Shown piece by piece: positions 1 to 64,000 of a DNA stretch of 64,000 nucleotides. The notes below the pieces were generated by a model that was given only the letters and a program-made list of their open reading frames with translations, searched no databases and was not told where the DNA came from. Both the position numbers and the translations under genes were made by a program. Positions within the stretch are counted from its first letter, which is position 1. Each line of letters opens with the position of its first letter. Source of the DNA: Curvibacter sp. PAE-UM (GTDB lineage Bacteria > Pseudomonadota > Gammaproteobacteria > Burkholderiales > Burkholderiaceae_C); assembly GCF_001432305.1 (NCBI RefSeq), contig NZ_KQ483358.1:2541822-2605821 (forward strand). Direction: 5' to 3'.

Positions 1-42
1 CCCGCCCTCGGTGGAATAGACCAGGCCCCCGCTGTTCTTCAC
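1..42 (-). CDS. 5' end of a SUI1/YciH-like translation factor gene (partial)
   Basis: Only the first 14 codons are inside the window: a GTG start at 42 followed by KNSGGLVYSTEGG. The stretch GLVYST followed by a Gly-rich turn is typical of the N terminus of bacterial SUI1 (eIF1-like, YciH) proteins, which are small RNA-binding factors of uncertain role in translation. The GTG start overlaps the TGA stop of the preceding 84-aa gene (GTGA), so the two are probably translationally coupled. The call rests on one short motif and could be wrong. Confidence 0.5.
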   Translation of the reverse strand, partial: MKNSGGLVYSTEGG

Positions 43-293
43 GGCTCGAATTTCGCGTTGAAGGTGGCCATGTCGGCCTCGTTCTCGAAGCTCACCAGCT
101 GGCCCTGTTTGCGATCGGCCTCCCGGCTGGCCGCAAACAGGCTGTAACGGCCCTTGAGGCCCATAGCCGGCAGGTCGATCAGCGCATAGGGATAGGGCAC
201 GAAGACCTGGTGCTCGAACAGGATGCGGTGCGCGTTGCGCGGCGAGGGGTAGAGCTGGTAGTCACCGCTCGTGAAGGACTTGCTGATTGACAT
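39..293 (-). CDS. small conserved-type protein of unknown function, 84 aa
   Basis: I do not recognise a named family. The product is 84 residues, soluble, without a signal peptide or membrane segment. Its composition is that of a compact globular domain rich in aromatic residues (YQLYPSP, FVPYPYALIDLP) with a charged C-terminal helix. It is coded in the same high-GC style as its surroundings, and its stop codon overlaps the start of the SUI1-like gene by four bases, which supports it being a real gene in an operon with that factor. The start at 293 has no good Shine-Dalgarno sequence in front of it. The function is unknown. Confidence 0.65.
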   Translation of the reverse strand: MSISKSFTSGDYQLYPSPRNAHRILFEHQVFVPYPYALIDLPAMGLKGRYSLFAASREADRKQGQLVSFENEADMATFNAKFEP

Positions 294-331
294 GGGGGGC
301 GTAACGTGGAACGCCCGATTATCCCCGGCGC

Positions 332-574
332 TCAGCTTTCGAAGTTGGCGCGCGGCGCGCGGCGGCGCTCCATCTGGGCCTGCCAGCGCTCCTCGGTCTC
401 GATGGCATCCATCTGCAGCCGGGCCCGGTGCAGGATTTCATTGAGCTCACGCGCCTTGTCGTAGGATCGGCCATGCGACTCGTTGGCGAGCTTGCGTGCC
501 ACATCCTGCATCACCGACAACAGTTTGGACAACTGGTCGATGCGGTCCTGTCGTTCCTCGAATTCCAAATGCAT
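332..574 (-). CDS. small helical protein, 80 aa, paralog of the protein at 8580-8786
   Basis: The chosen start at 574 gives an 80-residue protein beginning MHLEFEERQ, with the purine-rich stretch GGGGGTGG three bases upstream; an in-frame ATG at 679 would add 35 residues of Cys/Arg-rich sequence that does not look conserved. The protein is almost entirely charged helix. Its centre, ARKLANESHGRSYDKA followed by an LHrarlQ helix, matches GRRLANKSHGELYDLA and LHqvrvQ in the 68-aa protein at 8580-8786, so the two are paralogs. There is no membrane segment or known catalytic motif. A divergent promoter region separates it from the exonuclease gene at 704. The function is unknown; a role as a small structural or protein-binding factor is only a guess. 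Confidence 0.65.
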   Translation of the reverse strand: MHLEFEERQDRIDQLSKLLSVMQDVARKLANESHGRSYDKARELNEILHRARLQMDAIETEERWQAQMERRRAPRANFES

Positions 575-703
575 GTTCCACCCCCTGTGTACCTTGAACG
601 TCGCGAGCCTTCTGGCCGTCTGCCCTCTGCTGTGGCAGTTTTCGCAAGCATACCCAATTCGTAACTCTTTGTCACACATTTATATCGCATTGTGAAATAA
701 AAC

Positions 704-1318
704 ATGCCCACCCACACCCACCAGCCCACCCCCAGCAAGGACGAGATCAACCTGCTCGATCCCTTCGAACGCCTGGATCTGGACCGCATCCGGCTCGTCA
801 GCAGCGCCAAAGAAGCTGAAAAAGCCTGCGCCGAGCTGGCCGCCGTGCCCTGGCTGGGCTTCGACACCGAGTCCAAACCCACCTTCCGCGTGGGCGAGCT
901 GTCCGACGGGCCGCACATCGTGCAGCTGGCCACGCCCGAGCAGGCCTGGGTCTTCCAGCTGCATGAGCCCGCCAGCCGCGCGCCGGTGGCCGAGTTGCTG
1001 GCCCTGCACGGCGTCACCAAGGCCGGTTTCGGCCTGGGCGACGACCGCAAGCGCATCACGGCCAAGCTGGGCGTGGAGCCGGCCGGCGTGCTGGAACTCA
1101 ACGCCGTGTTCCGCGAGCGCGGCTACCGCAAGGACATGGGGGTGAAGGCCGCCGTGGCCATCCTCTTCAACCGTCGTTACCTCAAGTCCAAGAAGGCTGC
1201 CACCTCCAACTGGGCCAATCCGCGGCTGACGGAAGCGCAACTGGTCTATGCGGCCAACGACGCCTGGGCCGCCATCCGCGTGTTCCATGCACTCGGTTTG
1301 GGTGTTACGCCGGCTTGA
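704..1318 (+). CDS. 3'-5' exonuclease, DEDDy type (RNase D / WRN-exonuclease-like)
   Basis: The 204-residue protein has the DEDD exonuclease fold. Motif I is FDTESKP near residue 53 (D-x-E), motif II is in the GFGLGDDRKR segment near residue 110 and motif III is LVYAANDAW near residue 184 (Y-x3-D), which places it in the DEDDy class that removes nucleotides from 3' ends with two metal ions. It lacks the HRDC domains of full-length RNase D, so it is a single-domain enzyme; whether it acts on DNA or RNA cannot be told. The first 20 residues are a poorly ordered Pro/Thr-rich leader. The 3' end overlaps the convergent small gene at 1305-1610 by 14 bases. Confidence 0.88.
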   Translation: MPTHTHQPTPSKDEINLLDPFERLDLDRIRLVSSAKEAEKACAELAAVPWLGFDTESKPTFRVGELSDGPHIVQLATPEQAWVFQLHEPASRAPVAELLALHGVTKAGFGLGDDRKRITAKLGVEPAGVLELNAVFRERGYRKDMGVKAAVAILFNRRYLKSKKAATSNWANPRLTEAQLVYAANDAWAAIRVFHALGLGVTPA

Positions 1319-1610
1319 GTTCGTACATGCCGTCGCCCATATTGCGCAGCGGGCCAAAGACGGCGGTGATGGCTGCCGTCTCGGCCGCCTGCCATTGTTC
1401 GACGATCTCGCGCTCGGCGTCGGTCAGGGCCGCGGTGTCGGGCTGTTCGCCATACACACCGGCGATGCGCTGGTAGGCCAGGTACACCGGCAGCACCAGG
1501 CTGGCGTCGCCCAGGGTGTCTTCCAGCGCGCGGCGAAAACGCAGAACGGCCTCGCGGTGCTGGGCCTCGGACACGCCTTCGGCGTCGTACAGTTTGACGG
1601 TGTAATGCAT
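1305..1610 (-). CDS. hypothetical protein, 101 aa
   Basis: The product begins MHYTVKLYDAEGVSE and reads as a mixed alpha/beta soluble protein with a conserved-looking tail MGDGMYELKPA. I do not recognise the family. The start at 1610 was preferred to an ATG at 1640 because the extra residues would come from the terminal repeat of the MITE-like element that begins five bases upstream. That element therefore supplies the whole 5' leader of this gene, and no clear Shine-Dalgarno sequence remains. Its 3' end overlaps the convergent exonuclease gene by 14 bases. Either the gene is weakly translated or the element has become its promoter and leader. Confidence 0.6.
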   Translation of the reverse strand: MHYTVKLYDAEGVSEAQHREAVLRFRRALEDTLGDASLVLPVYLAYQRIAGVYGEQPDTAALTDAEREIVEQWQAAETAAITAVFGPLRNMGDGMYELKPA

Positions 1611-1615
1611 CGACA

Positions 1616-1881
1616 GGGGCTGTTCGCACTGATTTCTCAAGTGCGAACGTGATTAAAACCGCGCCAATCTAGGCGCGCGACGACGCCCAGGCTAACCGCC
1701 TGGGCTAGGAGTGCAACAACGAGTGGCGCGGTTTTAACCACGTTCCCTTCGGGTTGCGGCCAAAAAAGCCATGCCGGGTGTTGCGTAGCCTTGCCGGAGA
1801 TCACTCCGGCTGCGACTACGCGCCTACCGCATGACTTTTTTGATCCGCAACGCATCTTGAGAAATCAGTGCGAACAGCCCC
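1616..1881. repeat. MITE-like element with 26-bp terminal inverted repeats and two nested hairpins
   Basis: The ends 1616-1641 and 1856-1881 are perfect inverted repeats of 26 bp (left end begins GGGGCTGTTCGCACTG). Inside lie two more inverted repeats. The first pairs 1645-1666 with 1724-1745 with one mismatch in 22 and encloses a small GCCCAGGC/GCCTGGGC hairpin. The second pairs about 1753-1797 with about 1804-1852 imperfectly and includes two A/T runs. The left end can also fold on itself (GTTCGCAC at 1622 with GTGCGAAC at 1641). There is no open reading frame of its own and no clear target-site duplication. The overall shape, short and non-coding with terminal repeats and high fold-back, fits a miniature inverted-repeat transposable element. 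Confidence 0.75.
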
Positions 1882-1925
1882 AAGCTTAACTTGGTACAGT
1901 GCGGTCTCAGGACGAAGACAGACAT

Positions 1926-2153
1926 ATGGCAAAACAAAGTGAATGGCCGGGCAAGGTGCTCACGCTGATCAAGGGTGGCAACGCGGCAGCGGCCATTGCC
2001 CAGATCAAGGTGGCGCCCACCGTGAAAGACCTGCAGCAGCTGCAGGCCGCCATGGACAAGGCCCAGCTCAAGGGCCGCTGGCGCAACGTGGACCTCGCCA
2101 TCGAGGAAAACCTGGCCCTGCTGGCCGCGCCGCGCCTGCACCGCTCACCCTGA
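1926..2153 (+). CDS. hypothetical protein, 75 aa
   Basis: The start MAKQSEWPGKVL at 1926 follows an AGGACGA stretch at a workable distance; an upstream in-frame ATG at 1899 would add nine residues. The protein is small, basic at the start and helical, with KGGNAAAAIAQIKVAPTVKDLQQLQ followed by a second helix rich in Leu and Ala. No family is recognised. It lies 45 bp downstream of the MITE-like element and 22 bp upstream of the DUF4389 gene, with which it is likely co-transcribed. No membrane segment or metal site is visible. Confidence 0.6.
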   Translation: MAKQSEWPGKVLTLIKGGNAAAAIAQIKVAPTVKDLQQLQAAMDKAQLKGRWRNVDLAIEENLALLAAPRLHRSP

Positions 2154-2175
2154 ACACCGCTTATAGGAGAACACC

Positions 2176-2451
2176 ATGAGCAACATTCCCGGCACGCCCG
2201 AAAAACGCAGCCTCTGGGTGCGTTTGCTGCTCATGATCCTGATGGCCATGGCCTTCTATCTGGCCGCCACGCTGCTGGGGGCGCTGGCCCTCGTCCAGTT
2301 CGTGCTGGCCATCGTCGCCGGCGGCCCCAACGAGCGTCTGCAGCAGCTGGGCCGCGGCCTCGGTCGTTATTTCCGCCAGCTCACCGACTTCCTGAGCTTC
2401 GCCAGCGAAGAAGCGCCCTTCCCCTTCAGCGACTGGCCTTCGGGCGACTGA
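2176..2451 (+). CDS. DUF4389 small membrane protein
   Basis: The 91-residue protein carries one long hydrophobic stretch (about residues 15-47, LLLMILMAMAFYLAATLLGALALVQFV can form one or two membrane passes) followed by the conserved DUF4389 tail: ERLQQLGRGLGRYFRQLTDFLSFASEEAPFPFSDWP. This family is widespread in proteobacteria and its role is unknown. Start choice is firm: TAGGAGAACACC sits directly before the ATG. It forms a probable two-gene unit with the 75-aa gene upstream; the next gene (RIO kinase) is convergent. Confidence 0.85.
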   Translation: MSNIPGTPEKRSLWVRLLLMILMAMAFYLAATLLGALALVQFVLAIVAGGPNERLQQLGRGLGRYFRQLTDFLSFASEEAPFPFSDWPSGD

Positions 2452-2467
2452 AGAACCGGCGCAGGGT

Positions 2468-3316
2468 TCAGCGGGCTGTCTGCATGCGCAGCAGCCGCGC
2501 GGCTTCCTCGGCCCGCGCGTCGTCGATCACGCGGGTCAGGTCTGCAACATCCACCGCACCCACGGGCTTCTCGAAGCGCCCGCTCAGCGGCGTCTCGGTG
2601 TTCAGCACCCCGCGCTGGTACAGCGCCCAGATCTCCGGGCCGTAATCGGTCAACAGCAGCTCGGGCGCGAACTGCCCGAAAAAATCGCGCAGGTTGGCCA
2701 CGTCACGCAGCAGCATGCGCGCGGCGTGGTTGTTGCCCGCCGCGTCCACCGCCTGCGGCAGGTCGATGATCACCGGGCCGTCCGCCGCCAGCAGGATGTT
2801 GAATTCCGACAGGTCGCCGTGCACGATGCCCGCGCACAGCATGCGCACCACCTCGGTCAGCAGCGTGGCGTGGTGCTGGCGTGCTTCTTCCGGCGTGAAG
2901 ACCACGTCGTTCAGGCGCGGTGCCGCGTCGCCGTGCTCGTCCGTCACCAGTTCCATCAGCAACACACCCTCGTGGAAGTTCCAGGGCTTGGGCACGCGCA
3001 CGCCGGCCGCGGCCAGGCGGTACAGCGCATCGACCTCGGCACTCTGCCAGGCCGCCTCGATGGCCTGGCGGCCATAACGCGAGCCCTTGGCCATGGCGCG
3101 GGCCTGGCGTGTGTTCTTCACCTTGCGGTTCTCGGTGTAGTCCACTGCCTGGCGGAAGCTGCGCTGCGTGGCGTCCTTGTAGATCTTGGCGCAGCGCGTC
3201 TCCTCGCCGCTGCGCACCACGAAGACCTGCGCCTCCTTGCCGCTCATGAGCTGGCGCACCACCGTGTCGATCAGGCCTTCTTCGACCAGGGACTGGAGTC
3301 TTTCGGGTACTTTCAT
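2468..3316 (-). CDS. RIO-type serine/threonine kinase (PA4780-like)
   Basis: The 282-residue protein starts MKVPERLQSLVEEGLIDTVV and has the RIO kinase core: a flexible nucleotide-binding loop MSGKEAQVFVV near residue 24, the catalytic loop HGDLSEFNIL near residue 190 with its Asp and Asn, and the metal-binding motif IIDLPQAVD (DLPQ in place of the usual DFPQ). RIO kinases are best known in archaeal and eukaryotic ribosome maturation; the bacterial versions are small soluble kinases/ATPases whose targets are mostly unknown. The start at 3316 is preferred because sequence further upstream is Arg/Pro-rich and not RIO-like. It stands alone between convergent and divergent neighbours. Confidence 0.88.
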   Translation of the reverse strand: MKVPERLQSLVEEGLIDTVVRQLMSGKEAQVFVVRSGEETRCAKIYKDATQRSFRQAVDYTENRKVKNTRQARAMAKGSRYGRQAIEAAWQSAEVDALYRLAAAGVRVPKPWNFHEGVLLMELVTDEHGDAAPRLNDVVFTPEEARQHHATLLTEVVRMLCAGIVHGDLSEFNILLAADGPVIIDLPQAVDAAGNNHAARMLLRDVANLRDFFGQFAPELLLTDYGPEIWALYQRGVLNTETPLSGRFEKPVGAVDVADLTRVIDDARAEEAARLLRMQTAR

Positions 3317-3464
3317 GCCCCCATTTTGCGCCCAGCGCTTTTGACAAGCACGCCGCCGGGTCTCTGGCACGCCGGGCGCAGCACTTGCCTGCCGGCCCGT
3401 CTTGCTGCCAGAATGGTCTGCTCCGCCCACGCGAGAGCGAGATCCAACGCGAGGAGACCTGGAC

Positions 3465-4496
3465 ATGACGCAGCATTCGTTCGCGCAACCCAAGCCATCG
3501 CCCAGCCCGCACGGGCTCCAGCGCCGCACCGCCCTGCTGGCCTTGCCCGGCCTGGCACTCGGCGTGACCGGCACGGCAGCCGCGCAATCCCTGGGCAGCC
3601 GCCTGCAATCCTGGCCGCTGAACACACCGCGTGCCACCGGCATCCACGACCTGGCCCCCGCACCCGATGGCGGCGTGTGGTTCTCCGCGCAGCGCAGCGG
3701 CCACCTGGGCTGGTTCGACCCGCGCACGGGCAAGACGGAACTCATCGCCCTGGGCAGCGGCTCCTCGCCGCATGGTGTCATTGCCGGCCCCGACGGCGCC
3801 GCCTGGCTCACCGACAGCGGGCTCAACGCCATCGTGCGTGTGAGCTGGCCCGCACGCGAGGTGCGCGCCTATCCGCTGCCGGCGGGCACCCCTTATGCCA
3901 ACCTCAACACCTGCGCCTTCGACGGCCAGGGCGACCTCTGGTTCACCGGGCAAAGCGGCTACGTGGGCAAGGTGGCCCTGCGCAGCGGCGCGGTCAGCGT
4001 GCAGGCCTCGCCGCGCGGGCGTGGGCCCTACGGCATCTGCGCCACGCCCAGGGGCGACATCTGGTGGTGTTCGCTGGCCGGCTCCTACATCGCGCAGATC
4101 GACCTGAAGACCGGCACCTCGCGCATCGTGGAGCCGCCCACGCCCGACCAAGGCGCACGCCGCGTCTGGTCCGACAGCCGCGGCCGCATCTGGGTGGCCG
4201 AGTGGCGCAGCGGCAATCTCTCCATGCACGACCCCGCCGCAAACAGCTGGCGCACCTGGAAGGCGCCCGGCGACAGCCCGCGCGTGTATGCGGTCTACGT
4301 GGACGACAAGGACATCGTCTGGGCCGCCGAGTGGAACCACAACGCCATGCTGCGATTCGACCCGCGCACGGAAAGGTTCGACGTGCTGGCCATGCCGCGC
4401 GCCGGCGCCTCCATCCGCCAGATCCTGGGCCGGCCCGGCGAAGTCTGGTTGCCCGAGAGCGGCAACGAGTTCATCTCGGTGATCCGTACCGGCTGA
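3465..4496 (+). CDS. exported Vgb-like (streptogramin lyase-type) beta-propeller protein
   Basis: The 343-residue product starts with a twin-arginine-type export signal (QRRTALLALPGLALG, residues 19-33, ending near AAAQ), so it probably folds in the cytoplasm and is exported to the periplasm. The rest is six propeller blades with the repeated pattern D-x-x-G-x-x-W-F/V (GGVWFSAQRSGHLGWFDP, GDLWFTGQSGYVGKV, GRIWVAEWRSGNLSMHDP, DIVWAAEWNHNAMLRFDP), as in virginiamycin B lyase Vgb. Real antibiotic cleavage is unproven for most relatives, so resistance should not be inferred. GAGGAGACCTGGAC before 3465 supports the start. Confidence 0.8.
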   Translation: MTQHSFAQPKPSPSPHGLQRRTALLALPGLALGVTGTAAAQSLGSRLQSWPLNTPRATGIHDLAPAPDGGVWFSAQRSGHLGWFDPRTGKTELIALGSGSSPHGVIAGPDGAAWLTDSGLNAIVRVSWPAREVRAYPLPAGTPYANLNTCAFDGQGDLWFTGQSGYVGKVALRSGAVSVQASPRGRGPYGICATPRGDIWWCSLAGSYIAQIDLKTGTSRIVEPPTPDQGARRVWSDSRGRIWVAEWRSGNLSMHDPAANSWRTWKAPGDSPRVYAVYVDDKDIVWAAEWNHNAMLRFDPRTERFDVLAMPRAGASIRQILGRPGEVWLPESGNEFISVIRTG

Positions 4497-4502
4497 ACCA
4501 GC

Positions 4503-6893
<2,391 letters not shown>

Positions 6894-6912
6894 TCACACC
6901 AGCGTCAGCCCC

Positions 6913-6945
6913 GAACAAAGGCCCTCATCGAGGGCCTTTTGTTTT
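6913..6945 (+). terminator. intrinsic terminator after the 56-aa gene; left copy of a 33-bp inverted repeat
   Basis: A 10-bp stem (AAAGGCCCTC pairing with GAGGGCCTTT) with a three-base loop is followed by TTTTGTTTT. It ends transcription of the small basic gene. The whole 33-bp segment is found again, exactly reverse-complemented, at 8529-8561. Confidence 0.85.
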
Positions 6946-6986
6946 GCCGGGGTGACAATGCACCGGTGTCCCACCCCACCCGCCGC

Positions 6987-8513
6987 ATGATCTTTCTGCA
7001 AGCCATCACCGCCGGCCTGCTCGGGCTGGCCATGGCCCTGCCCGCCGGTGGCGAAACCCTCACGGTCGGCTCCAAGCGTTTCACCGAGGCCTACATCCTG
7101 GCCGAGATCGTCAAACAGACGGCCCAGACGACCGGCGAGGCCGAGGTGACACACCGGCAGGGCCTGGGCAACACGGCCATCCTGCTCAGTGCCCTGCAGG
7201 CCGGCAGCATCGACGTGTATCCCGAGTACACCGGCACCATCGCGCGCGAAATCCTGCGGCTGGACCACGTGCCGCCCCTGCCCGAACTCAATGCGCGGCT
7301 CGCCCCGCTCGGCCTGCGCGCCTCGGTGCCGCTGGGTTTCAACAACAGCTACGCCCTGGCCATGCGCGCCTCACAGGCCAGCGCGCTCAGGATCAGCCGC
7401 CTGTCCGACCTGAAAAACCATGCCGGGCTGCGCCTGGGCCTGTCGCAGGAATTCATCGGCCGGGCTGACGGCTGGCCGGGCCTGCAGTCGGCCTATGCTC
7501 TGCCGCAGGCCAGCCCGCGCGGCCTGGACCACGGCCTGGCCTATGAAGCCCTCGCGCAGCAGCAGGTCGACGCCATCGACATCTACACCACCGACGCCAA
7601 GATCGGCCCCTACCAGTTGCAGGTGCTGGTGGACGATGCGGGCTACTTCCCCCGCTACGACGCCGTGCTGCTGCACCGGGCCGGCCTGCCCGCGCGCCTG
7701 CCGCGGAGCTGGGCGGCCCTGGCCCGTCTGGAAGGCCGTATCGACGAGACGGCCATGCGCCAGATGAACGCCGGCGCGGAACTGCAGGGCCAAAGCTTCG
7801 AACGCGTGGCCCAGGCCTTTCTGGCGGGCGAGCTGGCCGCGCCGGCCAGGACGGCCGATGCACGCCCCGCGGCCCCGGGCTGGCTGGCCAAGCTTTTCGC
7901 CCCCGACCTGCTGCGCCTCACGCTGGAACACCTGGCCCTGGTCTTCCTCTCGCTGGGCGCGAGCATCGTGGTGGGCATCCCGCTGGGCATGCTGGCGGCG
8001 CGTCACGCGCTGGCCCGGGCCCTCATCATCAACACCACCAACGTGCTGCAGACCATCCCCTCGCTGGCCCTGCTCGCCATCCTGATCCCGCTCACCGGCA
8101 GCATCGGCCTGCTGCCGGCTTTCATCGCCCTCACCGTGTATGCCCTGCTGCCCATCGTGCGCAATACGCACGCCGGGCTCAGCCAGGTTCCCGTCGGTTT
8201 GAAACAGGCGGCCATGGCCCTGGGCCTGAGCCCCGGCGCGACCTTGCGCCTGATCGAACTGCCGCTGGCACGCACCACCATCCTGGCGGGCATCAAGACC
8301 TCGGCCGTCATCAATGTCGGCACCGCCACCATCGCGGCCTTCATCGGCGCCGGCGGTTTCGGCGAACGCATCGTCACCGGCCTGGCCCTGAACGACAACG
8401 CCACCCTGCTGGCCGGCGCCATCCCCGTGGCGCTGCTGGCCCTGTTGATCGAAGCCGCTTTCACGCTGGCCGAGCGTGGCTTCTTTCCCGAAACCTGGCG
8501 CAGGAACCGCTAA
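6987..8513 (+). CDS. fused binding protein and permease of an OpuC/YehZ-type ABC importer
   Basis: The 508-residue protein joins an N-terminal signal sequence and glycine betaine/choline-type binding domain (residues 20-280, GETLTVGSKRFTEAYILAEI and VYPEYTGTIAREIL are typical of the OsmF/OpuAC group) to a C-terminal BPD-type permease (residues 310-505, about five or six membrane helices). The coupling segment MALGLSPGATLRLIELPLA is the EAA loop that docks the ATPase. Substrate is probably a quaternary amine or related compatible solute. No ATPase gene lies beside it, so the partner must be elsewhere or the system is incomplete. ATG at 6987 was chosen over a GTG at 6966. The gene sits between two inverted copies of one terminator. 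Confidence 0.85.
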   Translation: MIFLQAITAGLLGLAMALPAGGETLTVGSKRFTEAYILAEIVKQTAQTTGEAEVTHRQGLGNTAILLSALQAGSIDVYPEYTGTIAREILRLDHVPPLPELNARLAPLGLRASVPLGFNNSYALAMRASQASALRISRLSDLKNHAGLRLGLSQEFIGRADGWPGLQSAYALPQASPRGLDHGLAYEALAQQQVDAIDIYTTDAKIGPYQLQVLVDDAGYFPRYDAVLLHRAGLPARLPRSWAALARLEGRIDETAMRQMNAGAELQGQSFERVAQAFLAGELAAPARTADARPAAPGWLAKLFAPDLLRLTLEHLALVFLSLGASIVVGIPLGMLAARHALARALIINTTNVLQTIPSLALLAILIPLTGSIGLLPAFIALTVYALLPIVRNTHAGLSQVPVGLKQAAMALGLSPGATLRLIELPLARTTILAGIKTSAVINVGTATIAAFIGAGGFGERIVTGLALNDNATLLAGAIPVALLALLIEAAFTLAERGFFPETWRRNR

Positions 8514-8528
8514 GCCAGAGTCGACCCA

Positions 8529-8561
8529 AAAACAAAAGGCCCTCGATGAGGGCCTTTGTTC
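8529..8561. terminator. intrinsic terminator, right copy of the 33-bp inverted repeat
   Basis: Identical in reverse complement to 6913-6945: stem AAAGGCCCTC / GAGGGCCTTT with loop GAT, T-rich on both sides (TTTGTTC to the right, AAAAC to the left), so it can act on both strands. It lies between the convergent permease fusion gene and the 68-aa gene. Confidence 0.85.
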
Positions 8562-8579
8562 TCAGAGTACGGAAGTGCC

Positions 8580-8786
8580 TCATGGCTGGGCAGACCGCTC
8601 CTGGATCAGTTCAATCTGTACCCTGACCTGATGCAGGAGTTCAATTACGTCATGCGCCAGATCGTAGAGCTCGCCATGCGATTTGTTGGCCAGTCGTCGC
8701 CCCGTCTCCTGGGCGAGATGGACCAGTTCAGCCAGCTCGATCACAGCCTCTTGCCGGTCCTGTTCGTCCGCGTCGTTCGATCCCAT
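8580..8786 (-). CDS. small helical protein, 68 aa, paralog of the protein at 332-574
   Basis: The protein starts MGSNDADEQDRQEAVIELAE after an excellent AGGAGG Shine-Dalgarno eight bases upstream. It is predicted to be one or two amphipathic helices with a conserved centre (RRLANKSHGELYD, then ELLHQVRVQIELIQER) that matches the 80-aa protein at 332-574. A charged acidic N terminus replaces the FEERQDRIDQL start of the paralog. No catalytic or membrane feature is seen. It appears monocistronic and shares the bidirectional terminator at 8529-8561 with the convergent permease gene. Function unknown. Confidence 0.7.
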   Translation of the reverse strand: MGSNDADEQDRQEAVIELAELVHLAQETGRRLANKSHGELYDLAHDVIELLHQVRVQIELIQERSAQP

Positions 8787-8913
8787 AAGCAGGCCCTCCT
8801 CTGATCCGGTCCTCGCGCCGCGCCAGAGATGTCACACCTGGGGCGCAAGTACAGTCTGCATCCTAGGCGCTTTATCGTGTGTCTGCCAGCGCACATTGGA
8901 TGGGGCGGCTCAA

Positions 8914-8948
8914 CAAAAAGGGACACCTCCCGGGCGCCCCTTTTTTTC
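8914..8948 (-). terminator. possible weak terminator downstream of the bile acid symporter gene
   Basis: An A-run plus GGG (AAAAAGGG) at 8914-8922 faces CCCC followed by a run of seven T at 8937-8948, with a CCCGGG core between. The arms could form an imperfect stem downstream of the gene ending at 9011. Pairing is short, so this is tentative. Confidence 0.35.
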
Positions 8949-9010
8949 AGCGTCACGGACGCCAGCCGCAAGGCCCAGGCCTTGCAGTCTCTCGCCCAAC
9001 TCGTCGGCGT

Positions 9011-9886
9011 TCAGGCAGCAGCGGCCTGCATCTGCCGCCATCGCAGCACCAACATGCCGAACAGCGAGGCCGTGAGGTACATGCTGACCGAATAGATCGC
9101 CGCCGGCAGCGCGAGCTGGAAGTTCTGCAGCACCGACAGCGCCACGAAGATGGCCAGCGTGGAGTTGTGGATACCGATCTCGAAACTCACGGCCGTGGCC
9201 ATGGGCTTGTCCAGCCCGGCCCAGCGCGAGAGGTAATAGCCCGAGAGCAGGCTCAGCAGGTTGAAGGCCAGTACCACCGGCCCCAGGCTGCTGAAGGACT
9301 GCGTCAGCGCCGTCCACTCCTTGGCAATCGCGATGACGGCAAAGGCCGCCAGCACCAGGGCACTGAAAGCCTTCATGGGCTTTTCCATGCGCGCGGCAAA
9401 GGCCGGGCGCCGGTTGCTCACCACCATGCCGATCAGCACCGGCACCAGGATCACCCCCACCACCTCGAACACCTTGCCGAACTGCAGCGGCACCACCTGG
9501 CCCGTCTGCGCAAACGTGGCGATGGCCCAGTTGGTGATGAGCGGCAGGCTCACGATGGACAGCACCGTGTTGATGGCCGTGAGCGAGATGTTCATCGCCA
9601 CATTGCCGCCGAACAGGTGGCTGAAAAGGTTGGCCGACACCCCGCCCGGCGAAGCTGCCAGCAGCATCAGCCCCACGGCATACACAGGAGCCACGCCCAG
9701 GCCCACGATGAGCCCCCAGGCCACCGCGGGCAGCAGCAGCATCTGGATGCCCAGGGCCAGCAGCACGGCCCTGGGGTGCTGGCGCAGGCGCACGAAATCA
9801 CCCACGCTGAGCGACAGGCCCAGGCCGAACATCACCAGGGCCAGGGCCCCCAGCAGCAGGGCGGGCAAAGCGGCAGTAAACGTCAT
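9011..9886 (-). CDS. bile acid:sodium symporter (BASS) family transporter
   Basis: The 291-residue protein has nine or ten hydrophobic helices and the BASS signatures: FGLGLSLSVGDFVRLRQHPRAV near residue 20, SPGGVSANLFSHLFGGN near residue 80 (a discontinuous helix that binds sodium) and EIGIHNSTLAIFVAL near residue 236, the second substrate/sodium region. Bacterial members carry organic anions, often pantoate or keto acids, rather than bile acids; the substrate cannot be read here. The start overlaps the stop of the Mpo1-like gene by four bases (ATGA), so the two are coupled. Both lie downstream of an FNR-type box at 10433. Confidence 0.88.
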   Translation of the reverse strand: MTFTAALPALLLGALALVMFGLGLSLSVGDFVRLRQHPRAVLLALGIQMLLLPAVAWGLIVGLGVAPVYAVGLMLLAASPGGVSANLFSHLFGGNVAMNISLTAINTVLSIVSLPLITNWAIATFAQTGQVVPLQFGKVFEVVGVILVPVLIGMVVSNRRPAFAARMEKPMKAFSALVLAAFAVIAIAKEWTALTQSFSSLGPVVLAFNLLSLLSGYYLSRWAGLDKPMATAVSFEIGIHNSTLAIFVALSVLQNFQLALPAAIYSVSMYLTASLFGMLVLRWRQMQAAAA

Positions 9887-10410
9887 GCCGCGGCCACCCG
9901 GCGGGCGCCGTGCGCGCCCTCACCCAGGCGGCGCTCCATCTCGGCCTGCACATCGGTGCGCAGGCGCAGGGCAAAGGCCACCTCGGCCGTCAGGAACAGC
10001 GGGCCGACCAGCAGGCCCACCAGGTCATCCACGAAGGCCGGCTTGCGGCCCTCCCAGTAATGCCCCAGGAACTGGATGGCCCAGCCCACGACAAACAGGC
10101 CGATGCCCCAGCCCAGCCACTCTGCAGTGGGCTGCGCGGCAAACCACTGGCTGGCCCACAGGCACAAGGCCAGCTGCAGCGCCATGGCCAGGCCGAAGCG
10201 CAGGTCCAGCCGCAGGTAGAACAGCGAGGACAGGACGGACACCAGCAGCGCCGGCGTGAGCGGCAGGCCGCCCACGTCCCAGGCCGGGCGCGAGAGCAGG
10301 ATGGTCACGGCCAGCACGATCATGGGGATGCCCACGAAATGCGTGGCCACGTTGCGCGCGTCCTGGTGGTAGGCCGCGTACTGGGTGAGATGGTCGGTGA
10401 GTGTTTTCAT
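9883..10410 (-). CDS. Mpo1-like (DUF962) membrane protein
   Basis: The 175-residue protein has four or five membrane segments and the conserved histidine blocks of the Mpo1/YGL010w family: YHQDARNVATHFVGIP near residue 14 and QFLGHYWEGRKPAFVDD near residue 117. The yeast member is an iron-dependent dioxygenase that removes the alpha carbon from 2-hydroxy fatty acids; bacterial relatives are uncharacterised, so a lipid-related oxidation is a family-level inference. It is the first gene of a two-gene unit with the BASS transporter, divergent from a Crp/Fnr regulator. Confidence 0.85.
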   Translation of the reverse strand: MKTLTDHLTQYAAYHQDARNVATHFVGIPMIVLAVTILLSRPAWDVGGLPLTPALLVSVLSSLFYLRLDLRFGLAMALQLALCLWASQWFAAQPTAEWLGWGIGLFVVGWAIQFLGHYWEGRKPAFVDDLVGLLVGPLFLTAEVAFALRLRTDVQAEMERRLGEGAHGARRVAAA

Positions 10411-10432
10411 GGACGACGTCTCTTTCTAATAA

Positions 10433-10446
10433 TTGACAGACGTCAA
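10433..10446. promoter_or_regulatory. FNR-type operator box TTGAC-N4-GTCAA
   Basis: The 14-bp sequence TTGACAGACGTCAA is a perfect inverted repeat with a four-base spacer, the form bound by Crp/Fnr family regulators of the FNR type. It lies between the Mpo1-like gene (start 10410) and the Crp/Fnr gene (start 10515), so it could control both. Matching boxes occur at 33497, 38478 and 52368. Confidence 0.75.
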
Positions 10447-10514
10447 TGATCGACCTACCCTCGGCACCAGTCTGTCAGGTACCCGACACAAGCCTTCGCC
10501 CCCGTACAAACCCC

Positions 10515-11219
10515 ATGAACGACGCGCAACACTACCTGCCCGTGCTCCAGGCCGGCCGCTGGTACGCCCAGCTACCGCCCGAGTTCGCCCAGGCCCTGCT
10601 CAAGATGGCCAAGGTGCGCCAATTGCAGACGGGCGAGGTGCTGTTCCTGCGCGACAGCCCACCCTGCGGCCTCTACGCCGTGGTGTCGGGTTCCATCCGC
10701 ATCTCGGGCCAGAGCGGCCGCGGCGACGACGCACGCGAGGCCCTGCTGGTGGTGCTGCCGCCACCCCAGTGGTTCGGCGAGATCACCGTCTTCGACGGCG
10801 CCACCCGCACCCACCACGCGCATGCGGCCGAACCCAGCACCCTGCTACAGGTGCCGCAGGCCGAGCTGCTGGCCTGGCTGCACGAGCACCCGCAGCACTG
10901 GCGCGATCTGGCTGTGCTCATGGCCGACAAGCTGCGTCTGGCCTTCCTGACCATGGAGGAACAGACCGTGCTCAGCGCCCCGCTGCGCCTGGCGCGGCGC
11001 CTGGTGGGCATGGCGGAGGGTTACGGGGTACAGACGGGCCGCGGCGGCACACGGCGCGTGCTGGCCGTGACCCAGCAGGAACTGGCGCTGATGATCGGCG
11101 TGTCACGCCAGACGACCAACCAGATCCTCAAGGAGCTGGAGGCGCAGGGGATTTTGCGGGTGCAGAGAGGTGGAATCGAGATATTAGAGCTGAAGGATCT
11201 TCGATCGCTAGGTCAATAA
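10515..11219 (+). CDS. Crp/Fnr family transcriptional regulator
   Basis: The 234-residue protein has an N-terminal cyclic-nucleotide-binding-type barrel (residues 20-140, GEVLFLRDSPPCGLYAVVSGSIRIS) and a C-terminal winged helix (VTQQELALMIGVSRQTTNQILKELEAQGIL, near residue 190). The single cysteine in the barrel rules out an FNR-like iron-sulfur cluster. The recognition helix, SRQTTNQ, lacks the E-x-x-S-R contacts of FNR, so this protein may not be the one that binds the TTGAC box just upstream. An ATG at 10446 would add 23 residues but overlaps that box, so 10515 is preferred. The ligand is unknown. The AT-rich TIR island begins right after this gene. Confidence 0.85.
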   Translation: MNDAQHYLPVLQAGRWYAQLPPEFAQALLKMAKVRQLQTGEVLFLRDSPPCGLYAVVSGSIRISGQSGRGDDAREALLVVLPPPQWFGEITVFDGATRTHHAHAAEPSTLLQVPQAELLAWLHEHPQHWRDLAVLMADKLRLAFLTMEEQTVLSAPLRLARRLVGMAEGYGVQTGRGGTRRVLAVTQQELALMIGVSRQTTNQILKELEAQGILRVQRGGIEILELKDLRSLGQ

Positions 11220-11263
11220 AGTATCGCCAATACTTTCATGATGACCGACCTGCTCGCTTCGTG

Positions 11264-12703
11264 CTATTGAATTTGAGGCTTCTGACCAAGCGCTCTAATC
11301 TGCCTTAAGCCTTCATCACATTTTTTCACCAACAAATCTAATTCGGCTTGTTTGGCTTTCATAGCAGAAGCAAGCCTCTCAAAAGCGTACGGGGTACCTT
11401 CTGATTTTGTAGATTGCTCAAGATAAATAATGCTTTCGGTTGGCAAATCTTTAGTAGATAGGAGGTTCCCAATGTTAGAAAGTATCCACTGCACATTGCC
11501 ACCAAGTGCTACCCCTTGTCGATAGGCGAAGAGTGCTCGATCGTATAGCCTCAATGCATAACATGCATTTCCGAAATAACCCCAATAGTCAGAGTTCTTC
11601 GGAAAATCACGAGTTAGCTTCTCTAGCAGAAAGCTAGATATCTCATTTTTTTCCATAGCTAGGGCCAAACGAGAGAATCGATAGCGAATACTCTCATTTA
11701 CCGAATCTTCTATATATGCTTTGTGAATTGCCACAAATGCGGCATCCTTTTTCCCTTGTTCCTCCAGAATTTCAGAAAGTTTCACGGCCACATCTGAACT
11801 TTCATAGTTTTCAGATTGGTCTAAAGCTCTCTCTGCTAATGAAGGCTCGCCCACTTTCATATAACAATCAGCTAACGCGATTCGAATTTCTGGTTTCTTT
11901 TGAACAATTTCATCCGCCTCGTATATGAGCTGAATTGCAGTATCAGCATGCCCCTCTGCGAGGAGGAGAATGGCGGACATTTCAATTAGGTCAACGTTAC
12001 TTTTTTGATCGCGACAAAATGCACTTATCGCAGCAAGTGCATCTGACTTACCCATCTTCAAGTTATTGAAATGAAGCCAGAGTTCTGTCTTTAGACGATC
12101 AACCCCAGATTGCTTCTGCAGCTTCAGCTCAAGCAGTTGCTGAGCCTCTGCATGATTTCCTGACAGGAATGCTTCAAACCATTTCCCATCTGCATCGGGC
12201 TTAGAAACATCCTCAGCAACACTCGGCGTAGCTAATCGACCAGGAGTCACTCCGATTTTTTTGATCTGGTTACGAATTTGATTGCAAACAGGACCAGTCG
12301 CGGCTTGGAGATTCGTATCGCTTCGAGACCCTTCATACTTTCCAGGTGTTATCCCAAGCAAGTCGGTCGGCAGATGCAAGTCTGTAATGTTATCGGGGAT
12401 CAGAAAAAAAGCTCTATCCCGCCCAAGCTTTCCAAGAAAGAGACCCAGCTCAAAAAGAACGTTGTCTCGCACAACTGGAGTTGATGCTTTCCGAATGGTT
12501 GCGATGTCGTCAGGCGTAAAAATGAAAATCCCAAAATCACTTGTATTCAAAATATCGATAAGCGAGTCTACGGCTCCTGCCGTAAGCTGAAAAACTCCTT
12601 GACTCCAAACCGTGATTTCAGCGTCATACAACAGGTTTTGCTGTACCGCATACGCAATATTTAAGCCCTCTACGGAGGATCCAATAAATGCTCGAGGCTT
12701 CAT
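11264..12703 (-). CDS. TIR domain (CAP12/PCTIR type) fused to TPR repeats; candidate anti-phage NADase
   Basis: The 479-residue protein opens with a TIR-like domain of the CAP12/Pycsar-effector type (residues 1-125): RAFIGSSVEGLNIAYAVQ, the SDFGIFIFTPDD strand-loop, and RDNVLFELGLFLGKLGRDRA with the Glu expected to be catalytic, followed by LPTDLLGITPGKYEG. In studied systems this domain destroys NAD+ on infection. After a linker, residues 190-465 are TPR/SEL1-like helical repeats (ALADCYMKVGEPSLAERALD, YFGNACYALRLYDRALFAYRQG), probably a sensor or scaffold. No cyclase or other partner gene is adjacent. Base composition is much more AT-rich than the surroundings, and AGGGGA precedes the start, so it looks like an acquired single-gene unit. 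The defence role is inference from the domain and context. Confidence 0.82.
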   Translation of the reverse strand: MKPRAFIGSSVEGLNIAYAVQQNLLYDAEITVWSQGVFQLTAGAVDSLIDILNTSDFGIFIFTPDDIATIRKASTPVVRDNVLFELGLFLGKLGRDRAFFLIPDNITDLHLPTDLLGITPGKYEGSRSDTNLQAATGPVCNQIRNQIKKIGVTPGRLATPSVAEDVSKPDADGKWFEAFLSGNHAEAQQLLELKLQKQSGVDRLKTELWLHFNNLKMGKSDALAAISAFCRDQKSNVDLIEMSAILLLAEGHADTAIQLIYEADEIVQKKPEIRIALADCYMKVGEPSLAERALDQSENYESSDVAVKLSEILEEQGKKDAAFVAIHKAYIEDSVNESIRYRFSRLALAMEKNEISSFLLEKLTRDFPKNSDYWGYFGNACYALRLYDRALFAYRQGVALGGNVQWILSNIGNLLSTKDLPTESIIYLEQSTKSEGTPYAFERLASAMKAKQAELDLLVKKCDEGLRQIRALGQKPQIQ

Positions 12704-12904
12704 ATAGTTCCCCTAATTAATTCAACGCAAAAGCAACTCTTTTATGTCGCGCAAGGTTGCTAATAAACTCAAGGGCTACGCCTAAAAACTCTCAACTATC
12801 TTTTGCGTCTTGCTCTACTAGTGCAAAGTTTAGCCCCAGCGAGGATATGTCAGAGTTGCAGAAAAAAAGGCGCACCCCGCATTAGAGCTACGCCTTTTCT
12901 TCAG
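12704..12904. other. AT-rich leader of the TIR island and its junction with a broken chemoreceptor gene
   Basis: The stretch is AT-rich and probably holds the promoter of the TIR-TPR gene. At 12857-12902 AAAAAGGCG and CGCCTTTTCTT could pair as a terminator-like hairpin. Homology to the chemoreceptor stops at about 12905, which marks the island edge. Confidence 0.5.
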
Positions 12905-13120
12905 CATGTCTTGCCAACAACCGGTGTGGATGTTGCGATACCAGTCACTGTTGAGGCGCTCGGTCTTGAGGGGCACCACCATATTGCGTGTAGCCTCTAC
13001 CACCGAGTCCAGGCGCGAGATGCTGACCACGATGGTGATGAGTGCCAGCAGCAGCAGCACCAACGAAAACCCAGGGCCCAGCCGCTTGGCGACCGAGAGG
13101 TTCGAAATAAAGGTTGGCAT
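12905..13120 (-). pseudogene. 5' remnant of a methyl-accepting chemotaxis protein gene
   Basis: The first 68 or so codons read MPTFISNLSVAKRLGPGFSLVLLLLALITIVVSISRL..., which is the cytoplasmic start, first transmembrane helix and beginning of the four-helix-bundle ligand domain of a betaproteobacterial MCP (SVAKRLGPGFSLVLLL and TRNMVVPLKTERLNSDWYRNIHTG are typical). After YRNIHTG the frame runs into unrelated Cys/Lys/Arg-rich sequence and stops at 12830. No second membrane helix, HAMP or signalling domain follows anywhere nearby. The rest of the gene was lost or displaced, most simply by arrival of the AT-rich TIR island directly downstream. Confidence 0.82.
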
Positions 13121-13165
13121 GGACGGTTCTGTAAAAGCAAGTGGGCCTGCAGGATAAAGATGGGA

Positions 13166-14353
13166 CTAGACAGCTGAGCCGAGGCGCCCCACGCCTTCGA
13201 CGATCTTGTCCTCCCCTACCGTCGCAAAACTCAGGCGCAGGGTCGAGGCATCGGGGTTGGTCGCATAAAACGGCGCGCCCGGCACAAAGGCCACACCCTT
13301 CTCGATCGCACGTTTGGCCAGTTCACCCGCATCCTTGAGCTTGCCGTTCGCACCCGTGAGCCGGGCCCAGAAGAACAGGCCGCCGCCGGGCTGGGTGAAC
13401 TCGATGGCGTCGCCCAGTTCCTTCTTCAAACATTCGCCCATGGTCCTGGCGCGGCCGGCGTAGACCTCACGCACATGGGCCAGGGTGGCGGGCATACGGC
13501 CGGCCTTGAGGTATTGGGCGGCGGTGGCCTGGGCAAAGGTGCTGGTGTGGGCGTCGCTGAACTGCTTGCACATCGTCGCTTTCGCCAGCAGCTCGGGCGG
13601 GGCGATCATCCAGCCCACGCGCAGGCCGGGGGACAGCACTTTGCTGAGTGAACCGCAGTGCACCAGCCAGTCGCGACTGCCGGGCACCTGGGCCGTGAGG
13701 GCCATGAGGCTCGCAGGCGGGGCCTTGCCGAAATAGAGGTCGCCATAGGGATCGTCCTCGATCACCACGGTTTTCGTCTTCACGGCCAGCTCCAGGATGC
13801 GCTTGCGGCGCTCCAGGCTCAGGGTGGCGCCGCTGGGGTTGCCGAAGGTGGGGATGAGGTAGACGAAGCGCGGCTGGTGCTCGGCGATCAGCTGTTCCAG
13901 CTTATCGACCTGCACGCCGTCGGCATCGATGGGCGCGCCGATGACCTGGGCGCCGTAGAGGCGGAAGCACTGGATGGTGGCGAGGAAGGTGGGCGCCTCG
14001 ACGATGACCTTGGCGCCGGGGTCCACCAGGGTCTTGCCGATCAGGTCCAACGCCTGCTGGCTGCCGGTGGTGACGATCAGCCCGTCTGCGGCGACCTGCA
14101 CGCCCTTGGCTTGCATGAAGGCGGCCAGCTGTTCGCGCAGGGGGTTGTAGCCTTCAGTGGCGCCGTACTGCAGGGCGGCGCCGGGTTCTTCGCTCAGCGC
14201 TTTCTGCGAGGCATCACGGATGCCGTCCACGTCGAACATGGCGCTGTCGGGGAAACCACCGGCAAAGGAGATGATGCCGGGCTTGCCCAGCAGCTTGAAG
14301 AGTTCGCGGATGGCGGAGGTTTCGACGTTGTTGAGGCGGTCGGCGAATTGCAT
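13166..14353 (-). CDS. PLP-dependent aminotransferase, class I/II (2-aminoadipate/MocR-free type)
   Basis: The 395-residue enzyme has the fold-type I aminotransferase motifs: ISFAGGFPDSAMFD near residue 28, TTGSQQALDLIGKTLVDPG near residue 95, YLIPTFGNPSGATLS near residue 166 and the PLP lysine in HCGSLSKVLSPGLRVGWM near residue 237. It resembles LysN/2-aminoadipate and broad aromatic or branched-chain aminotransferases, which move amino groups between amino acids and 2-oxoglutarate. The donor cannot be fixed from sequence. It stands alone, 45 bp from the broken chemoreceptor gene and divergent from nothing obvious. A start at 14353 (MQFADRLNNVETSAIREL) fits the family N terminus. Confidence 0.9.
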   Translation of the reverse strand: MQFADRLNNVETSAIRELFKLLGKPGIISFAGGFPDSAMFDVDGIRDASQKALSEEPGAALQYGATEGYNPLREQLAAFMQAKGVQVAADGLIVTTGSQQALDLIGKTLVDPGAKVIVEAPTFLATIQCFRLYGAQVIGAPIDADGVQVDKLEQLIAEHQPRFVYLIPTFGNPSGATLSLERRKRILELAVKTKTVVIEDDPYGDLYFGKAPPASLMALTAQVPGSRDWLVHCGSLSKVLSPGLRVGWMIAPPELLAKATMCKQFSDAHTSTFAQATAAQYLKAGRMPATLAHVREVYAGRARTMGECLKKELGDAIEFTQPGGGLFFWARLTGANGKLKDAGELAKRAIEKGVAFVPGAPFYATNPDASTLRLSFATVGEDKIVEGVGRLGSAV

Positions 14354-14420
14354 GGGGTTCTCGGGGGTAAGAAACGACTCCCCCGATTCTCCGTCAAACC
14401 GCCCCGCCCTCGCCGGCTAT

Positions 14421-14479
14421 CCGTTCGCCCTGAGCTCAGTCGAAGGGCTGCAGGGCTTCGACAGGCTCAGCCCGAACGG
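14421..14479. repeat. REP-like intergenic inverted repeat
   Basis: The left arm starts CCGTTCGCCCTGAG and the right arm ends GGCTCAGCCCGAACGG, with TCGAAG/CTTCGA nearer the loop. The arms pair with several mismatches over about 25 bp. This kind of palindrome (CGAAGGGC ... GCTTCGACAGGCTCAG) is a scattered extragenic repeat in many proteobacterial genomes. It lies between the 5' end of the aminotransferase gene and the 3' end of the phosphatase gene and could also act as a transcript end structure. Confidence 0.75.
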
Positions 14480-14508
14480 AATTTGGGCTCAACGCGAGCG
14501 GAAATCCC

Positions 14509-16257
14509 CTACTTCGTCGGCAGCGGCAGCGGCTTGCCTTCGGAGGTGGCGGGCGGCGCCACGCCCAGCCAGTTGGCCGCGGTGGGGGCGATGTCCACCA
14601 CCTCCACGCGCTCGTCCACGCGGCCGGGTTTCACCCAGCGCGGACCCCAGGCCAGGATGGGCACGTTGGTGTCGTACGGGTACGGCGAGCCATGCGTGGC
14701 GATGCTGGTGCTGGACTGGAACATCCAGTAGGGCTTGAGGACGTACTGCACGTCGCCCGACACGTCGACGTGCCAGGCCCGCTGCATGGCGCCGAAGAAG
14801 GGGCCGTCGATGCGGCTGCCCGCGGCCAGTTCGCGCCGGGTGTAGGCGGCGGCGATGCCGGGCTCTTCCATCAGCAGGGCGCGCGCTTCCTCGGCCACTT
14901 CGTCCGGGTCCACGCGCTGCTGGGTGATGAGCTGCTTGTTGAGCAGCAGGGCCGAGCCCGAAAAGCTCACCCACTTGCCGGCGCCGAACTCTTCTTCCAG
15001 CCCGCTGTTGACACGCGTGAGCAGCTGGTTGCCGACGATGCGGCCTGAGCGCAGGCCCTGCTGGGCGGTGAACTCGGGCGCGGGCATGAAACCGTGGTCG
15101 GCGGTGAGCGTGGCGATGTAGTTGTCGCGGCCCACGGTGGCGTCCAGGTGCTTGAAGAAATCCTGCAGCATGCGGTCGAGCTGCAGCAGGTGGTCGTGCG
15201 AGAAACGCGACTCGGCACTGAAGCGGTGGTTGATGTAGTCGTGCGCCGAGAGGCTGATGGCCAGGATGTCGGGCACGTTGTCCTTGCCCAGGCCCTCGCC
15301 GGCGATGGCGGCGCGCGCGAAGTCCAGGGTGAGCTGGTCGGCATAGGGGCTGCGCAGCAGCTGGCTGTAATAGGCCGGGCCCGGGGCTTCGTCGCTCGGT
15401 GCGCCCATCAGCATGGGCAGCGCGGCGGCCTTCTGGCCGTACCAGGGCTGGCGGTCGGGCAGCGAACGGGCGTAGGCCTCGTCGGGCAGCAGGGCTTTCC
15501 ACTCCTTCTTGAACCAGCGGTCGGCCGGCTTGGCGGCGTTGAAGGAGGTGACCCAGGCCGGGTGCTGCGGCATGTAGAAGGTGCTGCTGGCGAACTGGCC
15601 GGTCTGCGTCATGTACATGTAGGCGGTGCCGGTCTTGCCCGCGGGCAGGATGGCGCCGCGGTCCTTGCCCGAGATGCCGATGACCTTGGCGCGCGGGTCG
15701 GTGCGCCTGAGCACGTCGCCCACCGTTTCCACCTTGAGGTTCTTGGGGCTGGTGCCGTCCAGCGGCTGGGTCTTGTGGCCGATGTAGGTGGCGCCGGTGT
15801 CGCCGGTGCAGTACTCGGGCGCGCCGGTGATGGCGTCGCGCCATTCGTTGGCGATGATGCCGTGGCGGTGCGGGTAGGTGCCGCTGAGCACGGTGGCGTG
15901 GCCGGCGCCGGTGACGGTGAAGGCGTGGCCATAGTGCGCGTCGGCGTACCAGGCGCCGCGCTCCAGGAAACGGGCCAGCCCATCCGGGGCCAGCTGGTCG
16001 CGGTAGGCCAGCATCTGGCGTTGCGGCAGGCCGTCCACCACCAGGAAGACCAGCAGGCGCGGGCGGTTCGTGGCCGTGGCCGGCGGCGCCACCGGCAGGG
16101 CCGCCGGCGCGGCCACGGCGGGCACGGGCGCGGACGCCGCAGGTGCAGCAGCAAGGGGCGGATCGGAGGGGGCAACGCTCTGGCAAGCGGCCAGCACGGC
16201 CGCCAGCCCGCCGGCGAGGCACAGGCGCAAGGCGCGCGAGAGGACACGTGGCTTCAT
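14509..16257 (-). CDS. PafA-like alkaline phosphatase/phosphodiesterase lipoprotein
   Basis: The 582-residue protein begins with a lipoprotein signal (lipobox LAAC near residue 25) and a long Ala/Pro-rich linker, so it is likely tethered to a membrane facing the periplasm. The catalytic domain is of the nucleotide pyrophosphatase/alkaline phosphatase superfamily: LVFLVVDGLPQRQM (first metal Asp, near 70), TGAGHATVLSGTYPHRHGI (nucleophile Thr near 115), GISGKDRGAILPAG (the Lys and Arg that bind phosphate in PafA), SLSAHDYINHRFS and TLTADHGFMPAPEF (metal ligands). PafA enzymes release phosphate from monoesters and are not repressed by phosphate. It appears monocistronic. Confidence 0.88.
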   Translation of the reverse strand: MKPRVLSRALRLCLAGGLAAVLAACQSVAPSDPPLAAAPAASAPVPAVAAPAALPVAPPATATNRPRLLVFLVVDGLPQRQMLAYRDQLAPDGLARFLERGAWYADAHYGHAFTVTGAGHATVLSGTYPHRHGIIANEWRDAITGAPEYCTGDTGATYIGHKTQPLDGTSPKNLKVETVGDVLRRTDPRAKVIGISGKDRGAILPAGKTGTAYMYMTQTGQFASSTFYMPQHPAWVTSFNAAKPADRWFKKEWKALLPDEAYARSLPDRQPWYGQKAAALPMLMGAPSDEAPGPAYYSQLLRSPYADQLTLDFARAAIAGEGLGKDNVPDILAISLSAHDYINHRFSAESRFSHDHLLQLDRMLQDFFKHLDATVGRDNYIATLTADHGFMPAPEFTAQQGLRSGRIVGNQLLTRVNSGLEEEFGAGKWVSFSGSALLLNKQLITQQRVDPDEVAEEARALLMEEPGIAAAYTRRELAAGSRIDGPFFGAMQRAWHVDVSGDVQYVLKPYWMFQSSTSIATHGSPYPYDTNVPILAWGPRWVKPGRVDERVEVVDIAPTAANWLGVAPPATSEGKPLPLPTK

Positions 16258-16426
16258 GGTCGGGCGTGAGGGTGGACAGCAGGGAGAAGGATCATCCCAT
16301 GAAATTTGCGGACCGTGCCGGGTGGGCGCATGGACCTGATGGACAATGCTGTAACGGGAGATTTCCGCCCTTGCCGCGCGCCTGCGCTACCGCCACACTG
16401 GCGGGACTGTCACACGAGGATGTTTC

Positions 16427-17233
16427 ATGTCCGACCTTTCTGCCTTTTTCCAGTCCGTCAAGCTGCCGGTGATGCCGGAAGTGGCGCACGCCCTCATCCG
16501 CACCCTGCACGACGAAGACGTGTCCATCACCCAGGTGCGCGACCTGGTCGCCAAGGACCCGGTGCTCACCGCCAAGCTGCTGCGCACGGCCAACAGCGCG
16601 GCCATGGGCATGCGCCGCGAGGTGGGCACGCTGGACGCGGCCATCTCCATGGTGGGCCTGTCGCAGGTGCGCACGCTGGCGCTGACGGCCTGCATGAACG
16701 TGGCCTTTCCCGTGGTGCCCGGCCTGGACCGCACCGAGTTCTGGCGCAACAGCATGGCCTGCGCCGGCTACGCGCAGTGGCTGGCCGGCGGCATCGGCCT
16801 GGACGCCCAGCAGGCCTGGCTGAGCGGCATGATGCTGCGCCTGGGCGAGCTGCTGATCGTGCAGGCCAAACCCGACAGCCTGGCCGTGCTGGAGCGCCAG
16901 CCGCAGATCCCCGGCGACCGCTGGGCACGCGAACAGCAGCTGCTGGGTTTCACCGAGGCCCAGGTCACGGCCGAGCTGGCGCACCGCTGGCACTTCCCGG
17001 CCGACATCGTGCGCGGGCTCAACACCGCCTCGGCCCCGCTGGCCTCGCAGCCCTTCTCTCAACTGGGTGGCGTGGTGCACCTGGCCAGCCGCCTGGCCGA
17101 CATGGCCTTCAGTGACCCGGAGATCGTGGACGCGCTGCCGCAGGAGGTGGTGTCTGCCCTGGACCTGAACCTGGACTGGATGCGCAGCAAGCTGCCGTCA
17201 CGCGACAGCTTCTTCGACATCTCCACGCTCTGA
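16427..17233 (+). CDS. HDOD domain protein
   Basis: The 268-residue protein is a single HDOD domain: LPVMPEVAHALIRTLHDEDVSI at the start, DPVLTAKLLRTANSAAMG near 43 and AAISMVGLSQVRTLALTACM near 70. HDOD domains are catalytically dead relatives of HD phosphohydrolases that serve as signalling or scaffold proteins. No receiver or GGDEF domain is attached. GAGGATGTTTC upstream supports the start. It is 20 bases from nth and in the same direction, so they may be co-transcribed. A second HDOD protein is encoded at 53371-54198. Confidence 0.9.
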   Translation: MSDLSAFFQSVKLPVMPEVAHALIRTLHDEDVSITQVRDLVAKDPVLTAKLLRTANSAAMGMRREVGTLDAAISMVGLSQVRTLALTACMNVAFPVVPGLDRTEFWRNSMACAGYAQWLAGGIGLDAQQAWLSGMMLRLGELLIVQAKPDSLAVLERQPQIPGDRWAREQQLLGFTEAQVTAELAHRWHFPADIVRGLNTASAPLASQPFSQLGGVVHLASRLADMAFSDPEIVDALPQEVVSALDLNLDWMRSKLPSRDSFFDISTL

Positions 17234-17253
17234 ACGCCCCCTCCCGCTGAGAC

Positions 17254-17892
17254 ATGACGCCAGCCGCCATTCGCTCGTTTTTCGCCACCCTCCAGGCCGC
17301 CAACCCCCAACCCGTCACCGAGCTCGAATACACCTCGGTCTTCGAACTGCTGGCCGCCGTGCTGCTCTCGGCCCAGGCCACCGACGTGGGCGTGAACAAG
17401 GCCACGCGCAAGCTCTTCCCCGTCGCCCACACGCCGCAGCAGATCCTGGACCTGGGGCTCGAAGGGCTGGAGGGCTACATCAAGACCATCGGCCTGTACC
17501 GCAGCAAGGCGAAACACCTGATGGAGACCTGCCGCATCCTGGTGGAACGCCACGGCGGCCAGGTGCCGCGCAGCCGCGATGCGCTGGAGGCCCTGCCAGG
17601 CGTGGGCCGCAAGACGGCCAACGTGGTGCTGAATTCCGCCTTCGGCGAGCCGACCATGGCGGTCGACACGCACATCTTCCGCGTGGGCAACCGCACCGGC
17701 CTGGCGCCGGGCAAGAACCCGTACGAGGTGGAGATGCAGCTCTTGAAGCGCGTACCGCCCGAGTATCTGGTGGACGCGCACCACTGGCTGATCCTGCACG
17801 GGCGTTATGTGTGCCAGGCGCGCAAGCCGCAGTGCTGGGTGTGCAGCGTGTCGGCGTATTGCGACTTCAAGCCCAAGACGCCTGCGCCTTGA
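17254..17892 (+). CDS. nth: endonuclease III
   Basis: The 212-residue enzyme is a DNA glycosylase/AP lyase that removes oxidised pyrimidines in base excision repair. The helix-hairpin-helix LPGVGRKTANVVLNSAFG near residue 113 holds the catalytic Lys, and AVDTHIFRV a little later holds the catalytic Asp. The C terminus carries the 4Fe-4S ligands with the exact spacing C-x6-C-x2-C-x5-C (CQARKPQCWVCSVSAYC, residues 189-205). Length matches the E. coli protein. It follows the HDOD gene by 20 bases. Confidence 0.96.
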   Translation: MTPAAIRSFFATLQAANPQPVTELEYTSVFELLAAVLLSAQATDVGVNKATRKLFPVAHTPQQILDLGLEGLEGYIKTIGLYRSKAKHLMETCRILVERHGGQVPRSRDALEALPGVGRKTANVVLNSAFGEPTMAVDTHIFRVGNRTGLAPGKNPYEVEMQLLKRVPPEYLVDAHHWLILHGRYVCQARKPQCWVCSVSAYCDFKPKTPAP

Positions 17893-17914
17893 GTGACTAC
17901 GCCGGCCTGGACCG

Positions 17915-18796
17915 CTAGGCTGAGCGAAAGAACTGCAAGAACTCTTGCAGCACCTCGTCCGGGGCTTCTTCCGGCAGGTAGTGGCCGCATGACAAGGCGC
18001 GTCCCTGCACAAGACCGTTCATGGACTTTTCCCGCCACGTCTCCAGGACGTCGTAGGTGTTCCCTACAACGCCCTGTTTTCCCCAGAGAACGAGCAAGGG
18101 AGACTGAATCCTGCGCTCGCTGTCGGCGGCATCGTGCGCCAGGTCGATGGTTGCAGCAGCCCGGTAGTCTTCGCAGACCGCATGCAAGGTTTCTTCCGTG
18201 TAGCAACGACGGTACTCTGCATAGGCCTGCGCCGTGATGGCACCGGGTGTCTTGTTCTGCTTGTCGATGTGGTGACGCAGGTAGAACTCAAGATTGGCGC
18301 CTATCAATTTTTCCGGCAGCGGGGCCGCCTGGGCCAGGAAAAACCACCAGACGTAACGCATCGCAAATTCCATATTGGCAGATGCGTACATGGTCGCCGT
18401 CGGCGCAATGTCCAGGACGGCGGCCCGCTCCACAGCATCCGGATGATCCAGCAGCATGCGGTGGACGACGCGTCCACCCCGGTCATGCCCTGCAACCTGA
18501 AAGCGGGGAAAGCCCAGGTGGCGCATGACCTCCACCTGGTCTTGCGCCATCAGGCGCTTGGAGTAGCCGATGTGGTTTTCACCACCGTCCGGCTTGCCGG
18601 AGTCGCCGTAGCCCCGCAAGTCCGTCAACACGACCGTGAAATGTTGCGCCAGGGCCGGCGCAACCTTGTGCCAGCAAGCCCTGGTCTGGGGATGGCCATG
18701 CAGCAGCAGCAGGGCCGGACCTTGACCGCCCACCAGGGTGTCGATGGTGGTGCCAGCGGTAGCAATCGCTGAGTGTCGAAATCCGGGGAACAGCAT
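17915..18796 (-). CDS. alpha/beta hydrolase of the haloacetate/fluoroacetate dehalogenase family
   Basis: The 293-residue hydrolase has the family landmarks: LLLLHGHPQTRACWHKVAP near 30 (oxyanion region), DLRGYGDSGKP near 59, the nucleophile region GHDRGGRVVHRMLLDHP near 103 with Asp and the two Arg that hold a carboxylate, LDIAPTATMY with the acid Asp, and SCGHYLPEEAPDEV near 268 with the catalytic His. In characterised fluoroacetate dehalogenase the fluoride pocket uses His-Trp; here the segment is YVWWFFLAQ, so the His is replaced by Trp. Substrate is therefore open: a 2-haloacid or a small hydroxy-acid ester are both possible. It is the last gene of a unit with leuC-like and leuD-like genes. 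Confidence 0.82.
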   Translation of the reverse strand: MLFPGFRHSAIATAGTTIDTLVGGQGPALLLLHGHPQTRACWHKVAPALAQHFTVVLTDLRGYGDSGKPDGGENHIGYSKRLMAQDQVEVMRHLGFPRFQVAGHDRGGRVVHRMLLDHPDAVERAAVLDIAPTATMYASANMEFAMRYVWWFFLAQAAPLPEKLIGANLEFYLRHHIDKQNKTPGAITAQAYAEYRRCYTEETLHAVCEDYRAAATIDLAHDAADSERRIQSPLLVLWGKQGVVGNTYDVLETWREKSMNGLVQGRALSCGHYLPEEAPDEVLQEFLQFFRSA

Positions 18797-18811
18797 GGCG
18801 GTCTATGCCGA

Positions 18812-19477
18812 TCAGTTGGCCGGCCCGTCGCCCACCGGGATTTGACGTTTCATGCGAGCGGCGACGTCCTGGGTCCAGGGCTGCTGCTTCCAATGGGCCT
18901 GGGCAAACGCCATGATCTCGTTCATGTAGCTCAGGGACATGCCGACGACGTCCACGCCCTTGAGGAACATCTCCTGGTGACGCCTGGAGATTTCGAATTT
19001 CATGGCGGGCAGGCCTGCACAACGCACCTCCAGGTTTTCCACGTCGATGGAGATCTCCGGCGCATCGGCGCGTTCGCAGAGTGCCATGAGCTGCTCGACC
19101 TGCTCGACGGGCAGCGCAACCAGCAGCAGTTGATTGCCCATGGCGTTGGAATAGAAGATCTCGGCGAAGCTGGGGGCGATGATGGCCTTGAAGCCGTAGT
19201 CCAGCAGGCCCCAGACCGCGTGCTCGCGGCTGGAGCCGCAGCCGAAGTTGGAACCGCCCAGCAGCAACTTCGATTTTGCGTATTGGGGGCGATTGAGCAC
19301 GAAATCCGGCTTGATCGCGCCCTGGGTGTCAAAGCGCAGGTCGTAAAGCAGTCCTTCGGCCAGGCCGGACTTGTCGATCCTGCGCAGGAACTGCTTGGGC
19401 ATGATCTGGTCCGTGTCGAGGTTGTCGATGCGGATGGCAGCCGCTTTGCCCTGGATGGCCTTGATGGTGCTGGACAT
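18812..19477 (-). CDS. leuD: aconitase-family hydratase small subunit (LeuD-like)
   Basis: The 221-residue protein is the swivel domain of a two-subunit isopropylmalate isomerase-type enzyme: RIDNLDTDQIMPKQFL near residue 16 and LLGGSNFGCGSSREHAVWGLLDYGFKAIIAPSFAEIFYSN near 72, where GSSREHA binds substrate. It works with the LeuC-like subunit, whose stop codon is separated from this start by one base. The absence of leuB nearby, the presence of a DmlR-like regulator and of a dehalogenase-like hydrolase suggest a catabolic or accessory copy (for example a citramalate-type hydratase) rather than the main leucine pathway enzyme; that is inference. Confidence 0.85.
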   Translation of the reverse strand: MSSTIKAIQGKAAAIRIDNLDTDQIMPKQFLRRIDKSGLAEGLLYDLRFDTQGAIKPDFVLNRPQYAKSKLLLGGSNFGCGSSREHAVWGLLDYGFKAIIAPSFAEIFYSNAMGNQLLLVALPVEQVEQLMALCERADAPEISIDVENLEVRCAGLPAMKFEISRRHQEMFLKGVDVVGMSLSYMNEIMAFAQAHWKQQPWTQDVAARMKRQIPVGDGPAN

Positions 19478-19478
19478 G

Positions 19479-20906
19479 TCAGTTCCCCAGTTTGCGGACG
19501 TCGGTGATCTTGCCGGTGACGGCGGCGGCGGCGGCCATGGCCGGACTCATGAGATGGGTGATCGCACCGCGCCCCTGACGACCTTCAAAGTTCCGGTTGG
19601 TGGTCGAGGCGCAGCGGGTGCCCTCGCTCAGTACGTCGTCGTTCATGGCCAGACACATGGAGCAGCCGGGCTTGCGCCACTCGAAGCCGGCCGTGATGAA
19701 GACCTGGTCCAGCCCTTCCCGCTCGGCCTGCTGCTTCACCGCGCCTGAGCCGGGCACCACCATGGCGCGCACCCCGGTCGCGACCTTGCGGCCCGCGACG
19801 ACTTTGGCGGCGTTGCGCAGATCCTCGATCCGGGCGTTGGTGCAGGAGCCGATGAAAACGTGCTGGATGGGTGTGCCTGCTATCGGCTGCCCCCCCTGGA
19901 GCCTGGTGTAGGCCAGCGCCTGTTCGGTGCTGCGTTTTTGCTCAGCCAGGACCTGCGTGGCGCTGGGAACCTTGCCCGAGATGGAGACGACCTGGTCCGG
20001 GCTGGTGCCCCAGGTGACATAAGGCTCGACGTGGGTGGCATCGAAGCGGTGCTCGGCTTCGAACCGCGCGCCCTCGTCGCTCCTGAGCAGCTTCCATTGT
20101 TCGAGGGCGTCCGTGCGGTAGGGGCCTCTGATGTCGGGGCACTTTTCCAGCACGTAATCGATGGCGGTCTGGTCCGGCGCGATCAGGGCGCCGCGCGCGC
20201 CCGCCTCGACCGCCATATTGCACAAGGTGAAGCGCGCTTCGACCGACAGCGCCTCCACGGCACTGCCGCAGAACTCGACGACATAACCGCGCGCACCCTG
20301 GGCACCGATGGTCCCGATGATCATCAGGATCAGGTCCTTGCTGGTGGTGCCTGCTGGCAGTTGGCCGTCGATGCGGATGCGCATGTTTTTAGCGAGGCGA
20401 TAGACCAGGGTCTGCGTCGCCAGCACATGCTCCACTTCTGAGGTGCCGATGCCGAAGCCCAGCGCGCCCAGGGCGCCATAGGTGGTGGTGTGGCTGTCGC
20501 CGCAGATCACGACCATGCCCGGGCGGATCATTCCATGCTCGGGGGCGACGACGTGTTCGATCCCCTGCATGGCGTCGTTGGTATCGAACAGGGGAATGCC
20601 GTGTTTTGCGCAGTTCCGTGCCAGGTTGCTGGCCTGCAAGGCCGAGGCCTGGTCATCGATCACACGGATTTTCACGGGATGCGTGGGAATGATGTGGCTG
20701 ACCACGGACACGTTCTGTCCAGGCATCAGCGTCTTGACGTTTCGTGCGTCCAGCCCGGCGAAGGCCTGCGGGCTGGTGTACTCGTTCATCAGGTGCAGAT
20801 CGCAGAACAGCAGGACGTTCTGCTCATCGAGCACCCGCACCGTGTGGGATTCCACCAGCTTCTGGTAGAGCGTTCTGGCGGCACCCTGCTTCGATGGCGT
20901 GTTCAT
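19479..20906 (-). CDS. leuC: aconitase-family hydratase large subunit (LeuC-like)
   Basis: The 475-residue protein has the iron-sulfur aconitase fold. Cluster cysteines are in FIGSCTNARIEDLRNA near 350 and RKPGCSMCLAMNDD near 405; VICGDSHTTTYGALGALGFGIGTSEVEHVLATQT near 125 is the family signature. It isomerises 2- and 3-hydroxy acids by dehydration and rehydration. The start MNTPSKQGAARTLYQKL at 20906 was chosen over an in-frame ATG at 20945. It is transcribed away from the LysR gene at 21058, through an AT-rich 150-bp intergenic region that probably holds both promoters and the LysR site. Confidence 0.88.
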   Translation of the reverse strand: MNTPSKQGAARTLYQKLVESHTVRVLDEQNVLLFCDLHLMNEYTSPQAFAGLDARNVKTLMPGQNVSVVSHIIPTHPVKIRVIDDQASALQASNLARNCAKHGIPLFDTNDAMQGIEHVVAPEHGMIRPGMVVICGDSHTTTYGALGALGFGIGTSEVEHVLATQTLVYRLAKNMRIRIDGQLPAGTTSKDLILMIIGTIGAQGARGYVVEFCGSAVEALSVEARFTLCNMAVEAGARGALIAPDQTAIDYVLEKCPDIRGPYRTDALEQWKLLRSDEGARFEAEHRFDATHVEPYVTWGTSPDQVVSISGKVPSATQVLAEQKRSTEQALAYTRLQGGQPIAGTPIQHVFIGSCTNARIEDLRNAAKVVAGRKVATGVRAMVVPGSGAVKQQAEREGLDQVFITAGFEWRKPGCSMCLAMNDDVLSEGTRCASTTNRNFEGRQGRGAITHLMSPAMAAAAAVTGKITDVRKLGN

Positions 20907-21057
20907 TCTGCGGTGATTCCATGTTCTTGGGTCAACCCGGCCCACAGCTGCAATCCATTTTTCATGAGCGTCTCTTGGTGAAAGTGCCTCATGCTAACCA
21001 TGAACAACAAAGAAACAATTCAAATAAAATTCATTCTTTAGTGTTCTAAAAACAATA

Positions 21058-21981
21058 ATGGACACCTACTCAGACATCAGACTGTTCGCGCTGATCGTCA
21101 AGCTCGGGAACATGGCGGCAACGGCTCAGGAACTGGGCGTCACCCCGCCGGTCATCAGCCGCCGCCTGGCGCTGCTGGAGAAACGGCTCGGTGTGCGGCT
21201 GCTGAATCGCACCACCCGCAAGATCAGCCTGACCCCGGAAGGCGAAACCTACCTGATGGAGGGCGTACGCATTCAGGAAGAGATGGATGCGCTGGAGGGG
21301 CGCATCGCAGGCGGGAGCCTGCAGCCCCAAGGAACCGTCAGGATCGCGGCGACCTTCGGCTTCGGCCGAACGCATGTGACGCCAGCGCTCTCCAGCTTTG
21401 TGCGCGAGTTCCCGCAGATCGACATTCAACTTCATCTGAGCGACAAGTCCGTCCATCTCGTGGAGCAGGGCTTCGACCTGATGATCCGGTTTGGCGAACT
21501 TGCCGACAGCCGGCTGACGGCAAGACTGCTGGCCAGGAACCGCCGCATCCTGTGCGCGGCACCGGCTTACCTTGCCGCCATGGGCGTGCCGACGCATCCG
21601 AGGGACCTGGGGCGCCACAACTGCATCTTCATCCGCGAGGCCGATGAAACCTTCGGGACCTGGCATTTCAGCAATGGCGCCGAGTCGGAGACGATCAAGG
21701 TCCGCTCCAACCTCAGCACGAACGACGGCAACTCGGCCTTGACGTGGGCTCTGGATGGGCAAGGCATCCTGATCCGGTCGCAGTGGGACGTGGCCAGGCA
21801 TCTGCAAACCGGGGAGCTGGTCCCCCTGCTGCCGGATTGGGCCCCGCCCCCGGCGGACATCTACCTGGTCTTCCAGACCAGCAAGCAGATGCCGGCCAAG
21901 GTGCGTGTCCTGGTGGACTGGCTGCTCAAGCACTTCGAGTCCAGGCGGGCGGCCAGCAAGGGAACTTCCAGCAATTGGTAG
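21058..21981 (+). CDS. LysR family regulator, DmlR-like
   Basis: The 307-residue protein has the LysR winged helix (residues 5-62, LGNMAATAQELGVTPPVISRRLALLEKRLGVRLLNRTTRKISLTPEG) and an effector-binding domain (90-295). The pattern LLNRTTRKISLTPEG and LVEQGFDLMIRFGELADSRL places it in the DmlR/CrgA-type subgroup, whose E. coli namesake controls D-malate use. It is divergent from the leuC-leuD-hydrolase unit, the usual arrangement of a LysR protein with its target, so it probably responds to the organic acid handled by those enzymes. Confidence 0.9.
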   Translation: MDTYSDIRLFALIVKLGNMAATAQELGVTPPVISRRLALLEKRLGVRLLNRTTRKISLTPEGETYLMEGVRIQEEMDALEGRIAGGSLQPQGTVRIAATFGFGRTHVTPALSSFVREFPQIDIQLHLSDKSVHLVEQGFDLMIRFGELADSRLTARLLARNRRILCAAPAYLAAMGVPTHPRDLGRHNCIFIREADETFGTWHFSNGAESETIKVRSNLSTNDGNSALTWALDGQGILIRSQWDVARHLQTGELVPLLPDWAPPPADIYLVFQTSKQMPAKVRVLVDWLLKHFESRRAASKGTSSNW

Positions 21982-22046
21982 CGCGCGCTGCATGGCCAGC
22001 GGGCTACGATGCCGCATTTGTGATTTGTGAAAAGAAAGACCACACC

Positions 22047-22778
22047 ATGACGACTGAGGGCAAGCTGGCGCAGGAACTCACACCGACGGGAAAACTGAGG
22101 GTCGGTGTGGCCTACGCCCCCAAGACCACGCCGGTCTTTGTCGCGCGGAACGCCGATGGCAGTTACCGGGGCGTTCCCCTCGACCTGGGCCGCGCGCTGG
22201 CACAGGAGTTGGGGGTTCCAATGGAAGTCTTTGCAGCGGCAACGACCGCGGAATTGACACAAGCCTGTCTTTCCGGTGCCATCGACCTGGGTTTCATGCC
22301 CGCGGATGAAGCCCGCCGCCAGCAACTCGATTTCAGCCCGCCCTACTTCGTCATCGAAAGCACCTTCCTCGCGGCCGGACACACCGGCATCGCCAGCTTT
22401 GCCGATGTCGACCGGGCCGGCATCACGGTCGTGGGGATCGCCGGTTCGACCACGATCCGCGCTGCAGAACGCAGCCTCGGGGCCGCGACGGTCGTGGCGG
22501 CGAAATCGATCGATGAAGCCATGACCATGATGAAGTCAGGCCAGGCCCATGCCTTCGCCCTGACGCATGACGCCTTGCCACCCCTGCAACAGGAGTTGCC
22601 GGGCTCCCGCATCCTGGACGGCGCCTTCCAGGTGACCGGGGTGGCGATGGCGGTGCGCAAGCATCAGCCCGAGGCACTCGCCTGCATCACGCAGTTCATC
22701 CAGGCTGCCAAGGCCAGCGGCATGCTCAGGCGCGCGTTTGACGATGCCGGCTTGGGCGGACAGAAGATGGCCCCCTGA
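22047..22778 (+). CDS. amino-acid-type binding protein (SBP_bac_3) without a visible signal peptide
   Basis: The 243-residue protein is a periplasmic-binding-protein type 2 domain: GKLRVGVAYAPKTTPVFV near residue 16, GVPLDLGRALAQELGVPMEVF, IDLGFMPADEARRQQLDFSPPYFVIESTFL near 85. Normally such proteins have a signal peptide, but the start at 22047 begins MTTEGKLAQELTPTG with none; the upstream frame runs back into lysR and is not a signal sequence. It is either a cytosolic ligand-binding protein or has an unusual export route. It lies 65 bases after lysR in the same direction, so it may bind the same small molecule. Confidence 0.78.
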   Translation: MTTEGKLAQELTPTGKLRVGVAYAPKTTPVFVARNADGSYRGVPLDLGRALAQELGVPMEVFAAATTAELTQACLSGAIDLGFMPADEARRQQLDFSPPYFVIESTFLAAGHTGIASFADVDRAGITVVGIAGSTTIRAAERSLGAATVVAAKSIDEAMTMMKSGQAHAFALTHDALPPLQQELPGSRILDGAFQVTGVAMAVRKHQPEALACITQFIQAAKASGMLRRAFDDAGLGGQKMAP

Positions 22779-22803
22779 GCCCTCGCGGCCAGCCTGGCCG
22801 CGT

Positions 22804-24264
22804 TCAAGGCGCAATGAGCGCATCCAGCACACCGGGCTCGAAGTGCCGCTCGATGTAATCGGCCAGGCCTTCGAACACCGACTCCAGCGTGGGCACACGC
22901 GCCGCGCCCTGACGCCCGAACAGCGCCTGCAGCACGGCTGTTTCCTCGAACAGGCCGTGCAGGTACAGGCCCAGCACGTTGCCGGCCGCGTTCTGCCAGC
23001 CCAGGCCGGGCAAGACCTCACGCGCCACGTCGCCCTTGGCCGCCATGGCCGGATGCTGCGCGGTCTGGCCGTGGTGGATTTCGTAGCCACTCACGCGCAC
23101 CCCTGAAAGTGCGGCCCACGGGCCCTGCAGCGTGGCGAAGCCGGCGTGCGTGTGCTGCACCGTCTTGGCCGGCTCGAAGCTGGTGACCAGGGGCAGCAGG
23201 CCCAGGCCGGGGGCATTGCCGTCGATGCCGTGCGCATCGATCAGCGCCTCGCCCAGCATCTGCAGGCCACCACAGACGCCCAGCACCACCCTGCCCTGCG
23301 CAGCGTGCTCGGCGATGGCGCGGTCCAGGCCCTGGGCGCGCAGCCAGGCCAGGTCGCCACTCGTGTGCTTGGAGCCGGGCAAGATGATCCAGTCCACGCC
23401 CTGCAGTTCGGCCGGGCTGCGTGCCCAGCGCAGGTGCACACCCGGCACGTTCTTCAGCGGCTGGAATTCGTCGAGGTTGCTGATGCGCGGATAAGCCACG
23501 ACGGCGATGCGCGTGGTGATCTTGCCGCTGTTCGAATGTCTGTCATCAAACACCCCATCCTCTTCGGGTAAGCCGTGCTGCCGCCACATGGGCAGCGTGG
23601 CCACGGTGGGCACGCCGGTGAGGTCCTGCAGCATCTGCGGGCCTGGGGCCAGCAAGGCGGCGTCGCCACGGAAGCGGTTGAGCACGAAACCGCGGATCAG
23701 CGCGCGGTCGGCTTCAGGTATCAAAGCCCAGGTGCCGTAGAGATGGGCGAAGGCGCCGCCACGGTCGATGTCGGTGACCAGCAGGCAGGCGGCCCGGGCG
23801 TGGCGTGCGATGCGCAGGTTGACGATGTCGCTGGCCGCCAGGTTGATCTCGGCCGGCGAGCCGGCGCCTTCGATCACCACCACGTCGTTCTCGGCCATGA
23901 GTTCGTCGAGCGCTTGCGCCACCACGGGCCAGACCTTCTCGCTGCGGCCGCGCCAGTCCATGCGCGTGAGTTCATCGTTCACCTGGCCCAGCAGCACGAC
24001 CTGGCTGTGCGTGTCGCGCTCGGGCTTGAGCAGCAGCGGGTTCATGCGGACCTCGGGCGCGGCTTTCGCGGCCAGGGCCTGGAAATACTGCGCGCTGCCG
24101 ATCTCGCCCCCAGCAACAACCCGGGCGTTGTTGCTCATGTTCTGCGCCTTGTAGGGCGCGACCTTCAGCCCCTGGCGCGCGTAATACCGGCACAGGGCCG
24201 TGGCCAGCCAGCTCTTGCCGGCGCCACTGGTGGTGCCCAGCACCATGACGGCACGGGCGCTCAT
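22804..24264 (-). CDS. cobQ: cobyric acid synthase
   Basis: The 486-residue amidotransferase has the N-terminal synthetase P-loop MVLGTTSGAGKSWLATALCRYYARQGLKVAPYKAQNMSNNA (residues 8-48) and a C-terminal class I glutamine amidotransferase domain with the nucleophile Cys in VVLGVCGGLQMLGEAL near residue 335. It amidates four side chains of adenosylcobyrinic acid a,c-diamide. It is the last gene of the riboswitch-controlled cobalamin operon, 28 bases after cobO. No other corrin ring synthesis genes are in the window, so whether the cell makes or salvages B12 is not decided here. Confidence 0.95.
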   Translation of the reverse strand: MSARAVMVLGTTSGAGKSWLATALCRYYARQGLKVAPYKAQNMSNNARVVAGGEIGSAQYFQALAAKAAPEVRMNPLLLKPERDTHSQVVLLGQVNDELTRMDWRGRSEKVWPVVAQALDELMAENDVVVIEGAGSPAEINLAASDIVNLRIARHARAACLLVTDIDRGGAFAHLYGTWALIPEADRALIRGFVLNRFRGDAALLAPGPQMLQDLTGVPTVATLPMWRQHGLPEEDGVFDDRHSNSGKITTRIAVVAYPRISNLDEFQPLKNVPGVHLRWARSPAELQGVDWIILPGSKHTSGDLAWLRAQGLDRAIAEHAAQGRVVLGVCGGLQMLGEALIDAHGIDGNAPGLGLLPLVTSFEPAKTVQHTHAGFATLQGPWAALSGVRVSGYEIHHGQTAQHPAMAAKGDVAREVLPGLGWQNAAGNVLGLYLHGLFEETAVLQALFGRQGAARVPTLESVFEGLADYIERHFEPGVLDALIAP

Positions 24265-24292
24265 CGGTGGATTCCTTGGGCGTGTTCCATCG

Positions 24293-24862
24293 TCAGTCCT
24301 CGATGCCGCGCTGGGCCGGGATGCCGGCGCGGAAGGCGTGTTTGACCAGGGCCATCTCGGTCACGGTGTCGGCCAGCGCGATCAGCTCAGGCGGGCAGCG
24401 CCGGCCGGTCAGCACCACGTGCACGTCTTTCGGACGATCCCGCAGCGTGGCCAGCACCTCGTCCAGGGGCAGCCAGCCGTAGATCAGCGGGTAGGTGATC
24501 TCGTCGAGGGTGACCATGAAAAATTGGCCGCCCAGGATGTCGGCCCGTGCGCGCAACCAGCCGGCGCGCGCCAGTTCTGCGGAATGGTCGAGGTCCTTGC
24601 TCTTCCAGCTGAAGCCGTCACCGAGGCCAACGACCGGAATGCCGAGCTGCTCGAAGACGCGGTGTTCGCCGAAGCGCGCGCCGTCGGGCTTGATGAACTG
24701 GTAGACCTTGACCGGCTTGCCGCGGCCATGCGCACGCAGGGCCAGGCCGAAGGCCGCGGTGCTCTTGCCCTTGCCGTCGCCGGTGTTGACGATGAGCAGG
24801 CCGCGGCGTTCACCCTCGCGCGGCGCGTAGGGCTTTTCGGTGGGCGGAGTTTCGATCTGCAT
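24293..24862 (-). CDS. cobO: cob(I)yrinic acid a,c-diamide adenosyltransferase
   Basis: The 189-residue protein is of the CobA/CobO/BtuR family: [33 protein letters not shown] (residues 21-53) is its reversed P-loop region, and [24 protein letters not shown] near 117 and [22 protein letters not shown] near 150 complete the signature. It adds the 5'-deoxyadenosyl group to the reduced corrinoid. AAGGACAGAGC before 24862 acts as ribosome binding site. It lies between btuD and cobQ. Confidence 0.96.
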
Positions 24863-24871
24863 GCTCTGTCC

Positions 24872-25639
24872 TTACAAACGCGGCAGCGAGACCCACAACC
24901 CGTCGACCGCGGCGATGCGGATGCGCTGCTCGAACACCTGCTCCAGCGCGCGGTGCGTGGCCGCGTCCGCACAGGCGCCCTGGTGGCGCACCTGGCCGGC
25001 GGCCATGATGACCATCTCGTCGGCCTGCAGAGCCAGCGAGAGTTCGTGCAGCACGCTGACCACCGTCTTGCCACTGGCCACCACGTCGCGCATCAGCAGC
25101 ATCCAGTCCACCTGGTGCGGCGGGTCGAGGTTGGCCAGCGGTTCGTCCAGCAGCAGCACATCGGCCTGCACGGCCAGCGCGCGCGCCAGCAGCACGCGCT
25201 GGCGCTCGCCGCCCGAGAGCTGGCCCAGGGAGCGGCCACGCCAGTCCCAGGCCTGCGTGGCGCGCAAGGCCTGCTCCACGGCGGCCAGGTCGGCCGCACC
25301 GGGTGGCGCCAGCCAGGCCTGGTGCGGCAGGCGGCCCAGCAGGGCCACGTCGAAGACGGTCAGGTCGTCACCCGCACTGCCGTTCTGGCCCAACCAGGCC
25401 AGCTGCCGTGCGCAGGCGCGACGGTCCAGGGTGTCCAGCGGCTGGCCCAGCAGGCTCACGCTGCCCTGCGCGGGCAGCAGTTGCGCCAGAACTTTCAGCA
25501 GGGTGGACTTGCCCGCGCCATTGGGGCCGACGATGCTGGTCCAGCGGCCGGCCGGCAGATCGAGATCGATGCCGTGCAGCACCTCGGCCTCGCCCAGGCG
25601 GGCACGCAGGGCACGGGCGCTGAGTGCGGGTGCCGTCAT
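24872..25639 (-). CDS. btuD: ABC transporter ATPase for vitamin B12 (BtuD)
   Basis: The 255-residue ATPase has Walker A SIVGPNGAGKSTLLKV near residue 35, the signature LGQLSGGERQRVLLARALAVQ near 135 and Walker B DVLLLDEPLANLDPP near 155. With BtuC it powers corrinoid uptake across the inner membrane. Its start overlaps the btuC stop by four bases (ATGA), so the stoichiometry is probably set by coupled translation. An in-frame ATG at 25678 inside btuC is less likely. Confidence 0.92.
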   Translation of the reverse strand: MTAPALSARALRARLGEAEVLHGIDLDLPAGRWTSIVGPNGAGKSTLLKVLAQLLPAQGSVSLLGQPLDTLDRRACARQLAWLGQNGSAGDDLTVFDVALLGRLPHQAWLAPPGAADLAAVEQALRATQAWDWRGRSLGQLSGGERQRVLLARALAVQADVLLLDEPLANLDPPHQVDWMLLMRDVVASGKTVVSVLHELSLALQADEMVIMAAGQVRHQGACADAATHRALEQVFEQRIRIAAVDGLWVSLPRL

Positions 25640-26649
25640 GCGCCCCGCCCCTGCACACCCTGGTGATGCATGAGCCACAGCAGGTAGCTGCCGCCGAGCA
25701 CGGCGGTGAGCACACCCACGGGCAGTTCCTGCGGCGCCAGCAGGCCGCGCGCCAGGGTGTCGGCTGCCATCAGCAGCACGCCGCCCATCAGACTGGACAG
25801 CAGAATGAGACGGCCATGCGTGGTCTTGGTGACGGAGCGCACCAGGTGCGGCGCGGCCAGGCCGACGAAACCGATCAGCCCGGTCTGCGCCACTGCCGTG
25901 CCCGTGGCCAGGGCCAGCACCACGACCAGCACCGCACGCAGCGTGGCCACCGGCAGGCCCAGGCTGGTGGCGGTGGCCTCGCCCAGCGTGAGGCCGTCGA
26001 GCACATGGCTGCCGGCCCAGGCCAGCAGCAGGCCCGGCAGCAGCACCGCGGCCATCAGGGCGCAGGCAGCCCAGTCGACAAAAGCGGTCGAGCCCAGGAT
26101 GAAGGCCTGCAGGGTCTGCATGACCTCGGGCACCAGCAGCATGGTGAGCGAGCTCATGGCGCCCAGCACCACGCCCACCACCACGCCGGCCAGCAGCAGG
26201 CGCAGGGTGTGCTGCACGCCGCTGGCCAGCGCCAGCGTGAGCAGCACGGCGGCCATGGCCCCGATGAAGGCAGCGCCAGTCAGGCCCAGCTGGCGCAGCC
26301 AGGGCGCGGCCACGCCGCCGCCCAGCAGGACCAGCGCCAGCGCCATGCCCAGCGAGGCGCCCGAGGCACTGCCCAGCAGGTAGGGATCGGCCAGCGGGTT
26401 GCGGAACAGGCCCTGGGCAATGGCGCCGGCCAGGCCCAGCAGCGCACCGGCCAGCCAGGCGCCCAGGGTGCGCGGCACGCGGATGTCCCAGACAATCTGC
26501 CAGGCCAGTGCATCGCGGTGCATGCTGCGCAGGCTCTCCAGCCCGGTGCTGCCCACGCTGGCGCCCAGCAACAGCCCGGCCACGGTGAGCAGCAGCAGGA
26601 CGGCCCCCAGCACCAGGGCGCGGCGCTGCTGGCGGGATATTTCCCTCAT
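25636..26649 (-). CDS. btuC: vitamin B12 ABC permease (BtuC)
   Basis: The 337-residue FecCD-type permease has about ten membrane helices. WDIRVPRTLGAWLAGALLGLAGAIAQGLFRNPLADPYLLGSASGASLGMAL (residues 53-103) is the family signature, and GLPVATLRAVLVVVLALATGTAVAQTGLIGFVGLAAPHLVR contains the coupling region for the ATPase. Start overlaps the btuF stop and its stop overlaps the btuD start, each by four bases. The chosen start MREISRQQRR at 26649 gives the family length. Confidence 0.94.
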   Translation of the reverse strand: MREISRQQRRALVLGAVLLLLTVAGLLLGASVGSTGLESLRSMHRDALAWQIVWDIRVPRTLGAWLAGALLGLAGAIAQGLFRNPLADPYLLGSASGASLGMALALVLLGGGVAAPWLRQLGLTGAAFIGAMAAVLLTLALASGVQHTLRLLLAGVVVGVVLGAMSSLTMLLVPEVMQTLQAFILGSTAFVDWAACALMAAVLLPGLLLAWAGSHVLDGLTLGEATATSLGLPVATLRAVLVVVLALATGTAVAQTGLIGFVGLAAPHLVRSVTKTTHGRLILLSSLMGGVLLMAADTLARGLLAPQELPVGVLTAVLGGSYLLWLMHHQGVQGRGA

Positions 26650-27527
26650 GGTGGGACCCCCTGGCCGCTCAGGCATGCGGCCATGAGGCGAGCGCCTTCG
26701 GCCATGCGCGGGCCGGCGCGCACCAGCACGTCGGACTGCTGCGGCGTGTAGGCGCAGACGCGTTGCGCGCGGATGGCGCGCAGGCCGGCCCAGCCCGGGC
26801 GGCGGACCATGGCCGCGGCATTGCTGTCGCCCACCATGATGAGATCGGGATCGGCGCGCACCACGAACTCGGGGTTGAGCTTGGGAAAAGGCCCCAGCTC
26901 GCCCGACACGATGTTGCGCGCACCCAGGCGCGCCAGGGTCTCGCCGATGAAGGAGGTTTCGCTGGCGGCATAGGGTCCGCTGTTGACTTCGAAGTAGACG
27001 CGCGCGCCGTGGGCGGCCGCGGGCAGCGACTGCGCGGCGGCCTGCATTTCGGCTTCGATCTCGCGCCAGACGCGCTGCGCCCCGTTGCCGGGCGGCACGC
27101 CCAGCAGCTCGCCGACCTGCTCCAGCACGCGCTTCACGCCCGCGTGGCTGCGCGGCTCGAAGGCCGCGACCGTCAGCCCCAGGGACTGCAGGCGCTGCGC
27201 GGCGCGCGAGGACGTGGCCAGCAGCACCAGGTCGGGCTGGAGGGCCACGATGGCCTCGACGCTGGGGTCGAGGCCGCCGCCCACCTGGGGCAAGGCACGC
27301 ACGCTGGCCGGGTGATTCGAATAACGATCCCGGCCCACCAGGCGCTGGCACTGGCCCAGAGCGCAGACGGTCTCGGTCAGCGAGGGCAGCAGGCTGACGA
27401 TGCGCTGCGGCGGCCGGGCCAGCGTGACGCGTTCGCCGCGGTCGTCGATGAGCTCGATGGTGGCATGCGCGAACTGCCCCACCGACAGCAAAAGCAAACC
27501 CAGGAAGAGGCGCCAGCCTTCAAGCAT
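26646..27527 (-). CDS. btuF: vitamin B12 periplasmic binding protein (BtuF)
   Basis: The 293-residue protein has a signal peptide (MLEGWRLFLGLLLLSVGQFAHA) and the helical-backbone binding fold: PQRIVSLLPSLTETVCALGQCQRLVGRDRYSNHPASVRALPQVGGGLDPSVEAIVALQPDLVLL (residues 38-102) is the N lobe, and NSGPYAASETSFIGETLARLGARNIV near 180 the C lobe. It delivers cobalamin to BtuCD. The start at 27527 was chosen because it puts the signal peptide at the very N terminus; an ATG at 27572 is also in frame. It overlaps the upstream BtuF-like gene by eight bases. Confidence 0.92.
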   Translation of the reverse strand: MLEGWRLFLGLLLLSVGQFAHATIELIDDRGERVTLARPPQRIVSLLPSLTETVCALGQCQRLVGRDRYSNHPASVRALPQVGGGLDPSVEAIVALQPDLVLLATSSRAAQRLQSLGLTVAAFEPRSHAGVKRVLEQVGELLGVPPGNGAQRVWREIEAEMQAAAQSLPAAAHGARVYFEVNSGPYAASETSFIGETLARLGARNIVSGELGPFPKLNPEFVVRADPDLIMVGDSNAAAMVRRPGWAGLRAIRAQRVCAYTPQQSDVLVRAGPRMAEGARLMAACLSGQGVPP

Positions 27528-28329
27528 GGCGCGCGCCCCAGGCCATGACGAGGCGGTGCAGTTGCTCCACACCGTCGGTCAGCGCGGCCGGGCCGGGCTG
27601 CAGGATGTCGGCGGACTTGATCTCGAAGAGCTGCTGGTCTTGCACGGCCGGCACGTCCGACCAGCCGGGGCGCGCGGCCACTTTTTCGGGACGGAATTTC
27701 TTGCCGCACCAGGAGCCGACGATGAGCTCGGGAGCACGGCGCACGATCTCCAGCGGGTCGGCCACGATGCGATCCTTGCCCAGGGCCTGCACGGCCAGCT
27801 CGGGGAAGATGTCGTCGCCACCGGCGATGCCGATCAGCTCGGACACCCAGCGGATGGCGCTGATGGCCGGCTCGTCCCATTCCTCGAAATAGACACGCGG
27901 ACGGCGCGGCAGCGCGGCGGCGGCGACCCGGATGGCATCGAGCCGCGCCTGCATGGCGGTGATGCGCAACAGGCCCGGCTCGGCCTGCCCCACCATGGCC
28001 GCAACCTGGTAGAGCATGGCAAAGATGTCGGCCACGCTGCGCTGATTGAAGATGGTGACCTGCACACCGTGGCGGATCAGCGCCGAGGCGATGTCGGCCT
28101 GCAGGTCGGAAAAGCCGAACACGCAGTCCGGCTGCAGCGCGAGGATCTTGTCGATCTTCGCGTTGAGGAAGGCGCTGACGCGCGGTTTCTCCTGGCGCGC
28201 GCGTGGCGGGCGCACCGTGTAGCCCGAGATGCCCACGATGCGCCGCTCCTGGCCCAGCAGGTACAGCCACTCCGTCGTCTCCTCGGTGAGGCAGACGATG
28301 CGTTGGGGGCCGTAGTCCTGCGGGGTCAT
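27520..28329 (-). CDS. second BtuF-like corrinoid-binding protein, no signal peptide
   Basis: The 269-residue protein has the same binding fold as BtuF (QRIVCLTEETTEWLYLLGQERRIVGISGYTVRPPRAR, then AKIDKILALQPDCVFGFSDLQADI) but starts directly at the first strand, MTPQDYGPQRIVCL, with no signal peptide or lipobox. Residues GGDDIFPELAVQALGKDRIV and ELIVGSWCGKKFRP mark the C lobe. It is probably cytosolic and could hold corrinoid for CobO/CobQ rather than present it to BtuCD. It lies between btuB and btuF under the riboswitch, eight bases overlapping btuF. Whether it binds B12 is inferred from fold and context. Confidence 0.8.
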   Translation of the reverse strand: MTPQDYGPQRIVCLTEETTEWLYLLGQERRIVGISGYTVRPPRARQEKPRVSAFLNAKIDKILALQPDCVFGFSDLQADIASALIRHGVQVTIFNQRSVADIFAMLYQVAAMVGQAEPGLLRITAMQARLDAIRVAAAALPRRPRVYFEEWDEPAISAIRWVSELIGIAGGDDIFPELAVQALGKDRIVADPLEIVRRAPELIVGSWCGKKFRPEKVAARPGWSDVPAVQDQQLFEIKSADILQPGPAALTDGVEQLHRLVMAWGARHA

Positions 28330-28337
28330 GGATCAGG

Positions 28338-30215
28338 TCAGCGTTGCTGCCAGGCCAGGGTCAGCGACACGCTCAGGGGTGGCGTGTTGTAGCCGTAGGC
28401 CAGCTGGTAGGGGCGGTCCAGCGCATTTTCCACCTTGAAGCGCAGCGTCCATTCCGGGGCGACCGGGCGCGAGGCATACAGGGCCAGCGTGGTGTAACCC
28501 GGCAGCAGCTTGTCGGGTGAGCCACTGTCGTAACGATTGTCCGAGGCGTTGAGCTTGAAGCCGGCCGAGGTCTGCCCGAGCTGGCGCCAGATGTCCAGCG
28601 CACCATAGAGGCGGGCCCGCCGCGCCAGGCGCGTGTTGTCCGACTCGTTCCACGGGTCCTGGGAAACCAGGGTGTAGCGGACGTTGTTGTCGGCCAGCTG
28701 CGTCTTGCCGGTGAGCTCGACGCCCTGGTTGCGGACCTTGCCGATGTTGACCGGGGTGAACGGCGAGACCGATTGCCAGTAGATGGCATCGCTGGTGCGG
28801 GTATCGAAGGCCACGACGCGGAACAGCTCGGCGCCCTCGGCATACGTCAGCCCCACTTCCTGGCTCAGGTGGGTCTCGGGCTTGAGGTTGATGTTGTTCG
28901 ACAGCTCTCCGGCGCTGGGCGCGCGGAAACCGGTGGCGACGCTGCCCGTCAGGCGCCACTGCGGGTTGAGCCGGTAACCCAGGCCCAGCAGGCCCGAGGT
29001 GTTGTCCCAGCTGCCCTTGTAGCTCGTATCCACCTTGTTCACGTTCACCGTGTCATGGCGCAGATTGGCCTGCACCGACAGATCGCCGAAGGCCTGGTTG
29101 AGGCCGGCGAAATAACCGCGCAGCACGCGACCGGCCTGGTAACCGCTGGAGGTGGCGTCGGCGCTGAAGGTCTCGTTGCCGGCATCCAGGCCGAAGTTGA
29201 GCACCCGGCTCTTGCCGGCGGCATAGGTGTTGAACCAGCGCAGCGAGTTCTGCTGGCCCATCAGCAGGCCCGAATCGAAACTGGTCCGGTAGGCCTGGTC
29301 GTTCCGGTAGTCGCGCATGTCGAGGTTGGTGCGGCTGAGGTCCAGGCGGCTGTTCCAGTCGGCGTTGAGCTGGCCTTGCGCAAAGACGTTGAGCAGGCCG
29401 TTCTCGCGCCGCAGCAGGTTCTTGTCCGTCGCGGTGGCGGTGCCGGAGCCGTTGTCGTAGGCCACGTCCGAGCGGGTCAGGCTGGCATAGGCGCCGAGGG
29501 TCAGGTCCCGGGAGATGCGTTTGGCCACCTTGCCCGACAGGTGCGTGCGGTCGACGCTGTCGTTATCTGGGTTGACCTTGGCGTTCTGCTGCGGGCTCAT
29601 GGCGGAGAAGCCGTCGGTGTGGTCGCGGCCCAGGTCGAAACGCCAGGACACGTCGTCCTGCTGGCCGGCATAACCGGCCGTCACCGCCTGGGTGTTGCGG
29701 TTGCCCAGCGTCACCGAGCCGTAGCCGCCCGGCTTGCCACCGAGCTGGCGCGTGAAGATGTTCAGCACGCCGCCCACGGCGGCCTCGCCGTAGAGGCCGC
29801 TGGCGTTGCCGCGCAGCAGTTCGATGCGCTCGACCTGCTGTAGCGGCAGGTCGATGGCGCTCAGGTTGCCCCAGCCGTCGGCCATGGCGCGCACGCCGTC
29901 GATCATGATGACCAGGTTCTTGCTGTCGGCGCCGCGCAGGAAGAAGGAGGTGGTGGTGCCCGGGCCGCCGTTGCGGCCGAACTCGAAGCCGGCTTCACCC
30001 TGCAGCAGATCGGCCAGCGAGACGGCCTGGGAACGATCGATGTCTTCCCGCGTGATCAGCGTGACCGAAGGCAGCACGTCGGCCAGCGGCTGCTCGACCC
30101 GGGCGGCAGTCACCACGGTTTCCGGAAGTTGGGAGGATTGCGCCAGGATGGGCAATGGCAATGCGGCAAGGCAGGACAGGACCGCCAGGCGCGTCTTTTG
30201 CGAACGGATTTTCAT
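28338..30215 (-). CDS. btuB: TonB-dependent outer membrane cobalamin receptor (BtuB)
   Basis: The 625-residue protein has a signal peptide ending ILAQ near residue 26, a TonB-box-like ETVVTA near 32, the plug (SLADLLQGEAGFEFGRNGGPGTTTSFFLRGADSKNLVIMIDGVRA, residues 66-110) and a 22-strand-type barrel. Length fits BtuB. The last strand ends SVSLTLAWQQR, without the usual terminal Phe. It is the first gene of the operon and is preceded by a cobalamin riboswitch, which fixes corrinoids as the ligand with good confidence. Confidence 0.94.
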   Translation of the reverse strand: MKIRSQKTRLAVLSCLAALPLPILAQSSQLPETVVTAARVEQPLADVLPSVTLITREDIDRSQAVSLADLLQGEAGFEFGRNGGPGTTTSFFLRGADSKNLVIMIDGVRAMADGWGNLSAIDLPLQQVERIELLRGNASGLYGEAAVGGVLNIFTRQLGGKPGGYGSVTLGNRNTQAVTAGYAGQQDDVSWRFDLGRDHTDGFSAMSPQQNAKVNPDNDSVDRTHLSGKVAKRISRDLTLGAYASLTRSDVAYDNGSGTATATDKNLLRRENGLLNVFAQGQLNADWNSRLDLSRTNLDMRDYRNDQAYRTSFDSGLLMGQQNSLRWFNTYAAGKSRVLNFGLDAGNETFSADATSSGYQAGRVLRGYFAGLNQAFGDLSVQANLRHDTVNVNKVDTSYKGSWDNTSGLLGLGYRLNPQWRLTGSVATGFRAPSAGELSNNINLKPETHLSQEVGLTYAEGAELFRVVAFDTRTSDAIYWQSVSPFTPVNIGKVRNQGVELTGKTQLADNNVRYTLVSQDPWNESDNTRLARRARLYGALDIWRQLGQTSAGFKLNASDNRYDSGSPDKLLPGYTTLALYASRPVAPEWTLRFKVENALDRPYQLAYGYNTPPLSVSLTLAWQQR

Positions 30216-30309
30216 TGGAACTTACGATGGACAATGCCCTCACCGTCTTCCCCGACAGTGCATGGGCGGCACGGCATCACGCAGGCGCGACACCACTTCA
30301 TTGGCCGGT

Positions 30310-30475
30310 ATCCGGGCTGATGGAAACAACCTTCATCGCCTTCCCGGACGCTTGTTCAGGGCATCCAGTGGCTGGGTGATGAAAGCGGAGCCTTGCGGCT
30401 CGTCCACTTACCGTTGCGGGGGCAGCGCAGGTTGGGCTCGCCATGACGGCTCACCTTCCTGCTTCCCGTTGAACT
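30310..30475 (-). promoter_or_regulatory. cobalamin riboswitch upstream of btuB
   Basis: Reading the minus strand, the leader contains GGGAAGCAGGAAGGTGAG (30450-30467), CTGCCCCCGCAACGGTAAG (30407-30425) and the B12 box GCCACTGG (30365-30372), in the order and spacing of the AdoCbl aptamer. Downstream a CCGGG/CCCGG pair at about 30317-30354 could form the expression platform. High corrinoid would switch off btuB and the genes behind it. Confidence 0.95.
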
Positions 30476-30558
30476 GCGGCATGTGAACCACACCGCGAGC
30501 ACCAACGTTGTAGATTTTACGTTCGAAATCTTGCGTAAACCCTACAATGGCTTGATCT

Positions 30559-30789
30559 ATGTCGAACCCGTCCCAAATCGAGCAACTGGTCGAACGCGTC
30601 GAGCGTCTGCTCGTGCGCCATGAGGAACTGCAGCGCACCAACGAGCTGCTGACCGACCAGATCGATGAGTTGACGGCCGAACGCGACCAGCTCAAGTCCC
30701 GCCTGGGCGCCGCGCGCTCCCGTGTGGATGCGCTGCTGGAGCGCCTGTCCGAACCGGCCGAGACCGACGGCCACAAGGACGCCACATGA
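30559..30789 (+). CDS. ZapB-like coiled-coil protein (TIGR02449 type)
   Basis: The 76-residue protein is one continuous coiled coil with regular heptads (IEQLVERVERLLVRHEELQRTNELLTDQIDELTAERDQLKSRL). Small proteins of this kind sit directly before zapA in beta- and gammaproteobacteria and are thought to help organise the Z-ring, as ZapB does. Its stop overlaps the zapA start by four bases (ATGA), which argues for a joint role in division. The direct function is not proven for this family. Confidence 0.82.
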   Translation: MSNPSQIEQLVERVERLLVRHEELQRTNELLTDQIDELTAERDQLKSRLGAARSRVDALLERLSEPAETDGHKDAT

Positions 30790-31115
30790 AACAGCTCGAA
30801 GTGCAGATCATGGGGCAGAGCTACCTGCTGGGCTGCCCCGAAGGCGGCGAGACCAGCCTGCTGGATGCCGTGGAACGCGTGGATACCGCCATGTGCAAGA
30901 TCCGCGACGCCGGCAAGGTCAAGGCGCGCGACCGCATTGCCGTGCTGGCCGCACTGAACCTGGCCTTCGAGCTGAGCGACCGCGGCACGGCCGCGTTGGC
31001 ACCGGCCCCGCGTGCCGCCAGCGCCATCGTGCCTCGCGCCGACGACAACGCCGTGCTGGGCGCGCTGATCGGGCGGCTCGATGCGGCGCTGGGCCAGGAC
31101 GGCCAGCTGATTTAA
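30786..31115 (+). CDS. zapA: cell division protein ZapA
   Basis: The 109-residue protein starts KQLEVQIMGQSYLLGCPEGGETSLLDAVERVDTAMCKIRDAGKVKARDRIAVLAALNLAFEL, the ZapA fold of a small beta sheet followed by a long dimerising helix. ZapA binds and bundles FtsZ filaments at midcell. The 6S RNA gene follows within 80 bases, the classic order in proteobacteria, which strengthens the call. Confidence 0.93.
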   Translation: MKQLEVQIMGQSYLLGCPEGGETSLLDAVERVDTAMCKIRDAGKVKARDRIAVLAALNLAFELSDRGTAALAPAPRAASAIVPRADDNAVLGALIGRLDAALGQDGQLI

Positions 31116-31191
31116 GCCCCACTGTGGCCGGCCTGCTGCGTGCAGGGCAAAAGTCGCCGCCATCTTTTCGGCATCCCACTACAATGGCTCG

Positions 31192-31360
31192 GTCTGCAAT
31201 GCCATCGGGCTTTAAATTCCTTGAACCAATGCTCATTGAGCCCGGGCTTGGAAATTGCCTGGCTAGCGTGATCGTCTCGCGTCAGATGAACCCAAAGCCA
31301 ACGCTGACCTCGCCCACCTGAACCCCGGTTCAGGATGCGGCCTGGTGGCACTTGCAGACA
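31192..31360 (+). ncRNA. ssrS: 6S RNA
   Basis: A TACAAT -10 box at 31180-31185 precedes a transcript of about 169 nt. Its ends pair perfectly (GTCTGCAA at 31192 with TTGCAGAC at 31352), and the middle contains the opposed stretches CCTTGAACCAATG and ACCTGAACCCCGGTTCAGG that form the long, bulged stem. Location directly after zapA is the usual place of ssrS. The RNA mimics an open promoter and binds sigma-70 RNA polymerase in stationary phase. Exact 3' end is estimated. Confidence 0.88.
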
Positions 31361-31395
31361 CCTACATTCCGCGCGCCCTTCTCAGAAATTCCCCG

Positions 31396-32196
31396 ATGTT
31401 CCTTGAACCCCAGTTGATCGTCGAACTGGCCCTGATGGGCGTGTGTGCCGGATTCCTGGCCGGCCTGCTGGGCATCGGCGGGGGCATGATCATGGTGCCC
31501 TTCATGACCATCATCCTGGAGTCCAAGGACTTCCCGGCCGAGTACGTGGTCAAGATGGCGGTGGCCACCTCGCTGGCCACGATCTGCTTCACCTCGCTCT
31601 CCTCGGTGCGCGCGCACCACAAGCACGGCGCCGTGCTCTGGCCGGTGGCGCGCCTGCTGGCGCCGGGCATCGTGCTCGGCGGCCTGATCGGCGCGCAGAT
31701 CGCCGCGGCCCTGCCCACCCGTGTGCTGGGCCTGGTGTTCTCGCTGTTCATCGCCTACTCGGCCACGCAGATGTTCATCGACCGCAAGCCCAAGCCCTCG
31801 CGCACCCTGCCCGGCGGCCTGGGCATGTTCGGCATGGGCAATGTGATCGGCCTGCTGTCCTCGGTGGTGGGCGCCGGCGGCGCTTTCGTCTCGGTGCCCT
31901 TCATGACCTGGTGCAACGTGAAGATCCATCAGGCCGTGGCCACGTCGGCGGCGCTGGGCTTCCCGATCGCGCTGGCCGGCACGCTGGGCTACATCTGGGC
32001 CGGGCGCGACCTGCCGGACATGCCGCCGGGTGCCTTCGGTTACCTCTACCTGCCCGGCCTGCTGGTGATCGCCACGGCCAGCATCCTGACGGCCCCGCTG
32101 GGCGCACGCACCGCGCACCGCATGGACATCCGCCCGCTCAAGCGCGCCTTCGCCGTGGTGCTCTACCTGCTGGCGGCCTACTTCCTGATGCGTTGA
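31396..32196 (+). CDS. TauE/SafE family anion exporter
   Basis: The 266-residue protein has seven or eight membrane helices and the TauE/SafE repeat: MGVCAGFLAGLLGIGGGMIMVPFM near residue 14 and its second copy MGNVIGLLSSVVGAGGAFVSVPFMTW near 140. Family members move sulfite, sulfoacetate or other small organic anions. Start at 31396 (MFLEPQLIVELAL) is preferred to 31345, which lies inside the 6S RNA. Given the neighbouring oxalate and formyl genes, the substrate might be a small carboxylate, but this is only inferred from position. Confidence 0.88.
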   Translation: MFLEPQLIVELALMGVCAGFLAGLLGIGGGMIMVPFMTIILESKDFPAEYVVKMAVATSLATICFTSLSSVRAHHKHGAVLWPVARLLAPGIVLGGLIGAQIAAALPTRVLGLVFSLFIAYSATQMFIDRKPKPSRTLPGGLGMFGMGNVIGLLSSVVGAGGAFVSVPFMTWCNVKIHQAVATSAALGFPIALAGTLGYIWAGRDLPDMPPGAFGYLYLPGLLVIATASILTAPLGARTAHRMDIRPLKRAFAVVLYLLAAYFLMR

Positions 32197-32284
32197 TGAC
32201 GCCAGGCTGATAGGTCCGCCCTGTAAGCCACGGATAATCCGGCTTCTATAAGCTCGCACTGAATTCCGAGGAGACAAGATAACC

Positions 32285-33223
32285 ATGCGTATTGCCATCA
32301 TCGGCCAACAGGATTTCGGCAAGGCCGTGCTCGAAGCCTTCCTGGCGCGCGGCGACACCGTTGCCGGCGTGTTCTGCAAACCCGAGAAGCCGGGCGAGAA
32401 GCCCGATGCCCTGCGCGCCGCCGCTGAAGCGGCCGGCCTCAAGGTCTTCCAGCTGCCCAGCCTCAAGAGCCCCGAGGCTGAAGCAGCCCTGCGCGACCTG
32501 AACGTCGACCTCGGCATCATGGCCTACGTGCTGCAGTTCGCGCCGCAGTCCTTCGTGGGCATCCCCAAGCACGGCACCATCCAGTACCACCCCTCGCTGC
32601 TGCCGAAATACCGCGGCCCTTCGTCCATCAACTGGCCGATCGCCCGCGGCGACAGCGAGACCGGCCTCACCATCTTCCGCCCCACCGACGGCCTGGACGA
32701 GGGCCCGGTGATCCTGCAGAAGCGCTGCCCCATCGGCCCCGACGACACGCTGGGCGATGTCTACTTCAAGCACCTCTTCCCGCAGGGCGTGGCCGCCATG
32801 CTGGAGGCCGCCGATCTGGTGGTGGCCGGCAAACACACCGAAGTGGTGCAGGAGGAAAGCCAGGCCAGCTATGAAGGCTGGTTCAAGGCTGAGGAGTCGA
32901 AGATCAACTGGGCCAACCACGTGGACCAGGTCTACAACCTGATCCGCGCCTGCAACCCGGCGCCCGGCGCCTGGTGCGAGCTGGGCGGCGTGAAGGTCTC
33001 GATCTACGACTGTCGCAAGCATCCCGTGCGCACCTTCGGCGCGGTGCGCGGCAAGCCCGGCGAGATCGTTCAGGTCACCGAGCAGTCCCTCTTCATCTAT
33101 GCCCAGGGCGGCACGATCGAGGTGCTGCGCCTCAAGCCCGAAGGCGGCAAGAAGATGGAGGCCGGCGAGTTCGCGCGCAGCCAGGGCCTGCAGCCGGCCA
33201 GCGAGAAAAAGAGCGCCGGCTGA
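32285..33223 (+). CDS. formyltransferase like the hydrolase domain of 10-formyltetrahydrofolate dehydrogenase
   Basis: The 312-residue protein has the formyltransferase core: RIAIIGQQDFGKAVLEAFLARGDTVAGVFCKPEKPGEKPDALRAAAEAAGLKVF at the start, then KHGTIQYHPSLLPKYRGPSSINWPIARGD (catalytic His near residue 106) and FRPTDGLDEGPVILQK (catalytic Asp near 142). GWFKAEESKINWANHVDQVYNLIRACNPAPGAWCELGG forms the C-terminal subdomain. Order and wording match the N-terminal hydrolase domain of eukaryotic ALDH1L rather than methionyl-tRNA formyltransferase. It could release formate from 10-formyl-THF, fitting next to genes that make formyl-CoA from oxalate. Confidence 0.82.
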   Translation: MRIAIIGQQDFGKAVLEAFLARGDTVAGVFCKPEKPGEKPDALRAAAEAAGLKVFQLPSLKSPEAEAALRDLNVDLGIMAYVLQFAPQSFVGIPKHGTIQYHPSLLPKYRGPSSINWPIARGDSETGLTIFRPTDGLDEGPVILQKRCPIGPDDTLGDVYFKHLFPQGVAAMLEAADLVVAGKHTEVVQEESQASYEGWFKAEESKINWANHVDQVYNLIRACNPAPGAWCELGGVKVSIYDCRKHPVRTFGAVRGKPGEIVQVTEQSLFIYAQGGTIEVLRLKPEGGKKMEAGEFARSQGLQPASEKKSAG

Positions 33224-33253
33224 AGGCGGCCTCGCGCCCCCTTTTGCATCACA

Positions 33254-33283
33254 CGGGCAGCCAGCGGCTGCCCGTTTTGTTTC
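33254..33283 (+). terminator. intrinsic terminator after the formyltransferase gene
   Basis: CGGGCAGCC and GGCTGCCCG form a perfect 9-bp stem with a short AGC loop, followed by TTTTGTTTC. It separates the formyltransferase gene from the tct operon. Confidence 0.85.
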
Positions 33284-33628
33284 GGCGAGCGTCAACGACA
33301 AACATAAGAGGCCGTTGATGCGTATCAGAGTGAAAGTTTATGTTCAGGGCCCCGCTACGGGAGTAGCATGCAAGGCTGCGTGCCCGCAAGGAATGCATCA
33401 GAAAAAACATGCTGGAGCAGGCCCTCAACAGCGCTGCGAGCGTACGCAATATCCCCACTCGTAGAAACCCTAGGGGCTGCGAAAAAATCTGAAAAGTTGA
33501 CCGCAATCAAGAGCAAATTCGCGAGAAAATTTCACAGTAGCAGCACATCGACTGCTGCAAGGCAATCGAGAGGCTAACGCAGAGTGGTCTTTCAATCGAC
33601 AAACGTTCCATCAACAGGAGACAAAGAG
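33284..33628. other. non-coding leader region of the tct operon
   Basis: About 345 bp without a convincing gene. It holds an FNR-type box at 33497-33510 and then an AT-rich stretch (33511-33545), which would suit a promoter about 100 bases before tctC. No other structure stands out. Confidence 0.55.
33497..33510. promoter_or_regulatory. FNR-type operator box TTGAC-N4-ATCAA upstream of tctC
   Basis: TTGACCGCAATCAA matches the FNR pattern TTGAY-N4-RTCAA with a four-base spacer. It lies 119 bases before the tctC start and probably marks the promoter of the tctCBA operon. Confidence 0.65.
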
Positions 33629-34651
33629 ATGAAGAGCTTTCAAGCCAAACTGAAAACCAGGGTCGTGGCAGCCGCCACGGCCGTCATCGCTGCGGCCGGG
33701 CTGAGCGCCTCGCTGCCGGCCATGGCCTGGGAGCCGACCAAGCCGGTCGAGTTCGTGGTGCCCGCCGGCACCGGTGGCGGTGCCGACCAGATGGCCCGCC
33801 TGATGCAGGGCATCATCGTCAAGCACAAGCTGATGAACCAGTCCCTGATCGTCGTGAACAAGTCGGGCGGCGCTGGCGCCGAGGGCTTCCTCTCGGTCAA
33901 GGAAGCCAAGGGCGATCCGCACAAGATCATCATCACCCTGTCCAACCTGTTCACCACGCCCCTGGCCACCGGTGTTCCCTTCAACTGGAAGGAAATGACG
34001 CCCGTCTCCATGATGGCGCTCGACCAGTTCGTGCTGTGGACCAACGCCGAGAAGCCCTACAAGAACGCCAAGGAGTACATCGACGCCGTGAAGGCCGCCG
34101 GCCCGAGCAAGTTCAAGATGGGCGGCACCGGCTCCAAGCAGGAAGACCAGATCCTGACCGTGGGTCTCGAGAAGGCCACCGGCACCAAGTTCATCTACAT
34201 CCCCTTCAAGGGGGGCGGTGAAGTGGCTGTGCAGCTCGTCGGCGGCCACGTCGATTCGAGCGTGAACAACCCGGCCGAGGCCGTGGCCCAGTGGCGTGCC
34301 GGCAAGCTGCGCGCCCTGTGCGTGTTCGACGACACCCGCCTGCCCTACAAGACCAAGGTGACCGACACCCAGTCCTGGAACGACATCCCGACCTGCAAGG
34401 AAGCGGGCGTGCCGGCCGACTACGTCATGCTGCGCGGCATCTTCGCTGCCCCCGGCATCTCGGCTGACCAGCTCAAGTACTACGTCGACCTGATGAACAA
34501 GATCCGTGCTACTCCCGACTGGAAGGAGTACATGGAAAAGGGTGCCTTCAACCAGACCTTCATGACCGGTGCTGACTTCAACAAGTGGCTGACCGCCGCT
34601 GAAAACAACCACCGCGACCTCATGAAGGAAGCCGGTTTCCTGGCCAAGTAA
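33629..34651 (+). CDS. tctC: tripartite tricarboxylate transporter binding protein (TctC/Bug family)
   Basis: The 340-residue protein has a signal peptide ending SLPAMA near residue 33 and the Bug-type binding domain: PVEFVVPAGTGGGADQMARLMQGI near 38 (binds the carboxylate) and FIYIPFKGGGEVAVQLVGGHVDSSVNNPAEA near 190. It captures a di- or tricarboxylate in the periplasm for TctAB. CAGGAGACAAAGAG before 33629 fixes the start. The genes downstream make oxalate the likely substrate, in place of the OxlT antiporter of Oxalobacter. This rests on context, not on binding residues. Confidence 0.92.
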   Translation: MKSFQAKLKTRVVAAATAVIAAAGLSASLPAMAWEPTKPVEFVVPAGTGGGADQMARLMQGIIVKHKLMNQSLIVVNKSGGAGAEGFLSVKEAKGDPHKIIITLSNLFTTPLATGVPFNWKEMTPVSMMALDQFVLWTNAEKPYKNAKEYIDAVKAAGPSKFKMGGTGSKQEDQILTVGLEKATGTKFIYIPFKGGGEVAVQLVGGHVDSSVNNPAEAVAQWRAGKLRALCVFDDTRLPYKTKVTDTQSWNDIPTCKEAGVPADYVMLRGIFAAPGISADQLKYYVDLMNKIRATPDWKEYMEKGAFNQTFMTGADFNKWLTAAENNHRDLMKEAGFLAK

Positions 34652-34805
34652 GCCCAAAACCATCTGCGGGTCCGGCCCTCCTGCCGGGACTGGACCCGCC
34701 CTCTCCCACCCCCACGCAAAGCACAGCGGGACGGTGGCCAGTCTGGACTGGCGCTGACCCTAGTTTTCTGCCGCCCGAAATTACCTCATCAGCACCTCTT
34801 TCGTC

Positions 34806-35327
34806 ATGGAATCGAATATGGAATCACACGAAGGCGAACGCACCGGCGTAGCCACCAACATCATCGATGCGATCGTCGCGATCCTGGTAATCATCATGGG
34901 TGGCACCATCATTTATGGCAGCCGCAAGCTGGGTTCCGAGTGGACCAGTGACGGCCCCGGTGCCGGCTATTTCCCCTTCTACATCGGCCTGATCCTCTGC
35001 ATCTCCGGCGTCGGCGTGCTGTACCAGGCCCTGGCCGGCAAAGTCAAGAACACCGAGGTGTTCGTTGACCGCGAATCCTTCAAGCGCGTGCTCTCGGTGC
35101 TGCTGCCCGCCGCCGTCTACGTGGGCGCGATCCAGGTGATCGGCATCTACGTCGCCTCGGCCCTCTACATCGCCCTTTTCATGATCATCCTGGGCAAGTA
35201 CAGCTGGCTCAAGAGCGTCATCATCGCCCTGGCAGTCAACACCGTGTTCTTCATGATGTTTGAAGTCTGGTTCAAGGTGCCGCTGCACAAGGGCGCCTAC
35301 GACATGCTCAGCTTCCTGGGTTATTGA
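34806..35327 (+). CDS. tctB: tripartite tricarboxylate transporter small membrane subunit
   Basis: The 173-residue protein has four membrane helices, as expected for TctB: IIDAIVAILVIIMGGTIIYGSRKLG near residue 20, PGAGYFPFYIGLILCISGVGVLYQAL near 48 (GPGAGYFPF is the family hallmark), and two more after 95. It lies between tctC and tctA with a 154-bp gap to tctC, which holds no clear terminator. Confidence 0.92.
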   Translation: MESNMESHEGERTGVATNIIDAIVAILVIIMGGTIIYGSRKLGSEWTSDGPGAGYFPFYIGLILCISGVGVLYQALAGKVKNTEVFVDRESFKRVLSVLLPAAVYVGAIQVIGIYVASALYIALFMIILGKYSWLKSVIIALAVNTVFFMMFEVWFKVPLHKGAYDMLSFLGY

Positions 35328-35360
35328 GAAAACGCCAGGAAATTACGGAGACTTAAGAAA

Positions 35361-36890
35361 ATGGAAGAACTCAACGCACTGTTCCAGGGCTTCGCCGTCG
35401 TGATGACGCCCATGAACTTTCTGCTCATGGTGGTGGGCATCGTCCTCGGCGTGCTGATCGGCGTGCTGCCAGGTCTGGGCGGCGCCAACGGCGTGGCCAT
35501 CCTGCTGCCGCTGACCTTCAGCATGAACCCGACCTCGGCCATCATCATGCTGTCCTGCATCTACTGGGGGGCCCTCTTCGGCGGCGCCATCACCTCGGTG
35601 CTGTTCAACATCCCGGGTGAACCCTGGTCGGTCGCCACGACCTTCGACGGTTACCCCATGGCCCAGAAGGGTCACGCCGGCGAAGCGCTGACCGGCGCCT
35701 TCACCTCGTCCTTCGTGGGTGCCTTCGTTGCCGTGGTGATGATCACCTTCCTGGCACCGATGGTGGCCAAGTTCGCCCTGAAGTTCGGCCCGCCCGAATT
35801 CTTCTCGGTCTACCTGCTGACCTTCTGCAGCTTCGTGGGCATGGGCAAGGGCTCGCCGTTCAAGATCCTGGCTTCGATGACCATCGGCTTCGGCCTGGCC
35901 GCCGTGGGCATGGACACCGTGACCGGCCAGCTGCGCCTGACCTTCGGCTTCACCGAACTGATGCGCGGCTTCGACTTCCTGATCGCGGTGATCGGCCTGT
36001 TCGGCATCGGCGAGATCCTGCTCTCCATGGAAGAAGGCCTGGCCTTCTCCGGCAAGAGCGCCAAGATCGACCCCAAGGTCGTCTGGCAGACCTGGAAGAA
36101 GCTGCCCCAGTACTGGGCCACTTCGATCCGCGCTTCGCTGATCGGCATCTGGATGGGCATCACCCCTGGCGGCGCCACCCCGGCTTCCTTCATGAGCTAC
36201 GGTATCGCCAAGAAGATGTCCAAGAACGGCGCCAAGTTCGGCACCGGTGAACTCGAAGGCGTCGTGGCGCCGGAAACCGCAGCGCACGCAGCCGGCACCG
36301 CCGCCCTGCTGCCCATGCTGGCTCTTGGCATCCCGGGTTCGCCCACCGCGGCCGTGCTGCTGGGTGGCCTGCTGATCTGGGGTCTGCAACCCGGCCCGCT
36401 GCTCTTCGTCGAGCAGAAGGACTTCGTCTGGGGCCTGATCGCCTCCATGTACCTGGGCAACCTGGTCGGCCTGATCGTGGTGCTGACCACCGTGCCGCTG
36501 TTCGCCTCGATCCTGCGCATCCCCTTCTCGATCATCGCCCCGGTGATCATCGTGATCTGCGCGATCGGTGCCTACACCGTGCACAACGCCATGCTCGACA
36601 TCTGGTTCATGCTGCTGTTCGGCGTGGTGGGCTACGTGTTCAAGAAGCTCGACTACCCGCTCGCGCCGCTGGTGCTGGCCCTGGTGCTGGGTGACAAGGC
36701 CGAAGACTCCTTCCGCCAGGCCATGCTGGTCTCGCAGGGCGAACTCTCGGTCATGTATTCCAACGGGCTGGTCGGCTCCATCACCACGCTGGCCCTGGTC
36801 CTGCTGTTCTGGCCGGTCATCTCCAAGCTGATCGCCCTGATCAAGCCGCCCAAGAAGGACGAGTTCGCCGACCAGCGCGGCGTGGACTGA
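35361..36890 (+). CDS. tctA: tripartite tricarboxylate transporter large membrane subunit
   Basis: The 509-residue protein has about twelve membrane helices with the TctA motifs GVLIGVLPGLGGANGVAILLPLTF near residue 30, IYWGALFGGAITSVLFNIPGEPWSVATTFDGYPMAQKG near 65 and GITPGGATPASFMSYGIAKKM near 265, which is the second substrate loop. It carries the substrate with protons or sodium. It lies 33 bases after tctB and 18 bases before the kinase-like/BON gene, all in one operon. Confidence 0.95.
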   Translation: MEELNALFQGFAVVMTPMNFLLMVVGIVLGVLIGVLPGLGGANGVAILLPLTFSMNPTSAIIMLSCIYWGALFGGAITSVLFNIPGEPWSVATTFDGYPMAQKGHAGEALTGAFTSSFVGAFVAVVMITFLAPMVAKFALKFGPPEFFSVYLLTFCSFVGMGKGSPFKILASMTIGFGLAAVGMDTVTGQLRLTFGFTELMRGFDFLIAVIGLFGIGEILLSMEEGLAFSGKSAKIDPKVVWQTWKKLPQYWATSIRASLIGIWMGITPGGATPASFMSYGIAKKMSKNGAKFGTGELEGVVAPETAAHAAGTAALLPMLALGIPGSPTAAVLLGGLLIWGLQPGPLLFVEQKDFVWGLIASMYLGNLVGLIVVLTTVPLFASILRIPFSIIAPVIIVICAIGAYTVHNAMLDIWFMLLFGVVGYVFKKLDYPLAPLVLALVLGDKAEDSFRQAMLVSQGELSVMYSNGLVGSITTLALVLLFWPVISKLIALIKPPKKDEFADQRGVD

Positions 36891-36908
36891 TACAAGGAGA
36901 AACACGAT

Positions 36909-37742
36909 ATGCCCGTCATCGCACTAACCCAAGGAATGGGCTCGCTGGCCCAGGATGTCGCCGAGAAACTCGCAGCTGACCTCGGCCTGCAGAACATGGA
37001 GCACGAGGTGGCGGCCCGGGTGGCCGACAAGATGCACGTCTCCAAGAGCCTGATCAACCGGCTGCGCAGCGGCAAGGCCGGCCTGATCGAAGGCCTGCGC
37101 GCCGACAAGGACGCCATGGCGATCTATACCGCCGAGGAAGTGCTCGACGCTGCCGCACGCGGCAATGTCGTGATCCGCGGCTGGGGCGCGACGCAGCTGC
37201 TGCGCGCGGTGCCCCACATCCCGTGCATCCGCATCATGCGCCCGCTCGAACAGCGGGTCGAATGGCTTATGGAGAAGCTGGGAACGGATGACCGCGACCT
37301 GGCCAGGGCCGAGATCCAGCGCAGCGACCAGGCCAATGCCGCACGCATGCACGATCAGTTCGGCGTGAACTGGGGCGATCCGGTGCTGTTCGACATGGTG
37401 CTCAACACCGAGCGCCTCTCTGTCGAGAGCTGCGTCGAGCAGATCAAGAACCTGCTCAAGCGCCCCGAGTTCGCCGAGACCCAGGCATCGAAGACGCTGC
37501 TACAGTGCATGGCGCTCAGCACCCGGATTCGGGTCGCCCTGAGCAACCATGCGGACACGCATGCTGTCGATATCGCCACCGAGTGCGTGGACGGCAACGT
37601 CACGCTGCGCGGCATCGTGGCCGACGACGCCGAGAAAGCCGCGGCCGTCCGTGTGGTCCAGGGTGTGGCAGGCGTGAAATCCGTCGACAGCCAGTTGCGC
37701 GCGTTCACCGACGCACGGCACTTCCCCACCAACCGTCGTTGA
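36909..37742 (+). CDS. cytidylate kinase-like domain fused to a BON domain
   Basis: The 277-residue protein starts with a cytidylate-kinase-like domain (residues 1-195: PVIALTQGMGSLAQDVAEKLAADLGLQNMEHEVAARVADKM, then VVIRGWGATQLLRAVPHIPCIRIMRPLEQRVEWLMEKLG). The phosphate loop is eroded: QGMGSLAQ replaces the Gly-Ser-Gly-Gly of active members, so catalysis is doubtful. The C terminus (200-277) is a BON-type fold: TRIRVALSNHADTHAVDIATECVDGNVTLRGIVADDAEKAAAVRVVQGVAGVKSVDSQL. BON domains usually bind lipid or ligands. No signal peptide is seen, so it is cytosolic. It is the last gene of the tct operon and may sense or regulate uptake; the function is unknown. Confidence 0.8.
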   Translation: MPVIALTQGMGSLAQDVAEKLAADLGLQNMEHEVAARVADKMHVSKSLINRLRSGKAGLIEGLRADKDAMAIYTAEEVLDAAARGNVVIRGWGATQLLRAVPHIPCIRIMRPLEQRVEWLMEKLGTDDRDLARAEIQRSDQANAARMHDQFGVNWGDPVLFDMVLNTERLSVESCVEQIKNLLKRPEFAETQASKTLLQCMALSTRIRVALSNHADTHAVDIATECVDGNVTLRGIVADDAEKAAAVRVVQGVAGVKSVDSQLRAFTDARHFPTNRR

Positions 37743-37796
37743 TCGACGTTGCGCCGTGCCGACCTCGCGTCGCGGCACGGCGCCCTCCCCTGCGCA

Positions 37797-38405
37797 TCAG
37801 ATCTTGCCGCGCTGCTTGAGCCGGCTGAGGGTCTCGGCCGAGAGGTTCATGTAGGCCGCGAGTTCCTTTTTCGGAATGCGGTCGAACAGTTCGGGGTGCT
37901 TGCGCAGAAAACGGTGCACCCGGCCAGGTGCATCCAGCAGGTGCAGTGTGATGGTGTGCGCCATGATTTCACTCATGAGGTTCATCACGCAATATTCAAA
38001 GATGCGTTTTTCTTCCGCGTGGCGCTCCAGAAAGGCAATCCACTCGGGCATGGGCAGCTTGACCACACGGGCCTTGGTCACCGAGACGATGCTGTAGGGC
38101 GTAGGTGTCTTGAGAGACCATGCGGCGTAGCTGGTCTCCATCTCGCGCTCGGCGGCAAAGCGCAGGATCATTTCCTTGCCCTGGGCATTGGCCACCACCC
38201 GCTTGAGCACCCCGTCGAGGATGAAATACTGCTCCATCTCGTGCACGCCCTGGTGCAGCAGGAAATCACCCTTGTTGCAATCCACCACGGTGAGGTGCTG
38301 TTCCAGTTCCTCGTGCGACGCCGCACTCATGCCCTTGAGCACGTTATTCTGGCGGAGCTGAACCCGAATGATGTTCTTTTCCGGATGGTTCTCGATGGAT
38401 GTCAT
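37797..38405 (-). CDS. Crp/Fnr family regulator with FNR-like recognition helix
   Basis: The 202-residue protein has a cNMP-type sensor domain (residues 20-125, VVDCNKGDFLLHQGVHEMEQYFILDGVLKRVVAN) and a short C-terminal helix-turn-helix, RIPKKELAAYMNLSAETLSRLKQRGKI, ending right after the recognition helix. ETLSR reproduces the E-x-x-S-R with which FNR reads TTGA half-sites. Only two cysteines are present, so no FNR iron-sulfur cluster. It is divergent from oxc and shares with it a region holding a TTGAC-N4-GTCAA box, so it likely controls itself and the oxalate genes. Start at 38405 (MTSIENHPEKNIIRV) gives the family length. Confidence 0.88.
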   Translation of the reverse strand: MTSIENHPEKNIIRVQLRQNNVLKGMSAASHEELEQHLTVVDCNKGDFLLHQGVHEMEQYFILDGVLKRVVANAQGKEMILRFAAEREMETSYAAWSLKTPTPYSIVSVTKARVVKLPMPEWIAFLERHAEEKRIFEYCVMNLMSEIMAHTITLHLLDAPGRVHRFLRKHPELFDRIPKKELAAYMNLSAETLSRLKQRGKI

Positions 38406-38477
38406 GGGCCAGGGATCGCGCGTTCGCGCCGGTAGCGGGCCGGCTTCCCGTGGAAAGCCGGTTATTTGTCCCGAAAA

Positions 38478-38491
38478 TTGACCGTGGTCAA
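38478..38491. promoter_or_regulatory. FNR-type operator box TTGAC-N4-GTCAA between the regulator gene and oxc
   Basis: TTGACCGTGGTCAA is a perfect inverted repeat with a four-base spacer. It lies 73 bases before the regulator start and 201 bases before oxc, so autoregulation is the closest fit, with control of oxc possible. Confidence 0.75.
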
Positions 38492-38691
38492 TGGCGGAAC
38501 CTGAATCGGTTTCTATCATAACCCGTCGATGCAAATGGGCCCTGTTGACACCTCGTCGAACGAGGGCCCGCAGCACCACCTGAAACCCCGATTGCGCGCT
38601 CCCGGGGCCCCCCAGATTCGAGGAGCCGCGGATATTTGCCAGCCGGATCGCCCGACTTCCACAGACGTCAAAAACCGAGAGAGACTACACC

Positions 38692-40425
38692 ATGTCCAAC
38701 GACGCTCAATCCAGAGAACTGACCGACGGTTTCCACCTGGTCATCGATGCTCTGAAACTCAACGGCATCACCAACATCTACGGCCTGCCGGGCATCCCGG
38801 TCACCGACCTGACCCGCATGATGCAGGAAGAAGGCCTGCGCGTGATCTCCTTCCGTCACGAGCAGAACGCCGGCAACGCCGCCGCCATCGCCGGCTTCAT
38901 GACCGGCAAGCCCGGCGTGTGCCTGACGGTGTCCGCCCCCGGCTTCCTCAACGGCCTGACCGCCCTGGCCAACGCCACCACCAACTGCTTCCCCATGATC
39001 CTGATCTCCGGCTCCTCCGAGCGCGAGATCGTCGACCTGCAGCAGGGTGACTACGAAGAGATGGACCAGCTGGCCATCGCCAAGCCCCTGTGCAAGGCCG
39101 CCTTCCGCGTGCTCAACGCCGAGGACATCGGTGTGGGCATCGCCCGCGCCATCCGCTCCGCCGTCTCCGGCCGCCCGGGCGGTGTCTACCTGGACCTGCC
39201 GGCCAAGCTGTTCGGCCAGGCCATGGACGCCGCTGCCGGCAAGGCTTCGCTGATCAAGGTGGTCGACCCCGCGCCGCGCCAGATCCCCGCTCCGGACGCC
39301 GTCAAGCGCGCGCTGGACCTGCTCAAGGGCGCCAAGAAGCCCCTGATCCTGCTGGGCAAGGGTGCTGCCTACGCCCAGGCCGACGCCGACATCAAGACCC
39401 TGGTCGAGAAGTCCGGCATCCCCTACCTGCCGATGTCCATGGCCAAGGGCATCCTGCCCGACACCCATGAGCAGTGCGCCTCGGCCGCCCGCTCCTTCGT
39501 GCTGCCGGAAGCCGATGTGGTGATGCTGGTGGGCGCGCGCCTGAACTGGCTGCTGTCGCACGGCAAGGGCAAGACCTGGGGTGGCAAGGACCACAAGAAC
39601 GCCGGTGGCCAGAAGTTCATCCAGATCGACATCTCGCCCACCGAAGCCGACAGCAACGTGGCCATCGACGCCCCGCTGGTCGGTGACATCGGCTCCTGCG
39701 TGTCCGCCCTGCTCACCGGCATGGGCGCCAACTGGGCCAAGCCCCCGGCCGAATGGACCGGCGCCGTGGCCGAGCGCAAGAACAAGAACGTCGCGAAGAT
39801 GGCCGAGACCCTGGCCAAGGATCCCTCGCCGATGAACTACCACAGCTCGCTGAACGTGGTGCGCGACATCATCAAGGCCAACCCGGATGCCATCCTGGTC
39901 AACGAAGGCGCCAACGCGCTGGACTTCACCCGCTCCATCGTCGACATGTACAAGCCGCGCAAGCGCCTGGACGTGGGCACCTGGGGCGTGATGGGCATCG
40001 GCATGGGTTTCGCCGTGGCCGCCGCCGTGGAATCCGGCCAGCCGGTGATCGCCATCGAGGGCGACAGCGCCTTCGGTTTCAGCGGCATGGAGGTCGAGAC
40101 CATCTGCCGCTACAACCTGCCGGTCTGCATCGTCATCATGAACAACAACGGCGTCTACCGCGGTGACGAGCTGGCGCGTGGCGGCTCCAGCGATCCCTCG
40201 CCCCTGGTGTTCGTCAAGGGCGCCCGCTACGACAAGCTGATGGAAGCCTTCGGTGGCGTCGGCGTGCAGGCCAGCACCCCGGCCGAACTGCGCCGCGCGA
40301 TGGAAGAAGCCATCAAGTCGCGCAAGCCCACCCTGATCAACGCCATCATCGACGAAAAAGCCGGCACCGAAAGCGGCCGTATCACCAGCCTCAACCCCAC
40401 GAGTGCTGCGACCAAGAAGCACTGA
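38692..40425 (+). CDS. oxc: oxalyl-CoA decarboxylase
   Basis: The 577-residue ThDP enzyme decarboxylates oxalyl-CoA to formyl-CoA. The catalytic Glu is in [22 protein letters not shown] near residue 57; the central domain (195-345) includes the CoA/ADP-binding surface; the C-terminal ThDP motif is [39 protein letters not shown] near 455. Length and wording match the Oxalobacter and Cupriavidus enzymes throughout. GAGAGACTACACC lies before the start. It is followed by frc 36 bases on and is divergent from the Crp/Fnr gene. Confidence 0.97.
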
Positions 40426-40461
40426 TTTCACTAGCGCAACAACCCACAAGGAGATATGCAC

Positions 40462-41736
40462 ATGTCTGGAAACCAACCCCTCAAGGGCATCAAGATCATC
40501 GACTTCACGCACGTGCAAGCCGGTCCGGCCTGCACCCAGCTGCTGGCCTGGTTCGGCGCTGACGTGATCAAGGTCGAGCGCCCGGGCTCCGGCGATGTCA
40601 CCCGCAGCCAGCTGCGCGACATGCCCGATGCCGACGCGCTGTACTTCACGATGCTCAACAGCAACAAGCGTTCGCTGACCCTGGACACCAAGACGGCCGA
40701 GGGCAAGGAAGTGCTCGAGAAGCTGATCAAGAAGTCCGACGTCATGGTCGAGAACTTCGGCCCCGGCGCCCTGGACCGCATGGGCTTCACCTGGGAGCAC
40801 ATCCAGAAGCTCAACCCCGGCATGGTCCTGGCTTCGGTTAAGGGCTTCAGCGACGGCCACCACTACGAAGACCTGAAGGTCTACGAAAACGTGGCCCAGT
40901 GCGCCGGCGGTTCCGCTTCGACCACCGGCTGGTGGAAGGGCGAGAACTCCCAGCCCACCATCTCCGCTGCGGCCCTGGGTGACTCCAACACCGGCATGCA
41001 CCTGGCCATCGGCATCCTGACCGCCATCATCGGCCGCCAGCAGACCGGCAAGGGCCAGAAGGTGGCCGTGTCCATGCAGGACGCCGTGCTGAACCTCTGC
41101 CGCGTGAAGATGCGCGACCAGCAGCGCCTGGAGCGCCTGGGCTACCTGGAAGAGTATCCCCAGTACCCGCACGAGATGGAAGCCTTCGCCGACAAGGTGA
41201 CCCCGCGTGGCGGCAACGCCGGCGGCGGCGGCCAGCCGGGCTGGATCCTGAAGTGCAAGGGCTGGGAGAAGGATCCCAATGCCTACATCTATTTCACGGT
41301 GCAGGGCCACGCCTGGGAGCCGATCTGCGACGCGCTGGGCAAACCCGAGTGGAAGACCGATCCGGCCTACACCACCCCGAAGGCCCGCCAGCCGCACATC
41401 ATGGAAATCTTCGCCACCATCGAAGACTTCATCAAGGACAAGACCAAGTTCGAAGCCGTGGACATCTTCCGCAAGTTCGACATTCCTTGCGCCCCGGTGC
41501 TGTCCATGAAGGAACTGCTGGTCGATGAATCGCTGCGCAAGAGCGGCTCCATCGTCGAAGTGCCGCACCCCGTGCGCGGCAGCTACTTCACCATCGGCAG
41601 CCCGATCAAGTTCTCGGACCTCAAGCCCGAAGTCACGGCTTCCCCGCTGCTGGGCCAACACACCGACGAGGTGCTGGCCGAGCTGGGTTACAGCAAGGAC
41701 CAGATCACGTCCATGCACGGCAAGAAAGCCGTCTGA
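40462..41736 (+). CDS. frc: formyl-CoA:oxalate CoA-transferase
   Basis: The 424-residue class III CoA-transferase moves CoA from formyl-CoA to oxalate. It opens [42 protein letters not shown]; the catalytic Asp is in [17 protein letters not shown] near residue 172, and the mobile glycine loop is [11 protein letters not shown] near 260. AAGGAG is eight bases before ATG 40462; the ATG at 40456 is too near to it. It follows oxc in one operon and ends at a strong terminator. Confidence 0.96.
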
Positions 41737-41756
41737 GGACGTCCTTCCCCGACATG

Positions 41757-41788
41757 AAAACGGCGCCTTCGGGCGCCGTTTTTTTTGC
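41757..41788 (+). terminator. intrinsic terminator of the oxc-frc operon
   Basis: AACGGCGCC and GGCGCCGTT flank a TTCG loop and are followed by eight T. This UUCG-capped stem is a strong Rho-independent terminator. Confidence 0.95.
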
Positions 41789-41885
41789 CTGGACGGTGCT
41801 GCCTGTTTTTTCGGCAAGGATCGTGGACTTCTCCTCTGTACGCATGTATCAGTGAGGCCCTGCGCGCACATAAAAAACGACAATA

Positions 41886-41901
41886 TTTCAATGCGTTGAA
41901 A
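41886..41901. promoter_or_regulatory. palindromic operator-like site upstream of the second frc
   Basis: TTTCAATGCGTTGAAA is a perfect 6-4-6 inverted repeat. It lies just before a TATAAT -10 box at 41906-41911, about 90 bases before the gene start, where a repressor or activator would act. Confidence 0.55.
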
Positions 41902-41905
41902 CCCC

Positions 41906-41922
41906 TATAATGACCAAGTCAT
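41906..41922 (+). promoter_or_regulatory. -10 box and second palindrome of the second frc promoter
   Basis: A perfect TATAAT (41906-41911) overlaps ATGACCAAGTCAT (41910-41922), a 5-3-5 inverted repeat at the likely transcription start. Such a position fits a repressor of the GntR or similar type. No good -35 box is seen. Confidence 0.5.
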
Positions 41923-41983
41923 ATAGAAGACCTGTCTCTTCTATTCATAAGAATTTTTTATCATTAGAACCAGGAGTTTTTCC

Positions 41984-43231
41984 ATGACCAAGGCCCTCGA
42001 AGGAGTGCGCATCCTCGACTTCACACACGTGCAGTCGGGACCCACCTGCACACAGCTGCTGGCGTGGTTCGGCGCCGACGTGATCAAGGTGGAGAAGGCC
42101 GGTGAAGGCGATGCCACGCGCGGACAGCTGCGTGACATCCCGAACGCCGACAGCCTGTACTTCACCATGCTCAACCACAACAAGCGCTCCATCACCCTGG
42201 ACACCAAGAACCCCAAGGGCAAGGAAGTGCTGGTCAAGCTGATCAAGGAATGCGATGTGATGGTCGAGAACTTCGCCCCGGGCGCGCTCGACCGCATGGG
42301 CTTTCCCTGGGAGAAGATCCAGGAGATCAACCCGCGCATCATCCTGGCCTCGGTCAAGGGTTTCGGCCCCGGCCCCTATGTCGACTGCAAGGTCTACGAG
42401 AACGTGGCCCAGTGCACGGGCGGCGCAGCGTCCACCACCGGCGATCCGGACGGCCTGCCCATGGTGACGGGCGCGCAGATCGGTGACAGCGGCACCGGCC
42501 TGCACCTGGCCCTGGGCATCGTCACCGCCCTGTTCCAGCGCGAGAAGACCGGCCGCGGCCAGAAGGTGCTCGCCGCCATGCAGGATGCCGTGCTCAACCT
42601 GTGCCGCGTGAAGCTGCGCGACCAGCAGCGCCTGGAGCGCACCGGTGAGCTGCGCGAGTACCCGCAGTTCCCCGACATCGAATTCGGCGAAGCCGTGCCG
42701 CGCGCGGGCAACGCCTCGGGCGGCGGCCAGCCGGGCTCCATCCTCAAGTGCAAGGGCTGGCAGAAGGACCCGAACGCCTACATCTACTTCATCACCCAGG
42801 GCGCCGTCTGGCCGGCCATCTGCAAGATCATCGGCGAGGAAGACTGGATCACCAACCCGCACTTCGCCACGCCGCAGGCCCGCCTGCCGCACCTGAAGAT
42901 GATCTTCGCACGCATCGAGGAATGGACCAAGACCAAGACCAAGTTCGAGGCCATGGACATCCTCAACGAGTTCGACATCCCGTGCGGCCCCATCCTCTCC
43001 ATGAAGGAAATCGCCGAAGACCAGTCGCTGCGCGAGACCGGCACCATCGTGGAAGTCGACCACCCGGTGCGTGGCAAGTACCTGAGCGTGGGCAACCCCA
43101 TCAAGCTCTCGGACAGCCCGACCGACGTGACCCGCTCGCCCCTGCTGGGCGAGCACACCGAGGAAGTACTGATGCAGATGGGCTACAACAAGGCCCAACT
43201 CGACGAATTGCGCGCCGCCAAGGCGATCTGA
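41984..43231 (+). CDS. frc: second formyl-CoA:oxalate CoA-transferase
   Basis: The 415-residue protein is a close paralog of the product of 40462-41736: [56 protein letters not shown] at the start, catalytic Asp in [17 protein letters not shown] near residue 168, and glycine loop [11 protein letters not shown]. The CoA-binding and oxalate-binding stretches are kept, so it should be active, perhaps with another acceptor or expressed under other conditions. It has its own promoter and a good ribosome binding site (CCAGGAG), and it is cut off from oxc-frc by a terminator. Confidence 0.93.
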
Positions 43232-43268
43232 TCCGTCGCTGCCCTGCCCGCTGTACCGCGCGCATGAA

Positions 43269-43295
43269 AAAAGCCAGGGCCAGCCCTGGCTTTTG
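43269..43295. terminator. intrinsic terminator between the second frc and the HD-GYP gene
   Basis: AAGCCAGGG and CCCTGGCTT form a 9-bp stem with a two-base loop; A-run on the left and T-rich on the right let it serve both convergent genes. Confidence 0.9.
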
Positions 43296-43314
43296 CTTTT
43301 GTGCCCGCGGTGAC

Positions 43315-44586
43315 TCAGGCGTCTGCCAGCGGCGCCGGGCCTGAGCTCTCGAAATAGTAGGCGATGCGCTGGCGCGGGCCCAGGTACTCCAGCGCCTCGG
43401 GCGGCAGGCTGGCCGGCTTGAGACTGCGGCGGATGCCGATGCCGGGCTGGCTTTCCAGGTCCAGGATCAGGGCCTCGTGCTTGGGCACCGAAGGCTCGTG
43501 CACGATCACACGGGGCTTGAGCGGGCGCACCGAGTTGACGGAGACGACCAGCGCATAACGGCCGTCGATGAGCTGCACCACCGAACCGGGCGGGTAGACC
43601 CCCATCATGCGGATGAAAGCGCTCAGCACGATGTTGTCGAAACGCGCCTTGTGCTGCGCGAACAGCAGGGACAGTGCCTCGTGCGGGGTCAGTGCCGTCA
43701 CCAGACGGACCGGGTTGCACAGGTTGTCGTAACGGTTGACCAGGGCCAGGATGCGCGCCGGCATCGTCAGGTCGCCGCCAGGCGGCCGCATGGGGAAGCC
43801 GGTGCCGTCGATCAGCTCGTGGTGCTGGGCGATGGCCATCAGCGCCCCTTCGCTGAGCTGCATGCGGTTGGCGATGGCCACGCCCTTGTTGACGTGCTCC
43901 TGGTAGAGCTTGAAGTCCTCGATGGAAAAGCCGTCCTCGAACCAGCGCACGCGCTGGGGCAGCTGCAGCTTGCCCACGTCGTGCAGGAAGGCGCCCACGC
44001 CCAGGTCGACCAGGGCCTGGCCCGCCAGGCCCATGGCCTTGCCCAGCAGCAGGCTCATCACGGTGACGTTGACCGGGTGCATGGCGGCGCGCTCGCCCAC
44101 GCCTTCGGACAGCAGGCGGATCGCTGCCTCGCCGTCGCAGGCCATTTCCTGCACGAAAGCTTCAATCATGGCCACGCACTCGTCGCGCACGAGTTGCGGC
44201 TGATCCAGCACCTGCTCCTGCACGCGCCGGTATTGCTGCTGGGCCACGCCGAATTTCTGCTCACAGGCCTTCAGGCTCTGCTGCTGCGACTCGATCAGCG
44301 CAGCGCGGCGCCGGCGAAACTCCCGGTCCTTCGCCAGAGCGCGCGCGGCCGATGCCTCGTCCATGGCCGGCAGGCTCGGCAGTCCATCCGACGGCGAATC
44401 GCTCTTGGCCGGCACATAACGCACCTGCTTGAGGCCCAGGCCACGGATGGTTTCGATCTGGCGAGGAGAGGTGATCTTGAAGCTGCCGGTCGGAAAGGGA
44501 TGCGACATCCAGCCCAGTTCGAGCTCGACGTAGAGCCCGATGCGCAGGTCAGAGATATTGATCAGTTCGGAATCGGAAGACTTCAT
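43315..44586 (-). CDS. HD-GYP domain protein with N-terminal DUF3391
   Basis: The 423-residue protein starts with a DUF3391-type domain ([52 protein letters not shown], residues 8-60), then a charged coiled linker, then an HD-GYP phosphodiesterase domain (165-345): [33 protein letters not shown] and [15 protein letters not shown], where the usual GYP appears as GFP. These enzymes degrade cyclic di-GMP. Metal ligands HD and HH are present, so activity is plausible. Start at 44586 ([14 protein letters not shown]) fits the domain start. Monocistronic. Confidence 0.9.
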
Positions 44587-44877
44587 GGGAATTTCGCGTC
44601 TGCCACCACCCTTGAATCCGGCAGACGCGCCGATTCTAGTCCAAGGTTCAGCGCTGCGCAGCGCCAGTCCCATGAAGAATCAACGACTTTGCTACAAATC
44701 CTGCAGCAGAACCTGAACTCGTACCCATTTCACACTGTCCGCCAGGATGGCGGGGCGTATCGGTGCACCCATGAACTCCTGCGCAAGCCATCTGCGGCGC
44801 AAGGCCGGGGAAGGCTCCACCCACGCATTCATGACCGGGATCAAGATCACCGGGTTGCATCCGCATATCATGAGCCC

Positions 44878-45626
<749 letters not shown>

Positions 45627-45630
<4 letters not shown>

Positions 45631-47990
45631 AAGCGCTCGACCGCAAGCTGCTGCGCGACCTGCGGCTCATGTGGAGCCAGGCCCTCACCATCGCCCTGGT
45701 GGTGGCCAGCGGCGTGGCCGGTTTCATCGCCACCTTCAGCGCCTACGACGCGCTGTCCTGGTCGCGCGAGGTCTATTACACGGAATCGCGTTTTGCCGAC
45801 GTCTTCGCCAGCCTCAAGCGCGCGCCGCTCGCGCTGGAGCGCCAGCTCGCCGCCCTGCCCGGCGCGGCGCACGTGGAAACCTCGCTCACACAGATCGTGC
45901 AGGTCGACATTCCCCATGTGTCCGACCCCATCATCGGCCGCCTGATCGGCATCGATCTGCAGGCGCTGCCGCGCCTCAACCGCCTCCATCTGCGCGAGGG
46001 CCGTATGCCCGTCACCCAGCGCGGCAGCGCGCTGGAGGTGCTGGTGTCGGAAGGCTTTGCCATCGCCCGCAAACTCCAGCCCGGCGACCGTATCCACGCC
46101 CTGGTCAACGGCAAGCGCGAGGAGCTGCTGATCACCGGCATCGCGCTCTCGCCCGAGTACATCTTCGCCGGCATGGGCGGCTCGCCCGACCTGCGCGGCT
46201 TCGGCGTCTTCTGGCTCGACCGCCACGCCCTGGCCGCGGCCTACAACATGGAAGGCGCCTTCAACCAGGTCTCGGTACGCCTGGCCCCCGGCGCCAGCGA
46301 GGGCCGCGTGATCGACGGCCTGAACCGCCTGCTCGCACCTTTCGGGGGCATCAGCGCGCACGGCCGCGACGAGCAGATGTCGCACATGATCCTGAACTCC
46401 GAGATCAAGGAGCAACGCGTCATGGGCACCGTGCTGCCCAGCATCTTCCTGGCCGTGGCGGCTTTCCTGCTCAACGTGGTGCTGAGCCGCCAGATCGCCA
46501 CCCAGCGCGAACAGATCGCTGCGCTCAAGGCCCTGGGCTACGGCAACGCGGCCATCGGCGCGCACTACGTCAAGCTGGTGCTGCTCATCGTCATCCTCGG
46601 CGTGCTGATCGGTCTGGGTGTGGGCGCCTGGCTGGGCAACTGGTTTTCCGGCATCTACGCCGAGGTGTTCCGTTTTCCCGAGCTGCGCCACCGCGTGCGG
46701 CCCGAACTGATCCTGGCCGCCACCGCCATCACCCTGGTCGCCGCCCTGGGCGCCACCTGGCGCGCGATTGCCGCCACCGTGCAGCTGGCCCCGGCCGAGG
46801 CCATGCGCCCGCCGGCACCGGGGCACTTTCGGCCCAGCTTTGTCGAGGCCTGGGGCCTGCGCGAGGTCTTCAGCCCGGCCGTGCGCATGGTCCTGCGCAC
46901 CATGCAGCGCCGCCCGCTGCGCACCCTGCTCACCATCTTCGGCATTGCCGCCTCCATGGCGATCGTCATCAGCGGCACCTTCTGGCGCGACACCATCGAC
47001 CTGCTGCTGCACACCCAGTTCCGCCTGGTGCTGCGCGGCGACGTCATCATCAGCCTGGTGGAAGCCGCACCCGCGCCCATCACCTACGAGGTGGCACGGC
47101 TGCCACACGTCACGGCCGTGGAGGGCGTGCGCAGCGTGCCGGCGCGCCTGGTGCACGGCCAGCACCACTGGCGTGGCAGCGTGCAGGGGCGCAGCGCCGA
47201 ACCTCAGTTGCAGCGCATCGTGGACGTGGCCCACCAAAATTTCTCCCCGCCGCAGGACGGCCTGCTGCTCACCGACCGCCTGGCCGAGCGCCTGCACATC
47301 AAACCCGGCCAGACCGTGCGCGTGGAACTGCTCGAGGGCCGGCGCCAGGTGCTGGAGCTGCCGGTCATGGGCACCGTACAGGAGATGATGGGCATGGGTG
47401 CCTACATCGAGCGGCGCAGCCTCAACCGCCTGCTGCAGGAAGGCGACCACGTCAACGTGATCGCCCTCTCGGTCGAGCGTGGCCATGAACCCGAACTGCT
47501 GGAGCGGCTCAAGAACCTGCCGCGTGTGGCCGCGGCCTTCAGCAAGTCCGTGATGTTGCGCAACATCGAGGAGATCACCGCGCGCAACGTGCTGGTCTTC
47601 AGCGCCATCCTCACCGTCTTTGCCAGCATCATCGCCGTGGGTGTGGTCTACAACCATGCGCGCATCGCGCTGGCCGAACGCGCCTGGGAACTGGCCAGCC
47701 TGCGCGTGCTGGGTTTCACCCGCGGCGAAGTCTCCACCTTCCTGCTGGGCGAACTGGCGCTGGAGATCCTGATCGCCATTCCGCTGGGCCTGGTGGCCGG
47801 CTACTGGCTGGCCGCCGGCATCGTGCAGTTGATCAAGACCGACGAATTCTTCTTCCCCCTCATCATCCAGCCACCCACCTATGCCTATGCCGCCATCGTC
47901 GTGGTGGCCGCCGGCGTGGCCAGCGCATTGATCGTGCGCCGGCGCATCGACACGCTGGATCTGGTGGGCGTGCTGAAGACACGAGAATAG
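45627..47990 (+). CDS. ABC permease with two FtsX domains
   Basis: The 787-residue protein starts with GTG ([43 protein letters not shown]) and has a first membrane helix, a periplasmic MacB-core domain, three helices forming FtsX domain 1 ([50 protein letters not shown], near 275), a repeat of this layout, and FtsX domain 2 near 660-770 ending [17 protein letters not shown]. Such proteins extract or move hydrophobic compounds or lipids from the inner membrane. Cargo is unknown. Confidence 0.9.
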
Positions 47991-48015
47991 AAACATCAAG
48001 CCAGGGAAATCAAGC

Positions 48016-49218
48016 ATGAATCTCTCCAGGAAAAAACTGTGGACCGGCGGCAGCGTGCTGCTCGCCGTCCTGCTGCTGGTCTGGGCCTTCTGGCCCCAGG
48101 CCACCGAAGTGGAACTGGGTGCGGTGAGCCGCGGCCCCTTCGAGCGCGCCGTGCAGGAAGACGGCAAGACCCGTTTGCGCGAGCGCTACGTGGTGTCCAC
48201 CCCGCTGACCGGCCGCGTGCAGCGCATTGCGCTCAAGCAGGGCGACAGCGTGGCGCGCGATGCCGTGCTGGCCACGCTGTGGCCCGTCATGCCCGGCCTG
48301 CTGGACGAACGCGCGCGCCAGGAACAGAACGAGCGCATCGGCGCCATGGAAGCGGCCGTGCGCCGCGCCAGCGCCAATGTCGAGCGCGCCAGGGCCGCGC
48401 TGGACCAGGCCGTGGCCGACCTCAAGCGCAGCGAGACGCTGGCGCAGCAGGGCTTCGTCTCACCCACGCAGAACGAGACCGGGCGCCTCACCGTTCGCCT
48501 GCGCCAGAAGGAGCTGGACAGCGCGCGTCAGGAAGAAGACGCCACCGGCCATGAGCTGGCGCAGGCGCGCATCGCCATCCGCACCTTCAGCCAGGGCGGC
48601 ACCACCGCGCAACGCAGCTGGGCCATCAAGTCGCCCGTCACCGGCAAGGTGCTCAAGGTCAGCCAGCAGAGCGAGAGCCTGGTGCAGGCCGGCACGCCGC
48701 TGCTGGAGCTGGGCGACCCGGGCGACCTGGAAGTGGTGGTGGACCTGCTGACCGAAGACGCCGCCCAGGTCAAACCCGGCACGCCGGCCACGCTGGCCAA
48801 CTGGGGGGGGGCGCAGCTGCTGCAGGCACGCGTGCGCCTGGTGGAGCCAGCCGCCTTCACCAAGATCTCCGCCCTGGGCGTGGAGGAGCAGCGCGTCAAC
48901 GTGGTGCTGGACATCCTTTCCCCACGCGAGCAGTGGAACGCCTTGGGGGATGGCTACAAGGCCGACGTGCGCATCGTGGTGCAGACCGAAAAGGATGCGC
49001 TCAAGGTACCGGTCAGCGCCCTCTTCCCCTCCGGTGCGCGCGCCGCGCTCTACGCCGTGGAAGGCGGCCGCGCCCGCCTGCACGAGGTGGAGGTGCTGGC
49101 GCGCAACGGCAGCGAAGCCTGGGTCAAGAGCGAGCTGGCGCCGGGCACGGAGGTCATCCTCTTTCCGCCGAGTTCGCTGAAGGACGGCGAACGGGTCCAG
49201 AAGCTGACAGGCGGGTGA
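48016..49218 (+). CDS. membrane fusion (HlyD/RND-type) adaptor protein
   Basis: The 400-residue protein has one N-terminal membrane helix (WTGGSVLLAVLLLVWAFWPQ, residues 10-29), a lipoyl/barrel part, a long alpha-helical hairpin rich in Ala/Arg/Glu (100-180, NERIGAMEAAVRRASANVERARAALDQAVADLKRSETLAQQGFVS) and a second lipoyl half near 210 (AIKSPVTGKVLKVSQQSESLVQAGTPLLELGDPGDLEVVVDL). It bridges the permease to the outer membrane or an outer-membrane channel. It lies 25 bases after the permease gene. No outer-membrane channel gene is adjacent. Confidence 0.9.
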   Translation: MNLSRKKLWTGGSVLLAVLLLVWAFWPQATEVELGAVSRGPFERAVQEDGKTRLRERYVVSTPLTGRVQRIALKQGDSVARDAVLATLWPVMPGLLDERARQEQNERIGAMEAAVRRASANVERARAALDQAVADLKRSETLAQQGFVSPTQNETGRLTVRLRQKELDSARQEEDATGHELAQARIAIRTFSQGGTTAQRSWAIKSPVTGKVLKVSQQSESLVQAGTPLLELGDPGDLEVVVDLLTEDAAQVKPGTPATLANWGGAQLLQARVRLVEPAAFTKISALGVEEQRVNVVLDILSPREQWNALGDGYKADVRIVVQTEKDALKVPVSALFPSGARAALYAVEGGRARLHEVEVLARNGSEAWVKSELAPGTEVILFPPSSLKDGERVQKLTGG

Positions 49219-49242
49219 ACCGGCCCCCAAGGCCGCCCTTCC

Positions 49243-49950
49243 TCACGCATCCGTCAGCGCATGGGCCAGCCGACGCGACAGCGCCGTGGCCAGTTTGCCG
49301 GATGGCAAGGTCCCGCCCAGCAAGCACGCGCAACTCGCCGTCCGCTGCCGCAGCTGGGTCGCGGTGTCCGGCCGCCCGAGCGCATCGCACAACAAGCCCC
49401 AGTCCGGTTCCGTCACCAGCGTGCCGGCCACCAGCAGCACGCCGTGCTGCCTGCGCCGCTGCGCCAGTCCCACAAGCTTGCGGCCCTCGGCATCGACCAC
49501 TTCCCAGGGCGAGAGGCTGCCGAAGCAGGCCCAGTCCAGCACAGGCAGGCCCCGTGCTGCGAGTGCAGCCTGCGTTCCGGCGATCTGTAATGGCGGCAAT
49601 GCCATGGCGACCACGCCCAGCTCAGCCAATGCATCAGCGTGCAGCTGGCCCAGATGGCGATAACTTTCCAGCAAGCCCTGCCCCAGCCAGGCGTGGCCCA
49701 GCGGCAGCACGAGCGAGACGCTCACCAGCCAGGGGCCGGTGAGCACGGCACCGCCGCCGGATTCGCGCAGCAGCACCTCCATGGATAACGCGCTGCGGGG
49801 CACGCGCTCGTACAGGGCGCGCTGCGAGCAGCCCAGCACCAGTGCGGGCTGCTCGTAGGTCCAGACGCGCCACAACGGCGCCGCCACCGGCTGCTCCAAC
49901 TGCTGGCGGTTCCAGGCCTGCTCCTGGGCGGCAATGCTCGCGATCGGCAT
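49243..49950 (-). CDS. lipoate-protein ligase A-like protein
   Basis: The 235-residue protein has the lipoate/biotin ligase fold: WRVWTYEQPALVLGCSQRALYERV near residue 27, RESGGGAVLTGPWLVSVSLVLP near 62 (the RR/GGG loop that holds lipoyl-AMP) and ACFGSLSPWEVVDAEGRKLVGLAQRRR near 140 with the adenylate-binding Lys. It would attach lipoate to the free lipoyl domain encoded immediately upstream; their stop and start share one base. Lpl-type proteins this short need no separate C-terminal domain in some species. Substrate pairing is inferred from the operon. Confidence 0.85.
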   Translation of the reverse strand: MPIASIAAQEQAWNRQQLEQPVAAPLWRVWTYEQPALVLGCSQRALYERVPRSALSMEVLLRESGGGAVLTGPWLVSVSLVLPLGHAWLGQGLLESYRHLGQLHADALAELGVVAMALPPLQIAGTQAALAARGLPVLDWACFGSLSPWEVVDAEGRKLVGLAQRRRQHGVLLVAGTLVTEPDWGLLCDALGRPDTATQLRQRTASCACLLGGTLPSGKLATALSRRLAHALTDA

Positions 49951-50192
49951 CAGGCCAGCGTGGCGACGGGCTTGCCCCGCGCAAAGGTGCCGCCGGCCGG
50001 CACCAGGATCTGCGCGATGCGGCCGTCGGCGGGAGCGGTGATCTCCTGGCTGGACTTCACCAGCACCACATTGGCCAGCGGCTGGCCGGCGCGCACGGTG
50101 TCACCCGCCTGCACCAGCCACTTGTCCACCAGCGCCTCGACCGCTGCATCCACACCCTCCCATGCCTCGGCAGCCAGGGTGATGTCCGTCAT
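49950..50192 (-). CDS. free-standing lipoyl carrier domain, 80 aa
   Basis: The whole 80-residue protein is one lipoyl/biotinyl domain: VDKWLVQAGDTVRAGQPLANVVLVKSSQEITAPADGRIAQILVPAGGTFARGKPVATLA. Lys46 in VLVKSSQEI sits where the DKA lysine of normal E2 lipoyl domains sits, but the residues around it are changed. There is no E3-binding or catalytic E2 domain attached. Start overlaps the E1 beta stop (ATGA). It probably receives acyl groups from the E1 enzyme encoded upstream. Position and length exclude it being a fragment at a contig edge. Confidence 0.88.
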   Translation of the reverse strand: MTDITLAAEAWEGVDAAVEALVDKWLVQAGDTVRAGQPLANVVLVKSSQEITAPADGRIAQILVPAGGTFARGKPVATLA

Positions 50193-51229
50193 GCGGGTTG
50201 CCCTTCGGCCACACGCCCCTTCATCAGCGCCTGCGAGGCCGCCACGATGTTCTCGACCTGCGGGATGACGAACTTCTCCAGCGGACGGCTGTAGGGAATG
50301 GGCACGTCGGGCACGGCCAGGCGCTTGACGGGCGCCTTCAGGACCACGGTGTCCAGGTTCTCGGCCACGAGGGCAGCAATCTCGCCCGTGAGGCCGAAGC
50401 TGAGGTAGTCCTCGTCCGCCACCAGCAGCCGGCCGGTCTTGGCCACCGACTTGAGCACGGCCTTGCGGTCCAGCGGCACCAGGGTGCGCAGGTCCAGCAC
50501 CTCGGCACTGATGCCCTGCTTCTTCAGCTCTTCCGCCGCGAGCAGGGACTTCTGCACCATCTGGCTGAGCGTGACGATGGTCAGGTCCGAGCCCTCGCGC
50601 ACCACCTTGGCCACGCCGAAGGGGATGGTGTACTGCTCCTGCGGCACCTCGTTGCTGCTGCCTTCGAAGTAGGCCATCCAGGGCAGGCCCATGATGCCCT
50701 TGTGGTACATGAAGAGCACGGGGTTGTCGTCGCGGATGGCCTGGGTCATCAGGCCCTTGGCGTCGTAGGCGTTGGACGGCACCACCACCTTGAGGCCCGG
50801 CATGTGGGCAAAGGTGGCGTAGAGACACTGCGAGTGCTGCGCCGCATCGTTGTAACCGCCGCCGATGGCCGTGGTCAGCACCACCGGCAGCTTGATGTTG
50901 CCGCCCGCCATATAGGTGTTCTTGGCCAGGTGGTTGTAGATCTGGTCCATGCAGACGCCGAAGAAGTCGACGAACATCAGCTCGGCGATCGGGCGCAGGC
51001 CGGCGGCGGCGGCGCCGGTGGCCGTGCCGATGAAGGCGGTCTCGGAAATCGGCGTGTCCATGATGCGCTCGGGGCCGAATTTGTCGAGCAGGCCGCCGGT
51101 GGCACCGAAGATGCCGCCGTACTTGCCGATGTCTTCGCCCATGACGAAGACCTTGTTGTCGCGCTCCATTTCCTGGCCGATCGCCTCGGCAATCGCCTGC
51201 GCCATGGTGAGTTTGCGTGTCGTGGTCAT
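50189..51229 (-). CDS. 2-oxoacid dehydrogenase E1 beta subunit (AcoB-like)
   Basis: The 346-residue protein is the transketolase-like beta subunit: KLTMAQAIAEAIGQEMERDNKVFVMGEDIGKYGGIFGATGGLLDKFGPERIMDTPISETAFIGTATGAA at the start, with the Glu of GEDIG contacting ThDP; ELMFVDFFGVCMDQIYNHLAKN near 100 and the C-terminal transketolase_C domain (RTLVPLDRKAVLKSVAKTGRLLVADEDYLSFGLTGEIAALVAE, near 245). Together with E1 alpha it decarboxylates a 2-oxoacid or acetoin. The substrate is not certain; acetoin is the closest family guess. Confidence 0.92.
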   Translation of the reverse strand: MTTTRKLTMAQAIAEAIGQEMERDNKVFVMGEDIGKYGGIFGATGGLLDKFGPERIMDTPISETAFIGTATGAAAAGLRPIAELMFVDFFGVCMDQIYNHLAKNTYMAGGNIKLPVVLTTAIGGGYNDAAQHSQCLYATFAHMPGLKVVVPSNAYDAKGLMTQAIRDDNPVLFMYHKGIMGLPWMAYFEGSSNEVPQEQYTIPFGVAKVVREGSDLTIVTLSQMVQKSLLAAEELKKQGISAEVLDLRTLVPLDRKAVLKSVAKTGRLLVADEDYLSFGLTGEIAALVAENLDTVVLKAPVKRLAVPDVPIPYSRPLEKFVIPQVENIVAASQALMKGRVAEGQPA

Positions 51230-51254
51230 CTGGTGTTCCTCCTGGGGAATCGGG

Positions 51255-52262
51255 TCAGGCAAAGACATGCTGCAGGGCTTCCTGCGGCGCGGGGTAGTCG
51301 CTCTTGCGGGCGAAGGCAAAGGCATCGGCCACGCGCTGTCTGGCGCGCGCCACGATGGCCGCCTCTTCCGCATCCGTCATCTGCCCGGCGCTCTTGAGCT
51401 GTGCGGCCAGCTTCGGGATGGGGTCGTTCTTGCGCAGGTTCGTCACTTCGTCCTTGGGGCGGTAGACCTCCGGGTCGCCCTGGAAGTGGCCGAGGTAGCG
51501 GTCGGTCTTCACCTCGATCAGGCTGGGGCCCTTGCCGCTGCGCGCGCGCGCTATGGCCGGGGCCACCGCCTCGTACACCTCGACCGCATCGTTGTGGGCC
51601 ACCTTGATGCCGGGCATGCCGTAGGCGCTGGCGCGGTCCGCAACCCATTCGATGGAGGTGGCGCTGGTCTTGGGCACCGAGATGGCCCACTTGTTGTCTT
51701 CGCAGACGAAGATCACCGGCAGCTGCCACAGCGCTGCCAGGTTGAGCGACTCGTGCACCGCGCCCTGGTTGGCCGCGCCTTCGCCGAAGAAGGCCACCGC
51801 CACCCAGTCCTTGCCCAGCTTCTTGGCGGCCAGGCCCGCGCCGCAGGCCGGCGGCAGGCTGGCGCCGATCAGGCCGCTGCAGCTGAACTTGTGCACCGGA
51901 TCGAACAGGTGCATGTGCCCGCCCTTGCCCTTGCCCAGGCCGGTGACCTTGCCGAACATCTCGGCTGTCATCGGGTTCAGCGGCACGCCCTTGGCAATCG
52001 CGAAGTGGTGCGGCCGGTGCGTGCCAACCACCGTGTCGTCCTGCTTCAGGTGGGCGCAGATGCCTACCGCCACCGGCTCCTGCCCTGCCGCCAGATGCAT
52101 CTCGCCGGGCACCGGCCCCGAGCCGATGTCGAAGGCCAGGCCGGCCTGGATATTGGGCGGCAGTTTGCCTTCGAGGTAGACATTGGCCATGGTCTCCTCG
52201 TAGTTCCGGATCTCGACCATCTTCTCGTACATCCAGAGCAACTTGTCTTTAGGGGTTTGCAT
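51255..52262 (-). CDS. 2-oxoacid dehydrogenase E1 alpha subunit (AcoA-like)
   Basis: The 335-residue protein has the ThDP motif FFGEGAANQGAVHESLNLAALWQLPVIFVCEDNKWAISV near residue 158 and GLGKGKGGHMHLFDPVHKFSCSGLIGASLPPACGAGLAAKKLG near 107. It heads a four-gene operon (E1 alpha, E1 beta, lipoyl domain, lipoate ligase). AAGGAGGAATCAGAG precedes the start at 52262. An FNR-type box lies 106 bases upstream. GEGAANQG.. replaces the more usual GDGAxxxG, as in AcoA-type enzymes. Confidence 0.92.
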   Translation of the reverse strand: MQTPKDKLLWMYEKMVEIRNYEETMANVYLEGKLPPNIQAGLAFDIGSGPVPGEMHLAAGQEPVAVGICAHLKQDDTVVGTHRPHHFAIAKGVPLNPMTAEMFGKVTGLGKGKGGHMHLFDPVHKFSCSGLIGASLPPACGAGLAAKKLGKDWVAVAFFGEGAANQGAVHESLNLAALWQLPVIFVCEDNKWAISVPKTSATSIEWVADRASAYGMPGIKVAHNDAVEVYEAVAPAIARARSGKGPSLIEVKTDRYLGHFQGDPEVYRPKDEVTNLRKNDPIPKLAAQLKSAGQMTDAEEAAIVARARQRVADAFAFARKSDYPAPQEALQHVFA

Positions 52263-52367
52263 CTCTGATTCCTCCTTGTAAGGATCGGGTGGATCCGATG
52301 CCCCGGCGCGGTGCGCCGCAAGCAAGCGGAAGGCCCAGAAGAATAGGAAGCCATCCCCGTTTTTCGT

Positions 52368-52381
52368 TGACGCAGGTCAAC
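52368..52381. promoter_or_regulatory. FNR-type operator box TTGAC-N4-GTCAA upstream of the E1 operon
   Basis: TTGACGCAGGTCAA is a perfect inverted repeat with a four-base spacer, 106 bases before the E1 alpha start and 45 bases before the divergent lipoprotein gene. It is the fourth member of the box family in this window. Confidence 0.75.
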
Positions 52382-52425
52382 TCCGGGGCAGTTAGGGCTG
52401 CGCCCAGCCCTTATAAACTCACCCC

Positions 52426-52629
52426 ATGCATCACCATATCCTCCTCCTGTCCGCCCTTCTGGCCAGCCTGTTGCTGGCCGGCTGCAGCACCCGGGCCTGG
52501 TACGAAGGCGCCCGGGCCAGTGCCGAAAACGAATGCCGCCGCCAGCCACCCGGTGCCTACGAAGACTGCATGCGCCGCGTGAACCGGCAGACCTACGAGG
52601 ACTACGAAAAGGAACGCACGCGCAAATAG
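52426..52629 (+). CDS. small lipoprotein, 67 aa
   Basis: The product starts MHHHILLLSALLASLLLAGCSTRAWYEGARASAENEC: a signal peptide with the lipobox LAGC (Cys at residue 20), followed by a charged, helical mature part of 48 residues with two further cysteines (ECRRQPPGAYEDC) that may form a disulfide. The repeated pattern ...YEDCMRRV/YEDYEKERTRK suggests a coiled or helix-hairpin domain. No family name is recognised. It is divergent from the E1 operon. Confidence 0.8.
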   Translation: MHHHILLLSALLASLLLAGCSTRAWYEGARASAENECRRQPPGAYEDCMRRVNRQTYEDYEKERTRK

Positions 52630-52724
52630 TCCGGCACCGATGCCCGTGACCAGCCTGATCTTCCCTGAGGTTTGATGTCCCGCCTGACACACGCCATTCA
52701 TACGTGCGTGCGAAAATGCTCCCC

Positions 52725-53360
52725 ATGAGCGAACGCCCCCAGACCCTCGGCGAGGAAATCGCCAACAGCCTGAGCCATGGCCTGGCACTGCTGGGGGCCC
52801 TGATCGCTGCCCCCATCCTCATCGTGGCGGTCAGTCCCTTGAGCGCCGCCAACATCGTGGGCGCTGCCGTGTTCGCGGCCACCATGGTGCTGCTCTACTT
52901 CACCTCCACGCTGTATCACGCGCTGCCCCAGGGCCGCGCCAAGCGCGTGTTCATGAAACTCGACCACGGCGCCATCTACCTTTTCATCGCGGGCAGCTAC
53001 ACGCCATTTGCGCTGGGTGTCATGGGCGGCGCCTGGGGCTGGACACTCTTCGGCCTGGTGTGGACCATGGCCGTGGCGGGCGTCACGCTCAAGGCCTTTG
53101 ACCGCCTCTCGCACCCCTGGCTCTCCACCGGTCTCTATCTCCTCATGGGCTGGCTGGTGCTGATCGCCGCAGTCCCTCTGGTGCAACGCGTGCCCTCGGC
53201 CGGCCTGGCCCTGCTGGTCGCAGGTGGCGTGGCCTACACCGCGGGCGTGGTCTTTTTCATGCTGGACTCGCGGGTGCGCTACGCCCATGCCATCTGGCAT
53301 GTCTTCGTCGCCGCCGGCACCACCCTGCACTACTTCGCCGTGCTCGGCTACGCGGCCTGA
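52725..53360 (+). CDS. trhA: TrhA/hemolysin III family (PAQR) membrane protein
   Basis: The 211-residue protein has seven membrane helices and the PAQR histidines: EEIANSLSHGLALLGAL near residue 10, YFTSTLYHALPQGRAKRVFMKLDHGAIYLFIAGSYTPFAL near 68 and SRVRYAHAIWHVFVAAGTTLHYFAVLGY at the end. Family members keep membrane energetics or lipid fluidity and are not real haemolysins in most bacteria. An ATG at 52716 (MLPMSERP) would add three residues. Monocistronic, in front of a convergent HDOD gene. Confidence 0.9.
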   Translation: MSERPQTLGEEIANSLSHGLALLGALIAAPILIVAVSPLSAANIVGAAVFAATMVLLYFTSTLYHALPQGRAKRVFMKLDHGAIYLFIAGSYTPFALGVMGGAWGWTLFGLVWTMAVAGVTLKAFDRLSHPWLSTGLYLLMGWLVLIAAVPLVQRVPSAGLALLVAGGVAYTAGVVFFMLDSRVRYAHAIWHVFVAAGTTLHYFAVLGYAA

Positions 53361-53370
53361 ACCGGCGCGT

Positions 53371-54198
53371 CTATTCCAGAAAAAGCCGCGCCTCCTGGCT
53401 GGACGCCCAGTCGACCGGCGCATGGGCCAGCACCACGCCCACGTCCAGGCCCAGGGCCAGGGCGGTCTTGTCGGGAAAGCTCACGGCGAGCTTGTTTTCC
53501 GTGTAGCCCAGCTCGTGCGCGCGGCAGCGCCAGGAGGCCACATGCAGGATGCCGGCCATGGGCTCGTAGTCCTCGCGCTCGAAGGGCGCGTCCTGATGCT
53601 CCAGTGTCTCCACCAGGGCCTCGGGCAGTTGCCAGGCCCGCGCAAATCCGGCGCCGACCTGGGCATAGGAATAACCCAGCAGTTCGCGCTCGGCACGCGC
53701 CCGCTGGGGCGCGAAGACGTTGATGCGCTGGTTGAGCTGCTCCATCTCCTTGGGCATGCCGCGATGCAAAACGAGTTCTCCCAGGGCATGGACCAGGCCC
53801 ACCGTATAAGGCGAAACCTCCACCTTCCTGGCCCGGGTCAGGAGCTGCGTCAGCCGCGCGGTGTCCAGGCTGTAGCGCCAGAACTGCTTCATGTCCACAC
53901 TGCCCACCTTGCGAAAGGCGCTGGTCATGGCCGCCTCGATGGTCATGTCCCGCACCGGTCGCAGGCCCAGGATGGCCAGAGCCTCGCTCACGGTGCCGAC
54001 GCGGCGGCGGCGCTGGAAACGCGCGGAATTGGCCACCATGAGCAGGCGCGCGGTCATCACCGGCTCCATGCCCAGCAAGCTGCTCACACGCAAGGCGTCG
54101 GGCTCCGGTGCGTTGAGCTCGGTCAGCGCCAGCGCGATCACGCGGGGAATGCTGGGCAGGGCCACGGGGGAGGCAAGCAGGGACTGGAGGTCCATCAT
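53371..54198 (-). CDS. HDOD domain protein
   Basis: The 275-residue protein is a single HDOD domain: LPSIPRVIALALTELNAPEPDALRVSSLLGMEPVMTARLLMVANSARFQRRRRVGTVSEALAILGLRPVRDM (residues 14-86) has the same layout as the product of 16427-17233, and LVHALGELVLHRG near 133 is the second conserved block. It has no attached output domain. It is divergent from the MFS gene at 54327 across a region with a 12-bp palindrome (54256-54267). Confidence 0.88.
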   Translation of the reverse strand: MMDLQSLLASPVALPSIPRVIALALTELNAPEPDALRVSSLLGMEPVMTARLLMVANSARFQRRRRVGTVSEALAILGLRPVRDMTIEAAMTSAFRKVGSVDMKQFWRYSLDTARLTQLLTRARKVEVSPYTVGLVHALGELVLHRGMPKEMEQLNQRINVFAPQRARAERELLGYSYAQVGAGFARAWQLPEALVETLEHQDAPFEREDYEPMAGILHVASWRCRAHELGYTENKLAVSFPDKTALALGLDVGVVLAHAPVDWASSQEARLFLE

Positions 54199-54255
54199 GT
54201 CTCAAGCTTAGCGTCAAACACCCACACGGCCAACGACTCCGGCCGACTATCATCA

Positions 54256-54267
54256 GCGTGATCACGC
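54256..54267. promoter_or_regulatory. palindrome GCGTGATCACGC in a divergent promoter region
   Basis: A perfect 12-bp palindrome lies between the HDOD gene (start 54198) and the Bcr/CflA gene (start 54327), a second GCGTGA follows four bases later. It may be an operator; the binding protein is unknown. Confidence 0.35.
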
Positions 54268-54326
54268 ACAAGCGTGACAATGTTCATCATTCCACGACAC
54301 CCCGGTCGACCGACCGGCAGGTTTTC

Positions 54327-55502
54327 ATGACCACCAGCTTTCTGCGCGCCGCCCTCGTCCTGGGCCTGCTCTCGGCCATCGGCCCCTTCGCCATCGACAT
54401 GTACCTGCCGGCCCTGCCCTCCATCGGGCAGAGCCTGGGTGCGTCCATCGGCGCGGTACAAGGCAGCCTGATGGCCTTTTTCATCGCCCTGGGCCTGGGC
54501 CAGCTGATCTACGGCCCGGCCTCCGACATGCTGGGCCGCAAGCCGCCGCTGTACTTCGGCCTGGCGCTGTTCGCCATCGGCAGCGTGGGCTGCGCGCTGG
54601 CACCCGACATCCACACCCTGGTGGCCATGCGTTTCGTGCAGGGCCTGGGCGCCTGCGCCTGCAGCGTGGTGCCACGCGCCGTGGTGCGCGACCTGTACAC
54701 GGGCCACGAGGCGCTGCGCCTCATGTCCACGCTCATGCTGGTCTTCAGCGTCTCGCCCATCCTGGCGCCGCTGGCCGGCAGCCTGCTGATCGAATGGCTG
54801 GGCTGGCGCAGCACCTTCTGGTTCATGCTGGCCGCTGGCGCCCTGGGCCTGATCCTGGTGGCCACGCAGATGGGCGAAACCCGTCCGCCCGAGCAGCGCG
54901 CCGGCAGCAGCTGGCGCCAGGCCTTCCGTGGCTATGCCACGCTGCTGCGCGACCGCCATTTCATGGGCCTGGTGCTGATCGGTGCCTTCGGCATCGCGAG
55001 TTTCTTCGCCTACCTGGCCAACTCCTCCTTCGTGCTGATCGACCACTACGGCCTCACACCGCGGCAATACAGCATCGTCTTCGCGGCCAATGCGGCCAGC
55101 TTCATCGGCATGTCGCAGCTGACCGCCCGCCTGGGTCGGCGCTTCGGCATGAAACCCATGATCGGCATGGCCGCCCACGGCTACGCGGGTGTCATGGTCC
55201 TGCTGCTGGCGCTCTTTCTGCTGGGCGTGGACGCCCTGCCCGTGCTGCTGGCCCTGCTCTTCGTGGGCTACGGCTTCCTGGGCTTGATCATTCCCACCTC
55301 GGCCATCCTGGCGCTGGAAGACCACGGGCCGATTGCCGGCACCGCGTCGGCGTTGATGGGCACGCTGCAGTTCGCCACGGGTGCGGTGGTGATGGCCATC
55401 GTCGGTCTCTTTGTGGATGGCACGGGCCTGCCCATGGTGGCGGGCATCGCGGGCTCGGCGGGGATGACCTGGCTCTTCGTGCGCGGTACCCTGAAGCGTT
55501 AA
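54327..55502 (+). CDS. Bcr/CflA family multidrug efflux MFS transporter
   Basis: The 391-residue protein has twelve membrane helices. The Bcr/CflA hallmarks are present: GPFAIDMYLPALPSIGQSLGASIGAVQGSLMAFFIALGLGQLIYGPASDMLGRKPPLYFGLALF (residues 19-82) includes motif A, and RFVQGLGACACSVVPRAVVRDLY near 100 is motif C-like. Such pumps use the proton gradient to expel drugs such as bicyclomycin or sulfonamides; the substrate here is unknown. ATG 54327 was chosen over 54258 because the extra residues are not hydrophobic. Confidence 0.9.
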   Translation: MTTSFLRAALVLGLLSAIGPFAIDMYLPALPSIGQSLGASIGAVQGSLMAFFIALGLGQLIYGPASDMLGRKPPLYFGLALFAIGSVGCALAPDIHTLVAMRFVQGLGACACSVVPRAVVRDLYTGHEALRLMSTLMLVFSVSPILAPLAGSLLIEWLGWRSTFWFMLAAGALGLILVATQMGETRPPEQRAGSSWRQAFRGYATLLRDRHFMGLVLIGAFGIASFFAYLANSSFVLIDHYGLTPRQYSIVFAANAASFIGMSQLTARLGRRFGMKPMIGMAAHGYAGVMVLLLALFLLGVDALPVLLALLFVGYGFLGLIIPTSAILALEDHGPIAGTASALMGTLQFATGAVVMAIVGLFVDGTGLPMVAGIAGSAGMTWLFVRGTLKR

Positions 55503-55511
55503 AGGCCCAGG

Positions 55512-56417
55512 TCAGAGGGCCTGCACCACGCCTCCACCCGGCAACTCCCGCATGCGCCTGATGTCGCGCTGTGGCGGCGCGCCGAACTGGCGGCTGTACT
55601 CGCGGTTGAACTGCGAGACGCTTTCGTAACCCACACGCGCGGCCGTGCTGCTGGCGTCCAGGGCCTGCGTCAGCATGAGCTGGCGCGCCTCCTGCAGGCG
55701 CAGCTGCTTCTGGTACTGCAGCGGGCTCATGCCCGTGAGTTGGCGGAAATGCTGGCGGAAGGTCGAAGGACTCATGTGCGCGCGTTCGGCCAGCTCGTCC
55801 ATCAGCACATCACGGCTGAAGTTCAGCTTGAGCCAGGCGATGGCCTGCGCGACCTGGTGGCTCGGTGAGCCCGCGGCGATCAGATGCCGCAGGTAGGGGC
55901 CGTGCGGACCGGTCAGCAGGCGCACCATGATCTCCTGCTGGATCAGGGGCGCCAGCCGTGCGATGTGCTGCGGCTCCTGCAGCAGCCGCACCAGGCGGAT
56001 CACCGCGTCCAGCAGCGGCTCGTCCAGCGGGCCCAGCGATATGCCGCGTGCGGCCTGGTCGCGTGGCAAAGGCGGCAGTTCCATGTCCGCGGCCAGTTGC
56101 ACCAGCGCGCGCGTATCCAGCGTGAGCAGCATGCCGAGAAACGGTTGGGCCAGATCGGCCTGCGTGACCTGCGAGACCACGGGCAAGTCCACCGTTGCCA
56201 GCAGGGACTGGCCGGGCCCGTAGTTCACGACCTGGTCGCTCATGGTCACCTGCTTGCCGCCCTGCGCCACCACGGCCAGGCCCAGCATGTAGATGCAGGC
56301 CAGCGGCTCCGTGCGGCCGCTGCGCCGAGCCATCAGCAGCTGGGGGATGGCCGTCTGGTAATCGCCGTCATTTCGGGCAATCCGGCCGATTTCCTGGGCC
56401 AGGGTGGCGATGCTCAT
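55512..56417 (-). CDS. AraC family regulator with AraC_N (PF06719-type) sensor
   Basis: The 301-residue protein has an N-terminal AraC_N cupin-like domain (LACIYMLGLAVVAQGGKQVTMSDQVVNYGPGQSLLATVDLPVVSQV, near 39-85) and two helix-turn-helices (ERAHMSPSTFRQHFRQLTGMSPLQYQKQLRLQEARQLM, 205-245, then AARVGYESVSQFNREYSRQFGAPPQRD). It is divergent from the IorA gene by about 240 bp and so is the probable regulator of the molybdenum hydroxylase, or of nearby genes. The ligand is likely a small aldehyde or aromatic, inferred from the neighbours only. Confidence 0.88.
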   Translation of the reverse strand: MSIATLAQEIGRIARNDGDYQTAIPQLLMARRSGRTEPLACIYMLGLAVVAQGGKQVTMSDQVVNYGPGQSLLATVDLPVVSQVTQADLAQPFLGMLLTLDTRALVQLAADMELPPLPRDQAARGISLGPLDEPLLDAVIRLVRLLQEPQHIARLAPLIQQEIMVRLLTGPHGPYLRHLIAAGSPSHQVAQAIAWLKLNFSRDVLMDELAERAHMSPSTFRQHFRQLTGMSPLQYQKQLRLQEARQLMLTQALDASSTAARVGYESVSQFNREYSRQFGAPPQRDIRRMRELPGGGVVQAL

Positions 56418-56656
56418 GCTGAAACCTTCAAGGCAGTTGGAACGGGCGCGGTCACGACTCTGTCACAGAGCGGATGGTTGCGTGGTGCGCCATGGTCCGC
56501 ACTGTACCTCCCCCGGTTTGGCGGCGATGATTTTTGATGACAGTCGATCAGAAAAGGCAAAAAATAGATCGGAAACGGCAAGCCCGCCGCCGGACCAGGG
56601 CGGACACTTCCGGCACCGATCCCCGACCGACCTTTACCCAAGGAGCACGCACTGCC

Positions 56657-57130
56657 ATGAACACCCTCCACGTCAACGGCCGCGAGCATGCGCTCAACAC
56701 CGACCCCACCACCCCCATCCTCTGGGCCCTGCGTGACAACCTGGGCATGACCGGCACCAAGTTCGGCTGCGGGGCGGCGCTGTGCGGCGCCTGCACCGTG
56801 CACCTGGACGGCCAGGCCATCCGCTCCTGCGTCACGCCCATCTCGGCCGCGCAGAACGGCAAGATCACCACCATCGAAGCCGTCACCGACGGCAAGGACC
56901 GTGTGGGTGCCGCCGTGTACGCCGCCTGGGTCAAGCACGACGTCGCGCAGTGCGGCTACTGCCAGAGCGGCCAGATCATGAGCGCCACCGCCTTCCTCAA
57001 ATCCCTGCCGCGCGGCAAGCAGCCCACGGCCGCCGAGATCGACAGCGCCATGGCCGGCAACATCTGCCGCTGTGGCACCTATGCCCGCATCCGCGCCGCC
57101 GTGGCCGACGCCGCCAAGACACTCGCCTGA
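56657..57130 (+). CDS. 2Fe-2S subunit of a molybdenum hydroxylase (IorA-like)
   Basis: The 157-residue protein carries two 2Fe-2S clusters. The first is plant-ferredoxin type, FGCGAALCGACTVHLDGQAIRSC (C-x4-C-x2-C-x11-C, near residues 38-60), the second CGYCQSGQIMSATAFL ... GNICRCGTYARI near 100-140. It passes electrons from the Mo subunit encoded next to it. AAGGAGCACGCACTGCC lies before ATG 56657. The gap to the next gene is 11 bases. Confidence 0.93.
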   Translation: MNTLHVNGREHALNTDPTTPILWALRDNLGMTGTKFGCGAALCGACTVHLDGQAIRSCVTPISAAQNGKITTIEAVTDGKDRVGAAVYAAWVKHDVAQCGYCQSGQIMSATAFLKSLPRGKQPTAAEIDSAMAGNICRCGTYARIRAAVADAAKTLA

Positions 57131-57141
57131 AGGAGCACCCC

Positions 57142-59376
57142 ATGTTGCCCACCACCCTCGCCCAAGAAATGCCGCGCGCCCTGCAACACCTGCTGGCCCG
57201 CGATGAACAGACCGACATGACCGCCCTGCCACGCCGCAGCTTCCTCAAGCTCGCCGGTGCCGGCGGCCTGGCGCTCGGCGTCTACCCCGGCCTGGCCACG
57301 GCCCAGCCGGCTGCCGCGGCCGGCCTCAAGCCCACCGAACAACCCTCGGCCTTCGTGCAGATCGCAACCGACGGTGAGGTCACCGTCACCGTCAACCGCC
57401 TGGAGTTCGGCCAGGGCGTGCAGACGGCCCTGCCCATGATCCTGGCCGAGGAGCTGGACGCCGACTGGAGCAAGGTGCGCAGCCAGCACGGCACGAACAA
57501 CCCCGCTTATGCCGACCCGCTCTTCGGCATGCACCTCACCGGTGGCTCCAACTCGATCAAGAACAGCTACACGCAATACCGCGAACTCGGTGCCCGCGCC
57601 CGCGCCATGCTGCTGGCCGCCGCCGCCATGCGCTGGAACGTGGACGTGCAGAGCCTGCGCACGCAGGCCGGCTGGGTGCTCGGCCCTGGCGGCCGCAAGG
57701 CGGGTTACGGCGAACTGGCCGAGGCTGCCATGACCCAGCCCGTACCCGAGAAGGTGACGCTGAAGAACCCGAAAGACTTCCGCATCATCGGCAAGCCCAC
57801 CGGTCGCCTGGACGCCAAGGCCAAGAGCAGCGGCCAGCAGAACTTCGGCATCGACGTGCGCCAACCCGGCCAGCTCACCGCGGTCATCGCGCGCCCGCCC
57901 GTCTTCGGCGCCAAGCTCGCCTCGGTCGACGACAGCGCGGCGCGTGCCGTGCCCGGCGTCAAGGCCGTGCTGCGGGTGCCGCTGGACCGCGGTGCCGAAG
58001 GCGTGGCCGTGATCGCCGAGGGCTACTGGCCCGCCAAGCAGGGGCGCGACGCGCTCAAGCTGCAGTGGGACACCAGCAATGTCGAGAAGGTGGACAGCGA
58101 ACGCCAGCTGGCCCAGTACCGGCAGATGGCCCAGGAGAGCGGCCCGCGCCACTTCGACGCCGACATGGGGCCCCTGGCCGGTGCCCCGAAACAGATCGAG
58201 GCCGAGTTCGTCTTCCCCTACCTGGCCCACGCGCCTATGGAGCCGCTGAACTGCACCGTGTTGATCAGCGACCAGGGCGCCGAGCTCTGGGTCGGCTCAC
58301 AGATGCCGGGCCTCGACGGCATGGCCGCAGCCCGTGTGCTGGGCCTCAAGCCCGAGCAGATCAAGGTGCATGTGCAGGCTGCAGGCGGTGGTTTCGGCCG
58401 ACGTGCCATTCCCAGCAGCGAATACGTGGTCGAGGCCTGCACCATCGCCAAGGCCGCGCGCACTGCGGGCCTGAACGTGCCCGTGCGCACGCTCTGGAGC
58501 CGCGAGGACGACATCAAGGGCGGCTACTACCGCCCCATGCACCTGCACCGCGCGCGCATCGGCTTCGATGAAAAGGGCAAGGTGCTGGCCTGGGACCACG
58601 TCGTGGTGGGCCAGTCCATCCTCGCTGGCTCCGTGTTCGAGGCCTTCCAGGTGAAAAACGGCATCGACGCCACCGCCGTCGAAGGCCTGCGTGAGCCCTA
58701 CCCCATCCCCATGCGCCTCACCGTGCACCACCCCAAGCTCAACGTGCCCGTGCTCTGGTGGCGCAGCGTGGGGTCCACCCACACGGCCTACGTGATGGAG
58801 ACGCTGATCGACGAGATCGCCCGCGCCACCAAGCAAGACCCTGTGGCCTACCGCCTCAAACTCATCGGCGACAAGCACCCGCGCCACCGCGCCGCGCTGC
58901 AGCTGGCCGTGGAGAAAAGCGGCTACGGCAATAAGGCTTTGCCCCGGGGCCGCGCCTGGGGCGTGGCCGTGCACGAGTCCTTCAGCACCGTGGTGGCCTA
59001 TGTGGTGGAAGCTTCGGTCAAGGACGGCCAGCCCGTGCTGCACCGTGTGACAGCCGGCGTGCATTGCAACCTGGTGGTGAACCCGCGCACCGTGGAAGCG
59101 CAGGTGCAGGGTGCTGCACTCATGGGCCTGTCCATGTGCCTGCCCGGTGCGGCCATCACGCTCAAGGACGGCGAGGTGCAGCAGAGCAACTTCGGCGACT
59201 ACGCCGTGCCGCGCATCACCGACATGCCGCAGATCGCCGTGCACGTGGTGCCCAGCACCGACGCGCCCACCGGCATGGGTGAACCCGGCCTGCCACCGCT
59301 GGCCCCGGCTTTCGCGAACGCCATCGCGCGCCTGACCGGCAAGACGCCGCGCGAACTGCCCTTCAAGCTGGCCTGA
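57142..59376 (+). CDS. molybdopterin-binding subunit of an isoquinoline 1-oxidoreductase-type (aldehyde oxidase) enzyme
   Basis: The 744-residue protein has an internal Tat signal (LPRRSFLKLAGAGGLALGVYPGLA, residues 30-53), so the enzyme is exported to the periplasm with its cofactor. Molybdopterin-binding blocks are VNRLEFGQGVQTALPMILAEELD near 84, VQAAGGGFGRRAIPSSEYVVEACTIA near 410 and GMGEPGLPPLAPAFANAI near 712, where GEPG holds the active-site Glu. It lacks an FAD subunit, as in IorB-type enzymes that donate electrons to a cytochrome. Substrate is a heterocycle or aldehyde. An ATG at 57217 could also serve as start. Confidence 0.92.
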   Translation: MLPTTLAQEMPRALQHLLARDEQTDMTALPRRSFLKLAGAGGLALGVYPGLATAQPAAAAGLKPTEQPSAFVQIATDGEVTVTVNRLEFGQGVQTALPMILAEELDADWSKVRSQHGTNNPAYADPLFGMHLTGGSNSIKNSYTQYRELGARARAMLLAAAAMRWNVDVQSLRTQAGWVLGPGGRKAGYGELAEAAMTQPVPEKVTLKNPKDFRIIGKPTGRLDAKAKSSGQQNFGIDVRQPGQLTAVIARPPVFGAKLASVDDSAARAVPGVKAVLRVPLDRGAEGVAVIAEGYWPAKQGRDALKLQWDTSNVEKVDSERQLAQYRQMAQESGPRHFDADMGPLAGAPKQIEAEFVFPYLAHAPMEPLNCTVLISDQGAELWVGSQMPGLDGMAAARVLGLKPEQIKVHVQAAGGGFGRRAIPSSEYVVEACTIAKAARTAGLNVPVRTLWSREDDIKGGYYRPMHLHRARIGFDEKGKVLAWDHVVVGQSILAGSVFEAFQVKNGIDATAVEGLREPYPIPMRLTVHHPKLNVPVLWWRSVGSTHTAYVMETLIDEIARATKQDPVAYRLKLIGDKHPRHRAALQLAVEKSGYGNKALPRGRAWGVAVHESFSTVVAYVVEASVKDGQPVLHRVTAGVHCNLVVNPRTVEAQVQGAALMGLSMCLPGAAITLKDGEVQQSNFGDYAVPRITDMPQIAVHVVPSTDAPTGMGEPGLPPLAPAFANAIARLTGKTPRELPFKLA

Positions 59377-59380
59377 GCCC

Positions 59381-60454
59381 ATGGAGGATCTCGACACCCT
59401 GGTCCTGCGCACCGCGCAGCGTTGGTTGACCGAGGGGCAGGCCGTGGTGCTCGTCACCGTGGCCCGCACCTGGGGCTCCTCGCCGCGCCCGCCCGGCTCG
59501 CTCATGGCCATCAACGGCCGGGGCGAGACCGTGGGCTCGGTCTCGGGCGGCTGCATCGAGGACGACCTCATCCACCGCATCCGCGAGGGCGGCGTGGAAG
59601 CGGCCATGACCGGCGCCGCGCCCACCGTGCAACGCTACGGCATCTCGGCCGACCAAGCGCATCGCTTCGGCCTGCCCTGCGGCGGCACGGTGGAACTGGT
59701 GCTGGAGCGCGTGGCGCCGCACAGCCGCCTGGGTGACCTGCTGGTCGCCTGTGAGCAACGGCAAAGCACCGAACGCGTGCTGGACCTGAAGACCGGCGCG
59801 GTGACCCTGCGCCCGGGCCGGCGTGATGGCGTGCCGCAGCTCGACGAAGCCACCTTGACCACCTACCTCGGCCCGCAGGCCCGTCTCATCGTCATCGGCG
59901 CGGGCGACCTCTCGCGTTTCCTGAGCCAGATGGCGCTGAGTCTGGGCTTCGAGGTGTTTGTGTGCGATCCGCGCGAAGAACACCGCGCCACCTGGAGCCT
60001 GGCCGGCGTAACGCTTACGCATGAGATGCCCGACGACCTGATTCTGCGACTCAAACCCGACGCGGGCACCGCCGTCGTCGCCCTCACGCACGACCCCAAG
60101 CTCGACGACCTGGCGCTGATCGACGCCCTGCAGTCCGAGGCCTTCTACGTCGGCGCCATCGGCTCCCGCCGCAACAGCACCACACGCCGCGAACGGCTGC
60201 ATGAGCACTTCGATATTTCGTATGAGGTGCTGGACCGCCTGCACGGGCCGGCCGGGCTGTACATCGGCAGCAAGACGCCGGCGGAGATTGCGCTGTCCAT
60301 CATGGCGGAGGTGGTGGCGGTGAAGAATGGAGCAGCAATCACAGTCGCCGAACGACTACGAATTGGCGAAATAGGTCGAGCAGATTTCGCCCGCAAGGAA
60401 GAAGATTTTTTTCAGTCGCGTCGTCTAAAAGCAAAGTTCACCTTGACACCTTAA
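59381..60454 (+). CDS. XdhC/CoxI family molybdenum enzyme maturation factor with an altered C-terminal tail
   Basis: The 357-residue protein has the XdhC N-terminal domain (VTVARTWGSSPRPPGSLMAINGRGETVGSVSGGCIEDDLI, residues 25-65) and a C-terminal Rossmann domain (ARLIVIGAGDLSRFLSQMAL near 168, ALIDALQSEAFYVGAIGSRRNSTTRRERLHEHF near 247). XdhC inserts the sulfurated molybdenum cofactor into xanthine dehydrogenase-type enzymes and here serves the IorAB-like pair, four bases upstream. The family pattern ends at VKNGAA near residue 320; the last 30 or so residues (VAERLRIGEIGRADFARKEEDFFQSRR) are encoded by AT-rich DNA and are not XdhC-like, so the tail was replaced by the adjacent island. Confidence 0.88.
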   Translation: MEDLDTLVLRTAQRWLTEGQAVVLVTVARTWGSSPRPPGSLMAINGRGETVGSVSGGCIEDDLIHRIREGGVEAAMTGAAPTVQRYGISADQAHRFGLPCGGTVELVLERVAPHSRLGDLLVACEQRQSTERVLDLKTGAVTLRPGRRDGVPQLDEATLTTYLGPQARLIVIGAGDLSRFLSQMALSLGFEVFVCDPREEHRATWSLAGVTLTHEMPDDLILRLKPDAGTAVVALTHDPKLDDLALIDALQSEAFYVGAIGSRRNSTTRRERLHEHFDISYEVLDRLHGPAGLYIGSKTPAEIALSIMAEVVAVKNGAAITVAERLRIGEIGRADFARKEEDFFQSRRLKAKFTLTP

Positions 60455-61747
60455 CTACGAGGAAAAAAGATAAGGCGCGCGAAGCAAAACCGTCTGGGCG
60501 AGAAGTCGAACATCGTCGGCAGGTTGAGTTTGAAAATGCTGCCTGTATCGCCTGAACTTCGACCATTCCGAAATGAATCTACTTCCTCCATGAACGATTT
60601 CATTACGAAGTTCAAACAGCCAAGACGCTTTTTCAATTAAGACTGATGGCAGATTGAGTTCTTGCAACCCCTGCAGAATCGACTTTTCAACTGAGCCACG
60701 CTCTCCAAACATTGCATCAAGAGAAACAAAATAATTAATGTAGGCCTCGATGTCGCCCGAATTCATCCCCCTATTAAAGAAATGAGTGGACTTCTCAATT
60801 CGACTTCGATCTGAACCGGAACACCTAGAACTGCTGGCGTACCAATCTTGGATTAATGCTACGTCCTTAGAGGAAAGTGGTATGTCGGTGACATAAAACG
60901 GCATAACAGGATCACAATCTTTTCTCGTTATCTGAGCTTCTTTCGACAATCGATGGGGGAACTGAATGAGAAATTCATATGGATAGCTCATAGCCTTAAA
61001 AAAAGGTCTGGCAGCACTTTCCGACGCAATCGCAAACAGGATTGCCGCCAACGTCCTAAACTTCAGGGCACCGCTAAATCTAACCCCATCTGACGTTCCG
61101 TACTCTTCCGCAACAAGAACACACTCGAAATGACCAGGGGGAGAGAATGTACGATCCCCATCATTTCCGATTTGCGGGCGAAGCGGTGTCCAACCACTAA
61201 ACCTGTATCCCTTCTCAACCAGTTGATTCCACGCCACCTCATCGTCTCTTTTTATGAGACGAACAGAGTCGTTATCTAGAGAAAAACTTGGGACCTGGAA
61301 TCGAGGAACTGCGTAGAGAACACATCGATGGCCTATCCGCTGCCGAAGATTGGATTCAATTTCTCCTTGTATTGAGGCTGCAAATTGCGGGACAGGGACT
61401 ACACGACAATCAAATAAGGTTCTATTTCGGCAAAGGAATACAGCGTCCCCATCGAAAATCTTATTGTCGAGGCATATTTCCTGCAGCGTTGTTGTTACCG
61501 CATCTGAAACAGATTCAAGATCACAATTTCTAAATTCTGATGAGTCTTCAATTACCAGCAAAGAAACACTCTCAATCGCCTGAAATGTGTCAGCGGTGTA
61601 CCACCAAGATAAAGCGATCCCACTGGGAAAAACAAAAGGCTTTTGCTTTCCTGCAAAAAATTGAAGTGATGGTCGTCTTTCTGAGTCTTCTACTCGCAAC
61701 AGAATATTTTTCGTTAGACGAACTATCTGACTTAGAAGTGGTGTCAT
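60455..61747 (-). CDS. HEPN-domain protein (Apea-like), candidate RNase/defence protein
   Basis: The 430-residue protein is coded in clearly AT-rich DNA. Its C terminus has a HEPN fold with the catalytic R-x4-H: LFELRNEIVHGGSRF near residue 380, preceded by the helix YINYFVSLDAMFGERGSVEKSILQGLQELN, as in Apea-like HEPN proteins. The N-terminal 300 residues are an unknown mixed domain that may bind the trigger. HEPN RNases cut RNA, often tRNA, and many halt growth on phage infection. Start ATG 61747; a GTG at 61759 would add four residues. There is no antitoxin or helicase gene beside it. The defence role is inference. Confidence 0.75.
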   Translation of the reverse strand: MTPLLSQIVRLTKNILLRVEDSERRPSLQFFAGKQKPFVFPSGIALSWWYTADTFQAIESVSLLVIEDSSEFRNCDLESVSDAVTTTLQEICLDNKIFDGDAVFLCRNRTLFDCRVVPVPQFAASIQGEIESNLRQRIGHRCVLYAVPRFQVPSFSLDNDSVRLIKRDDEVAWNQLVEKGYRFSGWTPLRPQIGNDGDRTFSPPGHFECVLVAEEYGTSDGVRFSGALKFRTLAAILFAIASESAARPFFKAMSYPYEFLIQFPHRLSKEAQITRKDCDPVMPFYVTDIPLSSKDVALIQDWYASSSRCSGSDRSRIEKSTHFFNRGMNSGDIEAYINYFVSLDAMFGERGSVEKSILQGLQELNLPSVLIEKASWLFELRNEIVHGGSRFISEWSKFRRYRQHFQTQPADDVRLLAQTVLLRAPYLFSS

Positions 61748-61828
61748 ACATATAAGCACTAAAACCTAATTTTTCATTCTAGATATCAATTAGCATCAAT
61801 TTAAGTCTTAAGCAATTAGCCGACCAAC

Positions 61829-61866
61829 CAAAAGCAAACCCCGCTACGGCGGGGTTTGCTTTTGAC
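61829..61866. terminator. bidirectional terminator between the HEPN island and phaB
   Basis: AAAAGCAAACCCCGC and GCGGGGTTTGCTTTT form a near-perfect 14-bp stem with a TAC loop, with A-runs and T-runs on both ends. It ends the pha operon and also marks the right edge of the AT-rich island. Confidence 0.9.
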
Positions 61867-61881
61867 AAGAGCCGGAACATC

Positions 61882-62619
61882 TCAGCCCATGTGCAGCCCG
61901 CCATTGACCGAGAAATCCGCCCCGGTCGAGTACCCGCTCTCCTCGCTGGCGATCCAGGCAATGATGGACGCGATCTCACCCGGCTCGCCCAGGCGCTTGA
62001 CGGGGATGGTGCCGACGATCTTGTCCAGCACGTCCTGGCGGATGGACTTGACCATGTCGGTGCCGATGTAACCCGGGCTCACGGTGTTGACCGTCACGCC
62101 CTTGTTGGCCATTTCCTGCGCCAGCGCCATGGTGAAGCCGTGCATGCCGGCCTTGGCGGCCGAGTAGTTGGTCTGGCCGGCCTGGCCCTTCTCGCCGTTG
62201 ACCGAGCTGATGTTGATGATGCGACCCCAGCCGCGTTCCACCATATCGCCCACCACCTGCTTGGTGACGTTGAACATGGAGTTGAGGTTGGTCTCGATGA
62301 CGGCGTCCCAGTCCTCGCGGGTCATCTTGAGGAACATGCGGTCGCGGGTGATGCCGGCGTTGTTGACCAGCACGTCGATGGGGCCGTGCTCGGCCTTGGT
62401 CTTGCTGAAGGCCTCCACGGTGGACTCCCACAGACCGACGTTGCCGACCGAAGCGTAGAAGGTGTAACCCAGGGCCTTCTGCTCGCCCAGCCACTTGTCG
62501 AAGTCTCGCGTGGGGCCGCAGCCGGCGATGACCGTGAAACCTTCCTTGTGCAGGCGCTGGCAGATGGCGGTGCCGATGCCACCCATGCCGCCGGTGACGT
62601 AGGCTACTTTCTTACTCAT
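61882..62619 (-). CDS. phaB: acetoacetyl-CoA reductase
   Basis: The 245-residue short-chain dehydrogenase has the NADPH fold VAYVTGGMGGIGTAICQRLHKEGF (residues 4-27) and the Ser-Tyr-Lys centre in INISSVNGEKGQAGQTNYSAAKAGMHGF near 136-163. It reduces acetoacetyl-CoA to (R)-3-hydroxybutyryl-CoA for PHB. GAGGAGAGCATC precedes the start. It follows phaA by 86 bases. Confidence 0.96.
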   Translation of the reverse strand: MSKKVAYVTGGMGGIGTAICQRLHKEGFTVIAGCGPTRDFDKWLGEQKALGYTFYASVGNVGLWESTVEAFSKTKAEHGPIDVLVNNAGITRDRMFLKMTREDWDAVIETNLNSMFNVTKQVVGDMVERGWGRIINISSVNGEKGQAGQTNYSAAKAGMHGFTMALAQEMANKGVTVNTVSPGYIGTDMVKSIRQDVLDKIVGTIPVKRLGEPGEIASIIAWIASEESGYSTGADFSVNGGLHMG

Positions 62620-62705
62620 GATGCTCTCCTCGTTGAACTCGTTCTCAATCTAAGGGCTGCGCTCTGCCGGCGGCCCTAGGCAAAACCCGCGTGTGGGGCA
62701 AACCC

Positions 62706-63884
62706 TCAGCGCTCGATGGTCAATGCAACCCCCATGCCGCCGCCGATGCAAAGACTGGCGATGCCCTTCTTCGCATTACGACGCTGCATCTCGTGCAGCA
62801 GCGTGACCAGGATGCGGCAGCCCGATGCACCAATCGGGTGACCGATGGCAATGGCACCACCGTTGACGTTGACCTTGCTGGTGTCCCAGCCCATCTCCTT
62901 GTTGACAGCGCAGGCCTGGGCCGCGAAGGCTTCGTTGATCTCCAGCAGGTCCAGATCAGCCGCCTTCCAGCCGGCGCGTTGCAGGGCCTTGGTGGAAGCC
63001 GGCACCGGGCCCATGCCCATGGTGGCCGGGTCCAGGCCGCTGGTGGCGTAGCTGGCGATGCGGCCCAGGGGCTTGAGCCCCAGCGCGGCAGCCTTCTTCG
63101 CCGTCATGACCATCACGGCGGCGGCACCGTCGTTGATGCCCGAGGCATTGCCCGCCGTCACGCCGCCGGCCTTGTCGAAGGCCGGGCGCAGGCTGGCCAG
63201 GGCTTCGGCATTGGTCTTGCGGTTGATGAACTCGTCGGCGTCGAACACCAGCGGGTCGCCCTTTTTCTGCGGCAACAGCACCGGCACGATCTCGTCCTTG
63301 AAGCGGCCGGCATCCTGCGCGGCGGCAGCCTTCTGCTGGCTGGCCAGGGCCAGCGCGTCCTGCATCTCGCGGGTGATGCCGTACTGCTTGGCTACGTTCT
63401 CGGCCGTGATGCCCATGTGGTACTGGTTGTAGACGTCCCACAGGCCGTCGACGATCATGGTGTCGATCAGCTTCCAGTCGCCCATGCGCTGGCCGTCGCG
63501 CGAGCCCGGCAGCACGTGGGGCGCCAGGCTCATGTTCTCCTGGCCGCCGGCGATGACGATGTCGCTGTCGCCCGTGGCCACGGACTGGGCCGCCAGCATC
63601 ACGGCCTTGAGGCCGGAGCCGCAGACGGCGTTGATGGTGAGCGCCGGAATTTCCTTGGGCAAGCCGCTTTTCATGAGCGCCTGGCGCGCCGGGTTCTGGC
63701 CGGCGCCGGCGGCAAGCACCTGGCCCAGGATGACTTCTCCGATCTGCCCCACATCCACCTTGCTGCGCTCCAGCAGGGCCTTGATGACGATGGCGCCGAG
63801 TTCGGTGGCCGGCATTTTGGCCAGGCCGCCGCCGAACTTGCCAACCGCGGTGCGTGCCGCGGCAACGATGACGATGTCTTCCAT
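62706..63884 (-). CDS. phaA: acetyl-CoA acetyltransferase (beta-ketothiolase)
   Basis: The 392-residue thiolase condenses two acetyl-CoA to acetoacetyl-CoA. Nucleophile Cys is in LTINAVCGSGLKAVMLAAQ near residue 89; the second His is in NGGAIAIGHPIGASGCRILVTLLHEM near 348 and the acid Cys in ASLCIGGGMGVALTIER at the C terminus. Start at 63884 has AGGAGACACATC before it. It lies ten bases after phaC in the phaCAB order. Confidence 0.96.
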   Translation of the reverse strand: MEDIVIVAAARTAVGKFGGGLAKMPATELGAIVIKALLERSKVDVGQIGEVILGQVLAAGAGQNPARQALMKSGLPKEIPALTINAVCGSGLKAVMLAAQSVATGDSDIVIAGGQENMSLAPHVLPGSRDGQRMGDWKLIDTMIVDGLWDVYNQYHMGITAENVAKQYGITREMQDALALASQQKAAAAQDAGRFKDEIVPVLLPQKKGDPLVFDADEFINRKTNAEALASLRPAFDKAGGVTAGNASGINDGAAAVMVMTAKKAAALGLKPLGRIASYATSGLDPATMGMGPVPASTKALQRAGWKAADLDLLEINEAFAAQACAVNKEMGWDTSKVNVNGGAIAIGHPIGASGCRILVTLLHEMQRRNAKKGIASLCIGGGMGVALTIER

Positions 63885-63894
63885 GATGTGTCTC

Positions 63895-64000
63895 CTATGC
63901 TTTCTGTTTCACATAACGGCCCGGGGCCGCTTCGATCACCTTGTATTTGCTGCCCTTGCCATACTTTTTCGGTGCAGCAATTTGCTTGCCAGCCTGTTTC
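63895..64000 (-). CDS. phaC: 3' end of poly(3-hydroxyalkanoate) synthase (partial)
   Basis: The last 34 residues are in the window and end APKKYGKGSKYKVIEAAPGRYVKQKA. The PAPGRYVK-type ending is characteristic of class I PHA synthases of Burkholderiales, and the phaA and phaB genes follow. The catalytic Cys lies outside the window. The 106 bases at the edge are all coding. Confidence 0.9.
   Translation of the reverse strand, partial: KQAGKQIAAPKKYGKGSKYKVIEAAPGRYVKQKA

Follow-up and report, generated by a model that had tools for sequence, protein, structure and literature searches.

Introduction

The TIR-NLR gene of P4-like phage satellites encodes a TIR-STAND-TPR protein that has been validated against phages, and its authors propose, in passages of the same paper, that the TPRs are possible infection sensors (Rousset et al. 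2022, PMC9122126). Avs4/AVAST, a STAND-family protein, is likewise said to contact a phage portal through its TPR domain, as cited in PMC12847820; in that same text SpbK is described as a TIR NADase that clusters on the phage portal, such that the portal dodecamer gathers the TIRs and NAD+ is lost, and it is called necessary and sufficient for protection. ElSTING, which carries a TIR of the type considered here, cleaves NAD+ itself and clusters in fibres; passages of the paper name E86, which was mutated, as the catalytic residue, and presume W34 and F39 to bind the substrate (PMC12421889). Finally, a 2026 preprint reports, in the portions cited here, that other CAP12/Pycsar TIRs are active NADases upon oligomerising, and describes a CC loop with a β-hairpin like that of SfSTING (PMC13142454).

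Here we consider a gene within the ‘window’, by which we mean the whole stretch of DNA that was analysed, 64,000 nucleotides in length. A first-pass annotation had read this gene as a TIR-TPR single-gene island and as a candidate undescribed anti-phage system. In our view it is probably a one-gene suicide defence against viruses, because a foreign-looking gene joining a TIR to a repeat arm has relatives that stand by themselves in phages and in bacteria of widely differing kinds.

Domain architecture of the window protein

The open reading frame occupies exactly 11264-12703 of the window on the minus strand, with 479 codons and an ATG start. Its GC content is 43.8%, as compared with 66.0% in the remaining window, which agrees with the earlier description of a gene far richer in AT than its neighbours; a 1-kb GC profile gives values of 0.46-0.47 at the gene and 0.59-0.73 elsewhere in the window, except at 60-62 kb. 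The parts of the gene are as follows.

11264..12703, minus strand: TIR-TPR gene, 479 aa (ORF, Pfam, family of 25 distinct loci, structure model)
12248..12703, minus strand: TIR domain of CAP12/PCTIR type, residues 1-152 (PF10137; 9lmq, 8jsj and 7un8 by sequence; 9lmq and 7un8 by fold)
11369..12193, minus strand: TPR superhelix, residues 171-445 (Pfam TPR models, helices of the structure model, regional conservation)
Subregions of the TPR superhelix: residues 171-350, variable; residues 351-445, more conserved (conservation by region)
11288..11368, minus strand: remainder of the long C-terminal helix, residues 446-472 (structure model, helix 438-472)

Residues 5-124 match the Pfam family CAP12-PCTIR_TIR (PF10137) with an E value of 5.4e-31 and 107.5 bits against a cut-off of 24.7, so that the protein is, as judged from its sequence, a member of the PF10137 TIR family, just as the first-pass annotation had supposed. 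The ‘long TPR-like tail’ of that annotation was likewise recovered, both by Pfam and in a structure model: TPR_19, TPR_2 and TPR_14 match at their Pfam cut-offs, with further, weaker TPR-type matches scattered across residues 222-433, and an AlphaFold2 model built from 19 family rows (mean pLDDT 82.8) predicts a TIR domain and a continuous helical superhelix. Within this model, the TIR (pLDDT 65-90 by block) contains a strand pair at residues 67-69 and 76-78, the linker between TIR and TPR is short (about 151-170, with pLDDT under 50 at 159-170), and helices span residues 171-472, the final one being long; the packing of the TIR against the TPR arm is uncertain, with a pTM of 0.57.

Among solved structures, 9lmq lies nearest to the window protein by sequence (1.8e-22), followed by PycTIR (8jsj) and then by 7un8. 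Foldseek matches, each of which covers one part of the protein (TM-scores of 0.24-0.39 by query length), pair the TIR part with 9lmq (E 1.3e-7) and 7un8 (E 2e-5, rmsd 3.2 over 149 columns), and the arm with the superhelical TPR of 1w3b (E 1.1e-7), whilst a search of a viral-structure library returned TPR-type matches and one weak TIR match. The arm looks like generic TPRs, and no ligand is predicted from it. A scan for promoter-like sites gave none (2.4 expected), and a scan for terminator-like sites gave two (1.8 expected), neither count being informative.

Predicted NADase site

From its title and date we take the entry 9lmq to be ElSTING, with which its residue numbering is consistent. When the window protein is aligned to it by sequence, W33, F38 and E85 fall on W34, F39 and E86 respectively, the last being the conserved glutamate of FELGLFLGK to which the first-pass annotation had pointed. 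All three are invariant in the 19 rows of our alignment A4, of which 18 are distinct (L021 being identical to L033), and which does not include L014, L040, L046, L050, L051, L148 and L149. The corresponding positions in the window are given below.

12449..12451, minus strand: codon of E85, predicted catalytic glutamate (the Glu of FELGLFLGK), aligned to E86 of 9lmq and invariant in 19/19 rows
12590..12607, minus strand: BB-loop segment from W33 to F38, predicted to contact NAD; the two residues correspond to W34 and F39 in 9lmq and are invariant in 19/19 rows

At the level of residues the TIR active site of the window protein is intact, and none of the site residues whose loss would have spoken against a TIR NADase is missing; activity of the protein as an NADase would be expected by analogy with ElSTING.

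Comparison with known systems

Set side by side by architecture, the TIR-NLR described in PMC9122126 and the window family are alike in being one gene with an N-terminal TIR and a C-terminal TPR, that of the TIR-NLR being borne by a phage satellite, but differ in that the TIR-NLR has a central STAND NTPase, whereas the window family gives no NTPase match in Pfam and shows a Walker A motif in 0/19 rows. The TIR-STING or Cap12 proteins of CBASS (SfSTING, 7un8; ElSTING, 9lmq) have the same N-terminal type of TIR, with conserved active-site residues and a matching fold; their second domain, however, is a STING sensor for cyclic dinucleotides, encoded in a CBASS operon with a cyclase, in contrast to the TPR arm of the window protein, for which no cyclase was found. 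The NCBIfam Cap12 models match residues 1-144 only, at 121.8 bits (NF050172, residues 1-143) and 86.1 bits against a cut-off of 450, and no model in PADLOC or NCBIfam fits the whole window protein.

PycTIR of Pycsar (8jsj) belongs to the same TIR family, but its TIR is C-terminal, because the match falls at residues 156-309, whereas the window protein has an N-terminal TIR followed by TPRs, stands alone, and has no cNMP domain according to Pfam. PycTIR comes with a cNMP sensor and a neighbouring pyclase. Avs4 is a larger protein with another effector; as it is described in the text cited above, its TPR domain is a likeness to the arm of the window protein, and its membership of the STAND family a difference. 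The portal-binding part of SpbK, again compared by description, is N-terminal (PMC12847820), unlike the C-terminal TPR arm seen here.

One defining feature each of Cap12, PycTIR, TIR-NLR and Thoeris was looked for (that of Thoeris by a general comparison of neighbour genes) and found to be missing, and because of this we do not assign the window protein to any of them; by analogy, it should act like a single-gene TIR abortive-infection protein. Among the literature matches listed, in their titles, abstracts or passages, no bacterial TIR-TPR gene without an NTPase is described, and the apparent lack of an NTPase between sensor and enzyme is what is new. The label ‘undescribed’ stands to this extent, together with the want of a whole-protein model noted above, and has to be tempered by the related TIR-NLR, which has the added NTPase and is both known and phage-tested.

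Near relatives of the TIR alone, with up to 61% identity, also occur in orphan CAP12-type proteins (L009, L043, L044, L045 and others). Many such proteins, at loci L009 and L042-L104, match in the TIR part only and have other C-terminal parts, and in the four that were scanned (L043, L044, L045 and L061) no Pfam domain other than the TIR was found. Such proteins may form a wider group of one-gene TIR receptors that is still unexplored.

Insertion site in the window

The window’s own copy lies between two genes that converge on it, a Crp/Fnr-type regulator and an aminotransferase, with a short open reading frame in between.

10446..11219, plus strand: Crp/Fnr-type regulator gene, whose 3' end is one edge of a variable slot (Pfam; homology to five relatives ends at 11170-11192)
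13166..14353, minus strand: aminotransferase gene, whose 3' end is the other edge of the slot (Pfam; the same five cease to be homologous at 13179-13203)
12830..13120, minus strand: short ORF of 96 aa, probably a gene remnant (no Pfam match; 12921-13121, or most of it, matches at 71-76% elsewhere in genomes G003, G007 and G008)

Five same-genus genomes carry the two flanks on a single contig. Their flanks share 84-94% identity with those of the window and end at nearly identical bases, and the slot in between, 0.8-2.1 kb long, is filled by other ORFs, most of them with 49-62% GC and none of them TIR-TPR. Because the flanks are conserved while the contents differ among species of the genus (loci L135-L145), we regard the site, at 11170-13203 of the window, as a variable slot that exchanges small foreign cargo, sometimes of a defence-like kind: a NERD-nuclease-domain gene occupies the slot of L138, and at L145, for which we have the aminotransferase flank alone, the genes that follow it give matches to PDC-M36A, a candidate defence system. 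Searched against PADLOC, the cargo ORFs of L138, L141 and L137 gave no match or a marginal one. At the window’s copy we recognised neither an integrase nor bounding repeats, the repeat pairs there being weak and apparently due to chance, and no integron-type end was seen by eye in the window. At L139, a stretch of about 305 bp from the 3' end of the aminotransferase gene occurs in duplicate, at 2463-2767 and from 3624, on either side of a segment of cargo, and may record the way in which the slot acquires genes.

Search for partner and cyclase genes

In an all-against-all comparison of the ORF proteins of 23 loci and the window, the TIR-TPR gene alone is common to all, and no other gene is found in more than two loci. 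Ten families besides TIR-TPR occur at two loci, and six of these ten are the same Aeromonas phage encountered twice (L021 and L033); the ORFs were called by a simple longest-ORF script, and some of the neighbours are possibly spurious. At the DNA level, 210 pairwise comparisons of 21 loci gave matches that lie in or over the TIR-TPR gene, with two exceptions that fall outside it.

The mobility of the single gene is seen in Pseudomonas, where L026 and L027 have only 1,769 bp in common, at 95.9% identity, within 21.4-kb loci; the segment consists of the TIR-TPR gene (dN/dS 0.115) with 162 bp before it and 80 bp after. An end motif common to these Pseudomonas units was considered as a genome-wide repeat, but was dropped, as it occurs at 1 and 4 places in the two genomes. 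The copy in Vibrio rotiferianus (L036) has repeats of one family on either side of it: some are 125 nt long, one of these stopping 26 bp short of the gene, and another, of 92 nt, stands at the gene end. The same family recurs behind nearby small genes in the pattern of a chromosomal integron. This copy looks like a one-gene integron cassette, and one that seems to hold the TIR-TPR gene alone, because members of the repeat family bound the gene on both sides.

These observations bear upon an alternative in which the TIR would not deplete NAD+ directly but would turn it, in the manner of Thoeris, into a nucleotide messenger for an effector whose gene lies elsewhere. Some TIR proteins, Thoeris being an example, signal in this way according to passages in PMC9122126 and PMC13142454, and kinship with the CAP12 type is compatible with the idea; but the general neighbour comparison yielded no shared gene, such as a ThsA-like effector beside the TIR gene, that is common to more than two of the 23 loci, and since the TIR-TPR gene moves alone, a messenger would have to find its effector in every host across several phyla. 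Moreover, direct cleavage of NAD+ is what is reported for ElSTING, which has the same type of TIR (PMC12421889), and all told we regard signalling of this kind as improbable.

Nor do we give much credence to the view that the protein is an orphan CBASS or Pycsar effector which answers a cyclic nucleotide from an unlinked cyclase, and we rate this as very improbable. In its favour, the TIR family and the best PADLOC models (matching residues 1-154 only) are those of CBASS/Pycsar effectors, and the convergent Crp-type neighbour also matches these PycTIR-type PADLOC models (1.5e-7) by way of its cNMP-binding domain. That neighbour, however, has a Crp-type HTH for DNA binding and is retained in relatives that lack the TIR gene, and both STING and cNMP domains are absent from the window protein by Pfam. 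PF18144, the single CD-NTase model used, has no match in 16 of the 19 genomes or records searched, the window’s genome being one of the 16, and in the other three its matches are always on a contig other than that of TIR-TPR; the 19 include one plasmid and one 7.4-kb virus record. Matches to the PycC model occur in 16/19 genomes and also in 4/14 control genomes; we judged them by position only, because the model matches ordinary cyclase and Crp domains as well as those controls. Five such matches are present in the window’s genome, none of them inside the window, and for the loci at which positions were compared with that of the TIR-TPR gene (L014, L030, L031 and L034) none is near. Within the limits of the models used, the gene is not a truncated part of a known operon with a cyclase partner, and the statement that no cyclase, pyclase or partner gene lies adjacent to it has been upheld by PF18144, by the PycC positions and by the 23-locus comparison.

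A rare, cross-phylum family

Including the window, there are 21 distinct intact TIR-TPR copies in five phyla (Pseudomonadota, Bacteroidota, Spirochaetota, Thermodesulfobacteriota and Bipolaricaulota), or 25 distinct loci in six phyla when interrupted copies are counted, Bacillota being represented by the interrupted L046 alone; phyla were taken from the record title or tree label, with L035 and the virus contigs left outside the phylum count. The window gene is not a chance ORF, because 24 further distinct loci carry homologues of it, 20 of them intact. The order of TIR then TPR, which had been put forward as a point to check, is kept in all 21 intact copies.

A tblastn search of plasmids gave one full-length relative, on a Leptospira interrogans plasmid (L014; 35% identity over 95% of the query). 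A two-row alignment search of viral contigs yielded L020 and L021, and a four-row alignment search of genome contigs yielded 113 relatives, 80 of which were kept, with L025-L039 and L041 as the intact full-length genes among these; later scans contributed L148 and L149. Duplicates were merged (L021 and L146 with L033; L147 with L020). The copies at L040, L046, L050 and L051 are shortened or interrupted, with assembly errors being possible.

The family is rare: no full-length TIR-TPR was found in 398 genomes of the phylum besides the window’s own, nor in any of 25 same-genus genomes. At the DNA level 5,426 E. coli genomes gave no match to the L033 gene, and a search of 50,697 phage records with the proteins of the window and of L033 likewise gave none. 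It is also coherent as a cross-phylum family, and new in this analysis. When 84 TIR domains are placed on a tree, three label changes account for the 21 rows that are TIR-TPR, against a mean of 18.9 for shuffled labels (0/500 shuffles as low as this). The starred branches force at least two changes, and the notion of a single strict TIR-TPR clade was dropped, since none of 200 bootstrap trees needs just one. The tree, which omits L021 (the same gene as L033), L050, L051, L095, L024, L098, L099 and loci lacking a usable ORF, and which predates L148 and L149, fits, but does not prove, one old fusion followed by a few losses or swaps of the tail.

Conservation is uneven along the protein, with a mean identity to the window of 0.62 in the TIR, 0.21-0.24 in the first half of the TPR arm and 0.41 in TPR residues 351-445; W406, N410, G412, N413 and Y439 are invariant in 19 rows. 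In 16 of 17 measurable relatives the GC content of the gene is below that of sequence more than 4 kb away. For six pairs drawn from four close copies, dN/dS is 0-0.09 in the TIR and 0.10-0.18 in the variable TPR, dS being saturated or not computable in some L148 pairs; purifying selection acts between close copies, with a dN/dS of about 0.12. Positive selection in the TPR arm was also considered, and there is no sign of it: in the few close pairs, the TPR region stays under a dN/dS of 0.2.

Genomic surroundings of the relatives

In Aeromonas lusitana (L033) the gene lies within a P2-like prophage, in the order terminase-portal ORF, Ogr/Delta finger, TIR-TPR, one more ORF and gpA; the anti-phage hotspot of P2-like phages is placed between gpA and the portal gene gpQ in passages of Rousset et al. 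2022 (PMC9122126). On one phage contig (L148) TIR-TPR follows endolysin, spanin and DNA-methyltransferase genes, and on another (L149) it has for neighbours a tape-measure gene and, at 2508-3302, a PDC-S15-type candidate defence gene. It is close to an integrase and a phage primase at L020, and at L029 is followed by an OLD/Gabija-like ATPase and by type I HsdM and HsdS. The interrupted copy at L046 has an AbiLi-like ATPase alongside, whilst a neighbour at L028 has a SIR2 domain with no PADLOC match at 1e-8; the plasmid copy at L014 has an integrase nearby, and the gene adjoining it is annotated as a putative abortive-infection protein, again with no PADLOC match at 1e-8.

Together with L036, these make nine of 25 loci with overt mobile or defence-type surroundings. 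Two more are doubtful: L030, where the adjoining DUF6538 protein is possibly a recombinase, and L027, where an HNH gene matching PtuB models is four ORFs away. At the remaining 14 of 25 no mobile or defence neighbour was recognised, and these look like plain chromosomal insertions. An unpicked PADLOC scan of 142 neighbours (proteins of 80 aa or more, no further than four ORFs away, at 22 loci) showed no family that matches more than three of them, among the best 25 of 322 families; further neighbour scans used hand-picked proteins, which is a biased choice. The TIR-TPR gene recurs in mobile or defence-type places; the claim, which is drawn from the surroundings of these 25 loci as we read them, is one of recurrence rather than of measured enrichment. 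As to whether homologues recur in defence islands, mobile or defence-type surroundings are firm at the nine loci, whereas the stronger proposal that most copies lie in such islands had to be rejected in view of the 14 that give no such sign.

These 14 loci, along with the four shortened or interrupted copies, would suit an explanation without any defence role, in which the gene encodes a toxin-like or accessory TIR-TPR protein, or is a decaying foreign gene. The low dN/dS between close copies and the 21 intact copies argue against this, as do the phage, integron-like and defence-gene locations, and it seems to us barely probable at all. Neither is this a housekeeping gene, because 25 same-genus relatives have no full-length copy. 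What had been offered as a candidate defence gene keeps that standing, as a candidate, with its site residues intact, its domain order kept, no recurrent partner, and nine of 25 loci in mobile or defence-type places.

Proposed mechanism

Synthesising the above, we think it reasonably probable that the gene encodes a horizontally spread, one-gene abortive-infection receptor, in which an infection product acts upon the TPR arm, the TIRs cluster, and NAD+ is lost. In the uninfected cell, the C-terminal TPR superhelix would hold the N-terminal TIR domains apart or inactive. Upon infection, the variable part of the arm would sense an infection product directly, by binding it, this being most likely a multimeric phage protein, for example a portal, capsid or tail part; the bound target might then gather the TIR domains ‘head to tail’, such that composite active sites form around E85 with the W33/F38 loop, and the resulting cleavage of NAD+ would halt the cell ahead of phage release. 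We infer that arrest of this kind would be protective. The clustering step is borrowed, by analogy, from the portal dodecamer of SpbK and the fibres of ElSTING, and the sensing step from TIR-NLR and Avs4, in which contact between TPRs and phage proteins has been either suggested or demonstrated.

TPRs in general bind peptides and proteins, and we have also weighed an alternative in which the arm docks a host protein or peptide, as a guard or stress sensor, so that the trigger would be host damage or a small peptide and not a structural part of a phage. The conserved portion of the arm at residues 351-445 would be in keeping with such docking; a conserved host partner would be needed, because the hosts cover several phyla, and the first half of the arm varies strongly, at about 0.2 identity, as varied targets would predict. 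We hold docking of a host component to be unlikely, and prefer the recognition of an infection product.

A more tentative extension of our preferred reading, which we think quite possible but would not press, is that of a minimal NLR-like receptor without an NTPase switch, composed of a TIR, a short linker and a TPR sensor, gated solely by target-templated clustering, and exchanged across phyla as one gene by phages and integrons. The TPR-bearing bacterial immune receptors TIR-NLR and Avs carry a STAND NTPase, and if the family works as proposed, that switch would be dispensable; a single 1.44-kb gene would then be a very simple, complete ‘sensor-plus-killer’ system, easily tested and studied structurally. 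It would also imply that single immune genes move across phyla as integron cassettes and prophage cargo, and raises the question of which target each variable TPR arm has.

Further observations in the window and its genome

A second AT-rich island lies at about 60.4-61.8 kb of the window, with a GC profile of 0.47-0.52. It contains one 434-aa ORF (60455-61759, minus strand) with no Pfam or PADLOC match, in the C-terminal part of which is the motif RNEIVHGG, which we take to resemble the HEPN RNase motif; possibly, this is another orphan defence gene. Elsewhere in the window’s genome, a weak second match to PF10137 (L151, C1:2330527-2330859; 27 bits) falls at the end of a 376-aa ORF that has a long Pro-Ala/Thr repeat.
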